A stretch of 64,000 nucleotides of DNA, from positions 1 to 64,000 of the forward strand of contig CANKYZ010000007.1 in NCBI GenBank assembly GCA_947488325.1, given 5' to 3'. Source of the DNA: an uncultured Erythrobacter sp. GTDB taxonomy: Bacteria > Pseudomonadota > Alphaproteobacteria > Sphingomonadales > Sphingomonadaceae. Every line of letters begins with the position of its first letter. Position 1 is the first letter of the stretch. Shown piece by piece: positions 1-64,000 of the stretch. A program made the position numbers and the translations under genes. The notes under the pieces were generated by a model. That model had not been told where the DNA came from. It did not search any database and saw nothing but the letters and a program-made list of their open reading frames with translations.

Positions 1-77
<77 letters not shown>

Positions 78-105
78 TAGAGATGGGCCTCACCAAAGAG
101 GATAA

Positions 106-984
106 TTAGCGATATGCGCCGTTCATGGCCGCGATCGTATTTTCAGTGTTGTCGATGTGGCTCGCAATCATCCGAAAGTTAACGAGCGAGGCAGCATATC
201 CATCATAGTGCGGAGTGATTGCGCCTGCAGTTGCATCAGTCACAACCTGGACTTCAAAACCCTGCTCAATCAGTTCACGCATGTGCGATTCGGTACACAG
301 ATTGGATGACATGCCGCCTAGGATAACTTTGGAAATCCCGGCCTTGCGAAGCTGAAGGACCAGGTCGTTAGTTTCCGGGCCATAAATCTTATGCGGGCTG
401 GTCACTACTGTGTTGCCGTCATTGATGTACGGCTTGTATTGTTCGAGCCAATCGGCTCCTGATCCCTCGAACCCATTAACCGTCAACTGGCCTTCGCGAT
501 CAAACATTCCAATTGAATGCATCAGCCGTTCAAGCGCACCTTCAAATTGCCACTTATGATCGTGGGGGAAATAATAATGCGGGGACACGAAGATCGGCAT
601 TTCAATCGCTTGTGCAGTGCTGAACAAAGCGTCAATATTGCCGATCGTGCCGTTGTCAGTCACACTTTTTCCGACCACACCCCAGGCAACGCCATCAGGT
701 GACAGAAAATCGTTCTGCGGATCAGTGATAACAACAGCCGTTTCACCCTTTACAATTGCGAACCCAGGCATGGGCAAGCCATCATTTTGAGGAGGTGTTG
801 TAGCCGTCGCCGCTCTTGCTTCGCCACTTGCCACATTCGCAGTGGAAGTCGCTCTACTTGGGTTCGCTTCTTCTTCTGCGTTTGTTTCATTTGCGCAGGC
901 CGACGTCGACATCGACATGGAAACCGCCAGCACGCCTGCCTGCAAATATGAAAACAGTGGTTTCGTTGATTGAGTATGCGACAT
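106..984 (-). CDS. Secreted isochorismatase-family cysteine hydrolase (probable lipoprotein)
   Basis: A 292-residue member of the isochorismatase-like cysteine hydrolase family, whose members hydrolyse amide or ester bonds of small molecules. The family triad is visible: Asp88 in TDPQNDF, Lys199 in SPHKIYG and Cys230 in SSNLCTES. Residues 1-30 form a signal sequence ending in TSAC, a plausible but imperfect lipobox, followed by a low-complexity Ala/Thr/Glu linker to about residue 70. Secreted members are less usual than cytosolic ones, so the substrate is probably periplasmic; it cannot be named from sequence. The gene is divergent from the winged-helix/TPR regulator at 1370, which could control it. 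Fold and triad are secure; the specific reaction is not known. Confidence 0.85.
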   Translation of the reverse strand: MSHTQSTKPLFSYLQAGVLAVSMSMSTSACANETNAEEEANPSRATSTANVASGEARAATATTPPQNDGLPMPGFAIVKGETAVVITDPQNDFLSPDGVAWGVVGKSVTDNGTIGNIDALFSTAQAIEMPIFVSPHYYFPHDHKWQFEGALERLMHSIGMFDREGQLTVNGFEGSGADWLEQYKPYINDGNTVVTSPHKIYGPETNDLVLQLRKAGISKVILGGMSSNLCTESHMRELIEQGFEVQVVTDATAGAITPHYDGYAASLVNFRMIASHIDNTENTIAAMNGAYR

Positions 985-1369
985 CTGAGTGCCTCCAAAA
1001 ATCCGTCTAATTCAAAATTGGGGCGATTAAGAATTGCTCCCAACTGAAGGACGATTGCCTCGTTGTTTGTGACCAGAATTAGAGAGGAGTGGAGCCAAAA
1101 TTCCTAATCCAGAATTGTCCAGCGTTCTGAAGTTGGAATTCTACAGAATTCTGCAGGATCGAAATGCCTTAAGTCATTGTTTAAAAGCTATTAAATTTTA
1201 TAGCCCATGCGGAGCTGTAGAAACTTTCTATGTACAAGGCCCGATTTGTAGGTATTCAAATGATGCAACCTCATTCAATAACGTAACTTTTGTACTGGGC
1301 TTGGGGGTTTGTTTTGACTGCTTTGGCTGCCATACCTGCAGCGTAACTGTCGCGATTGGGCGGAAGAAA
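985..1369. other. Divergent intergenic region, partly covered by an N-terminal ORF extension
   Basis: This AT-rich stretch separates the isochorismatase-like gene from the regulator. The ORF track lets the regulator start at TTG 1115, but the residues encoded here resemble no domain and are Cys/Phe rich, so it is more likely promoter and leader DNA. No clear operator palindrome was seen. Confidence 0.5.
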
Positions 1370-3640
1370 TTGATCTACCGGTTCGAAAATTTTGAACTTG
1401 ATTGCGAGCACTCAAGTATCTGCCGCGACGGGGTTCCGATCAAACTGGAGCCGCAGGTTTATTCTGTGATCGAACTATTGGTGACGCGACACGGGGAGAT
1501 CGTTTCGCGCGAAGAGCTGTTGGAGCACGTTTGGCAAGGGCGAACGGTTTCCAATAGCGCCATAGACAGTCGCATTCGGACTGCTCGAAAGGCATTGGAT
1601 GACGATGGTCATGCCCAACGCTTGATCAAGACATTCACCCATCGCGGCTTTAAGTTTGTTGGCGATGTCGACGAAAGTCAGCCAACGGCTATCTCTGCCA
1701 GTGACATTCTCGGGCCTGCAATTCAGACGACGGAGGAGCTTGCCAGCACCACTGTTATAGGCAAGCCACCAGTTGACAGTGCGTCACTTGGTTCTCCAAA
1801 AAGAAACCGTCCGATAATCTTGATATTCGTTGCGGTTCTGGCTGCCGTTGGGTTGGGCTTTTTTGCCAATGGCAGGCTTGAAAACGCGCCGACCGATGAC
1901 TCGCAATCAGCGTCTACAGAAAGCAGATTGTCAATCGCTGTCTTGCCGGCCTCGGGCGATTCCGCTGATGAGGATGCAAGACTATTCGCTACCGGCGTTT
2001 CTGAAGAAACCATTGTCCTTCTGGGCGGTATTCAGGAACTGAGCGTCGTTTCACGCTCGTCCTCATTTGCGTTCCGGGATCGGGATTTTAGCGCCGAGGA
2101 ATTGAACGAAGCGCTAAATGTTGATTACCGTGTCGAAAGCACATCGCGAACGATTGGTGAAACAATCCATGTCACCGTCCAGCTAATCGATACCTCGACT
2201 GAATCTATTGAGTGGTCCGAATCTTACGACGTAGACGCAGCCCCGCAAGCTACGGATGCCGGTCAAATTGAGGTCGCACGAAAAATTGTTCTCAATATCG
2301 CCAACAAATTAGGATTATCAGCAGGTGTTCTGGAATCCAAAATTATTTCAGCAGAAGCTTATCAAGATTTTGCGGTCGGACAGGAAGCACTTCTTGACCC
2401 AGATGAAGAATCGATCAATCAGGCAATCGAGTCATTTCGCAAGGTAATAGCCGCTGAGCCTGATTATCTTCCAGCCTATGCCCGATTGTTCGATAGCTAT
2501 TGGGCCGGTGTGAATATCGCCGGCTTTGGCGTCAGCGAAACCGTTCCAGATATGCAGCGCATTGTCCGGCAAATGACTACACTTGCGCCGAATTCGGCCG
2601 AAACTCTAACTGCCGACGGTATACTCATGCAATTTGATGAGCGTGAGGATTACACGAATGAGAAAGTGGTTGATAATTTTAACCGGGCCATAGCTGCAAA
2701 CCCCAACTATGTCTTGGCTCACAAAGAACGGGCCTTCAGGCTAGCGGAAGCTGTCGGCCGGGACGAAGCACTCACCGCGTTTCAAGACGCACTCAAGTAT
2801 GATCCGGTTGCCCCCGACTTGCTTGCTGAATTGAGTTGGTTGCATTTTTCGGCAGGGGATTTTGACGACGCAATAATTACCGCTGAGCGGAACCTGCGTT
2901 GGAACAACGACAGTATTGTCGCCAAAATAGCTATGGCACGCATTTTACTCGGCACCGATGAACAAGCGAAAGCTATTGTGCTTCTGCAAGAGGTGCTCGC
3001 CGAGCAGGGGGAAAATTACGCTGCGCGCCATAATCTGAGACGTGCCTATCTCTATCTTGGAGAATTTGAGAGAGCATTCGAAGTCTCGCCGTCTCCAACG
3101 TTGAAGGCAGTGACGAGTGGATTGATGGGCGATGAAGAACGCGTAAGGGAATTCGCGGGACAAATGCCAGGATTTAGCACCAGCTTAGTCAGTCTCTATT
3201 TCATTGGAGAGAGCCGCCCTTTCCACGACAGAGTCGTACAAGATATCGGCAATGGCAATATTCTGGACCCGGAAGTGCCTCTCTACACATATAATTTGAT
3301 TCGGACCGCGATGGAAGCCGACGTGCTCCGGCAATTTGGCAATCCGTTGCAGAAGCAGGCGACAGATTTGCTCGATGGCTATTATGCTGAAAACAAACCG
3401 GCTGACTTCAGGGCAACCGCTCAATATGCTGGAGCGGTTTCTTATCTCACCTTCAAAGGTGAGTTAGATGAGGCTTTGAAAATTATTGATCAGGCAAATG
3501 AACGCGGCTTTGCTTTTTTACACATATTCGAAATGCCAATGCTCGATCCGCTGACGCGTCATCAGGGGTTCGCCGCGCGGCAGGCGAGGATGCGCGCGCG
3601 GGCAACGGCGATATTGAATGAGGTAGAGGAGCTTTCTTAG
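1370..3640 (+). CDS. CadC-like winged-helix regulator with membrane anchor and TPR sensor domain
   Basis: Transcription regulator with an OmpR-type winged helix (Trans_reg_C) at the N terminus (FENFELD, then the recognition-helix region NSAIDSRIRTARKAL and hairpin wing HRGFKFVG), one transmembrane helix (RPIILIFVAVLAAVGLGFF), a FlgO/TolB-N-like segment beginning LSIAVLPASG, and a long C-terminal TPR array that should be periplasmic. This is the layout of CadC-type one-component sensors, in which the outer part senses and the cytoplasmic part binds DNA. The track start (TTG 1115) adds 85 unconvincing residues; the TTG at 1370, just before IYRFENFELD, matches where such proteins begin and follows GGAAG closely. 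The resulting protein is about 756 residues. Divergent from the isochorismatase-like gene and upstream of a cupin and a hydrolase, its likely local targets. The ligand is unknown. Confidence 0.8.
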   Translation: MIYRFENFELDCEHSSICRDGVPIKLEPQVYSVIELLVTRHGEIVSREELLEHVWQGRTVSNSAIDSRIRTARKALDDDGHAQRLIKTFTHRGFKFVGDVDESQPTAISASDILGPAIQTTEELASTTVIGKPPVDSASLGSPKRNRPIILIFVAVLAAVGLGFFANGRLENAPTDDSQSASTESRLSIAVLPASGDSADEDARLFATGVSEETIVLLGGIQELSVVSRSSSFAFRDRDFSAEELNEALNVDYRVESTSRTIGETIHVTVQLIDTSTESIEWSESYDVDAAPQATDAGQIEVARKIVLNIANKLGLSAGVLESKIISAEAYQDFAVGQEALLDPDEESINQAIESFRKVIAAEPDYLPAYARLFDSYWAGVNIAGFGVSETVPDMQRIVRQMTTLAPNSAETLTADGILMQFDEREDYTNEKVVDNFNRAIAANPNYVLAHKERAFRLAEAVGRDEALTAFQDALKYDPVAPDLLAELSWLHFSAGDFDDAIITAERNLRWNNDSIVAKIAMARILLGTDEQAKAIVLLQEVLAEQGENYAARHNLRRAYLYLGEFERAFEVSPSPTLKAVTSGLMGDEERVREFAGQMPGFSTSLVSLYFIGESRPFHDRVVQDIGNGNILDPEVPLYTYNLIRTAMEADVLRQFGNPLQKQATDLLDGYYAENKPADFRATAQYAGAVSYLTFKGELDEALKIIDQANERGFAFLHIFEMPMLDPLTRHQGFAARQARMRARATAILNEVEELS

Positions 3641-3885
3641 CGAGCCTAGGGCGGCCCGCTCCCTACTAATCAGCCGAACTCTGACAGGCTTTGATCTGTA
3701 TGGCCTGCGTCTCTTGTGAACCTATCTTGATACCCCAGATCACTTGCCCCGCTGCTATGGCAAAAGCGCACATTCCCGGGAATGCTCGCAAACTGAAAAT
3801 GCGACGATTCTGAAAGCAACCCGCTTCGATCACCGATATCGATCCTTCATCTGGCTGTTGGCAATCAATCCAACGGAATTTATGA

Positions 3886-4377
3886 TTGGATGGAATGATG
3901 AAAAAGTCGGTCTATTGTTTTGTGGTCGCAATTTTGTTCGGTTCGCTTTTTATTTTCAATCTCGTCAATGATCCTTTGGAAGCTGCCTCTGCTGCATCGC
4001 CTAGGTCGGAGACTACGGACCGTGTTCTGCCGAGCCAAGACAGGGCATTTGCCCCAGCATTTCCCGGTAATGACCTCATCACCTTTGCTGCCGCTTACGG
4101 TGATCGGTCCACAGGTCGTCACGGAACGTTTGGACGCTTTCCAGCAAATTTTGAGACTCCCCCGCATCGACACACCCACAGCTACCGCGCGATAGTGTTA
4201 AAAGGTCAGATGACGAATCCCTTTGAAGGCCGGAGAGATGCGCCGGTCATGGAGCCAGGTTCCTATTGGGCAGTCTCCGCCGACAGCCTGCACACTACCG
4301 CATGTGTCTCGGAAGTTCCGTGCGAATTCTTCATGTTTGGCTCTGACTCATTTGACTTTAAACCGGTGTCCGAATGA
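3886..4377 (+). CDS. Secreted cupin-domain protein
   Basis: A protein of 163 residues with an N-terminal hydrophobic segment (KKSVYCFVVAILFGSLFIF) that is a signal peptide or anchor, followed by one cupin barrel. The metal-binding type motif ETPPHRHTHSYRAIVLKG and the second motif ending in PGSYWAVSADSLHTT are present, so the His ligands look intact. It resembles DUF4437/ChrR-type small cupins; the activity is not known. The start is ambiguous: TTG 3886 has GGAA seven bases upstream, while ATG 3895 and ATG 3898 give a more usual signal peptide but a poorly placed ribosome site. It lies 245 bases after the regulator and 145 before the alpha/beta hydrolase, on the same strand. Confidence 0.7.
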   Translation: MDGMMKKSVYCFVVAILFGSLFIFNLVNDPLEAASAASPRSETTDRVLPSQDRAFAPAFPGNDLITFAAAYGDRSTGRHGTFGRFPANFETPPHRHTHSYRAIVLKGQMTNPFEGRRDAPVMEPGSYWAVSADSLHTTACVSEVPCEFFMFGSDSFDFKPVSE

Positions 4378-4522
4378 TGGGTTAAATCATGCAGCGCGCA
4401 CAATTCTGGAAGTATGCAGAATCCGGAATGCCCAGCCTGCCGAATTGGGTAGGCGCATTATCTACGAGAAGATGCACCATTCGCCGACAAGGTGAAACAG
4501 AGAAAAATTGAACGGATCCACT

Positions 4523-5521
4523 ATGCCGAAACTTCATAAGATGATCGCACTTTCGATCCTGTGCACTGTCTCCGCAAGCATTCCTGCTGCTGGACAGAAC
4601 CCAATCACAGCCAATACCGAAACGCACGAATATAGCTCTGCGATGGCGATGCCTCGTTATGGTAGCGAAGAGGTGGACGGTGTAAAAATCTTCTACCGTG
4701 AAGCTGGCGATCCTTCAAAGCCCACTATCGTGTTGCTCCATGGCTTTCCCAGTTCATCGCACCAATATCGCAATCTCATCCGGATGCTGGGTAATGAATA
4801 TCATCTAGTTGCTCCAGATTATCCGGGCTTTGGATCGAGTGATTTCCCATCTCCTGAAAATTATACATACAGTTTCGACAATATCGCGCAGACGATGAAT
4901 GCTTTCCTCGAACAGCGCGGCATCAGCGAATACAGCCTTTTCTTACAAGATTACGGCGCACCTGTCGGCTTTCGGATCGCAGCACAGAATCCGGACCGCG
5001 TGCAGTCCCTGATCGTCCAGAACGGCAACACTTATGAAGAAGGTTTAAACCGTGAGGCCTGGGCTCCGATCATGACCCTGTGGGAGCAAGGTCGCGGTAA
5101 CCAGGAACTGGAAGATGCTATCGCTTCCAATGTGTTCAGCTTGGACGGCCTAAAATGGCAATATACGCATGGAGTTCGGGAGCCCGCCGCAATTCTGCCT
5201 GACAATTGGTTGCTAGATCATCAGTCGCTCTCTCGCCCAGGCCAGCGCGAAGTGCAAATCGGGTTGTTTTATGATTACCGGAACAACGTTGCCAAGTACC
5301 CTGAATGGCAAGCCTATTTGCGCGAGCATCAACCTCCTGTGCTCATCGTTTGGGCAAAGAATGATGCCTTTTTCCCTGTTCCAGGAGCCGAAGGCTTTAG
5401 GCGCGATGTTCAAGATGTTGACTACAATATCCTGGATACCGGTCACTTTGCATTGGAAGAAGATGCGGAAATGATTGCCGGGAAGATCAGTGAATTTTTA
5501 AGCACGCGAGGCATTCAGTGA
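4523..5521 (+). CDS. Secreted alpha/beta hydrolase, haloalkane dehalogenase/epoxide hydrolase-like
   Basis: Hydrolase of about 332 residues with a signal peptide (MPKLHKMIALSILCTVSA to AAG). The oxyanion motif HGFPSSSHQ, nucleophile elbow LFLQDYGAPVG with Asp143, acid AKNDAFF with Asp281 and base TGHFALEED with His308 are all in the right order. An Asp nucleophile rather than Ser places it in the haloalkane dehalogenase / epoxide hydrolase branch, which opens C-halogen or epoxide bonds through an aspartyl ester. ATG 4523, with ACGGA about seven bases upstream, is preferred over the track's TTG 4508. Export to the periplasm is notable because well studied relatives are cytosolic. The substrate is not readable. 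Confidence 0.85.
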   Translation: MPKLHKMIALSILCTVSASIPAAGQNPITANTETHEYSSAMAMPRYGSEEVDGVKIFYREAGDPSKPTIVLLHGFPSSSHQYRNLIRMLGNEYHLVAPDYPGFGSSDFPSPENYTYSFDNIAQTMNAFLEQRGISEYSLFLQDYGAPVGFRIAAQNPDRVQSLIVQNGNTYEEGLNREAWAPIMTLWEQGRGNQELEDAIASNVFSLDGLKWQYTHGVREPAAILPDNWLLDHQSLSRPGQREVQIGLFYDYRNNVAKYPEWQAYLREHQPPVLIVWAKNDAFFPVPGAEGFRRDVQDVDYNILDTGHFALEEDAEMIAGKISEFLSTRGIQ

Positions 5522-5716
5522 TCGAATCGGCCAAGAAAGAGAAGATACGTGAACAGTTTTAATTCATCTTTGCGTCGATTGTTCGATGAAGAAGTTCTGA
5601 TTGCTTCACGTAGCTTCCAGCTCTCTTCAAGTCTTACCGGTGTATTCATTACTGTAACGCTTGACTTACTGTCCCGCCTTTTACGTGGATAATATTTATA
5701 CAAGAAATTTCTTTGC

Positions 5717-6811
5717 TTAAGCGGCGGCTGCCATCGCACGTAGCAGGCTATATGTCTGTGCAGAAGCTGCCAAGGCACCTTCGAGTAGTCCACCACTTTG
5801 GAAATCGGTTTCTGTTGAAGATAGGATCACCCGACCATCCCAGAACGCCCCAGTCTCCGGTGGTATCCCATATTGAGGATGGCTTGAAAGCGGTATTGAA
5901 GCATCTGAATGCGATGCGGTTGCTTGTTCCGTTGCCCAATCAATCATGGTGATCCTTGCATCACAGGTTTCCCGGTCACCGAGTAAACGGGAGAGCTGAT
6001 CGCGGATCCGGTCTTCCAGCTGATCGCGAACGGCTTCACGCTGCGAAGCCGGCCATCCCAGAAATCCGAATAATGCGTGGCCCTTGCCATTACTCAGCGA
6101 TGCATCGTGAATTTCTCCCAGTGGTCCCGCGCGGCTGAACATATCGCCAGAAAGACCAGCAGTTCGCCAGATAGGCTCGTCAAATTCGATGACTGCTTTC
6201 GCATGACCAGCCATCCATGTGGGAATGGCGGTCAACCGGCTGGTATAACTGGGTGGCAATGTCGGTTCAAAGTGGATATTTTGGGCGATGAGCCGCGGAG
6301 GAAGAGCAAGTATGACGCGATCAGCAGAGATTTCCTGTTCGCTTCGATCCGCGTTCCTGCATGTGCAGACAATCGCGTGCTCCTCACGCCGCAAGGCAGT
6401 TACCGATACTCCGACATTGATGGATTCTTCTGGCAAGCCACTGGCAAGGCCGTTGATCAGGGCGACCATGCCCCCGTCTATTCTTCTGGCGTCGGCCATC
6501 ACTGGAAACGCCGATTCGCGCGTAATGCGTCCATCGACTTGTTCGATCAGGGCATCCCCGTCCGCGTGCTGGGCAAATGATCGCAACCCGAAGGTTTCAA
6601 TCAGCGCTGTGACATGAGGCTGGCCGCTCCAGTACCAGGAGGGGCCAAGATCATATTGTTCCTCCGGCGTTGGGCCGAAAGAGAGAATTCGGCCACCCAA
6701 CCGCAATCTTTGCTCAACCAGCAAGAATTCATTCCCACTCCTGTGAAGTGAGTTGGCAAGCGAGAGACCCGACAGTCCGCCACCAACGATGAGTGTTCCA
6801 GTATGCGTCAT
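5717..6811 (-). CDS. Flavin-containing amine oxidase family protein
   Basis: A 364-residue FAD-dependent oxidoreductase. It begins with a Rossmann dinucleotide motif (TLIVGGGLSGLSLA, then the acidic end of beta2 in LLVEQRLRLGGR) and ends with the second FAD-contacting motif (GRVILSSTETDFQSGGLLEGA), the pattern of the monoamine oxidase family. Members oxidise amines or act as desaturases, and the substrate here is not predictable. It is short for the family (usually 430-500 residues), so the substrate domain may be reduced. Its start is 12 bases downstream of the stop of the small cupin gene, suggesting one transcript. No signal peptide is seen. Confidence 0.8.
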   Translation of the reverse strand: MTHTGTLIVGGGLSGLSLANSLHRSGNEFLLVEQRLRLGGRILSFGPTPEEQYDLGPSWYWSGQPHVTALIETFGLRSFAQHADGDALIEQVDGRITRESAFPVMADARRIDGGMVALINGLASGLPEESINVGVSVTALRREEHAIVCTCRNADRSEQEISADRVILALPPRLIAQNIHFEPTLPPSYTSRLTAIPTWMAGHAKAVIEFDEPIWRTAGLSGDMFSRAGPLGEIHDASLSNGKGHALFGFLGWPASQREAVRDQLEDRIRDQLSRLLGDRETCDARITMIDWATEQATASHSDASIPLSSHPQYGIPPETGAFWDGRVILSSTETDFQSGGLLEGALAASAQTYSLLRAMAAAA

Positions 6812-6823
6812 CTGCAGTCCATT

Positions 6824-7321
6824 TCAATGATCTTCAAAGGTCAGCCGATACCGAATCCACGCCAGTAATCTGTGGCCTCCATTGACGAGGTGATTGGTCC
6901 TTAGCCAAATTCGCGAGCCATTCCCACCGGCCTGTACCTGCCCCCCCTCTTCCGGAGCCCTCAGCCAGCCATCGGCGCTTAACTTATTTGTATTTTCCCG
7001 AACATCCCCCGTCAGTATCAGAAATTCTGCCCCTCGATGTCCGGCCTCCGCATAATTTGCATTAGGCACCATCATCAGGAACGGGACGTTCTTGCCCATA
7101 CCGGCGCACGAGGTAATGGTCGGAATCCCGTTTGCATCAGGTTGTGCCACCTCAGAAAGTGCATGCATATCGAAATGGACACGTTCCGTGTCACGGGGAT
7201 CGCGGTGGCAATCGCGAGATGGCAATCCGCCAATTTGCAGACGCCGCAGCGCCGAACGATCGCGCGAAGTCACCTCAGCACAGGGCACACTCGTTGAGCC
7301 GCGTGGGCACGAGTCGGTCAA
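6824..7321 (-). CDS. ChrR-like cupin protein, N terminus uncertain and possibly decayed
   Basis: The C-terminal half reads as one cupin barrel of the anti-sigma ChrR type (GHRGAEFLILTGDVRENTN, then ADGWLRAPEEG and SRIWLRTNHL). The usual second-motif His is not apparent, so metal binding may be lost. The first 50 residues are Arg/Cys rich and do not look like any domain, and the TTG start has no convincing ribosome site; an internal ATG at 7168 (MHALSEV) is an alternative. It sits just upstream of the amine oxidase and next to a broken fragment on the other strand, so this end may be eroded. A regulatory or binding role is only a guess. Confidence 0.4.
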   Translation of the reverse strand: MTDSCPRGSTSVPCAEVTSRDRSALRRLQIGGLPSRDCHRDPRDTERVHFDMHALSEVAQPDANGIPTITSCAGMGKNVPFLMMVPNANYAEAGHRGAEFLILTGDVRENTNKLSADGWLRAPEEGGQVQAGGNGSRIWLRTNHLVNGGHRLLAWIRYRLTFEDH

Positions 7322-7329
7322 ATTGCCGG

Positions 7330-7700
7330 CTTTATGCTGACGCCCAGCGGCTGATCCCGACGGCGCGCAAGTGGGCAGAGCAGGCAGAGGCTTTCATCTT
7401 CTTCAACTGGGCGTTCCACGAGATTGCCGCCTCGGCCGCGTTTACTGGAGACTTTGTCGCAGCGAGTAAATTGCTGACCGTTATCCTGGACATGAAGTTT
7501 TCCAATTCAACATCGCTGAAACGGGTATCCCAGCAAACTCTGACTTGGGGCAAGGCTCAACACGGCTAGGTGCAGGCGTTGATCCACTCGTCGCAGCAGA
7601 TATCACTTGGGATGATGCGACGCTGGATACACGGATCGAAAATCCAAACGCATTGGCACCTGACTACAAGGTAATCCCCTTGATGCATGTAAGACGCTAA
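7330..7700 (+). pseudogene. Frameshifted 3' fragment of an unrecognised gene
   Basis: Two adjacent reading frames together look like one protein tail. Frame 1 gives RLIPTARKWAEQAEAFIFFNWAFHEIAASA and continues to about 7490. Frame 3 then takes over with FQFNIAETGIPANSDL and continues through DITWDDATLDTRIENP to a TAA at 7698. Neither half has its own start, and the switch point near 7495 fits a one-base indel. The amino-acid composition is protein-like in both halves. I do not recognise the family. The 5' part is missing, since upstream of about 7330 the frame stops making sense. Confidence 0.45.
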
Positions 7701-7925
7701 TAGCGTCGTGTAGTCAGTACACTATGGACGCTGGAACTCACCTTTTTACCAATCTATTCGACTCTAAGCGGGGATTAGAATAATATGCCAATTCGTGATG
7801 CACGCGCATTTCTGGAATCGCGCGGAATCTGGAATGCATCAGCCACAGGGTTAGGCAGGCATCAGGACCTGCGAAATCACGAACGAGAATTGTGGTTGAG
7901 GTAAATTAAATGAAGGGAACCATTA

Positions 7926-8582
7926 ATGAAAAAGACTGATACGAGAAACGTCGCCCTTTGCTCAATCGCTGCGGCAAGCATGGCGTTGCTTTCGGCATGC
8001 GATTCATCAGATTCCGTACCTGAACAACAGCGAGATGCTGTGAGCGAGAACGTTGAATCGAGTGGAATTGTGCAGGCCTCTTTCACTGATGAAGGCGCTG
8101 TATTACAGCCAACAGGCTATCGCGAATGGGTGTTTGTAGGCACTCCTCTTACGCCCAACGCCCTGAATGGCGGTGAAGCTCCGTTTCCTGAATTTCATAA
8201 TGTTTATGTCGAACCGACGGCATTCGCTGCGTTTTCAGAAACGGGTGTATGGCCGAACGGCACACAAATTGTAAAAGAGCTCACAACAGTGCGCGAAAAT
8301 GGCAATGCAGAAAATGGATCTACCTCTGAAGTTAGCGGTGTCGGCTACTTCCAGGGTGAATTTTCTGGCCTGGAACTGACAGTTAAAGACACAGAGCGCT
8401 TCCCAGACGAGCCCGGTGGCTGGGTTTATTACAGCTTCGGTCATAATGCACCGCCTTACGCAGAAACTGCTGAGGCATTCCCGACAGAATCGTGCAACAG
8501 CTGCCATGAAGCAAATGCCGGAGAGACAGACTTTGTCTTTACTCAGTTCTATCCCGTGCTGCGTGCCGCAAATCCCAATTGA
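7926..8582 (+). CDS. Cytochrome P460-family lipoprotein (first of a tandem pair)
   Basis: A 218-residue exported haem protein. The signal peptide ends in a lipobox (LLSAC, Cys25), so it is probably anchored to a periplasm-facing membrane. The body matches the cytochrome P460 family: the strand with GTQIVKEL carries Lys117, the candidate for the Lys-haem crosslink known in Nitrosomonas P460, and the C-terminal CNSCH (190-194) is a c-type haem attachment site. Characterised P460 enzymes oxidise hydroxylamine; other members have unknown roles, so nitrogen chemistry is only a possibility. The next gene is a diverged paralogue starting 11 bases after this stop, and the two are surely co-transcribed. 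Confidence 0.85.
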   Translation: MKKTDTRNVALCSIAAASMALLSACDSSDSVPEQQRDAVSENVESSGIVQASFTDEGAVLQPTGYREWVFVGTPLTPNALNGGEAPFPEFHNVYVEPTAFAAFSETGVWPNGTQIVKELTTVRENGNAENGSTSEVSGVGYFQGEFSGLELTVKDTERFPDEPGGWVYYSFGHNAPPYAETAEAFPTESCNSCHEANAGETDFVFTQFYPVLRAANPN

Positions 8583-8593
8583 GGGTTTCCAAA

Positions 8594-9226
8594 ATGAGCT
8601 GGAAATTATTGGTTTGTGCACCGCTCTTGATCGGGTTGTCTGCTTGTCAGCAGGCAACTGATCAAGGCGATGATGCAAACACTGGTGCTGACCTGACCTC
8701 TATCGAAGGTGGTTGGCCAGCCGATATCGTGTCAGCAACGGGAGACATTTCGCGGCCTGCAGATTTCGAAACGTGGCCAACATTAGGGTCATGGTCGACT
8801 GCGGGTGCGGATGATATCCAAAATGGGATGCATCAAGTCTATGTATCGCCAGGAGGTATTGAGAGCTTTCGTGCCAACGGGACCTTCGCTGACGGTACGG
8901 TTTTGGTCAAAGAAGTTCGCGGCGCAGCCACAGCGGCGCTTACAACAGGCAACGCATCCTACGCGACCGAAAAGCAGGTCTGGTTTGTGATGGTCAAAGA
9001 CGCCGAAGGCCGGTTCCCTGACAATGCCCTTTGGGGCGACGGTTGGGGATGGGCGTTGTTTGAAGCGGCTGAGCCCGACAAACAGGTCGCGCAGAATTAC
9101 ATATTGGACTGCAAGTCCTGCCATATCCCTGCCGAGTCTCAAGATTGGATATATACAGAAGCATATCCGGTCCTTTGGCCTGAAGACGTAGCGCCGGTGC
9201 CAAGTTGGCAGTCCTCTGGCGAGTGA
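8594..9226 (+). CDS. Cytochrome P460-family lipoprotein (second of a tandem pair)
   Basis: A 210-residue paralogue of the preceding gene, starting at ATG 8594; the track's TTG 8579 would overlap the upstream stop. It has a short signal peptide with lipobox GLSAC (Cys18), the strand GTVLVKEVRG with candidate crosslinking Lys106, and haem motif CKSCH at 173-177. The two copies are similar in layout but clearly diverged, and this one has extra aromatic residues (WGDGWGWALF) before the haem site. The pair could be two subunits or two enzymes acting on related substrates. No maturation or electron-transfer partner is encoded next to it. Confidence 0.85.
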   Translation: MSWKLLVCAPLLIGLSACQQATDQGDDANTGADLTSIEGGWPADIVSATGDISRPADFETWPTLGSWSTAGADDIQNGMHQVYVSPGGIESFRANGTFADGTVLVKEVRGAATAALTTGNASYATEKQVWFVMVKDAEGRFPDNALWGDGWGWALFEAAEPDKQVAQNYILDCKSCHIPAESQDWIYTEAYPVLWPEDVAPVPSWQSSGE

Positions 9227-9706
9227 ATTCTAGGTAGATCACCAGAGGACCGCGGAAGACTTTTCCGGTGGGGAACCAAGAGCGGAGCGATTGTTCGTCG
9301 AGTGGGTGTGATAACACTCTCTCGGACGAGCAACGCTTTGTCGGTTTCGGCCATTCAGCGATCGAGAAGAATTAAGGACGCTTTCTTGCACCGCCATGGC
9401 AAGAGAACTCAGCCGGGAGAATTTCGCAAAATCGAACGATGAATTCATGCTCGAAATTCAGGGGCGTAGTTCGACGCGAATATGATGACGGCGTCCAGCT
9501 AAACGCGCGCTGTATTGATCCTCCTCCGTCAAGGCCCTGGAGAAGCGGCGTTTCACAACTGTACGGATTCCGGAATTACGGCAAATTTGAAATCAATCTG
9601 ACGCAGCTTGGTTCAGTGTCGAGATAGAAACACACGCGCCAGCTCTCAATTCGTAATCTCGGAAGCTGGAAATACCCTAAGCCAAACAAAATACGAAGGA
9701 ACGATC
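9227..9706. other. 480-base intergenic region without a supported gene
   Basis: The short ORFs here overlap on both strands, lack ribosome sites and resemble nothing. No strong hairpin was found after the second P460 gene. The last bases (AAGGA before ATG 9707) form the ribosome site of the OsmC-like gene. Confidence 0.5.
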
Positions 9707-10264
9707 ATGCAGGTAGCAACACATTCCGCATTAGTGAACGGCATATCCATCAACGTACTGAGCGAGACCGTTTCTGCCGTAGAAGCCGATCGTGGACTGG
9801 GCTTGTCCCGATTCAAAATCCACAACACTTGGGATGGCGGCACCCGCTCTACGACGACTGTCGGCGACATGTATGCAGCCAAGCAAACAATCGCTCACAA
9901 TGGCGATCACCAGATGAAATCAGATGAGCCGGAAATGCTCTCAGGTACTGATCTCGCCCCCAATCCCGTGGAGCAATTGCTAAGCGCTTTGGCGAGCTGC
10001 GTCGTGACAAGCATTATCGCACACGCAAGCCTAAAAGGCATCCAGATTGACGCGCTAACATCCGAACTTGAAGGCGACATCAACCTGACTGGCTTTCTTG
10101 GTGTCGACGACACAGTATCTAGAGGCTACAACAAGATTGTAATTAAGTTAAAAATCGACACGCCACACAAAGATTTAGATGAAATTCGCTTGCTTTCACA
10201 CTACTCTCCGGTGTTCAACACCATCACCAATTCTGCAGATGTTAGTGTGGTTATTGCAGATTAA
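9707..10264 (+). CDS. OsmC-family protein lacking the second conserved cysteine
   Basis: A cytosolic protein of 185 residues. ATG 9707 with AAGGA six bases upstream is chosen over the track's start 99 bases earlier. The OsmC/Ohr fold is indicated by the region NPVEQLLSALASCVVTSIIAHA, whose Cys98 aligns with the peroxidatic cysteine of the family, and by SHYSPVFNTITNSADVSV near the end. In OsmC and Ohr a second cysteine sits at about the position of Phe170; it is absent here. Members usually reduce organic hydroperoxides with two cysteines, so this one either uses an outside thiol or does something else. It is followed by a strong hairpin. Confidence 0.8.
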   Translation: MQVATHSALVNGISINVLSETVSAVEADRGLGLSRFKIHNTWDGGTRSTTTVGDMYAAKQTIAHNGDHQMKSDEPEMLSGTDLAPNPVEQLLSALASCVVTSIIAHASLKGIQIDALTSELEGDINLTGFLGVDDTVSRGYNKIVIKLKIDTPHKDLDEIRLLSHYSPVFNTITNSADVSVVIAD

Positions 10265-10317
10265 TAATCTTGATTTTTGATTACTTTATTGGATAGATTC
10301 CAATACATTGATGTCAA

Positions 10318-10358
10318 CACCCCAATCGTTACAGCTTTTGACCGTAACGATTGGGGTG
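10318..10358 (+). terminator. Perfect 15-bp hairpin after the OsmC-like gene
   Basis: CACCCCAATCGTTAC pairs without mismatch to GTAACGATTGGGGTG across an 11-base loop, 54 bases after the stop codon. The following bases (CTGTATTT) contain only a weak T stretch. A terminator is most likely, though a protein-binding palindrome is possible. Confidence 0.6.
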
Positions 10359-10999
10359 CTGTATTTATCGCCAGAAATTCTTAACGTCAGTTTCAGCCTT
10401 TCGCAGAGCGTCGGTCTCGCGATACAAAGGGAAAGGCAGCGGCAAGGTTTCACTATCTTGCCGGCGGCAGCGCTTCCAATAAGCGGTGGACTGGGAAGCT
10501 AAAGCCCAATGTGAACTCCCGCCCAGTGGCCCGGATGTCAGTTTGACATATCTGAGAGCTTATCTAAGCTCAACGAATTACCTTCTCCGGTTGCTTTCGC
10601 AGACATAAGAATCGGCATTAGATCCTGTCGCTAGATAAATTGGTAACTGCGCAAAACTTCTCACAAGCTACAACACATTGCAGAGAAAACGCTGCTGACC
10701 ACGCGTTGATCCACGATTCCTAATGGATAGTAGGCCATCCCCAAAGAGGGTGAGTATCTGACTCTAATTAAAAAATGAAACGGACGAGACACTCCATGAG
10801 AAGTGCAATATTCAATTAGAACAATATTTTAAGTCGATTCTACACTCACGTTGGTTCACATTCTGGCACACACAAAAGTTCATCTTCTAGTTCGTTGGCG
10901 CTAGAAAGGAGACTCCCTCCGCCCATTAAGGCTCTCTTTTTCTGTGTCGATCACATGATTATTGGACTTGTACCGGTTTCGCGCCGGTCACTGATCTCA
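10359..10999. other. Intergenic region of about 640 bases without a recognised gene
   Basis: No ORF with a ribosome site or a protein-like composition was found. The stretch ends at the remnant transposase and may include flanking DNA of the dead insertion element, but I could not identify its terminal repeats. Confidence 0.45.
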
Positions 11000-11400
11000 T
11001 TATGCCACCTTGGCCTCGAATGCGAGCGGGCTGATACCGCCCAGATATGAATGGCGGCTGCGGGCACTGTAGAACCCGTTGATGCACTGGAAGATGACTG
11101 CCTCTACCTGCATGCGTCTTGGCCATTTCTGCCGCCAGATCAGCTCTGCCTTCATAGATTTAAGAAAGCATCTCAACGGATGCGTTGTCATAACAAATAC
11201 CCTTGCCACTCGTTGACGGCCGCAAGTCGTAAGCCCCCAGCTTCTTCTGATAATCGTAAGAGCAATATTGGCTGCCGCGATTGGAATGAAAAAGGTAGCC
11301 TTCCGGCGGATTACGGAGGCGTACAGCTATACCCAACGCCCGGATCGCCTCAGATCACAAGGCCCCTTTTCATCTTGTCGCTGACGGGGAACAGTGTGGT
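11000..11400 (-). pseudogene. IS3-family transposase (OrfB) remnant
   Basis: The reverse strand carries the C-terminal part of an IS3-type DDE transposase in broken frames. The tail KSMKAELIWRQKW, then INGFYSARSRHSYLGGISPLAFE, is characteristic. Upstream, in another frame, come FHSNRGSQYCSYDYQKKLG and CYDNASVEMLS, and before a stop VSDKMKRGL. At least one frameshift (near 11186) and one in-frame stop are visible. The second catalytic Asp of HSDRGSQY reads Asn, so even a repaired protein would be inactive. The N-terminal part and OrfA are missing. It marks an old insertion in this decayed region. Confidence 0.8.
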
Positions 11401-11671
11401 TGGTGACGACACCATTTGGGTCGGTCATCGACCCAGGCCGGCCATTGGCATCATGCTCGGTTTAGGTTGTCACATGGCCAAGCGAATTGATCATCGAGAG
11501 CATGTTAGCAGCCGCATCGTATGAGTGCTCGTATCCGCCAACGTTCTAACAATTCTCTGAATTGGTTGCACCAACATCTGGTTGCTTCGCAGTACGGCCC
11601 TTTGTTAGCTGCTGATTGACCGCAGCTCCTCCTCCGTCCACATCATAACGATAGGTTTCAGAGGAATTATA

Positions 11672-13822
11672 ATGCCCAAATCACTCATCACTGCCAGCGG
11701 TGCACTGGCCATTATCACCGTATCATTCACCACTCCTGTCGCTGCTCAAGAACAGTCGGAAGCGGCGTCTCCGATGTTTGCCACTGAGCGAGGGTCAGCA
11801 CGCACCACCCCCAATCGCACATTTACTGGCGAGGATTTGTTCAGCTTGGCCGTCGCATCCGACCCGCAGATTAACCCGGATGGTAGTCAGATCGCTTATG
11901 TCCGCCGCCAGAACGACATTATGGCTGACCGCGCAATCAGTTCAATTTGGATGATCAACGTATCGAACGGGAAAGAAACTCCATTTGCAGGCCGTAGTGA
12001 CGGAGCTTTTGCTCCGCGTTGGTCACCCGATGGATCGCGCATCGCCTATGTCTCTGTCGAAGACGGAAACGCGCAATTGTGGGTCAAATGGATTGATAGC
12101 GGCGAAGCTGTCCGGCTGACTGGCCTCCCCAATAGCCCCTCAAGCATCGCTTGGGCACCAGATGGCCGATCCATCGCTTACACAATGCTGGTGCAGGACG
12201 CGCCGCCGTCGCTCGGCTCTGCCCCATCCAACCGACCAGAGGGTGCAGAATGGGCTAATCCTCTCGACGTCACCGACCTCGTCAATTTCAGAGCAGATGG
12301 TTCAGGCGAAATTGCACCGGGCTTCGAGAAGATCTTTGTCATTTCCGCCACAGGTGGAGCACCGCGTCAGCTGACCTTTGGACCCAACCACGATGGCGGG
12401 CCACTAAGCTGGTCTCCCGATGGAAGCACAATATTCTTCACCGCCAATCGCAACAGCAATTGGCAAACCGACCCAGTCGAAGCTGATATTTGGTCGCTGG
12501 ACATGGCATCGCTTGCCCTGACAAAGTTGACCGACCGCGATGGCCCTGACGCAGGAGGAGTGGTTTCGCCCGATGGTCGCCTGATCGCTTATACCGGGTT
12601 TGACGACCTAGGGCGTGCCTATGAAAACGCCGAACTTTACGTTATGGATACCAGTGGCGAAAACCGCCGAATACTGACGTCAGAATGGGACTTCAGCGTC
12701 GATTCTATGGAATGGGACGCGGATTCGCGCGGTATCTATGTGCAATATGATGAGCGCGGCGAGACCCATGTGGCGCGTATCGGGTTGAACGGACAAGTGC
12801 GCAATGTCGCAACCGGACTGGGCGGCGGCGGATTTGACCGCCCTTATACCGGCGGTAGCTTCTCGGTCGCCGACAACGACAGCATCGCCTTCACCGGCGG
12901 CACCGGAACACGGCCTGCGGACGTCAAAGTCATCAGCGGAGGGCGTGTACGCTCGCTTACCAATCTCAATGAAAATCTGCTCGCCGCAAAAACTATGGGT
13001 GAAGTCCGCGAGATCGCTGTTTCTTCCAGCTTTGACGGGCAGGAAATTCAAGGTTGGTTGACCTTACCTCCCGGCTATGTCGGAGGGGATCCAGTGCCGT
13101 TGATCTTGGAAATCCACGGCGGGCCATTCGCCGCCTACGGCCCACATTTCTCAACCGACAACCAACTTTATGCTGCCGCAGGTTACGCCGTCCTATCCGC
13201 CAATCCGCGCGGTTCGACCAGCTATGGGGAAGCATTCGCGCAGGAAATCGACAAGGATTATCCCGGCCGCGATTACGATGATTTGATGAGCATTGTCGAC
13301 CGAGCGATCGCGCTTGGGATAGCAGATCCAGACCGTTTGTTCGTGACCGGCGGATCGGGTGGTGGCGTGCTAACATCGTGGATCGTGGGCAAGACCAATC
13401 GATTCCAAGCAGCCGCAACACAGAAACCGGTTATCAACTGGACCACTCAAGCGCTCACTGCAGATGGCACTGGCTATTTCGGTTTGTATTGGCTCGGCGC
13501 ACGCCCTTGGGAAAATCCTGAGACCTTCTGGGCGCATTCACCGCTCTCTTTGATCGGAGATGTCGAAACACCAACACTCGTGGTCGTAGGCGCAGAAGAC
13601 TACCGCACCCCGGTTAGTGAGGCAGTGCAGTATTATTCAGCGCTGCAATTGGCGGGCGTGCCCACCACCCTCATACGGGTGCCGGGAGCCAGTCATGGCG
13701 GTTTCGCAGCGCGTCCATCGCAAAGCGCCGCAAAGGCATCAGCAATTCTAGCATGGTTTGACCGCTATGCCGAAGGGTGGGAACCTGATGCAGTTCAAAG
13801 CGAATCCGCCGCAGGCCAATGA
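11672..13822 (+). CDS. Secreted S9-family (prolyl oligopeptidase-like) serine peptidase
   Basis: A 716-residue exported peptidase of the dipeptidyl peptidase IV / acylaminoacyl-peptidase type. A signal peptide ends near AAQEQ. Residues about 60-430 form a beta-propeller with repeated TolB-like motifs ([22 protein letters not shown]). The C-terminal alpha/beta hydrolase domain carries Ser562 in TGGSGGG, Asp643 in GAEDYRTPV and His675 in GASHGG. Such enzymes cut short peptides, often after proline or blocked N termini, in the periplasm. GAGGAATTATA before ATG gives a good ribosome site. The rRNA pseudouridine synthase follows after 7 bases, so the genes may share a transcript. Confidence 0.9.
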
Positions 13823-13829
13823 TCCGATT

Positions 13830-14381
13830 ATGGCCCGTCTAATCCTGTTCAATAAACCGTTTGGCGTGCTGTCGCAGTTCACTGACAAAGGGAGTCCGAC
13901 TGAAAGGCAAACCCTATCGGATTTTATCGACATCCCAGGCGTTTACCCTGCTGGGCGGCTTGATCGTGACAGCGAAGGGCTGATGATTCTATGCAATGAT
14001 GGCAAATTGCAGGCGCGCATCGCCGATCCACGCTTCAAATTGCCCAAATCGTATTTGGTACAGGTTGACGGAGAGCCTGACGCAGCGGCTCTCGGCGCCT
14101 TGCGCAAAGGAGTGCGGTTGAAAGACGGGATGACCCGCCCCGCCTCGGCAGAGCGCGTCGATGCACCAGACCTGTGGCCGCGCAATCCGCCTATTCGAGT
14201 GCGAAAGACGGTGGCGGACAGCTGGATCAGACTAACAATTCACGAAGGCAAGAACCGACAAGTGCGCCGCATGACAGCCGCGGTGGGCCACCCGACATTG
14301 CGGCTGATCCGGTGGTCGATCGGAGAGTGGACGGTCGATGGGCTGCCAGTTGGCGAGCACACCAACGGCGAGGCCTCTTAA
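13830..14381 (+). CDS. rluE: 23S rRNA pseudouridine synthase, RluE type
   Basis: A 183-residue RsuA/RluB/RluE-family synthase that isomerises a uridine in rRNA. The start ATG 13830 gives [17 protein letters not shown], which matches the RluE start; the track's 13758 lies inside the peptidase gene. The catalytic motif [11 protein letters not shown] has Asp45, and the C-terminal motif [20 protein letters not shown] is complete. There is no S4 domain, as expected for RluE, which modifies U2457 (E. coli numbering) of 23S rRNA. Its stop abuts the stop of the convergent oxygenase gene with no bases between them. Confidence 0.88.
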
Positions 14382-15554
14382 TCAGTCGTACTCAGCATGG
14401 CTCACAGCGATGCTGCCGTGATTGTGCAAATGTTCGATCAAAGTGCGAACCGATGGCAGGTCAGCATAATCCGGCCCAGCTTTGATCCGTGGCTGCGCAC
14501 ATAGAGCCTCCGCAAATGGTTTGGCTTCGTCCGCGCATTCAATCGCTTGTCCGTCTACGGCGAGCAACAACGATCCGCCCTTACCGTGCACAAAGGCAAA
14601 CCGGCTTGCGGGGTTTCGGATCAGCTCACAACCACCAGTCAATGCTTCGGCTACCTCTTGCGCAGAGATCAATTGTTCAGGACGCCAGTCAATTTCTGCA
14701 TTCTTGGGCTCGGTCGCATATTCGGCGAACCATTTGGTGAAAGCGTCTTTGTCGCTCAATCGTTCCGTCGCCATTGCGTGCAACTGGGAAAGCGATGCTT
14801 CGGTGATTTGGCCGGGGTTGGATTGCTGGGACAACCCAGGGTCGCCGTAGCGATCATCGTCATTGATTTCGTCAAGCAACTGCGCGGTGAAGCCTTCGAT
14901 CAATTCGCTGCGCGACGGCGCGCGGAAACCAATCGAATAAGTCATGCAGTCATCGGTGAGCGCCACACCCTTATGCGCTAAACGCGGGGGCACATAGAGG
15001 ATATCGCCCGGTTCTAGCGCCCAATCTTCTATCGCCTGAAAATCAGCCAATAGGCGCAATCCGTCATGGTCCAGCAATTCGGTCTTGTCATCGCACATCC
15101 CGCCGAGCTGCCAGCGACGTTTTCCCTGCCCTTGCACAAGGAAGACGTCATATTGGTCAAAATGCGCGCCGACACCTCCGCCGGTCACCGCATAGCTCAC
15201 CATCACATCGTCAACCCGCCAATTGGGGATAAAACGGAATGGCTCCAGTAGGTCCGAAACAGCAGGAACGTGATGATCGACCGCCTGCACCAGCAACGTC
15301 CAAGGCGCTTTTCCCAGATTTCCAAACCGGTCGAGCGGCAGGGGACCGTGTTCCAACTCATAGGCATCGATGTCTTGCGTGATCAGGCGCGATTCCACGT
15401 GCGGCTCGCAGGCCAGTCCAGCCAATTCGTCGGGATCAAGCGGATTGGCCCATTGTGGCCAAGGATTGCGGATCAGCAGCGGCTTTTGCTGCCAGTATTC
15501 GCGCAGAAATTCATCCGCGTCGAAATTGGCAAAGCGTCCAGCAAGTTCGATCAT
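14382..15554 (-). CDS. roxA: RoxA-type ribosomal protein hydroxylase (JmjC/cupin oxygenase)
   Basis: A 390-residue iron(II)/2-oxoglutarate oxygenase of the YcfD/RoxA family, which hydroxylates an arginine of ribosomal protein L16 in E. coli. The iron facial triad is visible: His131 and Asp133 in GAHFDQYDVF and His194 in RLAHKGVAL. The N-terminal motif FLREYWQQKPLLIRN is typical of the family, and the C-terminal half forms the dimerisation and winged-helix parts. The gene overlaps the upstream 86-residue ORF by four bases (ATGA), so the two are translationally coupled. Specificity for L16 is inferred from the family. Confidence 0.88.
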   Translation of the reverse strand: MIELAGRFANFDADEFLREYWQQKPLLIRNPWPQWANPLDPDELAGLACEPHVESRLITQDIDAYELEHGPLPLDRFGNLGKAPWTLLVQAVDHHVPAVSDLLEPFRFIPNWRVDDVMVSYAVTGGGVGAHFDQYDVFLVQGQGKRRWQLGGMCDDKTELLDHDGLRLLADFQAIEDWALEPGDILYVPPRLAHKGVALTDDCMTYSIGFRAPSRSELIEGFTAQLLDEINDDDRYGDPGLSQQSNPGQITEASLSQLHAMATERLSDKDAFTKWFAEYATEPKNAEIDWRPEQLISAQEVAEALTGGCELIRNPASRFAFVHGKGGSLLLAVDGQAIECADEAKPFAEALCAQPRIKAGPDYADLPSVRTLIEHLHNHGSIAVSHAEYD

Positions 15555-15811
15555 TCTTGACCAGCCGATGCCATCATATCCATGAAATTACGAGCTGCCT
15601 CACGGTCTGCTTCATCCTCGAACGCCACATCCAGATCAGGCGCGCTGTCGAGCATGTGGAGAAGACTCCACAATACAAAACGCTTGCCTGCGTCCGTTTC
15701 CAGACCAAGGTCCACCTGCATTCTATCGACCGCAGCGGGGATCGCATCGACCTGCACTTCTGCAAGATCCGGGGTACCAAAATAGCGAAGCAGCAGGTTG
15801 TTCATATCCAT
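15551..15811 (-). CDS. Conserved-looking small acidic protein coupled to roxA
   Basis: An 86-residue acidic, Met-rich protein (RYFGTPDLAEVQVDAIPA, LLHMLDSAPDLDVAFEDE) that I do not recognise. It is predicted soluble and mostly helical, with no signal peptide. Its stop overlaps the start of the oxygenase gene in ATGA, which points to co-expression and possibly a joint function. Real coding is supported by the overlap and by clean codon use, while the opposite-strand ORFs here look random. Confidence 0.65.
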   Translation of the reverse strand: MDMNNLLLRYFGTPDLAEVQVDAIPAAVDRMQVDLGLETDAGKRFVLWSLLHMLDSAPDLDVAFEDEADREAARNFMDMMASAGQE

Positions 15812-15920
15812 GCCGCGTCGCTAGACGCCTGCGGCTCTTATGCAAAGGCAATTGGCATCTAAATCGCTCTGCCGTGCGAAGGCATTTGACGCGGCCCATA
15901 AGGTTGCTACGGGCGCGGTC

Positions 15921-17792
15921 ATGCTAACAATCAGCGGTATCACAGTGCGACTTGGTGGTCGCCCCATTCTCGACCACGCCAGTGCGGCGATCCCGCACGG
16001 CGCACGGGTAGGCTTGATCGGCCGCAATGGCGCTGGCAAATCGACTTTGATGAAGGCGCTGATTGGTGAGATAGAGCCTGATGATGGCGAGATCACAAAA
16101 CCATCGCGCGTTCGGCTGGGTTATATCGCGCAGGATGCGCCGAGCGGGACAATCACTCCAGAAGAAGCTGTGCTGGCAGCAGACACCGAACGCGCCAGTC
16201 TACTGGAAGAAGCGGAGACCTGCACCGATCCAGACCGGCTCGGCGAAGTTCATGAACGATTGCTCACCATCGATGCCTATAGCGCACCGTCACGCGCGGC
16301 TCGTATCCTGACGGGATTGGGCTTTGACGAAGCAATGCAAACCCAGCCGCTCGACAGCTTCTCAGGCGGTTGGAAGATGCGCGTTGCATTGGGGGCCCTG
16401 CTGTTTTCTGAGCCTGATGTGTTGTTACTCGATGAACCGTCAAATCACCTCGATCTCGAAGCAACCTTGTGGCTTGAGAACTTCCTGAAAAGCTATCCCG
16501 CTACGCTGCTGGTAATCAGCCATGAACGCGATCTACTGAACAAAGTGGTCAATCATATTTTGCACCTACAAGGCGGCAAATTGACGTTGTATCCGGGCGG
16601 ATATGACAGTTTTGAAAAGCAGCGAGCCGAACGTGCCGCGCAGCTTGCCTCGGCCAAGGCATCGCAAGATGCGCAACGCGCCAAATTGCAGGATTACGTC
16701 TCCCGCAACAGCGCACGCGCCTCCACTGCCAAACAAGCACAGTCACGCGCAAAAATGCTCGCACGGATGCAGCCCATCGCGGCATTGATGGAAGATCCCA
16801 CGCTTAGTTTCGATTTTCCCAACCCGGCAGAAATGAAGCCGCCCATGATCACCATGGACATGGCTGCTGTCGGTTACTCCGACGATGACCCCGTTCTGAA
16901 ACGTATCAGTCTCCGGATTGATCCTGACGACCGGATCGCACTTTTGGGCCGCAATGGTAACGGCAAGACCACTCTGGCGCGGTTATTAGCGGCGCAGCTT
17001 CCTTTGATGGAAGGTGAGGTTAATTCGCCGGGTAAGATGACGGTGGGCTATTTCACCCAATATCAGGTCGAAGAACTGGCGGGCGACAATACGCCGCTGG
17101 AACATATGACGCAGGCCATGGAAGACCAATCCACCGGCGCCATCCGTGCGCAATTGGGCCGTTTTGGCTTTTCCGGCAATCGCGCAACTCAAAAAGTCGG
17201 AAAACTATCGGGCGGCGAACGTGCGCGTCTCGCTCTGGCACTCATAACCCGAGATGCACCACATCTGCTGATTTTGGACGAGCCAACCAATCACCTCGAT
17301 GTCGATGCGCGAGAGGCACTGGTGCAGGCGCTCAATGACTATACTGGAGCAGTGATCCTGATCAGTCATGATCGCCACATGGTCGAACTGACGGCGGACA
17401 GATTGGTTCTCGTCGATGGCGGGACGGCTAAAGAATATTCTGGTAGCATGGATGACTACATCGACTTTGTGCTCGGCGTGAATCAGCCAAAAAAGGAGCG
17501 CGGACCGAAGCCCACCAGTTCCAACAAAGGCCGTTCGGGAAAAGACCGGGCCAAGCTCAAATTCGTCCAGTCTGAAATCAGACGCGCGGAAAAGGCACTG
17601 TCGAAACTGCAATCAAGCTGTAGCGAGATCGATCAAGCGATGTTTGAACCTGGCAAGTCCGGTTCACCATATTCGAACAAATCCATGAGCGATCTGCTGT
17701 CTGATCGCGCCGAACTTTCCGGCAAAATAGACAAGGCGGAGGCCGAATGGTTGAAGCTGAACGAGCAATTGGAAGCGCTCGGTCAGACTTAG
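15921..17792 (+). CDS. ABC-F family ATPase
   Basis: A 623-residue protein with two ABC ATPase domains and no membrane segment, the hallmark of ABC-F translation factors. Domain 1 has Walker A GRNGAGKST, signature FSGGWKMR and Walker B LLLDEPSNHLD. Domain 2 has GRNGNGKTT, LSGGERARLAL and LILDEPTNHLD. The linker (QRAERAAQLASAKASQD) is charged, and the C terminus forms a Lys/Glu coiled coil as in Uup/YheS. ATG 15921 gives MLTISGITVRLGG, the normal family start; the track start adds 27 residues. Members act on the ribosome, and the exact role (translation quality, assembly) is uncertain. Confidence 0.9.
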   Translation: MLTISGITVRLGGRPILDHASAAIPHGARVGLIGRNGAGKSTLMKALIGEIEPDDGEITKPSRVRLGYIAQDAPSGTITPEEAVLAADTERASLLEEAETCTDPDRLGEVHERLLTIDAYSAPSRAARILTGLGFDEAMQTQPLDSFSGGWKMRVALGALLFSEPDVLLLDEPSNHLDLEATLWLENFLKSYPATLLVISHERDLLNKVVNHILHLQGGKLTLYPGGYDSFEKQRAERAAQLASAKASQDAQRAKLQDYVSRNSARASTAKQAQSRAKMLARMQPIAALMEDPTLSFDFPNPAEMKPPMITMDMAAVGYSDDDPVLKRISLRIDPDDRIALLGRNGNGKTTLARLLAAQLPLMEGEVNSPGKMTVGYFTQYQVEELAGDNTPLEHMTQAMEDQSTGAIRAQLGRFGFSGNRATQKVGKLSGGERARLALALITRDAPHLLILDEPTNHLDVDAREALVQALNDYTGAVILISHDRHMVELTADRLVLVDGGTAKEYSGSMDDYIDFVLGVNQPKKERGPKPTSSNKGRSGKDRAKLKFVQSEIRRAEKALSKLQSSCSEIDQAMFEPGKSGSPYSNKSMSDLLSDRAELSGKIDKAEAEWLKLNEQLEALGQT

Positions 17793-17887
17793 CCAGAAAA
17801 ATTCTTCTTAGTCTGATCGGGATCGCGCTAGTGACAGGATTCGTTTACTGGTTGGGCGGCGCAGCTTTGAGGTTGAATTTACGCTAA
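17747..17887 (+). CDS. Possible small single-helix membrane protein overlapping the ABC-F gene end
   Basis: A 46-codon ORF too short for the track, starting at ATG 17747 inside the 3' end of the ABC-F gene in another frame. GGAGG lies four bases upstream. It encodes a charged N-terminal half followed by one clear transmembrane segment (ILLSLIGIALVTGFVYWLGGAAL) and a short basic tail. A hydrophobic helix of this quality outside another coding frame is unlikely to be chance, but no homologue is known to me. Confidence 0.4.
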   Translation: MVEAERAIGSARSDLARKILLSLIGIALVTGFVYWLGGAALRLNLR

Positions 17888-17903
17888 TCGCATCTCCAAC
17901 ATC

Positions 17904-18842
17904 CTATTCGATCAAATCATATGCTCCTTGGGCCATGCCGCCATTTGAATGCGCCACACCTTCGACCACACGCAGGGACCATCCAAATTCCCATCTTCTT
18001 TGTTCAGCATAAGTGCGAGCGGCTTCGAAGAAGGCTTGTCCCCGCGCAAATCGATGCGGACCTTGAACCATTGCGCCGTCGCTGCGGTTGAGTGCTGATT
18101 GGTTGCGGTCATTATCTTCATCGCCCAGCAACAACACCACATCCTTGGCAAGGGCGGCGCGAAGACCCTCTTTACCTATTGGAATGCTGCCTAGATCAAA
18201 AGGATAGGCAATGGCCGGATCGGCAAAAGTGTACCAACCCGCATTGGCTGCAAGATAGCGCTGGGCTCTCGCGTCACATTTAAAAAACAAGAAGCGGTGG
18301 ACGAACTGTGATCCGGCCGAATGACGATAAACTGTGTAGCCCATCTGCGCGCCATTCAGCCGCGAAACAACCTCGTCAAAAATCGGTTCGATTGCAGAAA
18401 AACTCCAGACCGTTTCATCGCGTCATTCGCCCGTGCGCCGCTCAAAAGCTGCGCCTAGATTATAACTGCGTGATCCTGGAAAATCAGTACGTGAGAATTC
18501 CGGCACTATAACCACAAACCCACCTTCTTGTGCCTCATCAATCCATTGATCACGGTAACGCAGCGGATCACGGTTCGCGCCGTGCATGACAAACAAGATA
18601 GGGGCGTTAGTCCGGTCGATTCCGGCTGGAACATAGATCCAAACGGGTAAATCAGGCCCATCCCAATCCGTTAAAATAAATCCGCCGACCTATTCAGGGA
18701 TAGCTTCTTTACCTGCACAGCATTGTATAGACGAGCCAACCGGTTCAGCGAGGGACGAACTGCTGCTCAACAACGGACTGACCAAAGCCCCTGCAATAAT
18801 TGGAATCGTAAACCACGTTATCCCATTGAGACCCGACCGCAT
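17904..18842 (-). pseudogene. Secreted alpha/beta hydrolase gene with two in-frame stop codons
   Basis: One frame runs 313 codons from MRSGLNGITWF, with a signal peptide, to AQGAYDLIE. It is interrupted only by TAG (18690-18692, in AIPE-stop-VGGFILTDW) and TGA (18423-18425, in RRTGE-stop-RDETVW). The reading is otherwise that of an esterase/depolymerase-like hydrolase: NAPILFVMHGANRDP, VIVPEF, and HSAGSQFVHRF at the nucleophile. The elbow reads R-H-S-A-G instead of G-H-S-A-G, a further weakening change. TAG could come from CAG and TGA from TGG or CGA by single transitions. No frameshift is seen, so loss is recent or the stops are assembly errors. The downstream part could at best be translated as a separate 146-residue fragment. 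Confidence 0.75.
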
Positions 18843-18922
18843 TCCATCCTCCTTTAAGGTCAAGTATGAATGCAGAATGCGCGACCGCTTCACAACGCGC
18901 AATGCTACGCTCGCAAATGAAG

Positions 18923-21583
18923 TTACCGAACCCGCGAAGGCGCGATTAGCACTGCGTTTGCCAACAACAGATCAAGTCCATCGAGATAGGCGCGGGTCGC
19001 GGGGTCATGGGCAAAGGCAATCGCCATTCCGCGCCCGGTAGGCTGAGCCATCAGATAAGGCTTGAACGCCAACTGCCTACGATTTTCATCCCAGACATAT
19101 CCGCTTGCTACCAATTCGTCAGCGTTCTCAAAACGTAGCACATTAGAACCATTCGCCCGGTCAAGTGGAGTGAATATCTGCGCCCCGCTCGCCAAGACCA
19201 CGGCGCCGCTATCATATCCTGCCGACAGGAAATGGTCCTGATCAGCCACGGTGTTGAGCAATGCTCCCGGTAGCGTGTCTGGCAGCGCGCTTTGATCAGC
19301 AATCGCGTCCCGATATTCGTCTTCGCTCGCGAATTCACGAGCCTGTGTCAGCAAAGCTTCTTCCTTTTCTTCACTCGACGGTTCCCGGCCCAAAGCAGCT
19401 TCGCGCTGGACCGTGATCAGCGGATCTTCACCGCTCGTAAAAGCGGTCAGACTGTTACCCACTGTCACCAAAACGCCGCCCCGTTCGACAAAGCTGCGCA
19501 ATGTCGTGATTCCGCTTTCACCCAGATCGCCGTGCGGTGAGCCATCGGGCACGATCACAACATCATAGTCAGACAGGTCAGCGCGTCCGAAACGGTCCGT
19601 ACGGATCGGCACGACCGGTAAGCCAAGTCGCCTTTCCAACACATATCGCATTGCACCTGCACTAAGTGGAGAGATTCCATCATCCCAGGCAATCGCAACC
19701 TTTGGCAATGTGAGCCGTGCAAACGCTTCGCTACCCAAATTCGGCCCGTCTTCGACCCAGCTGGAATCAAATGCCACGGTCTCCGCGCCAATCTCTAGGG
19801 CAAGCTCTCGTAAGCGAGACATGGCTTCAGGATTGTTTCTGCCAGCGGGGAACAGCACAGTGCCGCGCGGGTAAGAACGACCATCTTTCACAAAAGCTTC
19901 GTCGGTGCCGTGGGCAACCAACCCTTCGCGCAAAGCCAGTGTGACCAGCCGAGCCTGGCCGCTATCGGTCCATGGCACAGCAATCGCAATTTCACCGGCC
20001 CCCTGAGGCAGCGCTTCGATTGGTGTGTCGGTAAGGAGCGCTTCACCATCTACGGCACTGGCGCACAGATTCACATCAACGCCCGACATCAAACCAACCG
20101 ACCATGCTGTCACGTCATACAGTTCATGCGGGAGGTCATCTGACCGGCGCTGTTCTTGATCAGTCACGAAATCGGCGGGCAATGGTGTGTCTCGGTCAAG
20201 CAAACTGCGCACCAATCGCGCGGCTGGCTGCGCCTGCGGCACAGCAATATAGCCCTGCGGGTAGGACCGCCCGCACACGCTAACCGGTCCAGCTTGGCGG
20301 CGCACTTCGATACCTTGCGCGGCAAGTCTGCGGCCTAGGCTTTCTGCATTCCAACGCCGGTTCGACAAATCGATCACATAGACCCCGCGTCCCGCCGCTC
20401 CATTGGCATTAGCAGCGCGATAAGATGCATAATCGGAAAGGAATCGATCAGCATTTTGCGCCACAGCTTCGGCAGTAGCGAAGCTGGCGATGAAGTGATT
20501 GCGCACACCGTCAGCATAGCTCAAATCAGTCCCGTCGCGTCGTTCAAACACCAGACCACGCGCCGATCCTTGCTCATATGTGCTGCCAATTGCGCCTTGA
20601 TGCGTGTTCCATGTATCGCCGTAACCAGGATAGAACAGGTCATAGACTTCTCGGGTAAAATAGGGTTCACCTATACGATCGAAATAAGCGGCATTGTTGC
20701 GCCCAATAATCTCATAAGCGCGTTGCTGCGTGTCGGTGATGTTCGGATTGATCGGCTGTGCAGCCGGGGAGAAAAAGTAGGTTTCATCTCCTCCCATTTC
20801 ATGAACATCGACCATTACGACTGGGTTCCATTCACGGATCGCGGCAACCTTGCCCCGCGTTTCTGGCTGGCTCAAAGTGAACCAATCGCGGTTAAGATCG
20901 AACATGTAGTGATTGACCCGGCCACTAGGCCAAGGCTCGTCATGTTCGGCAGCTTGACGATCACTAGCCGGATCGATGCCAACCGCGCTGCGAAATTGGT
21001 TGACGAACCGGGCACGGCCATCCGGATTTTGCATGGGATCGAGCACGACTATGCTCTCTGACATAATCTGCTGCACTCGTGGATCGTCACGAGCAGCGAG
21101 CAGATGGTAGGCCATCATCAAGGCCGCATCGGTCGGGGCGATCTCATTGCCATGCACAGCATAGCCCAACCATGTGACTGGCAAGGCACTGCCATTCCCG
21201 GACCGGCCTGCAGCAATATTCGCCAAGTCGGCCTGAATCGCATCAATCCGCGCCATGTTCTCTGGCGATGTCAGAACCAGATAATGGAGTGGCCGCCCTT
21301 CCCAACTGGTCGCATATTGGATCATCTTTAGCCGGTTGGGCGCAGCTTCAGCCAACGCCCGCGCATAACTATTCGCCTCTTGCGGAGATGTAACACGCGC
21401 GCCCGGAGCATGTCCCACAACTTCGGTAAGGGTAGGGATTGCAGGATCAAATTCCGCCTGAAGAACAGACTGTGCGTAAGCAGATGCTGATACAAATACT
21501 GACAGAAAAATGTTTGCGGAAATTGCAAGACACCAAATGGCGCAGTGTACTATCGCAGTCTTTGAAAATGTTTGGCGGAACAC
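18923..21583 (-). CDS. Secreted M14-family zinc carboxypeptidase-like peptidase
   Basis: An 886-residue exported metallopeptidase. A signal peptide covers about residues 1-37 (NIFLSVFVSASAYA). The M14 zinc ligands are present: His144 and Glu147 in VHGNEIAPTDA and His261 in VDVHEMGGD. The family substrate motifs QNPDGRARF and FDLNRDW lie between them. The catalytic domain spans roughly residues 50-400; the remaining half includes a glutamine-amidotransferase-like fold (VVIVPDGSPHGDLGESG) and no membrane segment. M14 enzymes trim C-terminal residues from peptides. It is divergent from a TonB-dependent receptor gene, so a role in feeding on peptides is plausible but inferred. Confidence 0.88.
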   Translation of the reverse strand: MFRQTFSKTAIVHCAIWCLAISANIFLSVFVSASAYAQSVLQAEFDPAIPTLTEVVGHAPGARVTSPQEANSYARALAEAAPNRLKMIQYATSWEGRPLHYLVLTSPENMARIDAIQADLANIAAGRSGNGSALPVTWLGYAVHGNEIAPTDAALMMAYHLLAARDDPRVQQIMSESIVVLDPMQNPDGRARFVNQFRSAVGIDPASDRQAAEHDEPWPSGRVNHYMFDLNRDWFTLSQPETRGKVAAIREWNPVVMVDVHEMGGDETYFFSPAAQPINPNITDTQQRAYEIIGRNNAAYFDRIGEPYFTREVYDLFYPGYGDTWNTHQGAIGSTYEQGSARGLVFERRDGTDLSYADGVRNHFIASFATAEAVAQNADRFLSDYASYRAANANGAAGRGVYVIDLSNRRWNAESLGRRLAAQGIEVRRQAGPVSVCGRSYPQGYIAVPQAQPAARLVRSLLDRDTPLPADFVTDQEQRRSDDLPHELYDVTAWSVGLMSGVDVNLCASAVDGEALLTDTPIEALPQGAGEIAIAVPWTDSGQARLVTLALREGLVAHGTDEAFVKDGRSYPRGTVLFPAGRNNPEAMSRLRELALEIGAETVAFDSSWVEDGPNLGSEAFARLTLPKVAIAWDDGISPLSAGAMRYVLERRLGLPVVPIRTDRFGRADLSDYDVVIVPDGSPHGDLGESGITTLRSFVERGGVLVTVGNSLTAFTSGEDPLITVQREAALGREPSSEEKEEALLTQAREFASEDEYRDAIADQSALPDTLPGALLNTVADQDHFLSAGYDSGAVVLASGAQIFTPLDRANGSNVLRFENADELVASGYVWDENRRQLAFKPYLMAQPTGRGMAIAFAHDPATRAYLDGLDLLLANAVLIAPSRVR

Positions 21584-21734
21584 GGCAATCCCCGTTGGTG
21601 GTTGAGATCAAGCTTCTATCAAAAGGTGTCTGGCAATCGCTGCTATCGGTCAAGCAGGATGGGCGCTGAATCGAGCAAATAAGACGCTTTACCGAGCTTT
21701 TAAGCTGTTTTGCAGCGACACACCGCAACAAAAT

Positions 21735-21836
21735 TGCAACAGGGCATACATAATTGACACATTAGGCTGTCCTTAGCTTGACATGGCGGTCCTCCACGAT
21801 GATCGTGTTGCATTGCACCAAAATTATGCAACAGGG
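21735..21836. promoter_or_regulatory. Repeated TGCAACAGGG motif upstream of a TonB-dependent receptor
   Basis: TGCAACAGGG occurs at 21735-21744 and again at 21827-21836, each preceded by AAAATT. The second copy also forms an inverted repeat with TGTTGCA about 14 bases upstream. The copies flank a TTGACA box (about 21754). The pair could be an operator or a leader element controlling the receptor gene, whose ATG is 10 bases after the second copy. This is inference from repetition alone. Confidence 0.35.
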
Positions 21837-21845
21837 AACAAAGCC

Positions 21846-24800
21846 ATGAAGCCTCTCAAACTATCCGGTCAAGCCCTCCTCCTCGCTGCTGCCAGCACGA
21901 TGCCATTTGCCGCACACGCGCAAACCGCGCCAGACCAAGAAGCAGCTGAGCCCGACGAGGAATCCCGTATCATTGTGACCGGCTCTCGCATTGCACGCGA
22001 TCCCAACATTGGTGCACCGGCTCCGATTGTCTCAATCGACGCGGACGCTCTAACCAAAGCGGGGACGCCAGATGTTGTCGACGTTTTACGCGATATTCCT
22101 GCACTGTCGACTTCAACCACAGCAGAGGGATCCATCGACGGCGTCTTCTCAGAGGCTGTCGGCCAATCTATCCTTAACCTGCGCGGGTTGGGCTCGAACC
22201 GTACTTTGGTTCTCGTCAATGGCCGCCGGCACGTTTCTGGCGTCGCTGGGGAACAAGCAGTCGACATCAATTCCATCCCGACAGCTCTGATCGAGCGGGT
22301 GGAAACGCTAACTGGCGGCGCTTCTTCGCTTTATGGCGCAGACGCTGTGACCGGCGTTGTGAACTTTGTGTTGAAAGATGATTTCGAGGGCCTTCAAGGA
22401 AACGTTCAATCGGGCATTTCATCCGAAGGCGACAGTTTCCGCATCAACGCCGACTTGACCTGGGGCATGAACTTTGCCGATGGCCGAGGTAACATCACCG
22501 TCTCTGGCGAATATGCGCGAGGTGATGAGCTGCAGTTTGGCGAGCGCAACTTTTCGCGAGATAACGGTATATTCGACGATCAAGGTAACCCTGCTCTACG
22601 TTTTCAAGCGGGCGACATTGGCGGCGCTGACACGCCGAATTTTAACGGTAGCGCCCCCGGTTCTCTAATCCCCACTGAGGGGTTTGGATTTACACCCACA
22701 GCAGCAGAGCAAGCGCTGATCGATCGCGCAACAAATGCCACGACCCGCTTTATCGCTACTGATCCGCGTTTCTCTTTATCATCTGCAGGCGGTGTTATCG
22801 CCCCTGGAGATATTGGTCTTTCAGATGGCCCGGATATCAATGGCAATGGAATTGCAGACTGCCTTGAAAGCGCAGTTGGCTTTAATAGCACTTTCAATCC
22901 TGGCGCGTTCGGTCTTGCTGGAGGCTGTGCAGTCATCAACGATGATGGCAGCTTGTCCGTTTATGAAGACGGATTAGTCACGGGTACTTTCAACCAGTTT
23001 GGCGGCGACGGCATTCCAAATAATTTCGATGTCAATTCGCTGATCCCTGAGACGGAGCGCTGGTCCATCAACGCCAACCTTACTTATGAATTTTCAGCAG
23101 ATGCGGAGTTCTTTTTTGAAGGCAAATTCGTATCAAACTCGGCCGAATTCCAAGCTCAGCCGAACACTTTCTATGATCTGTTGACGATCCGGGCGGACAA
23201 TCCGTTCATCACGGGCGACCTGCAAGAATTTGTTGCGCCGTTGTTCTTTGGCGATGGGGTTGAGGAAGGGCTGTACATTACACGTGACCCGGCTGACCTT
23301 GGCGCCAACCGCAACCGCAATGAATTTGAGACCTACCGGTTTGTTGCCGGCCTGCGTGGCGATATTACCGATCACTTCAGCTATGAGTTCGCTGGCAATT
23401 ACGGTAACTTCACGCAGACTACCCTAGATCGCAACCGGGTCATTACGGACCGGTTCTTTGCCGCGATTGATGTGGTTTCGGACCCGACAACCGGCAATCC
23501 AATTTGTCGCTCTGACATTGACCCTACCGCACCAGCGACAACGCCGTTTGGCATTCCTGTCGGTGATCCGGGCTTCTTCACCTTTAATCCTGGCGATGGG
23601 TCCTGCCAGCCGGCCAACATCCTTGGCGGAGTTGGCGCAATCAGCGATGAAGCCGTGGATTTCATCACAGCGACAATCGTCAATGAATTTGAGCTTGAAC
23701 AGCTTGTCTTCAGCGCGATCTTTACGGGCGATACCGGTGCGTTCTTTGAACTGCCTGGCGGACCTGTCGGCTTTGCCGCGGGATTTGAATTCCGTGAGGA
23801 AAGGAGCAACTCTGTCTTTGACCCGTTGGTTCTCGGTATTATCCCGGTCACAACACCTGACGCAAATGCTGGTGACCTGATCCGCGATTTGCCCACAGCA
23901 GCAAATTCCTTGGTCTTCGATCCTGATTCTACGATCAACAACGCTGGTGGTGAATTCACGGTCTACGATCTGTTCACCGAAGTCCGCCTCCCCATCCTCT
24001 CAAATGTTCCGTTCGCAGAGGTTTTTGAGATCAGCGGCGCGGCGCGATACTCGGACTATTCGACGATTGGCACCACGTTCACGTGGAATGTCAGTGGTTT
24101 GTGGTCACCCGTTGAAGACATCCTTTTCCGTGGCACCTACGCAGAGGCCGTGCGTGCACCGAACATCAATGAACTGTTCAACCCAGCACAAGGCGCCACA
24201 TTCCGTCCGGTTGACCCTTGTGATGTGAGTGAACTTGCTACTGCAGCTGACCCCACTCTCCGTCAGGCCAATTGCGTTGCGTTCTTCAACACGATCAACT
24301 TTGATCCAACCTTTGGCACAGGTACTTATTCATACGTTGATCCGCTGACAGCGCGGTTCTCTGGCTCGATTGCGGGTAATCCTGACCTAGAAGAGGAAAC
24401 CGCGACGACATGGACAATTGGTGCACAATTCACGCCTAGCTTCCTGCCCGGCTTCATCCTCAGCGTCGATTATTACAACATCGAAATTGAGGATGCGATC
24501 AACCCGGTTAGTGCGCAAGACATCGTCGATAATTGCGTCGATTCAGCATCTATTGCAAACGACTTTTGCACGGCATTTGACCGCCGGACAGATAATGGTG
24601 GGTTCGAATTCCTACGTCAGACCTCGCTAAACTTTGCGCGCCAGGAAACGGCAGGGATTGAGGCATCGATGCAATATGCCTTTGATGTCGGCCCATTCGA
24701 TTTTGCGTTCAACGCAAGCGGTACTTGGGTGGATAAATTGAATGACTTCTTCGACCCGAGTGACATTACCAATGTCGATCCAGAGTTGGGCGAGTTACAG

Positions 24801-25133
24801 CGCCCTGAATGGGCTGGCAGGGCATCACTCACGGGCACATATGACGCATTCAGCCTCACATGGTCGACGACCTATCTCGACAGTCAAGGTCTTCGCGCTG
24901 TCGAAATCGAATCGGTTGGTATTGGATCTTCGTTCCAATTCACACCGGAAAACGGCATTTCGAGCGATGTGATGATCCATGACATCGCCTTCAGTTTCGA
25001 AGCGACTGACAATGTCGATATTTATGGCGGCGTGAATAACGTCTTCAATCGCAAGCCATTCTTGACTGAACAAGCATTCCCGGTGAGCCCCGTTGGCACA
25101 CTGTTCTTCTTGGGTGCGACCGTCACAATGTGA
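21846..25133 (+). CDS. TonB-dependent receptor (large, ligand unknown)
   Basis: An outer-membrane receptor of 1095 residues. ATG 21846 gives a clean signal peptide (MKPLKLSGQALLLAAAST to AHAQ); the track start adds 21 residues. A TonB box-like segment (SRIIVTGSRIA) is followed by the plug (VVDVLRDIPALST, LNLRGLGSNRTLVLVNGRR, VETLTGGASSLYGADAVTGVVNF). The rest is the beta-barrel, ending in the aromatic-hydrophobic terminus LFFLGATVTM. The plug type is common in sphingomonads. The adjacent secreted M14 peptidase suggests peptide or protein fragments as cargo, but this is inferred. A 17-bp hairpin terminator follows. Confidence 0.92.
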   Translation: MKPLKLSGQALLLAAASTMPFAAHAQTAPDQEAAEPDEESRIIVTGSRIARDPNIGAPAPIVSIDADALTKAGTPDVVDVLRDIPALSTSTTAEGSIDGVFSEAVGQSILNLRGLGSNRTLVLVNGRRHVSGVAGEQAVDINSIPTALIERVETLTGGASSLYGADAVTGVVNFVLKDDFEGLQGNVQSGISSEGDSFRINADLTWGMNFADGRGNITVSGEYARGDELQFGERNFSRDNGIFDDQGNPALRFQAGDIGGADTPNFNGSAPGSLIPTEGFGFTPTAAEQALIDRATNATTRFIATDPRFSLSSAGGVIAPGDIGLSDGPDINGNGIADCLESAVGFNSTFNPGAFGLAGGCAVINDDGSLSVYEDGLVTGTFNQFGGDGIPNNFDVNSLIPETERWSINANLTYEFSADAEFFFEGKFVSNSAEFQAQPNTFYDLLTIRADNPFITGDLQEFVAPLFFGDGVEEGLYITRDPADLGANRNRNEFETYRFVAGLRGDITDHFSYEFAGNYGNFTQTTLDRNRVITDRFFAAIDVVSDPTTGNPICRSDIDPTAPATTPFGIPVGDPGFFTFNPGDGSCQPANILGGVGAISDEAVDFITATIVNEFELEQLVFSAIFTGDTGAFFELPGGPVGFAAGFEFREERSNSVFDPLVLGIIPVTTPDANAGDLIRDLPTAANSLVFDPDSTINNAGGEFTVYDLFTEVRLPILSNVPFAEVFEISGAARYSDYSTIGTTFTWNVSGLWSPVEDILFRGTYAEAVRAPNINELFNPAQGATFRPVDPCDVSELATAADPTLRQANCVAFFNTINFDPTFGTGTYSYVDPLTARFSGSIAGNPDLEEETATTWTIGAQFTPSFLPGFILSVDYYNIEIEDAINPVSAQDIVDNCVDSASIANDFCTAFDRRTDNGGFEFLRQTSLNFARQETAGIEASMQYAFDVGPFDFAFNASGTWVDKLNDFFDPSDITNVDPELGELQRPEWAGRASLTGTYDAFSLTWSTTYLDSQGLRAVEIESVGIGSSFQFTPENGISSDVMIHDIAFSFEATDNVDIYGGVNNVFNRKPFLTEQAFPVSPVGTLFFLGATVTM

Positions 25134-25153
25134 TGGTTTCAGTCAAGTCTATG

Positions 25154-25193
25154 CGAAAGGGGCGCGAAGGCATCAACCTTCGCGCCCCTTTCG
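25154..25193. terminator. Strong bidirectional terminator
   Basis: CGAAAGGGGCGCGAAGG pairs perfectly with CCTTCGCGCCCCTTTCG over a six-base loop and is followed by TTTT. It lies between the convergent receptor and VOC genes. On the minus strand there is no equal T run. Confidence 0.85.
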
Positions 25194-25221
25194 TTTTACG
25201 GTTTTACCGTAGTACCGCCGA

Positions 25222-25794
25222 TCAGTTCTTTGAATGCTCTTCACGCGCAATTTCATGTAGCCAATCGGCGTGACGCGGAGCCTTCTTAGTCTCGCTCCAT
25301 TCGTCCAGCATTAACGGAGCAACACGTTTCAGCTCCGCATATTGTTCTTCAGTTCCGATGTCGGCGGCGAGTTCGACCCGGTGACCATTGGGATCAAAGA
25401 AATAGATCGATTTGAATATCCCATGATGCGTCGGCCCCAGCACGTCAATTCCTTGCGCTTCGATATGATCCTTGGCCGACAGCAATGCAGCCTCGTTAGG
25501 CGCACGAAAGGCAAGGTGCTGCACCCATTGCGGGGTGTTTTCGTCGCGGCCCATTTCTGGCTGGTTTGGCAGCTCAAAAAAGGCAAGGATGTTGCCGTTC
25601 CCTGCATCTAGGAAGACATGCATGTAGGGATCATACTCACCGGTTGAGGGGACGTGGTCCTCTGCAAATGCAGTGGTGTAATCCATGCCGAGCACACGCC
25701 CATACCATTCCACCGTTTCCTTGGCGTCCTTGCAGCGATAGGCCGCGTGGTGAACCCCGCCCAATTGCACCGGATGTTCTTGGGGATGGCTCAT
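25222..25794 (-). CDS. VOC (glyoxalase/dioxygenase fold) protein linked to hpd
   Basis: A 190-residue vicinal oxygen chelate protein. It begins [20 protein letters not shown] and ends its second module with [17 protein letters not shown], typical of metal-binding VOC enzymes such as glyoxalases and extradiol-type dioxygenases. The ligand His and Glu appear present. Its start overlaps the stop of the 4-hydroxyphenylpyruvate dioxygenase gene by four bases, so it is co-translated with it and probably acts in the same aromatic amino-acid pathway. The exact reaction is not clear. Confidence 0.8.
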
Positions 25795-26921
25795 TCGGCA
25801 GGCTCTGCGGTGTTGGTGTCGAGAACACCGCGCGCGACTTGATCGCGTTCGATGCTTTCAAACAAAGCCTTGAAATTGCCCTCACCAAATCCATCATCGC
25901 CTTTGCGTTGGATGAATTCAAAGAAGACTGGCCCGACCTGAGCTTCTGCAAAGATTTGCAACAACAGGCGCGGCTGTCCATCTTCGATTGTGCCATCAAG
26001 CAAGATACCGCGCATCTTCAAAGCCTCGGCATCTTCGCCATGACCCGGCAAACGCTCATCGAGCATTTCGTAATAGGTTTCTGGAGGCGCTGTCATAAAC
26101 GGGACGCCAAATTCTTTCAGTCGGTCCCAACATGCAACCAGATCATCGCAGATCAACGCGATATGCTGGATGCCCTCGCCGTTAAAATCGCGCAGGAACT
26201 CTTCGATCTGGCCTTTACCGCCTTCGCCTTCTTCGTTGAGCGGGATGCGGATCTTGCCGTCCGGTGCTGTCAACGCCTGCGAAGTGAGGCCGGTATACTC
26301 GCCCTTGATGTCGAAGAACCGGATCTCTTTGAAGTTGAACAGCGTCTCGTAATACTCGGCCCAGTACTTCATCCGTCCAGTATAGACGTTGTGCGTAAGG
26401 TGGTCGATTGTGTGGAAACCAGCACCCTCTGGGTAAGGATCAACACCCGGCAGGTAATCAAAATCGATATCGTAAATGGTGAGGTTCTTATCTTCGGCCC
26501 CAGCATAACGATCGACCAGATAAAGGATCGCACCGCCAATGCCACGGATCGCGGGAATGCTTAATTCCATCACACCGGGTTCGTTAGCTACTGGCTCTGC
26601 GCCTTGAGCGATCAGGTGCTCATAAGCCGCCTTCGCATCGCGCACCCGGAATGCCATGCCGCAGGCGCTTGGGCCGTGTTCGCGTGCGAAATACCATGCC
26701 GCGCTGCGCGGTTCGTAATTGGCGATTAGGTTAATGCCGCCTTGGCGCCAAAGGTTCACGTCCTTGCTGCGATGCTTTGCTACATGCATAAAGCCCATGG
26801 CTTCAAACACAGGTTCCAGTACACCCTTTTCAGGTGCACAAAATTCGACGAACTCAAAACCGTCGAGACCGGCAGGATTCTCGAATATATCACCGGGATG
26901 AAGAGGTGTGTGCTTGGTCAT
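25791..26921 (-). CDS. hpd: 4-hydroxyphenylpyruvate dioxygenase
   Basis: A 376-residue enzyme that converts 4-hydroxyphenylpyruvate to homogentisate in tyrosine breakdown. The three iron ligands are in their family motifs: His173 region [12 protein letters not shown], His253 in [13 protein letters not shown], and Glu335 in [17 protein letters not shown]. The C-terminal helix [17 protein letters not shown] is also standard. ATG 26921 ([10 protein letters not shown]) is favoured; the track's ATG 26939 adds six residues. A possible MarR-type operator lies immediately upstream. Followed in the same operon by the VOC gene. Homogentisate dioxygenase is not in the window. Confidence 0.95.
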
Positions 26922-26948
26922 AATTTGGCGCTTTCGCATGTTTCAAAT

Positions 26949-26966
26949 TAGTTACTATTGAAACTA
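26949..26966. promoter_or_regulatory. Imperfect palindrome upstream of hpd, MarR-type operator candidate
   Basis: TAGTTACTATTGAAACTA reads TAGTTnCnATnGnAACTA on both strands, with five-base outer arms and four matching internal positions. It lies 28 bases from the hpd start at 26921. Its size and spacing fit a MarR-family repressor site, which often controls aromatic catabolism genes. No MarR gene is in the window, so the regulator is unidentified. Confidence 0.45.
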
Positions 26967-27006
26967 GTTACCCCAAATCAGTGAATCTATCAAGTCCAAG
27001 CAACCC

Positions 27007-28533
27007 TTAGGCAACGCGCCCGATATTAACGCCGTCCTTATTCTGATGAACACTCAGCCTCGCACCGAATGGCTCACCACTTTCAAACAAGACTCGAGTA
27101 GGCTCATGCGACCAATCACCATTACCAACCACCCGCTCTCCTACATCGTTTCGCCCAAAAAAAATGATACGCGGCCCCTTACGGGTCACCACAATCGTGT
27201 AGGTTTCGACAGTTGCAGCGTCGAACAAGCCTGAGGCAACGGCCACCTTCTTTTGGGAAATCGGCACCATCATATAGCGATCATTCGAAGACCACTCTGC
27301 TGGGACAGTGGAATAGATCCCGGTCGCGTATTTGCCCATCACGCCGCCATTGGCGCCAACAAGCGCAAATGACCCGCGATCTTTTCGTACCTGATCCACG
27401 GCTTCTGCGATTGCATGGGAAGAATAATTATTCCCAGCTCCACCAAAGAATGGCAAGCCCCCCGTCAGCGTCAGACCGCGCGGATCGTCAGGTTCGATCA
27501 GCAAGTGCTCAATCGCATTGAAGACGGGTACAGCAAAGCAACTATAGAAATCGAAATATCTTATATCGTTCGCAAATTTCCCAGACCGGCCCAGCGCGAT
27601 ATCGAGCGACCTTGAGGCCGCTTCGCTGCGGGAAAAGTCCGGACGCTCCAGGGTTGGCAGTTCTTGCGCCGCAGACACTGCATGAATGTGGACCCACTTG
27701 CTTTCCGGCACGCCAAGTTCGCGTGCCTTGCCCGCACTGCACAGGATTATGGCTGCGGCCTGATTGACCTGATCACGCGATACCGTCATTCGCGGATAGG
27801 GTTGGGAGACAATGCGGTTGCGGTCGGTAACGGTAGCCAGTTCCACAGCAGAGCGTTCCACCGGAGCCGCTGCATGCGGGTTACTTGCCGCCACCTTGGT
27901 GAACGGAGCGAACAATTCACCGATCTTCAGTCGGTAGTCCTCACGGGAAAGACCCAGCCTCGCCCTGCGTGCGTTCTCAGCCAAGGCATAACCTTCAAGA
28001 GGTCGCCGACCGCCATGCTTGATACTCCATGTCTCAACGCTCCAATCCATGCCATAACCGCGATCTTCGAGTTGACCTCCAACATCTTCAGACCAGTCGG
28101 GTAACTCCCCCTTTTCAAGCAGTCTCCGAACGGTAGAGATTGCTTCGGAACCGACTATAACTGCGACCTCGCTTTCAGATAAGACGATGGCGCTGGCGAG
28201 TTCGCCAACCATTTTTTGGTTCGCCTGCCCACCAGCAACCTCCAGAATCGCTCGGCGCGGATTTGCACCGACACGTTTTCCGATTGACCGCGGCGGGTTA
28301 TCCGACTTTCCAAACGGAGCGACGGCCTCCGAATAAGAATTCTCGAACTGACGAATGGCGCAGATTGTGTCGATCGCAGCAGCGAGATCGCCGGTGGCTG
28401 CTGAGTCGGTGATTGCTTCCGCAAGAGCGTGTCCACCAAGGTCCATGTGGGACAACGCCTCGTAACCAGGCTCTCCCACCCTTTCCGAGTATTGCCCCAC
28501 CCCGATGATGACGGGTGTGTTGTCACAGATCAT
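27007..28533 (-). CDS. Thiolase-fold protein lacking the catalytic cysteines
   Basis: A 508-residue member of the long acetyl-CoA acetyltransferase/SCP-x-like branch of the thiolase superfamily (TPVIIGVGQYSERVG at the start). The segment where thiolases have the nucleophilic Cys reads EVAGGQANQKMVGELA, with no Cys. The C-terminal second Cys motif reads VGANGGVMGKYAT instead of C-x-G-G-G. A His resembling that of the GHP motif is in NNYSSHAIAEAV. A C-terminal domain of about 80 residues follows. Direct thiolysis is thus unlikely; related proteins may act in steroid side-chain or aldol-type chemistry with a partner. It follows the canonical thiolase gene by 17 bases in an operon. Confidence 0.75.
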   Translation of the reverse strand: MICDNTPVIIGVGQYSERVGEPGYEALSHMDLGGHALAEAITDSAATGDLAAAIDTICAIRQFENSYSEAVAPFGKSDNPPRSIGKRVGANPRRAILEVAGGQANQKMVGELASAIVLSESEVAVIVGSEAISTVRRLLEKGELPDWSEDVGGQLEDRGYGMDWSVETWSIKHGGRRPLEGYALAENARRARLGLSREDYRLKIGELFAPFTKVAASNPHAAAPVERSAVELATVTDRNRIVSQPYPRMTVSRDQVNQAAAIILCSAGKARELGVPESKWVHIHAVSAAQELPTLERPDFSRSEAASRSLDIALGRSGKFANDIRYFDFYSCFAVPVFNAIEHLLIEPDDPRGLTLTGGLPFFGGAGNNYSSHAIAEAVDQVRKDRGSFALVGANGGVMGKYATGIYSTVPAEWSSNDRYMMVPISQKKVAVASGLFDAATVETYTIVVTRKGPRIIFFGRNDVGERVVGNGDWSHEPTRVLFESGEPFGARLSVHQNKDGVNIGRVA

Positions 28534-28550
28534 GCTTGCTTCCCTTTAAA

Positions 28551-29819
28551 TCAGTCCACAAAGCCATCAACACGTTCAACAATAATGGCCGGAGCCATTC
28601 CGCCCGCCGCGCACATTGTGACCAGTCCGGTTTTGAGGTCGCGGCGCTCCAATTCGTCGATAACAGTACCGATCAGAATCGAACCGGTTGCGCCGATTGG
28701 ATGCCCTAAAGCGATCGAACCACCATTGACGTTGACCTTGCCCCAAGCCAGATCAAGGTCGCGTACGAACTTTGCAGCGACCACAGCAAACGCTTCATTG
28801 ATCTCAAACAAATCGATGTCGTCCAGACTCATACCTGCTTTTGCCAGCACCTTCTTCGCCGCCGGGACCGGAGCGTTGAGCATTAGCGTGGGATCATCGC
28901 CCATATTGGCAGTGGCCACGATTCGCGCACGAGGCTTTAATCCGTGCTTTTCAGCATAAGCCTTGCTGCAAACGAGCACTGCTGCTGCGCCATCAACCAC
29001 GCCAGAGGAATTACCCGCATGGTGAAAATTCTGAATTTCAACATCAGGATATTTCTGGTTGATCAAGCCTCGGAATGTTGTGCCATCTTTATCGAGCGGC
29101 ACGTCTGCAATCTTGGTGAAGGCCGGTTCAAGCTGGGCCAATCCTTCAAGAGTGGTCTGCGGGCGCGGATATTCATCCTTGTCCAGTGCAACCGTTCCGT
29201 CATCCAACACAACCGGGACAACCGATTTGTCAAAGCGCCCCTCTGCTATGGCCGTAGCGGCGCGTTGTTGTGAGCGATAACCAACCTCGTCCAATTCTTC
29301 GCGGGTGAAACCTTCGATCGTGGCAATCGCGTCACCGCAAATGCCCTGATGCGACTGCGGGTGCACCGCTTGGAGACGATCATTATAACTGCCCATCATC
29401 GGCGGTTTGAGACCAGCTTGCATCTTCGCTTTAGACATGGCCGCAGTGAGGCTCATCATTTCTGTACCGCCTGCAACGATGCAATCTTCCATACCGCTCA
29501 TCACCTGTGCCGCAGCAAGGTTTACACTGGTGATGCCACCGCCACAGAACCGATCCAAGGTGGTACCACTGGAGGTGATGTCATAACCAGCATCGAGCGC
29601 CGCCATTCGGCCCATGTCGCCCCCCTGCGTCCCATCCTGGGTAGAAACGGACCAGATCACATCGTCTACGGTCGAAGTGTCGAGTGAATTGCGCGAAGCA
29701 ATCGCTTTCAGGACTGTTGCAGCCAGATGCTGCGGATGCTGTTCGGCCAATGCGCCCTTGCCCTGTTTGCCAATCCCACGCGGTGTGCGCACTGCGTCGA
29801 TGATGTATGCTTCGCCCAT
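28551..29819 (-). CDS. Acetyl-CoA C-acyltransferase (thiolase)
   Basis: A 422-residue canonical thiolase that cleaves 3-ketoacyl-CoA with CoA. Nucleophile Cys92 is in TLDRFCGGGITSV, the base motif is GHPIGATGS, and the second Cys is in VTMCAAGGMAPA. ATG 29819, with AAGGAAGAGAAC upstream, is clearly the start; the track's 29888 is too early. It lies upstream of the Cys-less thiolase-like gene and is divergent from an enoyl-CoA hydratase gene 118 bases away, which together suggests a beta-oxidation module. Chain-length specificity is not readable. Confidence 0.9.
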   Translation of the reverse strand: MGEAYIIDAVRTPRGIGKQGKGALAEQHPQHLAATVLKAIASRNSLDTSTVDDVIWSVSTQDGTQGGDMGRMAALDAGYDITSSGTTLDRFCGGGITSVNLAAAQVMSGMEDCIVAGGTEMMSLTAAMSKAKMQAGLKPPMMGSYNDRLQAVHPQSHQGICGDAIATIEGFTREELDEVGYRSQQRAATAIAEGRFDKSVVPVVLDDGTVALDKDEYPRPQTTLEGLAQLEPAFTKIADVPLDKDGTTFRGLINQKYPDVEIQNFHHAGNSSGVVDGAAAVLVCSKAYAEKHGLKPRARIVATANMGDDPTLMLNAPVPAAKKVLAKAGMSLDDIDLFEINEAFAVVAAKFVRDLDLAWGKVNVNGGSIALGHPIGATGSILIGTVIDELERRDLKTGLVTMCAAGGMAPAIIVERVDGFVD

Positions 29820-29937
29820 AATGTTCTCTTCCTTCGATCTATCGAAAATGCGGTTGACGTATCCGTAAGCCCCCTGCACCAGTCGCACAACAATTCAGTT
29901 GCATTTCGAAATGCCAAAAAGTGATAGGAGAGAGTCC

Positions 29938-30708
29938 ATGAACGAAGCTGCCCGAGAAGTCCTGACCAGCGTTCAAGACGGAGTGCTGATCGTTACGATC
30001 AACCGTCCGGAAGCAAAGAACGCCATGACCAAAGCCGCAGCTGAAGGAATTGCTGCTGCAATGGACCGCCTCGATAGCGAAGATGATCTGCGGGTTGGAA
30101 TTCTGACGGGCGCTGGTGGCTCGTTTTGTTCAGGAATGGATTTGAAAGGTTTCCTACGTGGCGAACGACCAAGCATTGAAGGACGGGGATTTGGCGGTGT
30201 TGTCGAAGCTCCTCCCGCAAAACCGTTAATTGCTGCGGTCGAAGGCTATGCCTTGGCTGGCGGCCTTGAACTAATGATCGCTTGTGACCTTGTCGTTGCA
30301 AATTCTGGAGCGAAGTTCGGGATCCCCGAAGCGAAGCGTGGTCTTGTTGCTGCGGCAGGCGGTGTCATGATGTTGCCCGACCAGATCCCAGAACGCATTG
30401 CGATGGAATTGGCTCTAACCGGTGACTTCATCGGAGCAGAGCGTGCCTATCAGCTGGGCCTGATCAACCAGATCGTCGATGGATCAGCGCTTGAAGGAGC
30501 CAAGGCTCTGGCGGCGAAAATCGCAGCCAATGGTCCACTCGCAGTGCGTGTTTCCAAGCAGGTGATGAAGGAATCGCGCGGCTGGAACATGGATGAACGA
30601 TACAAGAATCAAGGCAAGTTAATCGCCCCCGTCTTCGTTTCCGAAGATGCCCGCGAAGGTGCAGCCGCCTTTGCTGAAAAGCGTGCACCTAATTGGAAAG
30701 GTAAATAG
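29938..30708 (+). CDS. Enoyl-CoA hydratase/isomerase family protein
   Basis: A 256-residue crotonase-fold enzyme. The start ATG 29938 follows TAGGAGAGAG. Oxyanion-hole motifs are GAGGSFCSGMDLKGF and VEGYALAGGLELMIACDLVVA, and the position of the second catalytic acid falls in KFGIPEAKRGL, where Glu is seen. Such enzymes add water across the 2,3 double bond of acyl-CoA thioesters. The acyl-CoA dehydrogenase gene starts one base after its stop, so the two are co-transcribed. The exact acyl group is unknown. Confidence 0.9.
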   Translation: MNEAAREVLTSVQDGVLIVTINRPEAKNAMTKAAAEGIAAAMDRLDSEDDLRVGILTGAGGSFCSGMDLKGFLRGERPSIEGRGFGGVVEAPPAKPLIAAVEGYALAGGLELMIACDLVVANSGAKFGIPEAKRGLVAAAGGVMMLPDQIPERIAMELALTGDFIGAERAYQLGLINQIVDGSALEGAKALAAKIAANGPLAVRVSKQVMKESRGWNMDERYKNQGKLIAPVFVSEDAREGAAAFAEKRAPNWKGK

Positions 30709-30709
30709 A

Positions 30710-31873
30710 ATGCCTGTCATTGACGTACCTCAGCCGGAATTCATGGATGATGAGGAGATATCAATCTTCGCGGACGCCGTTGGCAAATTTTACCAGCATC
30801 AGGCGCCCGAGAAACGCATCCTCAAATGGCGCGAAGACGGACAAGTAGAGCGCGAGTTTTGGAATGAGGCGGGTGCGGCCGGTCTGCTCGGAGTATCCGT
30901 TCCGGAAGAATATGGCGGTCATGGCGGTGATTTCCGGCACGATATGGTTGTGCTGGATCAACAGGCAAAACACGGTGTCGAAGGCTTCGCAGCCAGTCTG
31001 CACAACACCATAATCCTGCCCTATCTCGTGCGCCACGGCACAGAGGAACAGAAGAAAAAGTATCTGCCCAAACTGGTGACTGGCGAACTCGTCAGCGCAA
31101 TTGCAATGACAGAGCCGGGCGTTGGCTCCGACCTGCAAAGCATCACCACGACCGCGTTGAAGGATGGCAACGGCTATCGGCTCAATGGGTCCAAAACCTA
31201 TATCTCCAACGGTCAGACCGCTGACTTTATCGTTGTGGTTGCCAAGACCGATCCGAATGAACGGGCCAAAGGTATTTCATTGATGCTTCTGGAAACTGAG
31301 GGTGCCGGAGGCTTCCAACGCGGCAAAAAACTAGACAAGATCGGTCTGGATGCGGCGGACACGTCCGAGCTGTTTTTCGACGATGTCTTTATTCCGGGCG
31401 ACAATATCCTTGGCGGGGTCGAAGGTAAGGGTTTCTATCAGTTGATGGGCGAACTCCCTCAGGAACGCCTCGTCATTGCGATGGGCGCCGCTACAGGCAT
31501 TGAAAAAGCACTCGATGTCACGGTTGAATATGTCAAAGAGCGCAAGGCGTTCGGACAGACCATCTGGGATTTTCAGAACACGCAATTCGTGCTTGCAGAC
31601 CTGAAAGCCAAGGGCACGGCCGCGCGCATATTCGTGAATGACTGCATCGCAAAACTGCTAAGAGGCGAGCTCGATGTTAGCACGGCCAGCATGGCAAAAT
31701 ATTGGGTAACTGAGCTGCAGAGCGAAGTTGTCGATAAATGCCTGCAGTTGCATGGCGGTGCGGGCTATATCAACGATTACCCGATCGCCCGCATGTATCG
31801 CGACACGCGCATTGCCCGCATATATGGCGGATCAAACGAAGTGATGAAAATGCTGATCGCACGCGGCATGTAA
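30710..31873 (+). CDS. Acyl-CoA dehydrogenase
   Basis: A 387-residue FAD enzyme that introduces the first double bond in beta-oxidation. It starts MPVIDVPQPEFMDDEEISIF at ATG 30710; the track's start lies in the previous gene. Family motifs are VPEEYGGHGG, AMTEPGVGSDLQ (FAD-binding) and the C-terminal RIYGGSNEVMKML, whose Glu is in the position of the catalytic base in many members. It begins one base after the hydratase stop, so both enzymes are made from one transcript and fit consecutive steps on the same substrate. Confidence 0.93.
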   Translation: MPVIDVPQPEFMDDEEISIFADAVGKFYQHQAPEKRILKWREDGQVEREFWNEAGAAGLLGVSVPEEYGGHGGDFRHDMVVLDQQAKHGVEGFAASLHNTIILPYLVRHGTEEQKKKYLPKLVTGELVSAIAMTEPGVGSDLQSITTTALKDGNGYRLNGSKTYISNGQTADFIVVVAKTDPNERAKGISLMLLETEGAGGFQRGKKLDKIGLDAADTSELFFDDVFIPGDNILGGVEGKGFYQLMGELPQERLVIAMGAATGIEKALDVTVEYVKERKAFGQTIWDFQNTQFVLADLKAKGTAARIFVNDCIAKLLRGELDVSTASMAKYWVTELQSEVVDKCLQLHGGAGYINDYPIARMYRDTRIARIYGGSNEVMKMLIARGM

Positions 31874-31940
31874 AACACCAGAATTCCAATGGCCAGAATT
31901 CCAATGGGAGGTTTGCAACTTTGCATCTCAGTTAAACAAA

Positions 31941-31970
31941 AAAGGCGGCTCGGTTTTCCGAGCCGCCTTT
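31941..31970. terminator. Bidirectional terminator between acyl-CoA dehydrogenase and receptor genes
   Basis: AAAGGCGGCTCGG pairs perfectly with CCGAGCCGCCTTT over a TTTT loop and has A runs before and T runs after. It serves both convergent genes. Confidence 0.9.
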
Positions 31971-32001
31971 GTCTTTGTCCCCTCCCAGAGACTGAACTTC
32001 G

Positions 32002-34527
32002 TTAGAACTTCGTACGAAGCGTCACTCCATATGTGGCGGGTTCTTGTATAAATGCAGATCGTGATCCGCCGCGAAGCACCGTGTTGAACGTAACACCGCG
32101 GGTCACGACATCGGTGACATTATTACCCCACACTTCGAGCGTCCAAGTTTCATCAATCGAACCGATACCGGCCCGCAGATTTATCTTGGTGTTGCCGTCC
32201 TGAACATCAAACGGCAGCGGTGCTTGTGTCGCTAGGACAACCGCTTGAGTTGACGTCCGGCGATCGCTTTCCGTGCGCACCTGACCGGACAGGAATCCGC
32301 GCAGGCTATCTGTCAGGTCACGATCATAATTGAAGCCCATGATCGCAACGATAGTAGGAGCATTGGTCAGCGAATTGCCGCACAGCGACGTCACGTTGAT
32401 CGACACCTGCCCACCATCGCAATCGCTGGGATACCGGGCATCGGTGTAAGTAAGGCCAGCATTGATCGTCAGATTGCTGTCAGGCCGGATCACAGTTTCC
32501 AATTCGAAACCGGTCGACTTTGCACTCGCGACGTTGAACGTCGTGAACTGCGCACCTGTGAATTCGAGAACCTGGAAGTCGCTGAATTCTTCATGGAAGA
32601 CGGCCAAATTAGCCGTGACTGCATCGTCAAAGAACTGCGCCTTTAGGCCGAATTCGTAAGCATCGACTTCTTCCGAAAGGAAGGTTGGATCAGCGCCGCC
32701 AGAATTTGCGGTAATATCCAGATTGATACCCCCAGACTTATAGCCGTGTGTAAAGCTGACATAAGCCGTGATAGGGGCTTCGAATTCATAGGTTAATTTA
32801 CCGGTGTAAATCAGCTCACTGTCGCTGAACGGGACCTCAAATTCACGTGGAAGCGGGAATGCGATAGCATCTGTTCCAATAGCTGGTGCCGTGAAAGCAA
32901 AGCAACCAGTTCCAAGCACATTGCCGACCAAACCGGCGCCGACGGTCGCGGCAATAGTTGCGGTGTCGGACAGGAGCGTCAAACATGTCGGATTGTTGAT
33001 CGCTGTCTGCTGGAACCCGCCAGTCTTGCTTTCATCCGAATAGCGCAGACCGATAGTCGCAGTCAGCCCGTCGGTAAGCTCAAGCGAATTGTGCGTAAAG
33101 ATCGACCAGCTCTCACTGCTCTGCGCATACACGTTGGTCGCCGTAGTTCCCGCAGGGCTCACGCCGTTGCCCGGGGTGAGTGGATCATTGATCAAATCTG
33201 TAAGCACATTGAGCGGCGCTGGTCCGAGCAAGCCGCCGAACAGCCCGCCTATTAGCAAATCATAATCAGAACCAAGCGAGAAATCGATATCCGAATTGAT
33301 CGTTTCATCGGCATAATACCCGCCGACGAGCCACTGCAACGCTCCGCCTAGGGCTTCACCCTGTAACCGAAGTTCAGCAGTGTAGGTTTCGATATCGACA
33401 TCCAGACGGTCAACATCGAAAACATCAAGGCCAGAGAAATCCGAATCGTAATTCTCGCTAGAGGAGAAATCGCGATAAGAACCGATGAAGACCAAATCTG
33501 CACTGTCACTGATCGGGAACTCAATTTCACCGGTGACACCAAATTGCTCTACGCTACCAATTGGTTCGCGGTTCGCAGTCGCGATGCGGTTTTCCAGCAC
33601 TTGTTCGGCTGCCGTTTGATCGAACGGAGTGGTTGCAACTGACGGAGAAGCCATACCGCCACGAGCACCGCCGCCAAGAGCAGCTAGTGTACCTTCAAGC
33701 CCTGTATCTGCCAGAAGTTCTACAGCGGCGCAGCAATTGTTGTCGCTTTCAGAATAATCGAAGATCAAACGTGCGGTGGCACCGCTATCGCCTTCATAGC
33801 CGAGCTGACCACGAATTAAGAATTGATCAATCGAGCCAGATTCGCCGACATCCGCACCGTTAGCATCGACAATGGAGACAGTTCCATCGCGTTCCCGATA
33901 GGCACCGGTAAGGCGCACAGCGAGCGTGTCTTCAATGATAGGAGCGTTAATTGCCCCCTGCACATTGATCAGATCGAAATTGCCATAGGTCGCGTTGGCA
34001 AAGCCACCGAATTCAGTGACATCAGGTTTGTTCGTTGTGATGTTGAGGGCACCTGCCGATGTGTTCCGGCCGAACAAGGTACCTTGGGGACCACGCAGAA
34101 CCTCAACACGTTCAATGTCGACAAATTCGGAGAGAGCCACACCAGGGCGCGACTGATAGGCACCATCGACGAAGATACCGACTGCGCTTTCAAACCCGAT
34201 ATTGTTCGATGTCGTACCAACACCACGAATACGCAGCACAACCGAACCCGATGCGATCTGCGCGGTCGAGGTGGAGAAACTTGGTGAAACCTGTGTCAGG
34301 TTTTGGACGTTGACCACGCCCTGCTTGTCTAGCTGATCTTGGCCGACGGCTGTAACCGCAATTGGAACATCTTGGATATCTTGAGCGCGGCGTGTCGCAG
34401 TCACAATGATGACACCTTCATTCTCATCAGGAGCTGCCAACGGTGCGTCCGCCTGAGCGAATGCTGGCGCTGTGAATGAACTGCAGGCCATAAGACCAGC
34501 GGCGTAAGCAGCGAACTTGCGTGTCAT
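32002..34527 (-). CDS. TonB-dependent receptor (aromatic/steroid-type plug)
   Basis: An 841-residue outer-membrane receptor. ATG 34527, with GGAGAGAACACC upstream, starts a clean signal peptide (TRKFAAYAAGLMACSSF to AFAQ). The TonB-linked plug has VIIVTATRRAQDIQDVPIAVTAVG, the LRIRGVGTTSNNIGFESAVG segment and EVLRGPQGTLFGRNTSAGALNI, the sphingomonad 'TonB-dependent receptor' type often linked to catabolism. The barrel ends in VTLRTKF. It faces the acyl-CoA dehydrogenase across a shared terminator and lies beside a second, different receptor. Import of a hydrophobic substrate processed by the nearby enzymes is inferred. Confidence 0.92.
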   Translation of the reverse strand: MTRKFAAYAAGLMACSSFTAPAFAQADAPLAAPDENEGVIIVTATRRAQDIQDVPIAVTAVGQDQLDKQGVVNVQNLTQVSPSFSTSTAQIASGSVVLRIRGVGTTSNNIGFESAVGIFVDGAYQSRPGVALSEFVDIERVEVLRGPQGTLFGRNTSAGALNITTNKPDVTEFGGFANATYGNFDLINVQGAINAPIIEDTLAVRLTGAYRERDGTVSIVDANGADVGESGSIDQFLIRGQLGYEGDSGATARLIFDYSESDNNCCAAVELLADTGLEGTLAALGGGARGGMASPSVATTPFDQTAAEQVLENRIATANREPIGSVEQFGVTGEIEFPISDSADLVFIGSYRDFSSSENYDSDFSGLDVFDVDRLDVDIETYTAELRLQGEALGGALQWLVGGYYADETINSDIDFSLGSDYDLLIGGLFGGLLGPAPLNVLTDLINDPLTPGNGVSPAGTTATNVYAQSSESWSIFTHNSLELTDGLTATIGLRYSDESKTGGFQQTAINNPTCLTLLSDTATIAATVGAGLVGNVLGTGCFAFTAPAIGTDAIAFPLPREFEVPFSDSELIYTGKLTYEFEAPITAYVSFTHGYKSGGINLDITANSGGADPTFLSEEVDAYEFGLKAQFFDDAVTANLAVFHEEFSDFQVLEFTGAQFTTFNVASAKSTGFELETVIRPDSNLTINAGLTYTDARYPSDCDGGQVSINVTSLCGNSLTNAPTIVAIMGFNYDRDLTDSLRGFLSGQVRTESDRRTSTQAVVLATQAPLPFDVQDGNTKINLRAGIGSIDETWTLEVWGNNVTDVVTRGVTFNTVLRGGSRSAFIQEPATYGVTLRTKF

Positions 34528-34744
34528 AGGTGTTCTCTCCATGTGGCGCCCAGCCTTTTGACCGGTACGTTTGTCCGATTGGTAAGAGTATCAGCGCTTT
34601 TCATCCTGCCAAGAGAGAATGGCGAGTTGTTGGATCATTGTGCTAAAAATGCAACATAAAATATTGCGCCGCAGCAAAAGCACATACTTGCGAACTACAG
34701 CCTAATATTATTGCAAAATGTCAAACCCATCCATTGCGCAAACT

Positions 34745-36769
34745 TCATAGGCCGAACCGCAACCCCAGCCAGAATGTACGCGGTACGCCAAGGTCGATTG
34801 CTCCCCCTGAATTGCGGGTAACGATCGTCTCATCCAATAGGTTTTCAGCCCGCGCTACCACCGAAAATCGCTCAGCAATCGGCAATTGTACAAACAGATC
34901 AACGGTGGTTACTGACGGCAAAACATCGGTTTCTTGGTCGTCTTCAAATTGCGCGCTGATATGGCGGACAGTGCCTGCTAACCTCCACCCGTCTGCCGGA
35001 CGCCAAGCGATGGTTGTTGAAGCCGAGAAGTTGGGAGTTTGTGGTGGGCGGTTGCCATTAAGTGGTGCGGACACCACGTCACCAGCAATAGTTGCATCGG
35101 TATATGCCATTGAGGCATCGAGGCTAAACAGACCAAACTGCGCTGCAACTGCACCTTCCACCCCTTGTGCATTTATAGCAGGCAGGTTCTGACGTTGGCG
35201 CAGATTGGGTTCAATCGTCACATTTGCAATTGCGTTTTCGACTTGATTATCGAACGCCGTCAGCGACAACACGACCTCATTGATTGGCTGCCAATTAAGA
35301 CCAATTTCAAAACCTTTGAGCCGTTCATTTTCTAGCGCTGCATTCGCCTGCGTCACAACCGGGAAGACGACAAATGGCCGGTACAATTCGTTCAGAGTTG
35401 GCAGGCGCAGTCCGGTATAGGCTGCTGCGCGTAAATCTAGCCGCCTTGTCGCGTAATAGGAGGCCCCCGCGCGCCAGCTCAACGCCCAATCAGATCGGTC
35501 TGGCGCAACAGTCTCATTCACCAGAACATTGTTCGCATCTACCGCACGAAAGAACCCATCTTCGATACGCGTATAGTCCCCGCGCAGACCTCCTGTTAGG
35601 ACTATCGGACCAATGTCCCAATCATCTTCAACGAAGAAACCCAGATTGCTATTTGTGCCGCCTGCACGGCGACGTTCGCGCAATGCTCCAGTGAAAGCGC
35701 TAAAAGCCTCCTCCTGCAATTCTCCGTCAGATCGGCGATAATCGACTCCGATGCGTACATCATGCCCCTCTGCAACCGGCGGGCGCAGTTCAATCTTGCC
35801 GCCAAGCCCGGTTGAAGGCGTGTTGCGCTGGTCCAGCACTCGCACAAATCGCGTCGAACTAATCACGACATTGGAGAAATTGCGTGCCTGTACATATGCA
35901 AGTGCATCGAATTTCCAGTTGCCCCTGCCAACAATCCGCAGGCTCGCGTCTTGTCCTTCGCTGCTCGATTCCGCTCCGTCAAACCGTAGCGTCCGTCGGT
36001 CGTCAAAGACGCTCCCACGTGCCTGTAGTTCGACATCATCTGAAAGCGGTGCAACCGCTCGCAGCCCAATCTGCCAGCTATCAAATTCGGCTCTGGCACT
36101 GGCTGGAACACGCTGCCCGTCTGGTGTAGTGAAAAATCCCTGCCCCCGATCCCAGCGCCCACTTATAACGCCAAAGCCGCCGCCCAACTCTTGTGCGATT
36201 GAAGCGCTTGCCTCGGTTTCACCTCGGTCATTGGCCAAAAGGTTTGCTGCAATCGGACCCAACGTATCTGGCCCTGCACTTTCCAGCTCGATTGTTCCCG
36301 CCAACGCGCCTGCGCCGAACGGTCCTGAGCCGCCACCACGGGTCACGCGAATGCGGCTAAGACTCTCGGGCGCGATGGACGATAACGGAATATAACCAAA
36401 GAAAGGATCGCTGATCGGCACCCCATCAAGCAGCACAAGCGCCCGGCTGGTCGCATTGCCGCCCAAAGCCCGCAAGGTCACCCCCTGTGCGCTGGGATTC
36501 GAAGATCGGCTGTCTGAGCGGCGAAATTGCTGAAAGCCAGCAATATTGGATAACACATTTTCTATCCGGCCAGACCCGCTTGAGACGATATTTTCGCGCT
36601 CAATAATCGTCGTGGAATAGATTATGGTCGAAAGCGACGGCTCAAGCCCTTCGCCAGTCACAACAATTTCTGATTCATCCGTGTCGTCACGCTCTTCTTC
36701 CTGCGCGAATCCAGGTGAGCAAACAGTCAATGCAAGAACGGGGGCAGCGAACCGAGTTGTATATATCAT
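34745..36769 (-). CDS. TonB-dependent receptor (BtuB/CirA-like)
   Basis: A 674-residue receptor; the likely start is ATG 36769 (MIYTTRFAAPVLAL) and not the track's 36793. The signal peptide ends SPGFAQ, followed by TonB box SEIVVTGEG. The plug reads VLSNIAGFQQFRRSDSRSSNP, VLLDGVPISDPFFGYIP and RIRVTRGGG, and the barrel ends FWLGLRFGL. It is smaller and of a different type than its neighbour. It is divergent from the flavoprotein monooxygenase gene with 115 bases between starts, so shared regulation is possible. Cargo is unknown. Confidence 0.9.
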   Translation of the reverse strand: MIYTTRFAAPVLALTVCSPGFAQEEERDDTDESEIVVTGEGLEPSLSTIIYSTTIIERENIVSSGSGRIENVLSNIAGFQQFRRSDSRSSNPSAQGVTLRALGGNATSRALVLLDGVPISDPFFGYIPLSSIAPESLSRIRVTRGGGSGPFGAGALAGTIELESAGPDTLGPIAANLLANDRGETEASASIAQELGGGFGVISGRWDRGQGFFTTPDGQRVPASARAEFDSWQIGLRAVAPLSDDVELQARGSVFDDRRTLRFDGAESSSEGQDASLRIVGRGNWKFDALAYVQARNFSNVVISSTRFVRVLDQRNTPSTGLGGKIELRPPVAEGHDVRIGVDYRRSDGELQEEAFSAFTGALRERRRAGGTNSNLGFFVEDDWDIGPIVLTGGLRGDYTRIEDGFFRAVDANNVLVNETVAPDRSDWALSWRAGASYYATRRLDLRAAAYTGLRLPTLNELYRPFVVFPVVTQANAALENERLKGFEIGLNWQPINEVVLSLTAFDNQVENAIANVTIEPNLRQRQNLPAINAQGVEGAVAAQFGLFSLDASMAYTDATIAGDVVSAPLNGNRPPQTPNFSASTTIAWRPADGWRLAGTVRHISAQFEDDQETDVLPSVTTVDLFVQLPIAERFSVVARAENLLDETIVTRNSGGAIDLGVPRTFWLGLRFGL

Positions 36770-36884
36770 AGCCGAGCCAACTAGCCGTTCCAATCGGACA
36801 AGTCAGTTTCAATTTGCTATCAAGACTCGCTTTTGATGTCTCTGTGTGTTTACATTGCTGCAATTGCGGGAAGAGAGAGCCCAA

Positions 36885-38408
36885 ATGTCAATCACACAAC
36901 CTAATTCTAAGCAGGTCGATTTCGACGTCCTCATTGTCGGTGCGGGCATTTCCGGCATCGGTATGGGCGCGCATATGCACTTAAAGACGCCAGATCATTC
37001 CTTCGCAATTGTTGAGCGTCGTGAGAATCTTGGAGGGACATGGGATCTGTTCCGCTATCCTGGCATTCGATCAGACAGTGACATGCACACGCTGGGATTT
37101 GAATTCGAACCGTGGCGACATGAGAAAAGCATCGCAGATGCTCCTTCCATCCTCGAGTATCTCAACCGCATAGTCGACGAACGCGGCATCCGCGATCACA
37201 TCCGCTTTGGCCAAAAAGTCATCTCTGCCGATTTTCGTGAAGACGAAGCGCTGTGGAATATTGAAATGGAGCAAGCCGACGGCACACGCTCACAATTGAC
37301 CGCAAACTTCCTCTATCTCGGCTCAGGCTATTACGATTACGATGAGCCTTACGATGCAGGCTTTCAATTCGGTAGTTTTAAAGGGCAAGTTCTGCACCCG
37401 CAGTTCTGGCCAGAAGACCTCGATTACACCGGCAAGAAAGTCGTTGTGATCGGTTCCGGTGCGACCGCAGTGACTATCGTCCCGTCAATGGCCGAAAAGG
37501 CTGCCCATGTGACGATGCTTCAACGCACTCCTACATGGATGATCACGCGCCCAGCGAAGGATGGATTCGCCAACCTCTTGCGTAGGTTTCTTCCTGAAGC
37601 ACTCGCTTATCGGATCACCCGTTTCAAGAACATCCGGATGCAAGACTTCACGTTTAAGGTGGCTCGCAACAAGCCGGAGAAAGCCAAAAAGAGCCTATAC
37701 AAAGGCATCGAAAAAGAGCTGGGCCCGGACTACGATAAGGCGAATTTCACCCCGCCCTATAATCCGTGGGAACAACGCCTGTGTCTGGTACCCGATGGCG
37801 ACATGTTTCAAGCGATGAAATCAGGCAAAGCAGGCATTACCACTGGACATATCGACTCATTTGAAAAGAATGGCATCCGCCTGAAGTCAGGTGAATTGAT
37901 CGAAGCCGATATTATAATCACCGCCACCGGTCTGAACATGGCTGTCGCTGGCAAAATCGATGTGAGTGTGGGTGGCCAGCCGGTCGATTTCAGCCAACGT
38001 TTCTATTACAAGGGGTGTATGTTCTCGAATCTACCCAACCTTGCGGTGGTGTTCGGTTATCTCAATGCCAGTTGGACTCTGCGCGCGGATATCAATTCGG
38101 ACTATGTCTGCCGCGTGCTCAACGAAATGCGCGCCAAGAATGCCGACATCGTCAACCCGATCCTGACAGCCGAAGCCGAAGCCGGGATCGAAGAAGACGA
38201 CATCTACGATTTCTCTAGCGGGTATATTCAACGCGCCAAACACCTTCAACCTAAGAACGGTATGCACTATCCGTGGCGCCTCAATCAGGAATATGTCCTC
38301 GACCGAAAGCAGATGGCAAGCGATCCTGTCGATGATGGCCTCCTGACTTTCACCCGTTCAGGGGCAAATGCGCAGAAGTCAGGAGAGCAGCTCGAAGCGG
38401 CGGAGTAA
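36885..38408 (+). CDS. Flavoprotein monooxygenase, Baeyer-Villiger type
   Basis: A 507-residue FAD/NADPH enzyme. ATG 36885, after GGGAAGAGAGAGC, gives MSITQPNSKQVDFDVLIVGAG; the track's start is 39 bases earlier. It has the FAD motif GAGISGIG, the NADPH motif IGSGATAVT, and the Baeyer-Villiger fingerprint FKGQVLHPQFWP. The sequence RRENLGGTWDLFRYPGIRSD matches the EthA-like group. Such enzymes insert oxygen next to a ketone, giving an ester or lactone. With the thiolases, hydratase and dehydrogenase nearby it fits breakdown of a cyclic or long-chain ketone, but the substrate is unknown. Confidence 0.88.
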   Translation: MSITQPNSKQVDFDVLIVGAGISGIGMGAHMHLKTPDHSFAIVERRENLGGTWDLFRYPGIRSDSDMHTLGFEFEPWRHEKSIADAPSILEYLNRIVDERGIRDHIRFGQKVISADFREDEALWNIEMEQADGTRSQLTANFLYLGSGYYDYDEPYDAGFQFGSFKGQVLHPQFWPEDLDYTGKKVVVIGSGATAVTIVPSMAEKAAHVTMLQRTPTWMITRPAKDGFANLLRRFLPEALAYRITRFKNIRMQDFTFKVARNKPEKAKKSLYKGIEKELGPDYDKANFTPPYNPWEQRLCLVPDGDMFQAMKSGKAGITTGHIDSFEKNGIRLKSGELIEADIIITATGLNMAVAGKIDVSVGGQPVDFSQRFYYKGCMFSNLPNLAVVFGYLNASWTLRADINSDYVCRVLNEMRAKNADIVNPILTAEAEAGIEEDDIYDFSSGYIQRAKHLQPKNGMHYPWRLNQEYVLDRKQMASDPVDDGLLTFTRSGANAQKSGEQLEAAE

Positions 38409-38462
38409 TTTGGCGGCTGTTGGTAGTGGAAATCATCGAACCTTTGGCTTAGGCATGGAGGC

Positions 38463-39224
38463 ATGAATTCCCCTGACAAGATATGGACCGCTGGCCTCGT
38501 CATTATTGGCGATGAAATTCTCTCCGGTCGCACTCATGACAAGAATATCGCTCAGATCGCGAGCTGGCTGCAAGTTCAAGGCATCCGCCTAACCGAAGTT
38601 CGCGTCGTAGCCGACGTTGAAGATCACATTGTCGAAGCGGTAAATGCCCTCCGCACGGTTAATGATTACCTTTTTACCACTGGCGGAATTGGTCCAACGC
38701 ATGATGATATTACAGTCGATGCCGTAGCAAAGGCACTGGGTGTTCCAGTTGTCATTCACGAAGAAGCCCGTGCAATTCTTGAGCGATATTATGCTGATAA
38801 AGGCGGCCTGAACGAAGGACGTTTACGCATGGCTCGAGTGCCGGAAGGGTCCGATTTGATTCCAAATATCCGAAGCGGCGCGCCCGGCATTCGGCGAGGT
38901 AATGTGATTGTGATGGCAGGCGTCCCGCATATTACCGCCGGAATGCTCGACGCGCTGACCGGAAAGCTGGAAGGCGGCGCTCCCTTGCTTTCGGAGACTA
39001 TCGGTAGTTGGGTTGCAGAGAGCGAAGTTGCTGGGATGCTACGTGAAGTCGAGAAAGCTCACGAGAACTGCCAGATTGGCTCCTACCCCTTCTTTCGCGA
39101 AGGAAAGGTTGGCGCAAATTTCGTCATCCGATCAACTCACGAGGAAGATTTGGCAAGCTGCGTCGATAGCCTTACCGATGGCCTCGCCACCAGTGGATAC
39201 GATTTCACTCCCGGTGGCATCTGA
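38463..39224 (+). CDS. CinA N-terminal domain (molybdopterin-binding fold) protein
   Basis: A 253-residue protein with the MoCF-biosynthesis-type fold that forms the N-terminal half of CinA. Motifs are GDEILSGRTHDKN, LFTTGGIGPTHDDIT and the region VIVMAGVPHI. The C-terminal NMN deamidase domain of full CinA is absent, as usual for this group annotated 'competence/damage-inducible protein A'. Proposed activities are hydrolysis of ADP-ribose-like nucleotides, but none is shown for this branch. It starts 54 bases after the monooxygenase on the same strand. Confidence 0.85.
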   Translation: MNSPDKIWTAGLVIIGDEILSGRTHDKNIAQIASWLQVQGIRLTEVRVVADVEDHIVEAVNALRTVNDYLFTTGGIGPTHDDITVDAVAKALGVPVVIHEEARAILERYYADKGGLNEGRLRMARVPEGSDLIPNIRSGAPGIRRGNVIVMAGVPHITAGMLDALTGKLEGGAPLLSETIGSWVAESEVAGMLREVEKAHENCQIGSYPFFREGKVGANFVIRSTHEEDLASCVDSLTDGLATSGYDFTPGGI

Positions 39225-39287
39225 CCAATTGCGAGGGTGCGAGCATGCACGCACCGATCCGATCTACTCAAACAAAACGTTCATGAC

Positions 39288-39320
39288 AAAAAGGGGCCGG
39301 AAGCTCTCGCTGCCGACCCC
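39288..39320 (-). terminator. Rho-independent terminator of rplKA
   Basis: On the minus strand GGGGTCGG pairs with CCGGCCCC (one G-U wobble) around a short loop and is followed by TTTTT. It lies 38 bases downstream of the rplA stop. Confidence 0.75.
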
Positions 39321-39357
39321 AGAATGTTCGTGATTGGGAAGTAGCAAGGCGCAGCGT

Positions 39358-40050
39358 TTAAGCGCCTTCAATACCCGAAAGATCGATCTTCAAGCCCGGT
39401 CCCATGGTCGAGGTCAAGGAGACCTTTTGCACGTATTTACCCTTTGAGCCCGATGGCTTCGCTTTCACGATAGCGCTTGTGATCGCTTCAAAGTTGGCCT
39501 TAATCTCTGCATCCGAGAACGACAGTTTGCCGATACCAGAATGGATGATACCCATTTTCTCAACGCGGAATTCAACCTGGCCGCCTTTGGCGTCCTTAAC
39601 GGCCTGTTCGACGTTCGGAGTAACGGTGCCCAATTTCGGGTTCGGCATCAGACCCTTTGGACCAAGCACTTTGCCCAAACGGCCAACAACGCCCATCATA
39701 TCTGGCGTTGCAATGACGCGATCATAATCGAGATCGCCGCCCTGCATCGCTTCCATTAGATCTTCTGCGCCAACCTTGTCGGCTCCGGCAGCAGTAGCTT
39801 TGTCAGCGTTATCGCCGCGCGCAAACACAGCGACCTTAACAGCCTTACCCGTGCCCGACGGCAGTGATACCATGCCGCGAACCATCTGGTCTGCATGACG
39901 TGGATCAACACCAAGGTTGAGCGCGATTTCGACGGTTTCGTCGAATTTTGTCTTATGCTCACGCAAGGTCGAGATTGCTTCGTCGATGGTGTAGAGCTTC
40001 TCTGGGTTCAGCTCAGCAGCGGCTTTTTGTTTTTTTGTCAGTTTCGCCAT
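39358..40050 (-). CDS. rplA: 50S ribosomal protein L1
   Basis: A 230-residue L1, which binds 23S rRNA at the L1 stalk and, in many bacteria, represses its own mRNA. The signature motifs [43 protein letters not shown] and [13 protein letters not shown] are complete. Length is normal. It follows rplK by 4 bases in the same operon. A hairpin terminator follows. Confidence 0.97.
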
Positions 40051-40054
40051 TGGT

Positions 40055-40483
40055 TCAACCCTTCACTTCAAGGCCCATCGAGCGGACGGAGCCCTCGATG
40101 ATTTTCATGGCCTGATCAATATCGTTTGCATTGAGGTCCTTCATTTTGGCCTCTGCAATTTCCTTCACTTGAGCTTGTGTGACTGATCCAGCCACAACTT
40201 TGCCCGGCTCGCCCGAACCCGACTTCAGCTTGGCAGCTTTCTTGATAAGGAAACTTGCTGGTGGAGTTTTGGTCGTGAAGGTGAACGAACGGTCAGCATA
40301 GACCGTGATCGTGGTTGGAATCGGGGCGTTCTTTTCAAGGTCCTGCGTCGCGGCGTTAAACGCCTTGCAGAATTCCATGATGTTGACGCCGCGCTGACCC
40401 AATGCTGGGCCGATTGGCGGTGAGGGATTTGCGGTGCCAGCTGGCACTTGCAGCTTGATATAGCCTTCGATTTTCTTGGCCAC
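40055..40483 (-). CDS. rplK: 50S ribosomal protein L11
   Basis: A 142-residue L11, part of the GTPase-associated centre. It starts [20 protein letters not shown], with the N-terminal Lys residues that are methylated in other bacteria, and has the conserved [20 protein letters not shown] and C-terminal [23 protein letters not shown] precedes the ATG. Normally nusG lies just upstream in this class; here it is about 2.6 kb away on the same strand with an inserted group between. Confidence 0.97.
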
Positions 40484-40730
40484 TATGGGCCTCCTTTCGC
40501 ACTGTTGCCGCGCTCTTTCGAAAAACGGCTCATGTTAAGCGGTCCAGCGGCTGGCGATCATGCCAACCTCCCGCACGGGTTCCCAACGATGTGAAGGGAG
40601 CGCAGCCAATAACGATTCGGCGTCAATTTGCAAGCTCGAAACGGTGCTATCTGCTGGACCAAACAATGGTAAAGTTAGATCAACGTATCTACGCGCAAAG
40701 CTGCACTTGCTACGACACAAATTGGAAAGG

Positions 40731-41405
40731 CTATTTCGCTTTCTTGCGAACCGACTTTTTTGTCTGCGCTTTCATCGCGTTCAGCTCAGCTTCGATCTTG
40801 CTTGCTTGCGACAGAGCAGCGATCTCCGCATCAGCCTTTGCGAGCGTTTCTTCGTGCCCAAGAGCCGAAGAAGCATCCTGAAACGAAGCTCTGCGCTCCA
40901 ATTCATCAATCCGATCCATCCGCCGCTCCGAACGGTGGTCACCGGTTCGTACCGGGCTCGCAATTCCCATCGGCGGCGTATTTGCAGAAGCAATGATCTT
41001 CGCGATTACATCATCGCGTTTCGCTTCAAGATCTGTAATCCCGCATTCCAGCTCAGCGACTTGCTGAGCCAATTCCTCGAATTCCAGCTTCGCCTCTACG
41101 GCTTTTTCCATCTCACTTTCCCGCGCCAGCAAAGCGGCGTGGGCCAGATCTTCGCGTTTGTGATCGATCGCAGTCTTCGCCTTGTCAGTCCATAGCTCAG
41201 CATCAGCGGCCAGTCTGTCAGCATAACTAACCCCGCGTTCATACTGTCGCTTGGTCATTGTCAGTTCACTATGAAGACTGATTAGCGTCTCTTCTATCTC
41301 AGAGCGCAGCAGGTTCAACCCCTTCGCCGGATCAGTCGCTTTGTTCACCAACGACTCAAGGTTGCTGGAAACCAGTTCTCGAACCCGAACAGCGATGTGG
41401 ATCAT
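40731..41405 (-). CDS. pspA: PspA/IM30-family membrane-stress protein
   Basis: A 224-residue helical protein of the PspA/IM30 (ESCRT-III-like) family that binds and stabilises membranes. The long coiled coil runs from about residue 25 to 145 (ELVSSNLESLVNKATDPAKGLNLLRSEIEE, MTKRQYERGVSYADRL). Start codon ATG 41405. The C-terminal 60 residues (DDVIAKIIASANTPP onwards) are Lys/Ala rich, with a charged tail. No psp regulator (pspF, pspBC) is adjacent. It is divergent from an ABA4-like membrane gene, which could be functionally connected through the membrane. Confidence 0.8.
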   Translation of the reverse strand: MIHIAVRVRELVSSNLESLVNKATDPAKGLNLLRSEIEETLISLHSELTMTKRQYERGVSYADRLAADAELWTDKAKTAIDHKREDLAHAALLARESEMEKAVEAKLEFEELAQQVAELECGITDLEAKRDDVIAKIIASANTPPMGIASPVRTGDHRSERRMDRIDELERRASFQDASSALGHEETLAKADAEIAALSQASKIEAELNAMKAQTKKSVRKKAK

Positions 41406-41564
41406 TTGAACACCTCAGAATACAAAGAACGTTTGTAGTACGTTGATCGAGTTAAGAAAAGCTGGGAATCGTCGGATTCATTGGGTGTCGCGGCCAACCC
41501 CCAAAGCTGCGGTCCTTGATCCAATTAGTGTGTTGTCCTAGCAATACGCTCTGTTAATTGAGGA

Positions 41565-42035
41565 ATGTCACCAATACCATTACCTGATCAATGGTTCGGT
41601 TATGCCGGGCAAACAACCATGATCGACTGGCTAATCCTGATCTTTTTGCCGCGGCGATGGCCTCTGCTAATTGCGGTCCCGCGCTACACCACCCCGTTTG
41701 GCCTTTCACTGTTCTATGCAGGGTTGGCCATGGGGTATTTCTCTTCAGTCGAGGACGGCGGGTACGGCTCACTTGATCAAGTCGCCGCGCTATTGGGAAA
41801 GCGCGAAATGCTGCTTGCGGGCTGGATCGATTACCTTGCTTTTGACCTGTTTATCGGCGGCTGGATCGCGGTGGAAGCAGACCGAGTCGGGATCAATCGT
41901 GTCATTCAAGCACCTCTCTTGATCGCGACATTCATGTTTGGGTCGATGGTTTTGGCGATTCTCCTCACCATACGGACAGGATATTTCCGCAAGAAAATGG
42001 CGCCTGATGTCGCTGTTTCAGCAATTACAGCGTAG
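41565..42035 (+). CDS. ABA4-like (DUF4281) membrane protein
   Basis: A protein of 156 residues with three to four predicted membrane helices (WLILIFLPRRWPLLIAVP, LFYAGLAMGYF, VIQAPLLIATFMFGSMVLAILL). The motif WIDYLAFDLFIGGWIAVEADR is characteristic of the DUF4281/ABA4-like family; the plant member is needed for neoxanthin formation. In bacteria the function is not established, and a link to carotenoids is only analogy. The ribosome site before ATG 41565 (GAGGA) is too close, so ATG 41619 (MIDWLILIF) could be the real start. It overlaps the next gene by 29 bases. Confidence 0.65.
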   Translation: MSPIPLPDQWFGYAGQTTMIDWLILIFLPRRWPLLIAVPRYTTPFGLSLFYAGLAMGYFSSVEDGGYGSLDQVAALLGKREMLLAGWIDYLAFDLFIGGWIAVEADRVGINRVIQAPLLIATFMFGSMVLAILLTIRTGYFRKKMAPDVAVSAITA

Positions 42036-42993
42036 CTGTCAGTATGAGCGCCGCGCCTACCTCAACACTGGGCTGGATCGCACTCGCGCCGCTTTGGATA
42101 ATGACCACGTCACCCGCCTCAATCTGACGCTGGCAGTCTTTATGATCGCTAGTTTCGTTGTGTTCACGCCGGCTTGGCTGATGGACACTCGGGTGCTCGA
42201 CGGCACGGCTGTCTGGACCAAACCTCAAAAATTCAATGTTTCGCTTGGGCTGCACTTCTTCACCGTCGGCGCTTTGCTGCAATTGGTTCCGAGAGAAGTT
42301 CGCACAGGGCCTTTGCTGCTAATTTTTTCGTATTTGACCGCAATCGGACTGGTATTCGAATATGTCTGGGTCGCAACTCAGGCGGCGCAGGCAAAGCGAT
42401 CACATTTCAATTTCGACAACAGTTTTGAAAGCACAATGTATGCTCTGATGGGACTCGGTGCATTCTTCTTGATGACAATCGCCTTGGCGCTGACCATGCA
42501 GATTTGGCGTAACGGCGGCCGTACCCGCAAAGGATTGTGGCTGGGCGCAATAGTCGATCTAACATTGGCCTTTTTTACAACGCTCTATTTCGGCTTCACC
42601 ATGTCGAGCACAAGCCGTTATGTCGGTGCCCCGCTCAAAGGAGGCGGCGCGACCGTGCCCTTCTTTGACTGGTCCAGAGAATATGGTGATTTGCGCCCGG
42701 CACATTTCGTAAGCCTGCATATGATGCAATCCGTGCCGCTGGCTGGGTGGATTGCAGATCGCTATGATTGGAATACAGTCGCAGTAGTGACCGGCGTAAC
42801 ACTCGCGCAGCTCGGGATCGCGAACGCTCTTCGTTCAAGCTCTGGTGGGTCGACCGTTCTGGCCAATATAGAGGTAAGAAGCTTCATTCACTGCCTTTCG
42901 CGCCCAGTTCATGCCGAGGAATCTTCATCCCCTTGGTCCGGCTGGTCAGGTGGAATTGGCGGCATAGCTCGCAAGCATAGGCACGCAGTTTAA
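42007..42993 (+). CDS. Seven-helix membrane protein of unknown function
   Basis: A 328-residue integral membrane protein (from ATG 42007; the start is weakly supported). Seven hydrophobic segments are clear, from LNLTLAVFMIASFVVFTPAW through GPLLLIFSYLTAIGLVFEYVW, MYALMGLGAFFLMTIALALT, IVDLTLAFFTTLYFGF, FVSLHMMQSVPLAGWIAD to VAVVTGVTLAQLGIANAL. Conserved-looking loops contain FNFDNSFEST and FDWSREYGDLRPAHF. I do not recognise the family. The last 50 residues (Ser/Trp/Gly rich) overlap the opposite-strand small gene and are probably not constrained. It overlaps the ABA4-like gene by 29 bases, so the two are likely translated together. Confidence 0.6.
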   Translation: MSLFQQLQRSCQYERRAYLNTGLDRTRAALDNDHVTRLNLTLAVFMIASFVVFTPAWLMDTRVLDGTAVWTKPQKFNVSLGLHFFTVGALLQLVPREVRTGPLLLIFSYLTAIGLVFEYVWVATQAAQAKRSHFNFDNSFESTMYALMGLGAFFLMTIALALTMQIWRNGGRTRKGLWLGAIVDLTLAFFTTLYFGFTMSSTSRYVGAPLKGGGATVPFFDWSREYGDLRPAHFVSLHMMQSVPLAGWIADRYDWNTVAVVTGVTLAQLGIANALRSSSGGSTVLANIEVRSFIHCLSRPVHAEESSSPWSGWSGGIGGIARKHRHAV

Positions 42994-43078
42994 AAGGCGC
43001 GGATTGCGCCGCAAGCTCAGCCGCTTCGCGGGTCAGATAACGCTTCTTCTTAGAGCAAATGCCGGGCCGGGTTTTCAT
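42884..43078 (-). CDS. Small basic Cys-containing protein
   Basis: A 64-residue protein from ATG 43078 (MKTRPGICSKKKRYLTREAA). It contains CSKKKRYLTREAAELAAQ and RAYACELCRQFHLTS, where three Cys and His may form a small zinc site. Such short basic proteins near nusG look conserved in sphingomonads by my recollection; function is unknown. It overlaps the 3' end of the seven-helix gene on the opposite strand by about 110 bases and lies 33 bases after nusG on the same strand. Confidence 0.55.
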   Translation of the reverse strand: MKTRPGICSKKKRYLTREAAELAAQSAPFKLRAYACELCRQFHLTSRTKGMKIPRHELGAKGSE

Positions 43079-43111
43079 AAACCACATGCCCTACATAATT
43101 GACGCGAGCGC

Positions 43112-43648
43112 TTACTTGACCAGTTCGACCTGTTCAAAATCGAGTTCCACCAAGGTCGGGCGACCAAAGATCGAAACGCTGACCTTTACCTTTGCCTTAT
43201 CGAAATCGAGCTCTTCGACCACGCCGTTGAAGCTAGCAAATGGACCGTCGAGGACTTTGACAGAATCACCAATCTCGTATTCGACAGTGATCTGCTGTTT
43301 GGGCGCGGATTTCGCTTCTTCAACACCGCCGAAATAGCGTGCGGCCTCTTTTTCAGAAATTGCCTGCGGTTTATTGTTGTTGCCAAGAAAGCCGGTCACC
43401 TTCGGAGTGTTCTTCACAAGGTGATAGATGTCATCATTCATCCGCAGCTTTGCTAGGACGTAGCCGGGCATAAACTTGCGCTCAACCTGAACTTTTTTGC
43501 CGCGCTTCACTTCGGTGATGGTTTCAGTCGGGACTTCGATTTCCTCGACACCTTCGGTCAGGCCAAGCCGTTCGGCTTCGGTGATGATCGCTTCCTTCAC
43601 CTTGTTTTCAAAGCCGGAGTAAGCGTGAATAATGTACCAGCGAGACAT
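43112..43648 (-). CDS. nusG: Transcription termination/antitermination protein NusG
   Basis: A 178-residue NusG, which binds RNA polymerase and couples transcription to translation and Rho. The NGN domain begins MSRWYIIHAYSGFENKV and ends near TGFLGNNNKP; the KOW domain has GDSVKVLDGPFASFNGVVEEL near the C terminus. The insert EEIEVPTETITEVKRGKKVQVERKFMPGYV is typical of alphaproteobacterial NusG. It is downstream of secE in the conserved order, 49 bases apart. Confidence 0.97.
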   Translation of the reverse strand: MSRWYIIHAYSGFENKVKEAIITEAERLGLTEGVEEIEVPTETITEVKRGKKVQVERKFMPGYVLAKLRMNDDIYHLVKNTPKVTGFLGNNNKPQAISEKEAARYFGGVEEAKSAPKQQITVEYEIGDSVKVLDGPFASFNGVVEELDFDKAKVKVSVSIFGRPTLVELDFEQVELVK

Positions 43649-43697
43649 GATGTGTCCTTGAATCTATTAAATTTTACACGCGCTTAGCCCGATGGGC

Positions 43698-43907
43698 TCA
43701 AGCTAGCGTAAGAAGGAAATTTACGAGGGCGTTGAAGATGCTGTCGATGCCGAAAAAGAACAACGACAGGATCACCATAAAGATGAATACGAAGATCGCA
43801 GTGCGAATCGTCTCTTCGCGGGTCGGCCAAACGACCTTGCTGGTCTCCGTGCGAACCTGGTTCACAAATTCGGGAACGGATGTCTTGCGTTTTTTCTCTT
43901 CGGCCAT
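43698..43907 (-). CDS. secE: Preprotein translocase subunit SecE
   Basis: A 69-residue SecE with one membrane helix (TAIFVFIFMVILSLFFFGIDS) after the conserved amphipathic segment FVNQVRTETSKVVWPTREET. SecE clamps SecY in the translocon. The short single-helix form is normal outside enterobacteria. It precedes nusG on the same strand as in most bacteria. Confidence 0.96.
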   Translation of the reverse strand: MAEEKKRKTSVPEFVNQVRTETSKVVWPTREETIRTAIFVFIFMVILSLFFFGIDSIFNALVNFLLTLA

Positions 43908-44205
43908 GGAGCCTCTCGCCTTCGCGTATAAACTGTGTTGATCCGGCTTTTAGGTAGGTCTCGTCGCCGTCCGGGACAAGGTCGCGGATGGGCAGAGATT
44001 TTTACCGATGTCAGGAACGATCTCGCTAATATGGCGCACTGGGGCGGAAAGCAAGCAAGAAGAGTGGTGCAGATATACACTGGCGAGTCGGAAACCCCAA
44101 GCACGGGGCTAGTCAATCTTAAAACTGCGCACTAGCGTACCTTCTTAACGAGATGGTCGGGAGGACCGACCAATCTTCAAAAACGCAATAAGGGGATAGC
44201 CACAA

Positions 44206-45744
44206 ATGGCTGCAGCACCAACAGGCGCAGAAGCGTGGATCGCGCCGATTACTAATGTTTCGGACTTTATCTGGGGCGGTACCTGGAATGGGGAAGCACT
44301 TCCCTGGCTTTCCATTGGTGGCCAGCCAATCCCGCCAATGACGCTGATCCTGCTGGGGGTGGGCATGTGGATCATGATCGGCCTACGATTTTACCCAATC
44401 GTCAAACTGGGGAGCGCATTCAAAGGTCTGTTCGTTAGCCGCAAGGGCGAAGGAGCGGGCGAAATATCTCCGTTCGCCGCGCTTTCGACAGCGCTTTCAG
44501 GGCAAGTTGGCACGGGCAATCTCGCCGGTGTGGCAACGGCCATTGCGCTGGGTGGCCCCGGCGCGATCTTCTGGATGTGGATCACCGCACTGATTGGCAT
44601 GGCGCTCGCTTTTGCCGAAGGTTCATTGGCCATCCGCTATCGGGAAAAGACCTCGGACGGAGTCTATCGCGGCGGCCCAATGACCTATATTATGATGGGC
44701 CTGGGCAAGAAATATACTTGGCTTGCGATCTTGTTCTGCTTGGGTACTTTATTTTCTGCCTTGGTTACCGGCAACTCAATCCAAGCCAATGCCGTGGCTG
44801 ACGGCTTGAACGAATTGTTCGGCATCGAGGAATGGCTCGGCGGGTTGATCGTGGCGTTGCTAGTATTCGTCGTGATAATCGGCGGCATCAAATCAATCGG
44901 CGGCGTGGCGGAGAGGATTATACCGTTCATGGCCGGTGCCTACATCATTATGGCGATCATCGCATTGATCCTGAATTTCAGCGATCTGCCCGCGACATTC
45001 GGACTGATCTTCAATGGAGCATTCAATACGCAGGCCGCTACTGGCGGATTCTTGGGTGCAGCGATCATGCTGGCCATTCGCGCGGGTGTGGCACGTGGGC
45101 TGTTCTCTAACGAAGCAGGCCAGGGTTCGACCCCTATGGCACACGCCGTGGCCCAGACGAATGATCCAGAACAGCAAGGGCGCATGGCGATGCTCGGCAC
45201 GTTCATCGATACGATTGTGATCTGTACGATGACTGCGTTGGTCATGCTTACCGTCAAAGGCGATTTTACCGCGGGCGGAGAGGCCGTGGCGCATGCGTGG
45301 AATTCCGATCTGCAAGGCTTCGCAATGACCAGTGGCGCCTTTGCTGCAGCCTTCCCGTTCGAAATTTTCAGCATTCCCCTAGGCACGCTGATAGCTTCGA
45401 TTGCACTTATTTTATTCGTTTTCACCACACTGCTAACGTGGAGTTATTATGGTGAGCGTGCGATCACTTTCATCTATGATCGGACCCCTGGCTCGACTCG
45501 CCGTGGCGAGAAGGTGCTTCACATGACCTGGCGTGTGCTGTGGTGCGTTGTGATCTACCTCGGCTCTACGCTTGATCTAACGCTTGTCTGGCGACTTGGC
45601 GATATTTCCAATGCCGCTATGGCGCTGCCAAACTTGTTGGCGCTGGCGCTGTTGTCGGGTGTCGTGTTTAAACTTGCGAGAGGCAACAAAAAGGCCGGCG
45701 ACGATTTCCACGCGGACACGCCGGAAGAGCCAGAAGAATACTAA
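44206..45744 (+). CDS. Sodium:alanine symporter (AGCS) family transporter
   Basis: A 512-residue membrane transporter with about eleven hydrophobic helices. The AGCS signature is FAALSTALSGQVGTGNLAGVATAIALGGPGAIFWMW, continuing with AFAEGSLAIRYREK and ARGLFSNEAGQGSTPMAHAVAQT. The family carries small neutral amino acids (alanine, glycine) with Na+. AAGGGGATAG lies upstream of ATG. It lies on the opposite strand to the ribosomal block, between secE and tRNA-Trp, followed by a hairpin. Marine lifestyle would fit Na+ coupling. Confidence 0.93.
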   Translation: MAAAPTGAEAWIAPITNVSDFIWGGTWNGEALPWLSIGGQPIPPMTLILLGVGMWIMIGLRFYPIVKLGSAFKGLFVSRKGEGAGEISPFAALSTALSGQVGTGNLAGVATAIALGGPGAIFWMWITALIGMALAFAEGSLAIRYREKTSDGVYRGGPMTYIMMGLGKKYTWLAILFCLGTLFSALVTGNSIQANAVADGLNELFGIEEWLGGLIVALLVFVVIIGGIKSIGGVAERIIPFMAGAYIIMAIIALILNFSDLPATFGLIFNGAFNTQAATGGFLGAAIMLAIRAGVARGLFSNEAGQGSTPMAHAVAQTNDPEQQGRMAMLGTFIDTIVICTMTALVMLTVKGDFTAGGEAVAHAWNSDLQGFAMTSGAFAAAFPFEIFSIPLGTLIASIALILFVFTTLLTWSYYGERAITFIYDRTPGSTRRGEKVLHMTWRVLWCVVIYLGSTLDLTLVWRLGDISNAAMALPNLLALALLSGVVFKLARGNKKAGDDFHADTPEEPEEY

Positions 45745-45751
45745 GAATGCT

Positions 45752-45786
45752 GTGTGGGCGCCTTGTAAAAGAGGCGCCCCGCACAC
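45752..45786. terminator. Hairpin after the symporter gene
   Basis: GTGTGGGCGCCT pairs with AGGCGCCCCGCACAC apart from a small bulge, around TGTAAAAG. There is no clear T run, so it could be a weak or Rho-assisted terminator serving the symporter gene. Confidence 0.55.
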
Positions 45787-45886
45787 CAAACTAATACAAT
45801 CCGAAGCAACTCTGACAGATCGTCTATAAAGGCGTGTGCCAAGGCAATGCTATTGGGTGTTTAGGAGAAGAGAGCAGTGTTTGGCG

Positions 45887-45962
45887 TGGCAGGGGCACAG
45901 AGACTCGAACTCTGGACCTTCGGTTTTGGAGACCGACGCTCTACCAACTGAGCTACGCCCCT
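45887..45962 (-). tRNA. tRNA-Trp (anticodon CCA)
   Basis: The reverse strand folds as a 76-base tRNA: acceptor AGGGGCG with its TGCCCCT partner, D arm GCTCAGTTGGTAGAGC, anticodon loop CTCCAAAA, T arm CAGAGTTCGAGTCTCTG, discriminator G and encoded CCA end. The CCA anticodon reads tryptophan. It is upstream of secE on the same strand in the usual tRNA-Trp/secE/nusG context, but separated by the symporter gene. Confidence 0.95.
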
Positions 45963-46074
45963 CCACGAGCCGCGCGCTCTATCCGAGCTCGCAGCGATAG
46001 GCAACCGGTCATTGCCACCACTTGTCGTATCCTAACTAGCGCAGCACGTTCACGGTGATAGAACCACCACCATC

Positions 46075-46794
46075 ATGCATTCGCCGCTGCGCACCCCGAT
46101 CCCGGTTGATACCTTGCTTCTCGCCTATCGCAGCGGGATTTTTCCCATGGCGGATAACCGCGAGGACCAAGAGATTTTCTGGGTCGAGCCGCGCGACCGC
46201 GCGATAATTCCGCTTGATGGGCTTCGGATGTCGAGATCTTTGCGCAAGGTGCTTCGCGCGGAGCGCTTCAAAATTACAATCAACCGCGTATTTGAAGACG
46301 TTGTTCGCGCCTGCGCAGCGCCGCGACCGGGTCACCCTGAAAGCTGGATCAGCGAGAGAATCGTGTCGAGCTATGTCGGATTGCACCATGCTGGCCATGC
46401 GCATTCGGTTGAATGCTGGGAGGAGGCAGACGGAAAAGAACGGCTCATTGGTGGGCTCTATGGCGTTTCGTTCGACCAAGTGTTTTGCGGAGAAAGCATG
46501 TTCAGCCATACCGATAATGCCAGTAAGGTTGCCTTGTGCTGGCTGGTCGCATTGCTGCGAAAGGCAGGCTTTAAAGTGCTCGATTGCCAGTTCATGACCG
46601 ATCACCTTGCGTCAATGGGCGCTATTGAAATGCCGCAAAGTGAATATCTGAAACTGGTCGAAACGGCGCAGGGTCGATCAGAATTAACCCTTGAATGTGC
46701 TTGTGAAAAACTGACCAATCCTGAGTTTCACTCGCTGCTCCCTCATTCGTCTCCGGGAAAACTCATCGCGCAGTCTTTAACCCAGACATCATAG
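46075..46794 (+). CDS. aat: Leucyl/phenylalanyl-tRNA-protein transferase
   Basis: A 239-residue transferase that adds Leu or Phe from charged tRNA to N-terminal Lys/Arg of proteins, marking them for ClpAP. Motifs are TLLLAYRSGIFPMADNRED, IFWVEPRDRAIIPLDG and GLYGVSFDQVFCGESMFSHTDNASK, all conserved. Length is normal. Its 3' end overlaps the DUF2155 gene on the other strand by 52 bases. Confidence 0.95.
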   Translation: MHSPLRTPIPVDTLLLAYRSGIFPMADNREDQEIFWVEPRDRAIIPLDGLRMSRSLRKVLRAERFKITINRVFEDVVRACAAPRPGHPESWISERIVSSYVGLHHAGHAHSVECWEEADGKERLIGGLYGVSFDQVFCGESMFSHTDNASKVALCWLVALLRKAGFKVLDCQFMTDHLASMGAIEMPQSEYLKLVETAQGRSELTLECACEKLTNPEFHSLLPHSSPGKLIAQSLTQTS

Positions 46795-47243
46795 ATGGGA
46801 TGCTCGACCACATTGAGGCTGGGGTTTTCTTTGAACAACCAACCAGAGAATATGCGAGCATGCTCGCTGCCTCCGCGTTCCAACACATCGACCTGCACGA
46901 AAGCGCCAGTTTCCTGCGGAAATTCATACGGCGCTGTGCGCTCACAAGCGGCTAAACGCAAGATGACAGGGCCTTCTTCAATTGTCTCGCCGGGGCGCAT
47001 CTCAAAATCTTGACTCACATTGTTGCGTTTGTTGAGCAGGCCAATCGTCGCTACTCGCTCCGCCATCGGAGTGGCATCGCCGATTTCCACGGGAGTCACC
47101 TCGGGCACCGCGATGGGCTCGGCAGCTTCGTCCAAAGAAATCACAGTTTCGGCACCGGAATCAGACCCAGTTCCAACTTCGCTGCACCCAGCAATCGCCA
47201 AAGCGGACATTACCGCGAGAAAAGCGAAAGAGGTGCGCATCAA
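46743..47243 (-). CDS. DUF2155 lipoprotein
   Basis: A 166-residue exported protein with a lipobox (ALAIAGC) and the DUF2155 domain (ATIGLLNKRNNVSQDFEMRPGE, GWLFKENPSLNVVEHPIYDVWV). DUF2155 proteins are conserved in alphaproteobacteria but have no established function. It overlaps convergently with aat. The NDUFA12-like gene lies just upstream (9 bases), making a likely operon. Confidence 0.88.
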   Translation of the reverse strand: MMRTSFAFLAVMSALAIAGCSEVGTGSDSGAETVISLDEAAEPIAVPEVTPVEIGDATPMAERVATIGLLNKRNNVSQDFEMRPGETIEEGPVILRLAACERTAPYEFPQETGAFVQVDVLERGGSEHARIFSGWLFKENPSLNVVEHPIYDVWVKDCAMSFPGDE

Positions 47244-47252
47244 GTCCAGCGT

Positions 47253-47693
47253 TCAACCCCTAGGGCTGGCCTCAGGATTCCACGCTTCGTAGTCACCATC
47301 GGCCGCCGCGCGTTTTCCGCCACGCTCTAAGGCGCCTTGCGGGCGGTAAGCCTCCATCGTGCCAGTGGCATTTGGCGTGTAATCAGCCTCCCAAATCTTA
47401 GCCGGGGGCAAATGGCTTTCTGGAATATCGTCATAAGAGCCGTGCAACCAGCCGTGCCATTCGCTGGGCACTCGGCTCGCGTCGTTTTGACCTTCATAAA
47501 TTACCCAGCGACGGTCGCGCTGCGTGTAGGAGCCGTTCGGCTTAGCATTGCCCTTGGCTTTCGCCTTTTGACGGTAATACTTGTTGCCCTGCACATCAGT
47601 GCCGACATGTTCGCTGCCTAAGCGCGTGGCCCACCAATGCGTGCCGATGGTTGCACCATCCCACCATGTGAAGATCTTACCGAGAAGTCCCAT
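47253..47693 (-). CDS. NDUFA12-like accessory subunit of NADH:ubiquinone oxidoreductase
   Basis: A 146-residue homologue of mitochondrial complex I subunit NDUFA12 (B17.2). Visible family features are the WWATRLGSEHVGTDVQGNKYY segment and RRWVIYEGQNDASRVPSEWHGWLHG. It is a supernumerary subunit kept in alphaproteobacteria and probably peripheral to the complex. The C-terminal GALERGGKRAAADGDYEAWNPEA is a common tail. Co-linear with DUF2155 and DUF192 genes, the usual order in sphingomonads. Confidence 0.92.
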   Translation of the reverse strand: MGLLGKIFTWWDGATIGTHWWATRLGSEHVGTDVQGNKYYRQKAKAKGNAKPNGSYTQRDRRWVIYEGQNDASRVPSEWHGWLHGSYDDIPESHLPPAKIWEADYTPNATGTMEAYRPQGALERGGKRAAADGDYEAWNPEASPRG

Positions 47694-47738
47694 GGATGTG
47701 CCGTTAGCTTAATTGGCGGGGCACGCCAATATGGAACA

Positions 47739-48251
47739 TCACTCTGGAAGCTGGAATTCCACCATATCACCCGCAGCAATACCCAATTCTTCCGACAGTC
47801 CGCCGCGAATCTCAAATACAGCTAGCGCCGGTCCGTCAGAAGACACGCTTTCAATCACATAAGGAACGCCCGCCTCGATATTGGTGATGCGGCTATCTGG
47901 GCCGATGAAGATGATGTCGAGTGGGAGCGGCGTGTTCTTCATCCAGAAACTGCGCACTTGCGGAGTGTAGGAGGGGAACAGCATCCCTTCACTATCGCCC
48001 ATTTCTGTGCGGAACATCATGCCGCGCGCTTGCGCTTCTGTAGTGTCGGCAAGCTCCGTCACAAAAGAATGCCTATTCGCTCCGCTGACGATAGTCACGT
48101 CAATCAGAGTCAGGCCCGAATCCGGATCAACATTCGCGTTTTCAGCAGCGCTAGGCGCTGGTGCGGTTGTTGGGGGAGCATCCTGCGCAGCTCCGACTGG
48201 AGAACAAGCGGCCAGCGCCGAACCAGCAATAATCGCGCATATTCTTACCAT
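47739..48251 (-). CDS. DUF192-domain lipoprotein
   Basis: A 170-residue secreted protein with a lipobox (SALAACS) and a DUF192 beta domain (TEAQARGMMFRTEMGDSEGMLF, VRSFWMKNTPLPLDIIFIGPD). DUF192 proteins are conserved and of unknown function. The start overlaps the stop of recX by 7 bases. The Pro/Ala linker (APPTTAPAPSA) lies between signal and domain. Confidence 0.88.
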   Translation of the reverse strand: MVRICAIIAGSALAACSPVGAAQDAPPTTAPAPSAAENANVDPDSGLTLIDVTIVSGANRHSFVTELADTTEAQARGMMFRTEMGDSEGMLFPSYTPQVRSFWMKNTPLPLDIIFIGPDSRITNIEAGVPYVIESVSSDGPALAVFEIRGGLSEELGIAAGDMVEFQLPE

Positions 48252-48919
48252 AATCCGCCCTCCTCGCGGGTTTCATCTTCTTCCGCTTCGGCTAGCCACT
48301 CATCTACTTCGGCAATTGCGACCGCAGCAATGATGAACCGTATATGGTTATACTGGTGCCCTGCTCGCAGCATGGCGGCAACCTGTTTTTCATGCTGTTT
48401 ACGCCGTTCGAGTGAATCCCCATTTTCATTCTCAGCCTCAATGTCCTGTTCTTCATGCCACCCGAACGGGCCAAAGCGTCGTTTTTTCGCCAGTAAGATT
48501 GCCGCTCGCCGCCCCTCGACTTCGCTGGGGGCATTTTCTTCGCGCACATTCTCTTCGACGCCCGCAGCCCACAAAGCTTGCTCCACTCGCCTTGCGCCAT
48601 AACCACGTGCAGTCAGATCGCGACTGCGCGACCGAGCATAGGCCTCGTCATTAACATAGCCGAGCTCGATCATTTGCGTGACGAGCCCGGTGACATCCAA
48701 TTCGAGCACCCGGCCATCTTCATTTTCGGCGACGCCGCGTTCGCGGAGCTTGCGGACAAGATATCCCTCAAGCTTGGCACCAGTCGTGGCAAAACGAGCA
48801 GCGTAGGAAAGCGCCAAATCACGCAAGCTTGTTGCATCAAGCGGGCGAGACTTTTTGGGCCTACGCGCCCTGTCCCTACTGTCCTTAAGGCCCTTCATCC
48901 GTGATTCATCGCCGGACAT
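48245..48919 (-). CDS. recX: RecX-family recombination regulator
   Basis: A protein of about 224 residues that would bind RecA filaments and limit their activity. ATG 48919 (MSGDESRMKGL) is preferred over the track start 84 bases upstream. RecX helical repeats are visible: LRDLALSYAARFATTGAKLEGYLVRKLRERG and YVNDEAYARSRSRDLTARGYGARRVEQALWAAG. A third repeat is merged with an acidic insertion (EEQDIEAENENGDSLERR) and an acidic tail (EWLAEAEEDE), making it longer than the usual 150-residue RecX. Confidence 0.82.
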   Translation of the reverse strand: MSGDESRMKGLKDSRDRARRPKKSRPLDATSLRDLALSYAARFATTGAKLEGYLVRKLRERGVAENEDGRVLELDVTGLVTQMIELGYVNDEAYARSRSRDLTARGYGARRVEQALWAAGVEENVREENAPSEVEGRRAAILLAKKRRFGPFGWHEEQDIEAENENGDSLERRKQHEKQVAAMLRAGHQYNHIRFIIAAVAIAEVDEWLAEAEEDETREEGGLW

Positions 48920-49104
48920 TAGTCCGCCGATTTCGCATTTGGCGATGAGGTTTTGCTTTCCCGTGAGACCATTTCGCCTTATTCGTGCCACAGTCCTTAT
49001 CAAATGGGAAAAGTTGGACGATCACAGATGCGCCGCATCTGTGGATGTGGGGACATTATAGAGCGCGCAAGCGCGCGCCGCAAATTACGGGTATCGCTGA
49101 TAAA

Positions 49105-50838
49105 ATGACCGACGCCGCATTAACGCCGACGCCGAATGACTGCGAACTACCGCGGATCCGCGCCCAGTTCGCAACCTTTAACGATGCGATTGATTATGCC
49201 GCTCGCAGCAAGAAAGGTCTGAACTTTCATGATATGCGGGGACAACTCGAAAGAGTGTACCCTTATTCTGAAATGCGCGATGACGCTATTGAGATGGCGT
49301 ACCGCCTGATCGCAGCCGGGATTAAGCCTAAAGATCGCGTCGCGCTTATTGCAGAAACAGGACCAGACTTCGCTGCGTTGTTCTGCGCTTGTGTATATGC
49401 CGGTGCATGGCCGGTGCCACTGCCGCTGCCAACGACATTTGGCGGCAAAGACAGCTATATCGATCAGCTCGCCGTGCAATTGCAAAGCTCTGATCCTGCG
49501 ATTCTGATTTACCCAGAAGAAATTGGCGGCATGGCCAGTGCTGCTGGTGAGAAACAGGGATGTAGAAGCGAAAGTTGGCAAGATTTTGCCAAACGCCCAA
49601 CCCCGGCGGTTAATCTGCCCAAAGCCTCTCCCGATGATATTTGCTATTTGCAATATTCATCTGGTTCAACGCGTTTCCCAACCGGGGTCGCGGTTACGCA
49701 TGAAGCGCTGTTGCACAATTTATATGGCCATGCGGTATCTATGAATTTGGGAGAGGATGACCGCTGCGTTAGCTGGCTTCCATTGTATCACGATATGGGT
49801 CTGGTCGGCTGCTTCCTCTCGCTGATCGCAAACCAATTTTCAGTAGATTACCTAAAACCCGATGCTTTTGCGCGCAGACCGCTCGCATGGCTTGATATGA
49901 TCAGCCGCAATCCGGGCAACACGGTCTCTTACTCACCAACCTTCGGTTACGACATTTGCGCGCGTCGCATTTCCAGCCAAAGCCAGGTCGCTGAGAGATT
50001 TGATCTTTCGCGCTGGCGTCTTGCGGGCAATGGCGCGGATATGATCCGTCCTGATGTGATGCAAAATTTCGTCAACGCCTTTAGCGAAGCTGGATTTTCG
50101 GCCGACGCATTTTCTCCTTCATACGGGCTTGCCGAAGCAGTCCTCGCAGTGACCGTCATGCCGCCGGGCGAAGGCATCCGGGTTGAATTGGTTGAAGAAG
50201 AGCGTCTGTCAGGCACACCGCGCGATATTACGCGCCCAGCCCGATACCGCGCCATCGTGAACTGCGGAAAGCCGCTTCCCGATATGGAAGTTGTAATTTC
50301 TGGCGAAGACGGACATCCACGTGGCGATCACCAAATCGGTAAAGTCTGGTGCCGTGGGCCAAGTGTCATGCATTCCTATTTCCGCGATCCGGAAGCGACA
50401 TCTGACTGCCTGATCGATGGTTGGCTTGATACGGGAGACATGGGCTATCTCGCCGATGGCTATCTATTCATCGTTGGTCGCGCCAAAGACATGATCATAA
50501 TCAATGGTAAGAACCACTGGCCGCAAGATATTGAGTGGGCGGTGGAGCAGCTGCCAGGATTTAACCACGGCGATATCGCAGCCTTTGCTGTCGAGACCGA
50601 AGGCGGCGAAGAAACACCAGCCGTCTTGGTCCATTGCCGCGTCGCGGACCCTGTTGAACGGGTGAAGCTACGCGAACAAATCTCTGACAAAGTGCGCTCA
50701 GTTACTGGTATGAGCTGTGTGGTCGAACTTGTACCCCCACGCACATTACCGCGCACCAGCTCAGGCAAATTAAGCCGTGCCAAGGCGAAGAAATTGTATC
50801 TTTCGGGTGAGATCATACCGCTTGAAATCGCGGCATAG
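49105..50838 (+). CDS. Fatty acyl-AMP ligase
   Basis: A 577-residue ANL-superfamily enzyme that activates a fatty acid as acyl-AMP. The start ATG 49105 gives MTDAALTPTPND; the track start adds 40 residues. The ATP motif YLQYSSGSTRFPTGVAVTH, the motif GWLDTGDMGYLADGYLFIVGRAKDMIIINGKNHWPQDIE and the terminal PRTSSGKLSR are in place. The sequence order and the insertion after the A3 motif are like FAALs rather than CoA ligases. FAALs usually hand the acyl group to a carrier protein of a PKS/NRPS; none lies next to it here. recX is divergent from it. Confidence 0.85.
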   Translation: MTDAALTPTPNDCELPRIRAQFATFNDAIDYAARSKKGLNFHDMRGQLERVYPYSEMRDDAIEMAYRLIAAGIKPKDRVALIAETGPDFAALFCACVYAGAWPVPLPLPTTFGGKDSYIDQLAVQLQSSDPAILIYPEEIGGMASAAGEKQGCRSESWQDFAKRPTPAVNLPKASPDDICYLQYSSGSTRFPTGVAVTHEALLHNLYGHAVSMNLGEDDRCVSWLPLYHDMGLVGCFLSLIANQFSVDYLKPDAFARRPLAWLDMISRNPGNTVSYSPTFGYDICARRISSQSQVAERFDLSRWRLAGNGADMIRPDVMQNFVNAFSEAGFSADAFSPSYGLAEAVLAVTVMPPGEGIRVELVEEERLSGTPRDITRPARYRAIVNCGKPLPDMEVVISGEDGHPRGDHQIGKVWCRGPSVMHSYFRDPEATSDCLIDGWLDTGDMGYLADGYLFIVGRAKDMIIINGKNHWPQDIEWAVEQLPGFNHGDIAAFAVETEGGEETPAVLVHCRVADPVERVKLREQISDKVRSVTGMSCVVELVPPRTLPRTSSGKLSRAKAKKLYLSGEIIPLEIAA

Positions 50839-50864
50839 GCCCCGGTCTTACTTCCGAAAGAAAC

Positions 50865-52430
50865 CTAACTTCCACCCCATTCCGCACTTAGCGGATCGCC
50901 ATTTATGCGCACGCTAACGCTAACGCCACGCCGCGCTAGGATTTCTGCAGCTTGAGTGGTCTCTTCGGCATTGCCGATCAACATGATCGGCAGATCGACC
51001 CGAATCGATGCCCATTCGATCACACTCAAAGCCTGTGCGCCTGCGGGTGTAGGCCCGTCATCGTCGAAAGCTATACTTTGCGGCAGGTCAACAATCGGCG
51101 GGAGCAATTCAATCACCCAATCCGGCTCCGTCGCGGCAATCCTTAGTTCTAGCGCGCGATAGGCCGCCAAAGTCGCACCATCTAGCCGTTCAGCCCGGAC
51201 CGTTGCCCGACGGCGTGTGCGATCAACTGTGACCTCGGATTCGGTGACGCCGGCCACTAGTGCAAGTCGGGTGGCCAGACTGTCAGCGCGCTCTAGGGCA
51301 GCCTCTTCCTCGTTGATGCGTACTGCAGAAAGTTGTGCTTGTTGAGCAGCGCTAGCAGCCGTGCCAACTTGTAACTGAACCAGACCAAGCTCAACTGGCT
51401 GGCCTAGCCTGGCCGTAAGTGCGCGTTCAATTTCTGCCTCCGCATCTGAGCGCGGTGCTGGTGTGTAAATTGATGCAGAGACCACAATCGGGGACGATCG
51501 AAAATCAACATCAAGCCGCGAAATCTCCGATCCAACAGCAAATGGTTCTTCGATTTCGCTACGGATCACGCGCTGCGAATTGGTCTGAAATGCGATCTGT
51601 TGCAACGAAAAGGCCAGCGGTACTGCAAGCGCCATAAACACCGCGAACACTGCAAAATTCTGATAGATAGACTGGCGCGAGCTGAGCGAAGTCTTGAATC
51701 CGTAAATTCGCGCCATGGCCCATGCGGTGAGTGCAATAGTGATAAGGTTGGTGACATAAAGCAGCAATGCGCCGGAGAAGACCGTCCAATTCCACGTCGC
51801 CAGACCAAATCCAATCGTCGCAAGTGGCGGCATTAAGGCTGTCGCAATAGCGACACCCACAATGGTGCCTTCGCGACCACGGATCATCGCATAGGCGCCT
51901 GCAAGCGCTGAAAAGAGCGCCACAAACAAATCAAACAGATTGGGCTGGGTTCGTGCGGCAATCTCTGGAGTGATCGTCTGGATTGGCGAAATATATACCA
52001 ATGCCCCGGTGAGCCCGATCGCGATAAGCGTCCCCCACGCCAAACTGCGCGCGGATTTCTTAAGCCATTGATAGTCTCCAATCGCGAGCGCAAAACCAAG
52101 TCCCATGATCGGGTCCATCAACGGAGAGAGCAACATCGCGCCAATCACAACAGCAGGCGAGGATAAGAGCAGACCCAAGACCGCAATCCCCGCGCTCATC
52201 GCAGTCATAAACAAATAGCGTTCGGAAAGCGCACATTCAGCGCGGCGTTTTTCGATTACTTCCGCCTGATCAACCGTGCCAACGACATCTTCAAACCACC
52301 AGCGGCGAACGCTGAACAGCACCCGCGTCATCGACAAGTCACCTTCGATTGTCGCAGCATTATTTTTCTTTGGAATCGGCGTGTAGCCCGAACTTGAAGG
52401 AGCCGGTCGCGGTTTATTCTCTTCTTCCAC
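50865..52430 (-). CDS. DUF389 membrane protein
   Basis: A 521-residue integral membrane protein of the DUF389 family (TIGR00341-like). Hydrophobic helices lie between about residues 70 and 285 (VVIGAMLLSPLMDPIMGLGFALAIGD, GREGTIVGVAIATALMPPLATIGFGL, VFSGALLLYVTNLITIALTAWAM). The C-terminal part has two or more alpha/beta modules (SEIEEPFAVGSEISRLDVDFRSSP and APRSDAEAEIERALTARLG) that look soluble. No function has been established for DUF389. The start ATG 52430 follows the divergent telA gene by about 170-250 bases. Confidence 0.85.
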   Translation of the reverse strand: MEEENKPRPAPSSSGYTPIPKKNNAATIEGDLSMTRVLFSVRRWWFEDVVGTVDQAEVIEKRRAECALSERYLFMTAMSAGIAVLGLLLSSPAVVIGAMLLSPLMDPIMGLGFALAIGDYQWLKKSARSLAWGTLIAIGLTGALVYISPIQTITPEIAARTQPNLFDLFVALFSALAGAYAMIRGREGTIVGVAIATALMPPLATIGFGLATWNWTVFSGALLLYVTNLITIALTAWAMARIYGFKTSLSSRQSIYQNFAVFAVFMALAVPLAFSLQQIAFQTNSQRVIRSEIEEPFAVGSEISRLDVDFRSSPIVVSASIYTPAPRSDAEAEIERALTARLGQPVELGLVQLQVGTAASAAQQAQLSAVRINEEEAALERADSLATRLALVAGVTESEVTVDRTRRRATVRAERLDGATLAAYRALELRIAATEPDWVIELLPPIVDLPQSIAFDDDGPTPAGAQALSVIEWASIRVDLPIMLIGNAEETTQAAEILARRGVSVSVRINGDPLSAEWGGS

Positions 52431-52682
52431 TAGTGTCAGTCCCCTCTGTTATAGCCCTGCTTTACGGGCATTTCTGATCGAACAAAAGCGTGTAAGCCAT
52501 TGGTCCAGTTTCAGGCATGGATTGCCAGCGGCAAACAGGCTAGCTTCAACATAATCTTGAAACACGTGTTTTAGATCACTAATACAGTAACCAAAGACAG
52601 AATGATCAAATTTGACGATGAAGACGGGCCGGCGTTCAGATACTTCGCATTGCCCGACGGACCAGGGAGCAAGAAACACCGC

Positions 52683-53927
52683 ATGAGCATCGAGACTAGC
52701 CCAGAAGCAGGCCGAAGAACAGGCAACGCAGCCGCCACGAAAACGGCCAGTGATTTTGAGCTGACCCCGCCAGACCCAGTCCCCGTGGTCTCGGCTGAAA
52801 AAGCTGCTGGATTGGTGCCTGTCGCCGCTGAACAAAAATCTAAACTCGACACCAAAGTTGATGCGTTTGTGACCGACCTGATTTCGGTCGATGCCAATTC
52901 GCCAGCATTTGGCGAAAAGGTCGACCAGATCACTCGCATGGGTCAGGAACAAATTCGCGCCGCTGCTGCACATTCTAATCGTTTCTTAGACCGTCCAGTG
53001 CGCGCAATGGACGACGACAGCAATGTCGGCAGCAACCTCGCTGAATTGCGGCGAACGGTCGAAGACCTCGATCCCGGCCGCAAGAACAAATTGCTATCCC
53101 CGCGCAAACTGTTTGGCATCATCCCATTCGGCAGCAAGCTGAAGAACTATTTTGACAGCTATACCAGCGCGCAAAGTCACATTCAGGCGATCCTTGAACG
53201 GCTAGAGGGTGGCAAAAAAGAACTTCATCTCGACAACGCCGCGATCGACACTGAGCGGCAAAAGCTCTGGGAAGCAATGGGCGAACTGGAGCAGATGATC
53301 CACATCGCCAAGACACTGGATGAACGGCTAGAGGCCAAGGCTCTGGAACTGGATTCCAGCGATCCGGAGAAGGCCAAAGCGCTTCGGGAAAGCGCACTGT
53401 TTTATGTTCGTCAGCGCACTCAGGATTTGCTGACCCAGATGGCGGTGAGCGTGCAAGGTTACCTCGCGCTTGATTTGGTGAAGAAGAACAATGTCGAACT
53501 TGTCAAAGGCGTTGACCGGGCCAGCACAACCACTGTGGGCGCTCTACGCACTGCCGTGACCGTGGCGCAGGCGATGACCAATCAGAAATTGGTTCTGCAA
53601 CAGATCACGTCGCTCAACCAAACCACCACAGACATTATCGATTCAACCAGCACATTGCTGCGCGAACAGACTGCACAAATCCACGAGCAAGCTGCGTCAT
53701 CAACGATCCCGCTGGAAACGCTGCAGCGCGCTTTTCAGAACATCTATGACACGATGGACGAGGTCGACAACTTCAAAGTCCGCGCGCTCGACAGCATGAA
53801 ACAAACCGTCAACGTGCTGACCGATGAAGTTGAAAAATCGAAGGGCTATATTGCCCGCGCCGAAGGCCAAGCTCAGGCGCAGGCCAAGGTTGCTGCCGAT
53901 CCATCTCTGCTGGCGCTGGATAGCTAA
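52683..53927 (+). CDS. TelA-family toxic anion resistance protein
   Basis: A TelA-domain (PF05816) protein of about 414 residues from ATG 52683 (GGGAG upstream); ATG 52602 adds 27 residues and cannot be ruled out. The long helical domain includes FGIIPFGSKLKNYFDSYTSAQSHIQAIL, DTERQKLWEAMGELEQMIHIAK, and RASTTTVGALRTAVTVAQAMTNQKLVLQQI. TelA is linked to tellurite resistance in name, but its true role may be membrane or envelope stress. The next gene is XpaC-like and overlaps it (TAATG), the classic TelA/XpaC pairing. Confidence 0.88.
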   Translation: MSIETSPEAGRRTGNAAATKTASDFELTPPDPVPVVSAEKAAGLVPVAAEQKSKLDTKVDAFVTDLISVDANSPAFGEKVDQITRMGQEQIRAAAAHSNRFLDRPVRAMDDDSNVGSNLAELRRTVEDLDPGRKNKLLSPRKLFGIIPFGSKLKNYFDSYTSAQSHIQAILERLEGGKKELHLDNAAIDTERQKLWEAMGELEQMIHIAKTLDERLEAKALELDSSDPEKAKALRESALFYVRQRTQDLLTQMAVSVQGYLALDLVKKNNVELVKGVDRASTTTVGALRTAVTVAQAMTNQKLVLQQITSLNQTTTDIIDSTSTLLREQTAQIHEQAASSTIPLETLQRAFQNIYDTMDEVDNFKVRALDSMKQTVNVLTDEVEKSKGYIARAEGQAQAQAKVAADPSLLALDS

Positions 53928-54748
53928 TGCCGGACAGCACCGACGAATCCGAACATATTCTGCGGGCAGCCAAACAATCGCTGCTGACCCAGAAACAGGG
54001 CGGCACGCACCGGCCAGGGGATTCAATCGGCAAGGGATCCGCATCAGCCAAACGCAAGAATTGGCTAAGCCGTGCTAAGTATTTTGCTGGTGCGGTGCTG
54101 ACTATTTTTGTGACCATGGCTGTTGCAGGTGTCGTGCTAAACGGCATCGGTTTTGCAGGCGTGATGATGACGGCACTCGCAGTGATGGCGGCCGCATTCG
54201 TCTTCTCAAACTTCCCCAAAGTCAAAATTCCCAAGCGCACCGAGCTTAAACAAGGCAACCCCAAGCAAATGGTCGCTCGGACAGAACTCTGGCTCGAAGC
54301 TCAACGCCCTGCGCTGCCTGCTTCTGCAGCGATGGTGGTCGATCAATTGGGGGTTCAGCTTGACGCATTGGGACTCCAGTTAGAAACCATTGACGCCGCT
54401 CATCCAGCGATAAACGAAGTGCGCGAATTGGTCGGGGAATACATCCCAGAGACGATCGACAATTACCGCAAGATTCCTGAACATCTCCGCAAGGAAGATC
54501 ACGCGGGCGGCACCGCTGACGAGCGCCTCACATCGAGCCTCACGAAACTTTCAAGCGAAGTCGACCGGGTAACCCGCCGCCTCGCAGAAGGGGCGCTGGA
54601 CGATCTTGCGATCAAGTCCCGTTATCTCGATTACCGATATGGCGGCGATGACCTAATTCAGGACATGCGCGGCGATCCATCGGTTACTGGCACGCCATTA
54701 CCAACGCCGGATGTCGCAATCCCAGTACCGTCCAAACAGGCGCGATAG
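53927..54748 (+). CDS. XpaC-like membrane protein
   Basis: A 273-residue protein with two adjacent helices (YFAGAVLTIFVTMAVAGVVLNGIG and GVMMTALAVMAAAFVFSNF), then a long coiled-coil-like cytosolic part (VDQLGVQLDALGLQLETID, SSLTKLSSEVDRVTRRLAEG). It matches the XpaC-type ('5-bromo-4-chloroindolyl phosphate hydrolysis protein') layout, though no enzyme activity is established. The start overlaps the TelA stop by one base (TAATG), so translation is coupled. The role may be in membrane stress with TelA. Confidence 0.72.
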   Translation: MPDSTDESEHILRAAKQSLLTQKQGGTHRPGDSIGKGSASAKRKNWLSRAKYFAGAVLTIFVTMAVAGVVLNGIGFAGVMMTALAVMAAAFVFSNFPKVKIPKRTELKQGNPKQMVARTELWLEAQRPALPASAAMVVDQLGVQLDALGLQLETIDAAHPAINEVRELVGEYIPETIDNYRKIPEHLRKEDHAGGTADERLTSSLTKLSSEVDRVTRRLAEGALDDLAIKSRYLDYRYGGDDLIQDMRGDPSVTGTPLPTPDVAIPVPSKQAR

Positions 54749-54750
54749 AG

Positions 54751-55053
54751 ATGCGCGTATCGCTCCCTCACGATCTCGGCCGCGAAGAAGTGCGCCGCCG
54801 GATGCATGAACATGGTCACGAGATTGCCGACTATTTCCCGGCTGGACTGGCCAAGGTTGAAACCAGTTGGTCAAATAAAAACCGAATGGACTTGCACATA
54901 ACTGCCGCCGGGCAACGGATCGAAGGCGGAGTTAACGTCGGTGAAAACGAAGTCATGATCGAGCTTGATTTACCTGCGATGCTGGGTTTTTTGCGCAGTA
55001 CTTTGGAAGGCGCCGTCCGCGAACATGGCGGAAAACTGCTCGAAAAGAACTGA
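54751..55053 (+). CDS. Polyhydroxyalkanoic acid system family protein
   Basis: A 100-residue protein of the PHA granule-associated family (PHA_gran_rgn). It begins MRVSLPHDLGREEVRRRM, typical of the family, and has GGVNVGENEVMIELDLP and LGFLRSTLEGAVREHGGKLLEK. The members are small, charged and found with PHA or TelA genes; function is not defined. It starts 2 bases after the XpaC-like stop. The gene ends near a perfect palindrome CTAGGCCGGCCTAG that overlaps the convergent manA stop. Confidence 0.8.
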   Translation: MRVSLPHDLGREEVRRRMHEHGHEIADYFPAGLAKVETSWSNKNRMDLHITAAGQRIEGGVNVGENEVMIELDLPAMLGFLRSTLEGAVREHGGKLLEKN

Positions 55054-55066
55054 AGAACAACTGTGC

Positions 55067-55876
55067 CTAGGCCGGCCTAGTCAGCAGTGTCACGCCAGCA
55101 TTCCTAAAATCTAGGACTTCTAAATCTTGCGCAAAGAGGCACTCACCAGCCCCTGCACTTACTTTGCAGTCCTGTGCCACCAGTTTCCCGCGTAACGGCA
55201 ACGCAAGCAGTGGCCCAGTGTAAGCCTGCAATATCTCATCACCAGGCGCGCCTTCGATCCGATCCAGCCGGAAATGTGCTCCGTTGGTCAGTGTATTGCC
55301 ACGCTGTGCGACCGTTCCCTTGTTCTTAGGATTGTAAGGCGTGCAGTCAGCAACCGATAGTGCCCGATCCAGATGCAATTCACGAGGACGGCCATAATCA
55401 TACAACCGAAAGGTCGTATCGCTGTTCTGTTGCACTTCCACCAAAGCAAGTCCGGGCCCGATCGCGTGGACCGTTCCGGCAGGAAGGTAAAAGACATCGC
55501 CTGGATGCGCGGGATGCCACGTCAACAGTTCTTCAATTGAGCCATCGCGCGCAGCGGCCTCGATCTGCTGAGGTGTAACTTTTTCGTCAAAACCAATCGC
55601 CAATTGGGCGCCGGGTTGAGCATCCAGCACAAGCCAGCATTCTTCCTTTCCATCTTCGCCGGGCAAGGCATTGGAGTCCGACGGATGCACCTGAACTGAC
55701 AATTTTTCACTGGTGAAAAGATATTTGACTAGCAGCCGCGGCAATTCAGGCGGCGGTTCGAACCAAATTTCGCCAATTCTGGTATCACTTGGCGCAGTGA
55801 ATGGAGCTGGCAGCGAACTGCAGCCCCATACTTTCTCCACCAAGCGGGTGGGTATCTGACGCACACTGCCTGTCAC
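55067..55876 (-). CDS. manA: Class I mannose-6-phosphate isomerase
   Basis: A 269-residue enzyme interconverting mannose-6-phosphate and fructose-6-phosphate. Cupin motifs for the zinc site are KYLFTSEKLSVQVHPSD, GDVFYLPAGTVHAIGPG and VEVQQNSDTTFRLYDYGR. The length is typical for the short class I form. The start overlaps the stop of the guanylyltransferase gene by four bases (ATGA), so the pair is co-translated to provide GDP-mannose. Its last codon lies in the palindrome CTAGGCCGGCCTAG. Confidence 0.9.
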   Translation of the reverse strand: MTGSVRQIPTRLVEKVWGCSSLPAPFTAPSDTRIGEIWFEPPPELPRLLVKYLFTSEKLSVQVHPSDSNALPGEDGKEECWLVLDAQPGAQLAIGFDEKVTPQQIEAAARDGSIEELLTWHPAHPGDVFYLPAGTVHAIGPGLALVEVQQNSDTTFRLYDYGRPRELHLDRALSVADCTPYNPKNKGTVAQRGNTLTNGAHFRLDRIEGAPGDEILQAYTGPLLALPLRGKLVAQDCKVSAGAGECLFAQDLEVLDFRNAGVTLLTRPA

Positions 55877-56928
55877 TGGTGAGCGGCTCCGGGCAGTTTT
55901 CCCACGGCCTGAGCGTCATCACATGTTGTCACCAACACCTCGCCATCTGAAACGATGATACAGACGTTGGAGAGACCAACCGCGGAAATACGGGGGCCAT
56001 CACTTAAGGCCAGAACATTGCTGCAATCCAGCAGATCGGCTGTCCCGCGAATGACATTATCGCCGTCGCCGCCGCCGTTTAGTTGCTCAGAAAGTGCATC
56101 GCGCAATGCGGTCCAATTTCCGATATCGGACCAGCCCATATCGGCTGGAACCATCGCGGCACGGGCGGTGTTTTCCATAACCGCATAATCGATGGAATCA
56201 CCTTCGATGCTTGCGAAAACATCGGGATTTGGGTGAAAGCGCGTTCCGTCTTCACGGCCTGCCAAGGCAGCTTGCAGCACGGATTTCGCCATGGCTGGAC
56301 GGTGCCGAGCGAGTTCGTCGAGCAATGCCCCCGCGCGGAATACAAAGATACCACCATTCCAGCTATATTCACCGCTGGCCAAATAGCTTTCTGCACGCGC
56401 GCGGTCAGGCTTCTCCACGAATTCAGCAATCTTGTAGCCGCCCGGCAATTCCTCTCCTCGCCTAAGATAACCATAGCCCGTTTCTGGTCGATCGGGCGCA
56501 ATCCCAATGGATACGAGGTAATCCTGTGCCGCCAATTCCCCAGCGACCAGCGCCGCGCTGCGAAATGCAGCTTCATCAGCGATATGATGATCGCTCGGGC
56601 AGACCAAGATGATATCATCGGGAGGTAGAAGAGCCGCAGCCAGAGCAATTGCGGGTGCAGTGTTCCTTGCAGCGGGTTCCACGATCAAGCGATGCGGCGC
56701 ACCGTGCATTTGCTCTTCGATAAGGCCGCAATGCTGAGCGCCTGCAACGATGATTGGTGCAGCAAATTGCGCGTTTCCAGTCACCCGACCCACAGCTTGC
56801 TCAAACAAAGTCGTATCACCGATAAGCGGCAAAAATGGTTTGGGCATGGCTTTACGGCTCGCAGGCCAAAGCCGGGTGCCGCTGCCGCCGCAAAGAATAA
56901 CGGGGTGGATTGAGCGCTGCTTAATCAT
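55873..56928 (-). CDS. Mannose-1-phosphate guanylyltransferase
   Basis: A 351-residue nucleotidyltransferase making GDP-mannose from mannose-1-phosphate and GTP. The N-terminal motif HPVILCGGSGTRLWPASRKAMPKPFLPL and the FVEKPDRARAESYL motif are diagnostic; VMENTARAAMVPADMGWSDIGNW is the sugar-binding part. It lacks the isomerase domain of bifunctional enzymes, which is supplied by the coupled manA. GDP-mannose feeds exopolysaccharide, LPS or compatible solutes, but no glycosyltransferase is near. Confidence 0.93.
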   Translation of the reverse strand: MIKQRSIHPVILCGGSGTRLWPASRKAMPKPFLPLIGDTTLFEQAVGRVTGNAQFAAPIIVAGAQHCGLIEEQMHGAPHRLIVEPAARNTAPAIALAAALLPPDDIILVCPSDHHIADEAAFRSAALVAGELAAQDYLVSIGIAPDRPETGYGYLRRGEELPGGYKIAEFVEKPDRARAESYLASGEYSWNGGIFVFRAGALLDELARHRPAMAKSVLQAALAGREDGTRFHPNPDVFASIEGDSIDYAVMENTARAAMVPADMGWSDIGNWTALRDALSEQLNGGGDGDNVIRGTADLLDCSNVLALSDGPRISAVGLSNVCIIVSDGEVLVTTCDDAQAVGKLPGAAHQ

Positions 56929-57016
56929 GCCCAGCCTTTAGCATTGAGGGGGTTTAAAGCCAGTGAACGCGCAAAGGAGGCACTAATTGTGTTGATCACT
57001 TCACGCCGATGCAGCC

Positions 57017-57739
57017 TTATCTTTGGCGAAAATCAACGCGATAGCCATAACGTGCCTCAACCGCATCACCAGCTCGATTGCGCGCGGGATTGAAACGAAT
57101 TTTCTCGATCACAAGCCCGCAGACCAGCGCAGTGCTCTGGGGGTCTGCTGTGCTACGAGTGACCGAACAGTCGCGTGCTCGGCCATCGGTGGTAACGGTG
57201 AAAAAGACGGTCACCGATGTCCCGAACCGAGCTTCTCGTCCACCATCCGGGATAGGGAAATCGCGCCTGAGGTCAAGGTTGCCTGACGCCACATTGGGCC
57301 TCACTGCCACACCGTTACCCTGCCCGCCGCCTTGATTACCGCTACCGGTTCCCAGACCATCGCCATCCGCACCTGTTCCATCACCTTCCTCACGCGCGCC
57401 GGATCGCTGTGCTGTGCCTGTTGACGATGCTTGTTGAAGAGGTTCGGGGTTGCTCTCAATTCGCGACGATGGCGCGGTAACCGGTTCAGGCACCGCTTCC
57501 TCCCCTGGATTACCAGCGGCACCTTCATTTGGCTCTGGCACCGCTTCGGCATCGTCGGGTGCGGTGATTGTAACGGTAAAGGTGCTCGTCAATTCACGTT
57601 CAACCGAAGCGGTAAATTCGGGCGCAAGTAGGCGCGACAGACCATAAAGCGCAAAAACGTGAAAAATCGCGATTGCACTGAGCAAGGGCCAGCGCGGCCC
57701 CTTCGGTTTTCCCTGATATCCGCGTTTGCTCTTGATCAT
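57017..57739 (-). CDS. TonB-family energy transducer
   Basis: A 240-residue protein of TonB layout: short basic N terminus, one membrane helix (WPLLSAIAIFHVFALYGLSRLLA), a Pro/Glu/Gly-rich periplasmic spacer, and a C-terminal TonB domain (GTSVTVFFTVTTDGRARDCSVTRS, VIEKIRFNPARNRAGDAVEARYGYRV). TonB proteins pass proton-motive energy to outer-membrane receptors. No exbB/exbD lies nearby. It may serve the several receptors of this window, including the one at 60984, but this is inferred. Confidence 0.85.
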   Translation of the reverse strand: MIKSKRGYQGKPKGPRWPLLSAIAIFHVFALYGLSRLLAPEFTASVERELTSTFTVTITAPDDAEAVPEPNEGAAGNPGEEAVPEPVTAPSSRIESNPEPLQQASSTGTAQRSGAREEGDGTGADGDGLGTGSGNQGGGQGNGVAVRPNVASGNLDLRRDFPIPDGGREARFGTSVTVFFTVTTDGRARDCSVTRSTADPQSTALVCGLVIEKIRFNPARNRAGDAVEARYGYRVDFRQR

Positions 57740-57791
57740 CTATCCTATGCCACGGTGCGTTTGAAATTTCAGGTCGGAGCGGGTCCAACCC

Positions 57792-60700
57792 ATGCTGGTT
57801 CTTTACCAGCAGATCATGATTATAGCGATGGAGCGCATCATCGAAAGTGTGTTGAAACGTACGGGTCGAACTGATCCACGTTCGCATGGGCCGGCCCCAA
57901 CGGATTCCACGGCGTTTTGCGGCAAAATCGCTACAGGTACGCTTGATCAACGTAGCCTGATCTTTGCGTTTGGAGGGACGCTGACATTCTTTGGTCTTGG
58001 CCTGTTTTGTCTGTCGATTGCACGCTTCGACGCCGCGTTGATCAGCGTTTGGATCCCGAACGCCAGTGCCGTAGCACTGCTGCTATTGGCACGGCTGCGC
58101 AATGAGTTGCCGATCTATACCGGGATCGTTATCGCCAGCCTCAGCGCGCATTTCATCTCGGGCTATGCGGCCGATGCTACGCTGGCATTCACCGCTGCCA
58201 ACATAGTCGATATTGCACTTGTCACGTGGCTAACCCGGCGTGCGTGCGGGGCACAGCCAGACATGACTGACTTAACGCATTTGGGCCGGTTTCTGATGTA
58301 TGGCGGCCTGATTGGTCCGGTTGCGTCCGCATCGATCGCGATCATCGCGATGGGTTCCCAACCCAGCGGTGCCTTCACCAGCGCAACCGCTTGGTTCCTC
58401 GCTAACAGCATGGGCATGATCCTGACTGTACCAGCAGCGCTTTTGATTAATGCGGCCATCCATAATCAAATCACATTGACCACGGCGCAATTGTTTGAAC
58501 GCAGCGCAATGATGATCGGCGGATTGGTAGCCGTCTTTCTGGTGTTCAATCAGGAAGGCCATCCGTTTCTGTTCCTTGTTCCCCCAATCACTTTGCTGAT
58601 GGCATTCCGGCTGGGGCCTCTTGGCACCGCGCTTTACGTGCCTGGCATTGCTGTTTTGGCTAGCTGGATGGCCTATGCGCAGATTGGTCCAATTGCTCCT
58701 GGCACCGGATCCGGCATCGGAAAAATGTATGCCATCCAAGCAATCGTTGCCGCCAATTTTCTGATCGGACTGCCAATTGCAGCCATCCTCGCAGGGCGAG
58801 CACGCTTGACAGAACAATTGGCCGAGGGCCGCGCTGAACTTGCCTTGCTTACCGACAATGTGACCGACGCGGTTCTCAACATAGATAATCGCGGCGTCTG
58901 CACCTACGCATCGCCGTCTGTGCGTGATGTTCTGGGCAGAGAACCAAACGATCTGATTGGTCACATCATTACTGAACGCAGCCACGAAGACGCGGGCGAT
59001 CGGATCGCTTTAGCGCTCGATCGGCTTTTAGGCGGTCAAGTCGATAAGGAACGCGTAACCTATCGTAGATTGATGGATGCCGAAGATGGCAGACCTGTTT
59101 TTATTGAGGCGGACTGCACCATCGCATTTTCCTCTGATACGGGAGACCTGAGCGGTGTCGTCGTGTCCGCGCGCGACGTTACTGAGCGTGTAGAACTAGA
59201 ATTGCTGCTCACGCGCGCACGGCGACATGCTGAACATGCAGCACGCGCCAAGTCCAATTTCCTGGCCAATATGAGCCATGAGATCAGGACACCGATGAAC
59301 GGCGTGCTGGGTTTCGCGGAATTGATGTTGCAAGACAAACAGACTGATGATCATCGTCGCCATACAGAGATGATCGTCCAGTCGGGTCGGTCCATGATGT
59401 TATTACTCAATGATATTTTAGACCTATCAAAGATCGAAGCGGGAAAGATCACGATTGATCACGCCCCTTTCGATCTGTTTGCAACCATCGCTGAATGCGT
59501 GACCCTGCACCGCACCGCAGCTGAAGGAAAGGGCCTCAAGCTCATTTTTAATCCGCATTATTGCGGCCCGGACGGTTGCGGTGGGAATGACGCTGGGTGC
59601 AGCAATTCCGAGCAAGTCCTTTGGGTAACAACCGATGCGCTGCGGCTTCGGCAAATCATCCTAAATCTAGTTGCCAATGCGGTAAAATTCACAGAGCAAG
59701 GCAGCGTCGAAATCAGCTGCCATATCCATGATAATGAAGTCATAATCGAAGTGAAAGACACTGGTATCGGCATTTCTCCATCCCGGATTCAAACGATATT
59801 TTCGCCTTTCACACAGGCAGAAAACGATATTGCGAGGCGGTTTGGCGGCACCGGGTTGGGCCTTACAATCAGCCGTAAATTGGCCGAATTGCTTTCCGGG
59901 AAGATCGAGGTCGAAAGCGAGCCAGAGATTGGGTCGAAATTCCGCATTACATTTCCCGCAATCATTGTTGAGCCGAGAATACCGCTGAATGATCAAATTG
60001 AAGATGTGAAGCCAGTTGATTTGCCAAAATCTGCAAGGATACTCTTGGCTGAGGATCACGATGTAAACCGTCAACTGGGTTCGAAAATGCTGGAACGGTG
60101 TGGCCAATCGGTAGAGATCGCTCATGACGGTAACGAGGCGATCGCGATGGTGATCGACAGCATGATGCGTGGCAAACCGTATGATCTGGTTTTCATGGAT
60201 ATCCAGATGCCAGGCTGCGATGGTTTTGCCGCGACACGCGCAATCCGAGATGAGGGGATTGGCCCTGATATCATGCCGATAATTGCGCTTACCGCTAATG
60301 CCTTCTCTGAAGACATCTCAGAAGCGAAAGAGGCTGGAATGCAGGCCCATCTTTCGAAACCGCTGGTATTTGCTGATCTGGCTCGCGTGTTACAGCGCTG
60401 GCTACCGACGCGGATTGTTGAGTCCGAAGACCCAGAGCCAGAAGACCCTTATAGCGATGACTGCACCCAATGGGACTACGGTCCGCACGACCCGCGACAA
60501 GCTCTAGCGCATAAAACATCGACAATAGACAATGTTGCCCCGCGTGCTGCCGCGGCTTCGGCCAACAGTTCAACAGGCAGTCAGACAGGTCATTCACCGG
60601 AGCTAATCGACCGTTGGAACAAGCGCCGCGCAGAAGCGGTCGAGGCAGTCCGAACAACGCTTGAATGCGGGACATTGTCCGATAGCAATCTACCGCCCGG

Positions 60701-60905
60701 TCTTCATGACGAACTTGCCCGTTTGGTGCATAAGCTGGCCGGAACTGCGGCCATTTTTGGGGAGCCGGAATTAGGCGATCACGCAGCCGCTTTTGAACGA
60801 GCGCTGCGCCAAAATCTGTCAGGTGAAGTGCGCGAAGCTCTGGCGTTTGAACTGCTAAGCGTAGCCGACGATCCAGCCGAAACATTCGCCGCCACTGGCA
60901 GCTAA
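57792..60905 (+). CDS. MASE1 hybrid sensor histidine kinase with receiver and Hpt domains
   Basis: A 1037-residue hybrid kinase. The N terminus carries a MASE1-type membrane sensor of about eight helices (residues about 60-320), followed by PAS (about 350-460), HisKA with His496 in NMSHEIRTPMNG, HATPase (DALRLRQIILNLVANAVKF, FGGTGLGLTISRKLAELLSGKI), a receiver domain with Asp803 in DLVFMDIQMPGCDGF, and Hpt with His980 in LVHKLAGTAAIFGE. Full internal phosphorelay is thus likely. Between HisKA and HATPase there is an insertion YCGPDGCGGNDAGCS with three Cys. The cue and target regulator are not known. The track start may be a few codons early. Confidence 0.93.
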   Translation: MLVLYQQIMIIAMERIIESVLKRTGRTDPRSHGPAPTDSTAFCGKIATGTLDQRSLIFAFGGTLTFFGLGLFCLSIARFDAALISVWIPNASAVALLLLARLRNELPIYTGIVIASLSAHFISGYAADATLAFTAANIVDIALVTWLTRRACGAQPDMTDLTHLGRFLMYGGLIGPVASASIAIIAMGSQPSGAFTSATAWFLANSMGMILTVPAALLINAAIHNQITLTTAQLFERSAMMIGGLVAVFLVFNQEGHPFLFLVPPITLLMAFRLGPLGTALYVPGIAVLASWMAYAQIGPIAPGTGSGIGKMYAIQAIVAANFLIGLPIAAILAGRARLTEQLAEGRAELALLTDNVTDAVLNIDNRGVCTYASPSVRDVLGREPNDLIGHIITERSHEDAGDRIALALDRLLGGQVDKERVTYRRLMDAEDGRPVFIEADCTIAFSSDTGDLSGVVVSARDVTERVELELLLTRARRHAEHAARAKSNFLANMSHEIRTPMNGVLGFAELMLQDKQTDDHRRHTEMIVQSGRSMMLLLNDILDLSKIEAGKITIDHAPFDLFATIAECVTLHRTAAEGKGLKLIFNPHYCGPDGCGGNDAGCSNSEQVLWVTTDALRLRQIILNLVANAVKFTEQGSVEISCHIHDNEVIIEVKDTGIGISPSRIQTIFSPFTQAENDIARRFGGTGLGLTISRKLAELLSGKIEVESEPEIGSKFRITFPAIIVEPRIPLNDQIEDVKPVDLPKSARILLAEDHDVNRQLGSKMLERCGQSVEIAHDGNEAIAMVIDSMMRGKPYDLVFMDIQMPGCDGFAATRAIRDEGIGPDIMPIIALTANAFSEDISEAKEAGMQAHLSKPLVFADLARVLQRWLPTRIVESEDPEPEDPYSDDCTQWDYGPHDPRQALAHKTSTIDNVAPRAAAASANSSTGSQTGHSPELIDRWNKRRAEAVEAVRTTLECGTLSDSNLPPGLHDELARLVHKLAGTAAIFGEPELGDHAAAFERALRQNLSGEVREALAFELLSVADDPAETFAATGS

Positions 60906-60929
60906 AGAGCTCGGCTAACCCCAAACGCA

Positions 60930-60957
60930 AACGGCGGAGCCCAAAGGCCCCGCCGTT
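60930..60957. terminator. Terminator between kinase and receptor genes
   Basis: AACGGCGG pairs with CCGCCGTT, with an inner GCC/GGC stem and a CAAA-type loop, and is followed by CGTTT. It serves the convergent kinase gene and the receptor gene on the other strand. Confidence 0.7.
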
Positions 60958-60983
60958 CGTTTAGCTTAGCAGTTTGATCGCAA

Positions 60984-63900
60984 TCAGAACTCGTAACGAG
61001 CACCGATCTGGATGCGCCAGGCAGAAGCGTTAATCGCAATGTCATTGTCATCATCGGGGTTGAAGCCGCCAAGAACATACCGCCCTTGATTATCAACGCC
61101 GCCGACCGACAGACGATCATCCGGATCCATGCTATCTGGATCATCAATGTTAATTCCAGCATCAACGACATCAACAAGCCCGTTAAAGCCACCGCGTGAA
61201 CGCAGAATGTTCCAGCTGCTATCCAGAAGATTCAGGAAGTTTGAGAAGTCAGCAAAAACCTCAATCCGATCATCGGCAATACCGGTCAGACTGCCAATGA
61301 ATGGTATTTCTTGGCTAATCCGCAAATCTAGATCGAAATGCCAATCGTTGCGGCAGGTGTTGCGTTCAATCGACTCACCGCTTTCAAACGAGCATCCTGA
61401 TGACCCAACATAGTCGACAACGCTTTGAACGGCCTCGCCCTGAGCGGCAATCAGGGCCGCCTGCTGCGTGGCTGTGAAGCCCATGCCACTAAAGTCAGAG
61501 ATATTGCCATCGCTCACCCCAGTCGGAATATACAACAATGCGTTATCCGAACCTGAAGCGCTGTCATTGAAGACGCCACCGCCATCAAAGGTCAGGCTGT
61601 AAGGGCGGCCTTCACGTGCACGGAAGAAGATACCAAGGCTAGTATCATAGTCCTTGATGAACTCCTCACGAAATGCGAGCGACATGGTGAAGTTATGGCG
61701 CGTTTCAGAGGTTGCAGTCGACACAGCAGGATCCTGACGGTCGAATGCGCCTGTAACGTCGAATGACGAGGTCGCCGTCGAAGACTGGTTGTTGCGGGCA
61801 TTCTCCGAATCGGTAAAGGCATATCCGAAGTTAAACCGGGTGCTGCCGCCAGAAGTGAACACGCCGCCGTCAAAACTCTTCGACAAGATCACTGAGAAGC
61901 TGTGCGATTCCGAGCTACGCCCATTGGTCAGCTGGATGTTGTCGTCACGGCGCGTGCCGAAACACTCAGCTGTGACATTGGAGTAGGTCGCTCCCGTGCC
62001 GCCATTGCCATCAAGCGTGGCGTTACAACCAGTTTGCGTTGCATCGATTGCGCGGTAAATTGGACGACCATCAACGGTGAAGCCGTTGATGCCAAGATCG
62101 GGGTTCACAGCTTGCGAAAGATCTACAAAGTTCAGCGTGTCGTTGAACCGTGAGTAGATGTAATCGAGGTTTAGGTTCCAATCGCTGAAAAAGCCCGTTT
62201 CCGTGCCGAATGTCGTATTGAAACCAAGATTGGCACGAACCACTGTCGGCACGTCGAGATCGGGGTCAGTCGACTGAATGTCGGCGCCGCCCTGTTCGGC
62301 CGTCTGTACAGCAGCATTGATCGCACATTGCGGAATGCCTGTGAATGTGCCTCCATTCAGAACAGATATCTGATCGGTATCTGGGTCCGTAATCCCCAGC
62401 TCTGCCGGAGTACAATCGCCAGTGTCGCCGTTCGCGCTCGAGAAACCGTTATTCGAAAACGCATTGGAGAAATACACGACTGGGTCACCACCGGAGAAGA
62501 TACCCACGCCGCCAGTTACCCGACTGTTCGAAAAGAAGCCGTCATTGTCGAGTTCATATGTGGCCGAAAAACGCGGCAGAATTACCGGGTCAATACTTGC
62601 GAATGAGACAGCATTGGTGAAACCATAGCGGTCGGTGAATTGCGGATTGGCGCGCGGCGCATCACCATCATACAGTTGCACACGGATACCGGCATTGACC
62701 GAAAGTTGATCTGTCGCCTGCCATTCGTCCTGAGCATAAACCGAGTATATCTGACGGCTGAACAATGCAGCGGCATTGTTGATGTCGCCCCCGGCAGCAG
62801 CAGCGATGGTTGCACCGCCATTGTCGCCATTCACAAGATCATCGGAGTCATCAAACACGCTTGGCGAACCATCACCAATGGCAAGAAGGCCAGCTTCAAA
62901 GTCTGCTAGGTTTTGGAAAAACAGTGAGCCTGTCGCGTTGATGGCGAACAGATTAAAGACCTCAAGATCATTAACCTCAGCACCAAATTTCAGGAAGTGA
63001 TCATTGCCAGCATCAATATTGATCTGGAAACGTGCTTGGTCGATCTGGGTGTCAAGTTGGTTGGCCGAACGGAAAATACCTGGGCCGGTTGCCAAGCGCC
63101 CATTTTGACCAAGGCCATTACCATTTTCGTCGATTCCGAATAGCGTACTACCATCATTGTCGAGACCGACAACAAGGCGTGGGGTCGGATTTGCAGCTTG
63201 CGCTTCGCCAAATCCAACCGGTCCTTGAACGTCCCCAACTTCTGCGCGGCTAATGCGCAGTTCGGTTGAGATTGTATCGCTCCAGTCGGAGTAAAGCCGA
63301 ACCGAATAATAATCTGAGATCGTGCCTTCGTCTTCGAAGCTGTTGAAACCACCAAGTTCCTGGCCGCCGAAATCAGGTTCAATATTGGTTTCTTCCAACC
63401 GCTGATAGCTCGCTTCTAGACGATGATCATCGTTGATGATCGCATCAAGACGGCCAAAGTAACGCACTGCGCTCTCGGCAAGCTGAGTTGGGTAAGGACC
63501 AATGTCCTGACCGTAAACATCACGCGCGATACGAGCGAAATCATCGAACTGTTCCTGAGTTACGAATTCAGCTTCATTGGTGAAGCCAGCGCCGAACGGA
63601 CCGAAATTGTTGCCATCTCCCAGATCGGTTTCTTCGTAACCAACCGAGAAAAACAGCCGATCCGGAATGATTGGACCGTCAAGAGTTGCGCCCCAGCGTG
63701 TTTCTTCGCCAGCGTTAAGCGGACTGCCGTCGATGCTGTTAGCGAACAAACCCTGGTCGAAATAGGTGATGAAGGCAGAACCACTGAACCGATTTCCGCC
63801 AGCCTTGGTCACAACGTTCACAAGACAGCCGGTGAATTCTGAATATTCAACGTCAAACGGAGCAAATTCAACCGAAACCTGATCAACGACGTCAAACGGG

Positions 63901-64000
63901 AGCGGCAGTGAGTTGCGCGCTGCAAACGGCGTACCGTTTAGGCCGAAAACGTCAGCCTGCACGATGCCATCAACAGTGAATGTGTTCGAGCGGTCATTGC
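60984..64000 (-). CDS. Oar-like TonB-dependent receptor, 5' end outside the window
   Basis: The C-terminal 1005 codons of a large outer-membrane receptor. The frame stays open to the window end (FTVDGIVQADVFGLN before the track's start), so the signal peptide and any carboxypeptidase-regulatory-like domain lie beyond. EFAPFDVEYSEFTGCLVNVVTKAGGNRFSGSAF matches the plug end of Oar-type receptors. The barrel ends WRIQIGARYEF, a standard aromatic terminus. A few Cys pairs occur in extracellular-type loops. Oar-like proteins take up or secrete large ligands; the cargo here is unknown. Adjacent to a hybrid kinase and near a TonB gene. Confidence 0.88.
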   Translation of the reverse strand, partial: NDRSNTFTVDGIVQADVFGLNGTPFAARNSLPLPFDVVDQVSVEFAPFDVEYSEFTGCLVNVVTKAGGNRFSGSAFITYFDQGLFANSIDGSPLNAGEETRWGATLDGPIIPDRLFFSVGYEETDLGDGNNFGPFGAGFTNEAEFVTQEQFDDFARIARDVYGQDIGPYPTQLAESAVRYFGRLDAIINDDHRLEASYQRLEETNIEPDFGGQELGGFNSFEDEGTISDYYSVRLYSDWSDTISTELRISRAEVGDVQGPVGFGEAQAANPTPRLVVGLDNDGSTLFGIDENGNGLGQNGRLATGPGIFRSANQLDTQIDQARFQINIDAGNDHFLKFGAEVNDLEVFNLFAINATGSLFFQNLADFEAGLLAIGDGSPSVFDDSDDLVNGDNGGATIAAAAGGDINNAAALFSRQIYSVYAQDEWQATDQLSVNAGIRVQLYDGDAPRANPQFTDRYGFTNAVSFASIDPVILPRFSATYELDNDGFFSNSRVTGGVGIFSGGDPVVYFSNAFSNNGFSSANGDTGDCTPAELGITDPDTDQISVLNGGTFTGIPQCAINAAVQTAEQGGADIQSTDPDLDVPTVVRANLGFNTTFGTETGFFSDWNLNLDYIYSRFNDTLNFVDLSQAVNPDLGINGFTVDGRPIYRAIDATQTGCNATLDGNGGTGATYSNVTAECFGTRRDDNIQLTNGRSSESHSFSVILSKSFDGGVFTSGGSTRFNFGYAFTDSENARNNQSSTATSSFDVTGAFDRQDPAVSTATSETRHNFTMSLAFREEFIKDYDTSLGIFFRAREGRPYSLTFDGGGVFNDSASGSDNALLYIPTGVSDGNISDFSGMGFTATQQAALIAAQGEAVQSVVDYVGSSGCSFESGESIERNTCRNDWHFDLDLRISQEIPFIGSLTGIADDRIEVFADFSNFLNLLDSSWNILRSRGGFNGLVDVVDAGINIDDPDSMDPDDRLSVGGVDNQGRYVLGGFNPDDDNDIAINASAWRIQIGARYEF

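Follow-up and report, generated by a model that had tools for sequence, protein, structure and literature searches.

Two adjacent cytochrome P460 lipoprotein genes with differing catalytic residues in an uncultured Erythrobacter represent a widespread conserved gene pair

The window (the whole stretch of DNA analysed here, 64,000 nucleotides in length) carries two consecutive genes on the forward strand, P1 and P2, the products of which were identified as cytochromes P460. The initial annotation had described them as tandem P460 lipoproteins, each with a lipobox, a candidate cross-linking Lys and a CxxCH motif, and this description was borne out, since both carry the sequence pattern, with predicted lipidation, and each matches the Pfam family Cytochrome_P460 (PF16694) at about 97 bits (cut-off 27). 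The features of the locus, with residues related by alignment to the P460 of Nitrosomonas europaea (NeP460), are as follows.

7926..8582, + strand: P1, type A cytochrome P460 lipoprotein of 218 aa (PF16694 match, residue alignment and model)
7926..8000, + strand: P1 signal peptide with lipobox LSAC, Cys25 predicted to be lipidated (sequence pattern)
8274..8276, + strand: codon of P1 K117, equivalent of NeP460 Lys70 (haem cross-link; alignment)
8373..8375, + strand: codon of P1 E150, equivalent of NeP460 Glu96 (distal carboxylate; alignment)
8594..9226, + strand: P2, type B cytochrome P460 lipoprotein of 210 aa (PF16694 match; own clade)
8594..8647, + strand: P2 signal peptide with lipobox LSAC, Cys18 predicted to be lipidated (sequence pattern)
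8909..8911, + strand: codon of P2 K106, equivalent of NeP460 Lys70 (alignment)
8984..8986, + strand: codon of P2 F131, in the column of NeP460 Glu96 (alignment)

P1 has F87 at the position of the cap, H91, K117 in the cross-link column, the distal E150, the haem c motif C190NSCH194 and the lipobox LSA-C25, while P2 has H80, K106 in the cross-link column, W130-F131 replacing the carboxylate, C173KSCH177 and the lipobox LSA-C18; P2 also contains a WGDGWGWA insert and is devoid of a cytochrome c domain. The ATG at 8594 is the best start for P2, a TTG at 8579 that overlaps the P1 stop being less likely. Only 11 bases separate the P1 stop from this ATG, which suggests that the two genes are probably co-transcribed; scans for promoters and terminators gave nothing above chance. 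The two copies are diverged, as had been noted earlier, with 31% identity over 167 alignment columns. The source genome contains no further P460 gene. It also encodes cytochrome c assembly proteins, and in it the products of P1 and P2 are predicted from their sequences to be lipid-anchored on the periplasmic side. Elsewhere in the window, an ORF on the reverse strand (6824-7321) has no Pfam match and appears cupin-like by eye, and a forward-strand gene (1115-3640) encodes a protein of 841 aa in which a winged helix of the OmpR type and TPR repeats give the domain make-up of a CadC-like regulator.

P460 in ammonia oxidisers and methanotrophs can make N2O, and to our knowledge research on P460 has been almost wholly confined to these organisms. 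The occurrence of two P460 lipoproteins outside an ammonia oxidiser, to which the initial annotation had drawn attention, was upheld. A search of the source genome for HAO returned no match, a control search being equally silent, and no NirK, looked for as a route from nitrite to NO, was found over the cut-off in that genome.

The type A and type B assignments were made from overall similarity and not from the catalytic residues; the residue split is therefore not circular. In the alignment to NeP460, all 61 type A proteins have the capping Phe, the cross-link Lys and an acidic residue at the catalytic carboxylate (Glu in 38, Asp in 23). Among 91 type B proteins, Lys is present in 90 and Phe occupies the carboxylate column in 90, with no conserved cap; the single exception is a fragment (L088:7097-7459). 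P1 has the sequence features of an NeP460-like enzyme, namely the fold as recognised by PF16694, the CxxCH motif, the cross-link Lys, the distal carboxylate and the cap. P2 is a cytochrome P460 in the wide sense, with the PF16694 match, the CxxCH motif and the Lys in the cross-link column, but has F131 where a catalytic cytochrome P460 has its distal carboxylate; nor is it a cytochrome c'-beta, in which the Lys is replaced by a hydrophobic residue, as K106 is kept. Oxidation of NH2OH by P460 needs both the cross-link and the carboxylate, and NsP460 (Nitrosomonas sp. AL212), without the carboxylate, is inactive in this reaction (PMC11928373). Taken with this requirement, the residue pattern predicts hydroxylamine oxidase activity for P1 and none for P2. 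P1 and P2 are thus not two versions of one enzyme, and the earlier proposal that they have different jobs is likely to be right. They differ exactly at the catalytic residues, and only P1 would be of the hydroxylamine-oxidase type.

The matches to known structures follow the same division. P1 matches NeP460 in the PDB at 2e-46 and its model (mean pLDDT 81) superposes on the NsP460 structures with a TM-score of up to 0.90 by target length. The best PDB match of P2 to the known P460s reaches only 2.7e-13, and its model (pLDDT 85) gives TM-scores of 0.73-0.75 against NsP460. In a phylogenetic tree of 151 rows and 149 usable columns, built by a quick search and having some long branches and an uncertain deep order, all 77 type B rows lie on one side of a branch with an SH-aLRT value of 95, NeP460 and NsP460 fall within type A, and the P460 of Methylococcus capsulatus (McP460) and cytochrome c'-beta are placed elsewhere, apart from type B. 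Judged by the residues given in a published study, type B would fit neither of the two groups defined there. A recent tandem duplication giving rise to P1 and P2 was rejected, as the two belong to separate supported groups, each common to several phyla.

A scan of named genomes with P2 as the query retained 80 loci, many of the pair loci among them being from metagenome assemblies. A type A gene is present near the type B gene in 57 of the 80, a proportion counted from the type B side, and the paired loci are distributed over five phyla (Pseudomonadota 38, Planctomycetota 10, Acidobacteriota 6, Verrucomicrobiota 1 and Thermodesulfobacteriota 1, with one in another bacterium). The pair is thus not a peculiarity of sphingomonads but is conserved and widespread. 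In 301 genomes of the same order, each of the 12 high-scoring type A genes adjoins a type B gene. The HMM scores, together with the conservation of the pair in distant genomes, exclude chance. Gaps between the two genes are mostly below 120 bp; the order A-B or B-A varies, being B-A in the Acidobacteriota, and at some loci the genes are divergent or separated by other genes. Over 55 pairs, the patristic distances among the type A proteins are correlated with those among their type B partners (Mantel r 0.49, 0/2000 permutations), partly due to the shared history of the organisms.

Each type is also found by itself. Type B occurs without type A in Acidobacteriaceae, Vibrio, Pseudoalteromonas and Pseudomonas, and also on plasmids, while three of the four other type A genes in a class-wide sample of alphaproteobacterial genomes have no type B. 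Neither gene therefore strictly needs the other, and an obligate form of the heterodimer that had been suggested is weakened and unsupported. The pair was not detected in any other searched genome of the window's genus, which marks it as an accessory module. One genome of this genus (G023:C1, 72% complete) encodes a type B protein with a lipobox (L114), no type A gene being detected. P460 genes have been described between insertion sequences, in a Tn7-like element, in Nitrospira moscoviensis (PMC8649781). A search of a literature library found no paper describing the A-B pair.

Membrane anchoring, proposed at the outset for both copies, is consistent with the lipoboxes of P1 and P2 but is not general, as a rough lipobox pattern was found among the relatives in only 21 of 57 proteins of type A and 22 of 84 of type B. 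A further CxxCH (haem c) site is present in 24 of the 84 type B proteins of the 80 loci, and in 19 of these 24 a C-terminal class I cytochrome c was aligned, one being confirmed by Pfam. By inference, these fusions connect type B with electron transfer. The fused cytochrome c is present in close relatives of P2 (L028, L029, L031 and L033) and P2 is without it; no remnant of a lost cytochrome c domain was found downstream of P2. Two long ORFs considered as natural A-B fusions were rejected, one being a type B protein with a different, multihaem extension (L078) and the other an upstream read-through (L085). In five loci (L043, L046, L050, L065 and L074) a cytochrome c'-beta-like protein is encoded as a third neighbour of type A and type B, one such protein matching solved c'-beta structures at 5e-41.

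Neighbouring genes were counted by direct phmmer searches within 3 kb of 62 non-redundant loci, and included LysR (15), 5-aminolevulinate synthase (ALAS, 8), MsrA (8), a lactonase-like propeller (7), DUF417, a relative of RclC (6), globin (5), CcmC (4) and AhpD-like proteins (4). Since most related genomes have one or two copies of MsrA, its presence at 8 of 62 loci is far above chance (about 1e-9, taking 0.5% per locus); in two of the eight it is on the same strand and within 500 bp. An ALAS gene adjoins the pair in several alphaproteobacteria (L036, L043, L052, L083 and L084), where it perhaps provides a dedicated haem supply.

Where P460 genes are borne on plasmids, genes of oxidant stress surround them. 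On one plasmid, MsrB, a redoxin, the pair, MsrA, cytochrome b561 and an AraC regulator are bounded by Tn3-family transposases; a Sinorhizobium mexicanum plasmid carries P460 genes with MsrA, two peroxiredoxins, Dps, HemE and HemJ; an Aquincola plasmid has EgtB, EgtD and MsrB around its P460 genes; and a Pseudomonas plasmid has DUF417, AhpD-like proteins and AraC around P460. The Sinorhizobium plasmid (pEmeITTGR7a, L109) shows six P460-matching places and includes the hemE/hemJ/MsrA/peroxiredoxin/Dps region. The best match of the AraC proteins is RclR and that of DUF417 is RclC, both far below the equivalog cut-offs; RclR of Escherichia coli responds to HOCl and N-chlorotaurine (PMC7464077). 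A near-identical unit of an RclR-like AraC, an AhpD-like protein and a solo type B was observed in Pseudomonas, Ralstonia and Limnobacter and on plasmids (L094-L105), including plasmid NZ_CP156904.1 (L112:4396-6465), with matches on two E. coli plasmids; this unit is mobile.

Most P460 loci have no oxidant-stress gene nearby. In the window, the sole neighbour of the oxidant-stress type is OsmC (9608-10264), 380 bases downstream of P2; no MsrA, LysR or cytochrome c gene lies beside P1-P2, and RclR, RclA, RclB and RclC, the marks of an Rcl regulon, were likewise not found there. The isochorismatase, cupin and FAD oxidoreductase genes of the window were rejected as members of the system, being unseen at other P460 loci. 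Taken together, the neighbourhoods of the relatives point to oxidant stress and haem supply and not to nitrogen metabolism as such.

P1 and P2 would thus form a conserved two-protein haem c module, periplasmic and, in this organism, probably membrane-anchored. P1 is equipped for catalysis and should act by oxidising hydroxylamine or by handling small nitrogen species related to it. The most likely role of P2, exerted beside P1, is either to relay electrons to the cytochrome c pool or to hold a small ligand, NO or another. Detoxification under stress (oxidative, chlorine or nitrosative), and not energy metabolism, is the probable purpose of the module. This reading, in which type A performs redox chemistry on small nitrogen species and type B is an electron relay or ligand holder within a stress-related accessory module, is preferred tentatively and falls somewhat short of being probable. 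In the cross-linked P460s known so far the potentials are very low (PMC11928373), and these give type B no obvious suitability as a relay.

A narrower role for P2, mainly as an NO binder that captures the NO released by P1 from hydroxylamine and so protects respiration, in the manner proposed for cytochrome c'-beta, is possible but doubtful. The replacement of the carboxylate by Phe, without a polar substitute, agrees with it, as do the globin genes adjoining the pair in some loci, the true c'-beta that is the third neighbour in five, and the suggestion in a review that c'-beta may bind P460-made NO (PMC11928373). However, P2 retains the cross-link Lys, unlike c'-beta, and is missing the Phe cap, the cytochrome c fusions suggest electron transfer, and in some of the triplet loci a c'-beta is already available for the NO job.

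We consider it unlikely that the pair reduces oxidants such as peroxide, HOCl or chloramines with electrons from cytochrome c, as a cytochrome c peroxidase does, with hydroxylamine activity only incidental. Such a role would account for the MsrA/MsrB, peroxiredoxin, ergothioneine, Dps, RclR-like and RclC-like genes around the relatives and on plasmids, for the fusion of a class I cytochrome c with type B and for the OsmC gene near P2; it is at variance with the suppression of peroxidase activity by the Lys cross-link in NeP460 (PMC11928373), with the retention in every type A protein of the acid required for hydroxylamine oxidation, and with the lack of a stress gene at most loci and the regulator matches below cut-off. 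That the two are independent genes, adjacent through shared regulation or joint transfer and without joint work, is improbable. The solo genomes, the variable order and the intervening genes or divergent arrangements speak for it; tight adjacency over five phyla, correlated distances and the pairing of all 12 type A genes within the order speak against it.

On the broadest interpretation, type B would be a new functional class, with the A-B pair and its cytochrome c acting as a partly mobile periplasmic detoxifier of reactive chlorine or nitrogen species (such as chloramines, hydroxylamine and NO) in non-nitrifiers; as a whole this is speculative and rather unlikely. Should the stress context hold for the preferred module, P460 would be placed in oxidant defence and the possible biological sources of NO and N2O would be widened. 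A 2025 review regards the function of the P460s with a non-polar pocket as unresolved and raises the question of why several members of the fold are present in some organisms (PMC11928373). A pair of a catalytic and an acid-less P460, often tied to cytochrome c, offers a natural test system for these questions, and it is suited to testing because it comprises two genes with clear residue predictions and has cultured hosts, the sphingomonads Sphingopyxis sp. H053 and H073 being examples.

Comparison with the known systems helps to place the pair. The likeness to the E. coli Rcl (reactive chlorine) regulon lies in the RclR-like AraC and RclC-like DUF417 genes adjoining some P460 genes; the E. 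coli rcl locus, however, has no P460, the regulators of the relatives are 25-30% identical and below the equivalog cut-off, and none is beside P1-P2. McP460 is alike in fold, Lys and CxxCH and differs in its Arg50 cap, Asp102 and separate branch of the tree. The cytochromes c'-beta (McCP-beta and TtCP-beta) have in common with P2 the fold and a hydrophobic distal side, but Phe or Met replaces the cross-link Lys that P2 retains. NsP460 and P2 both combine the Lys with a distal residue that is not acidic, as is characteristic of an inactive 'half-way house', whereas NsP460 has Ala131, the cap Phe76 and a tree position with type A, and P2 has Phe, no cap, the WGDGWGWA insert and a position in another clade. 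NeP460 is the counterpart of P1, and the two agree in fold and, at the sequence level, in the cap Phe, the cross-link Lys and the distal Glu; Arg44 of NeP460 is replaced by His in P1, which adds the lipobox and the adjoining type B partner gene.
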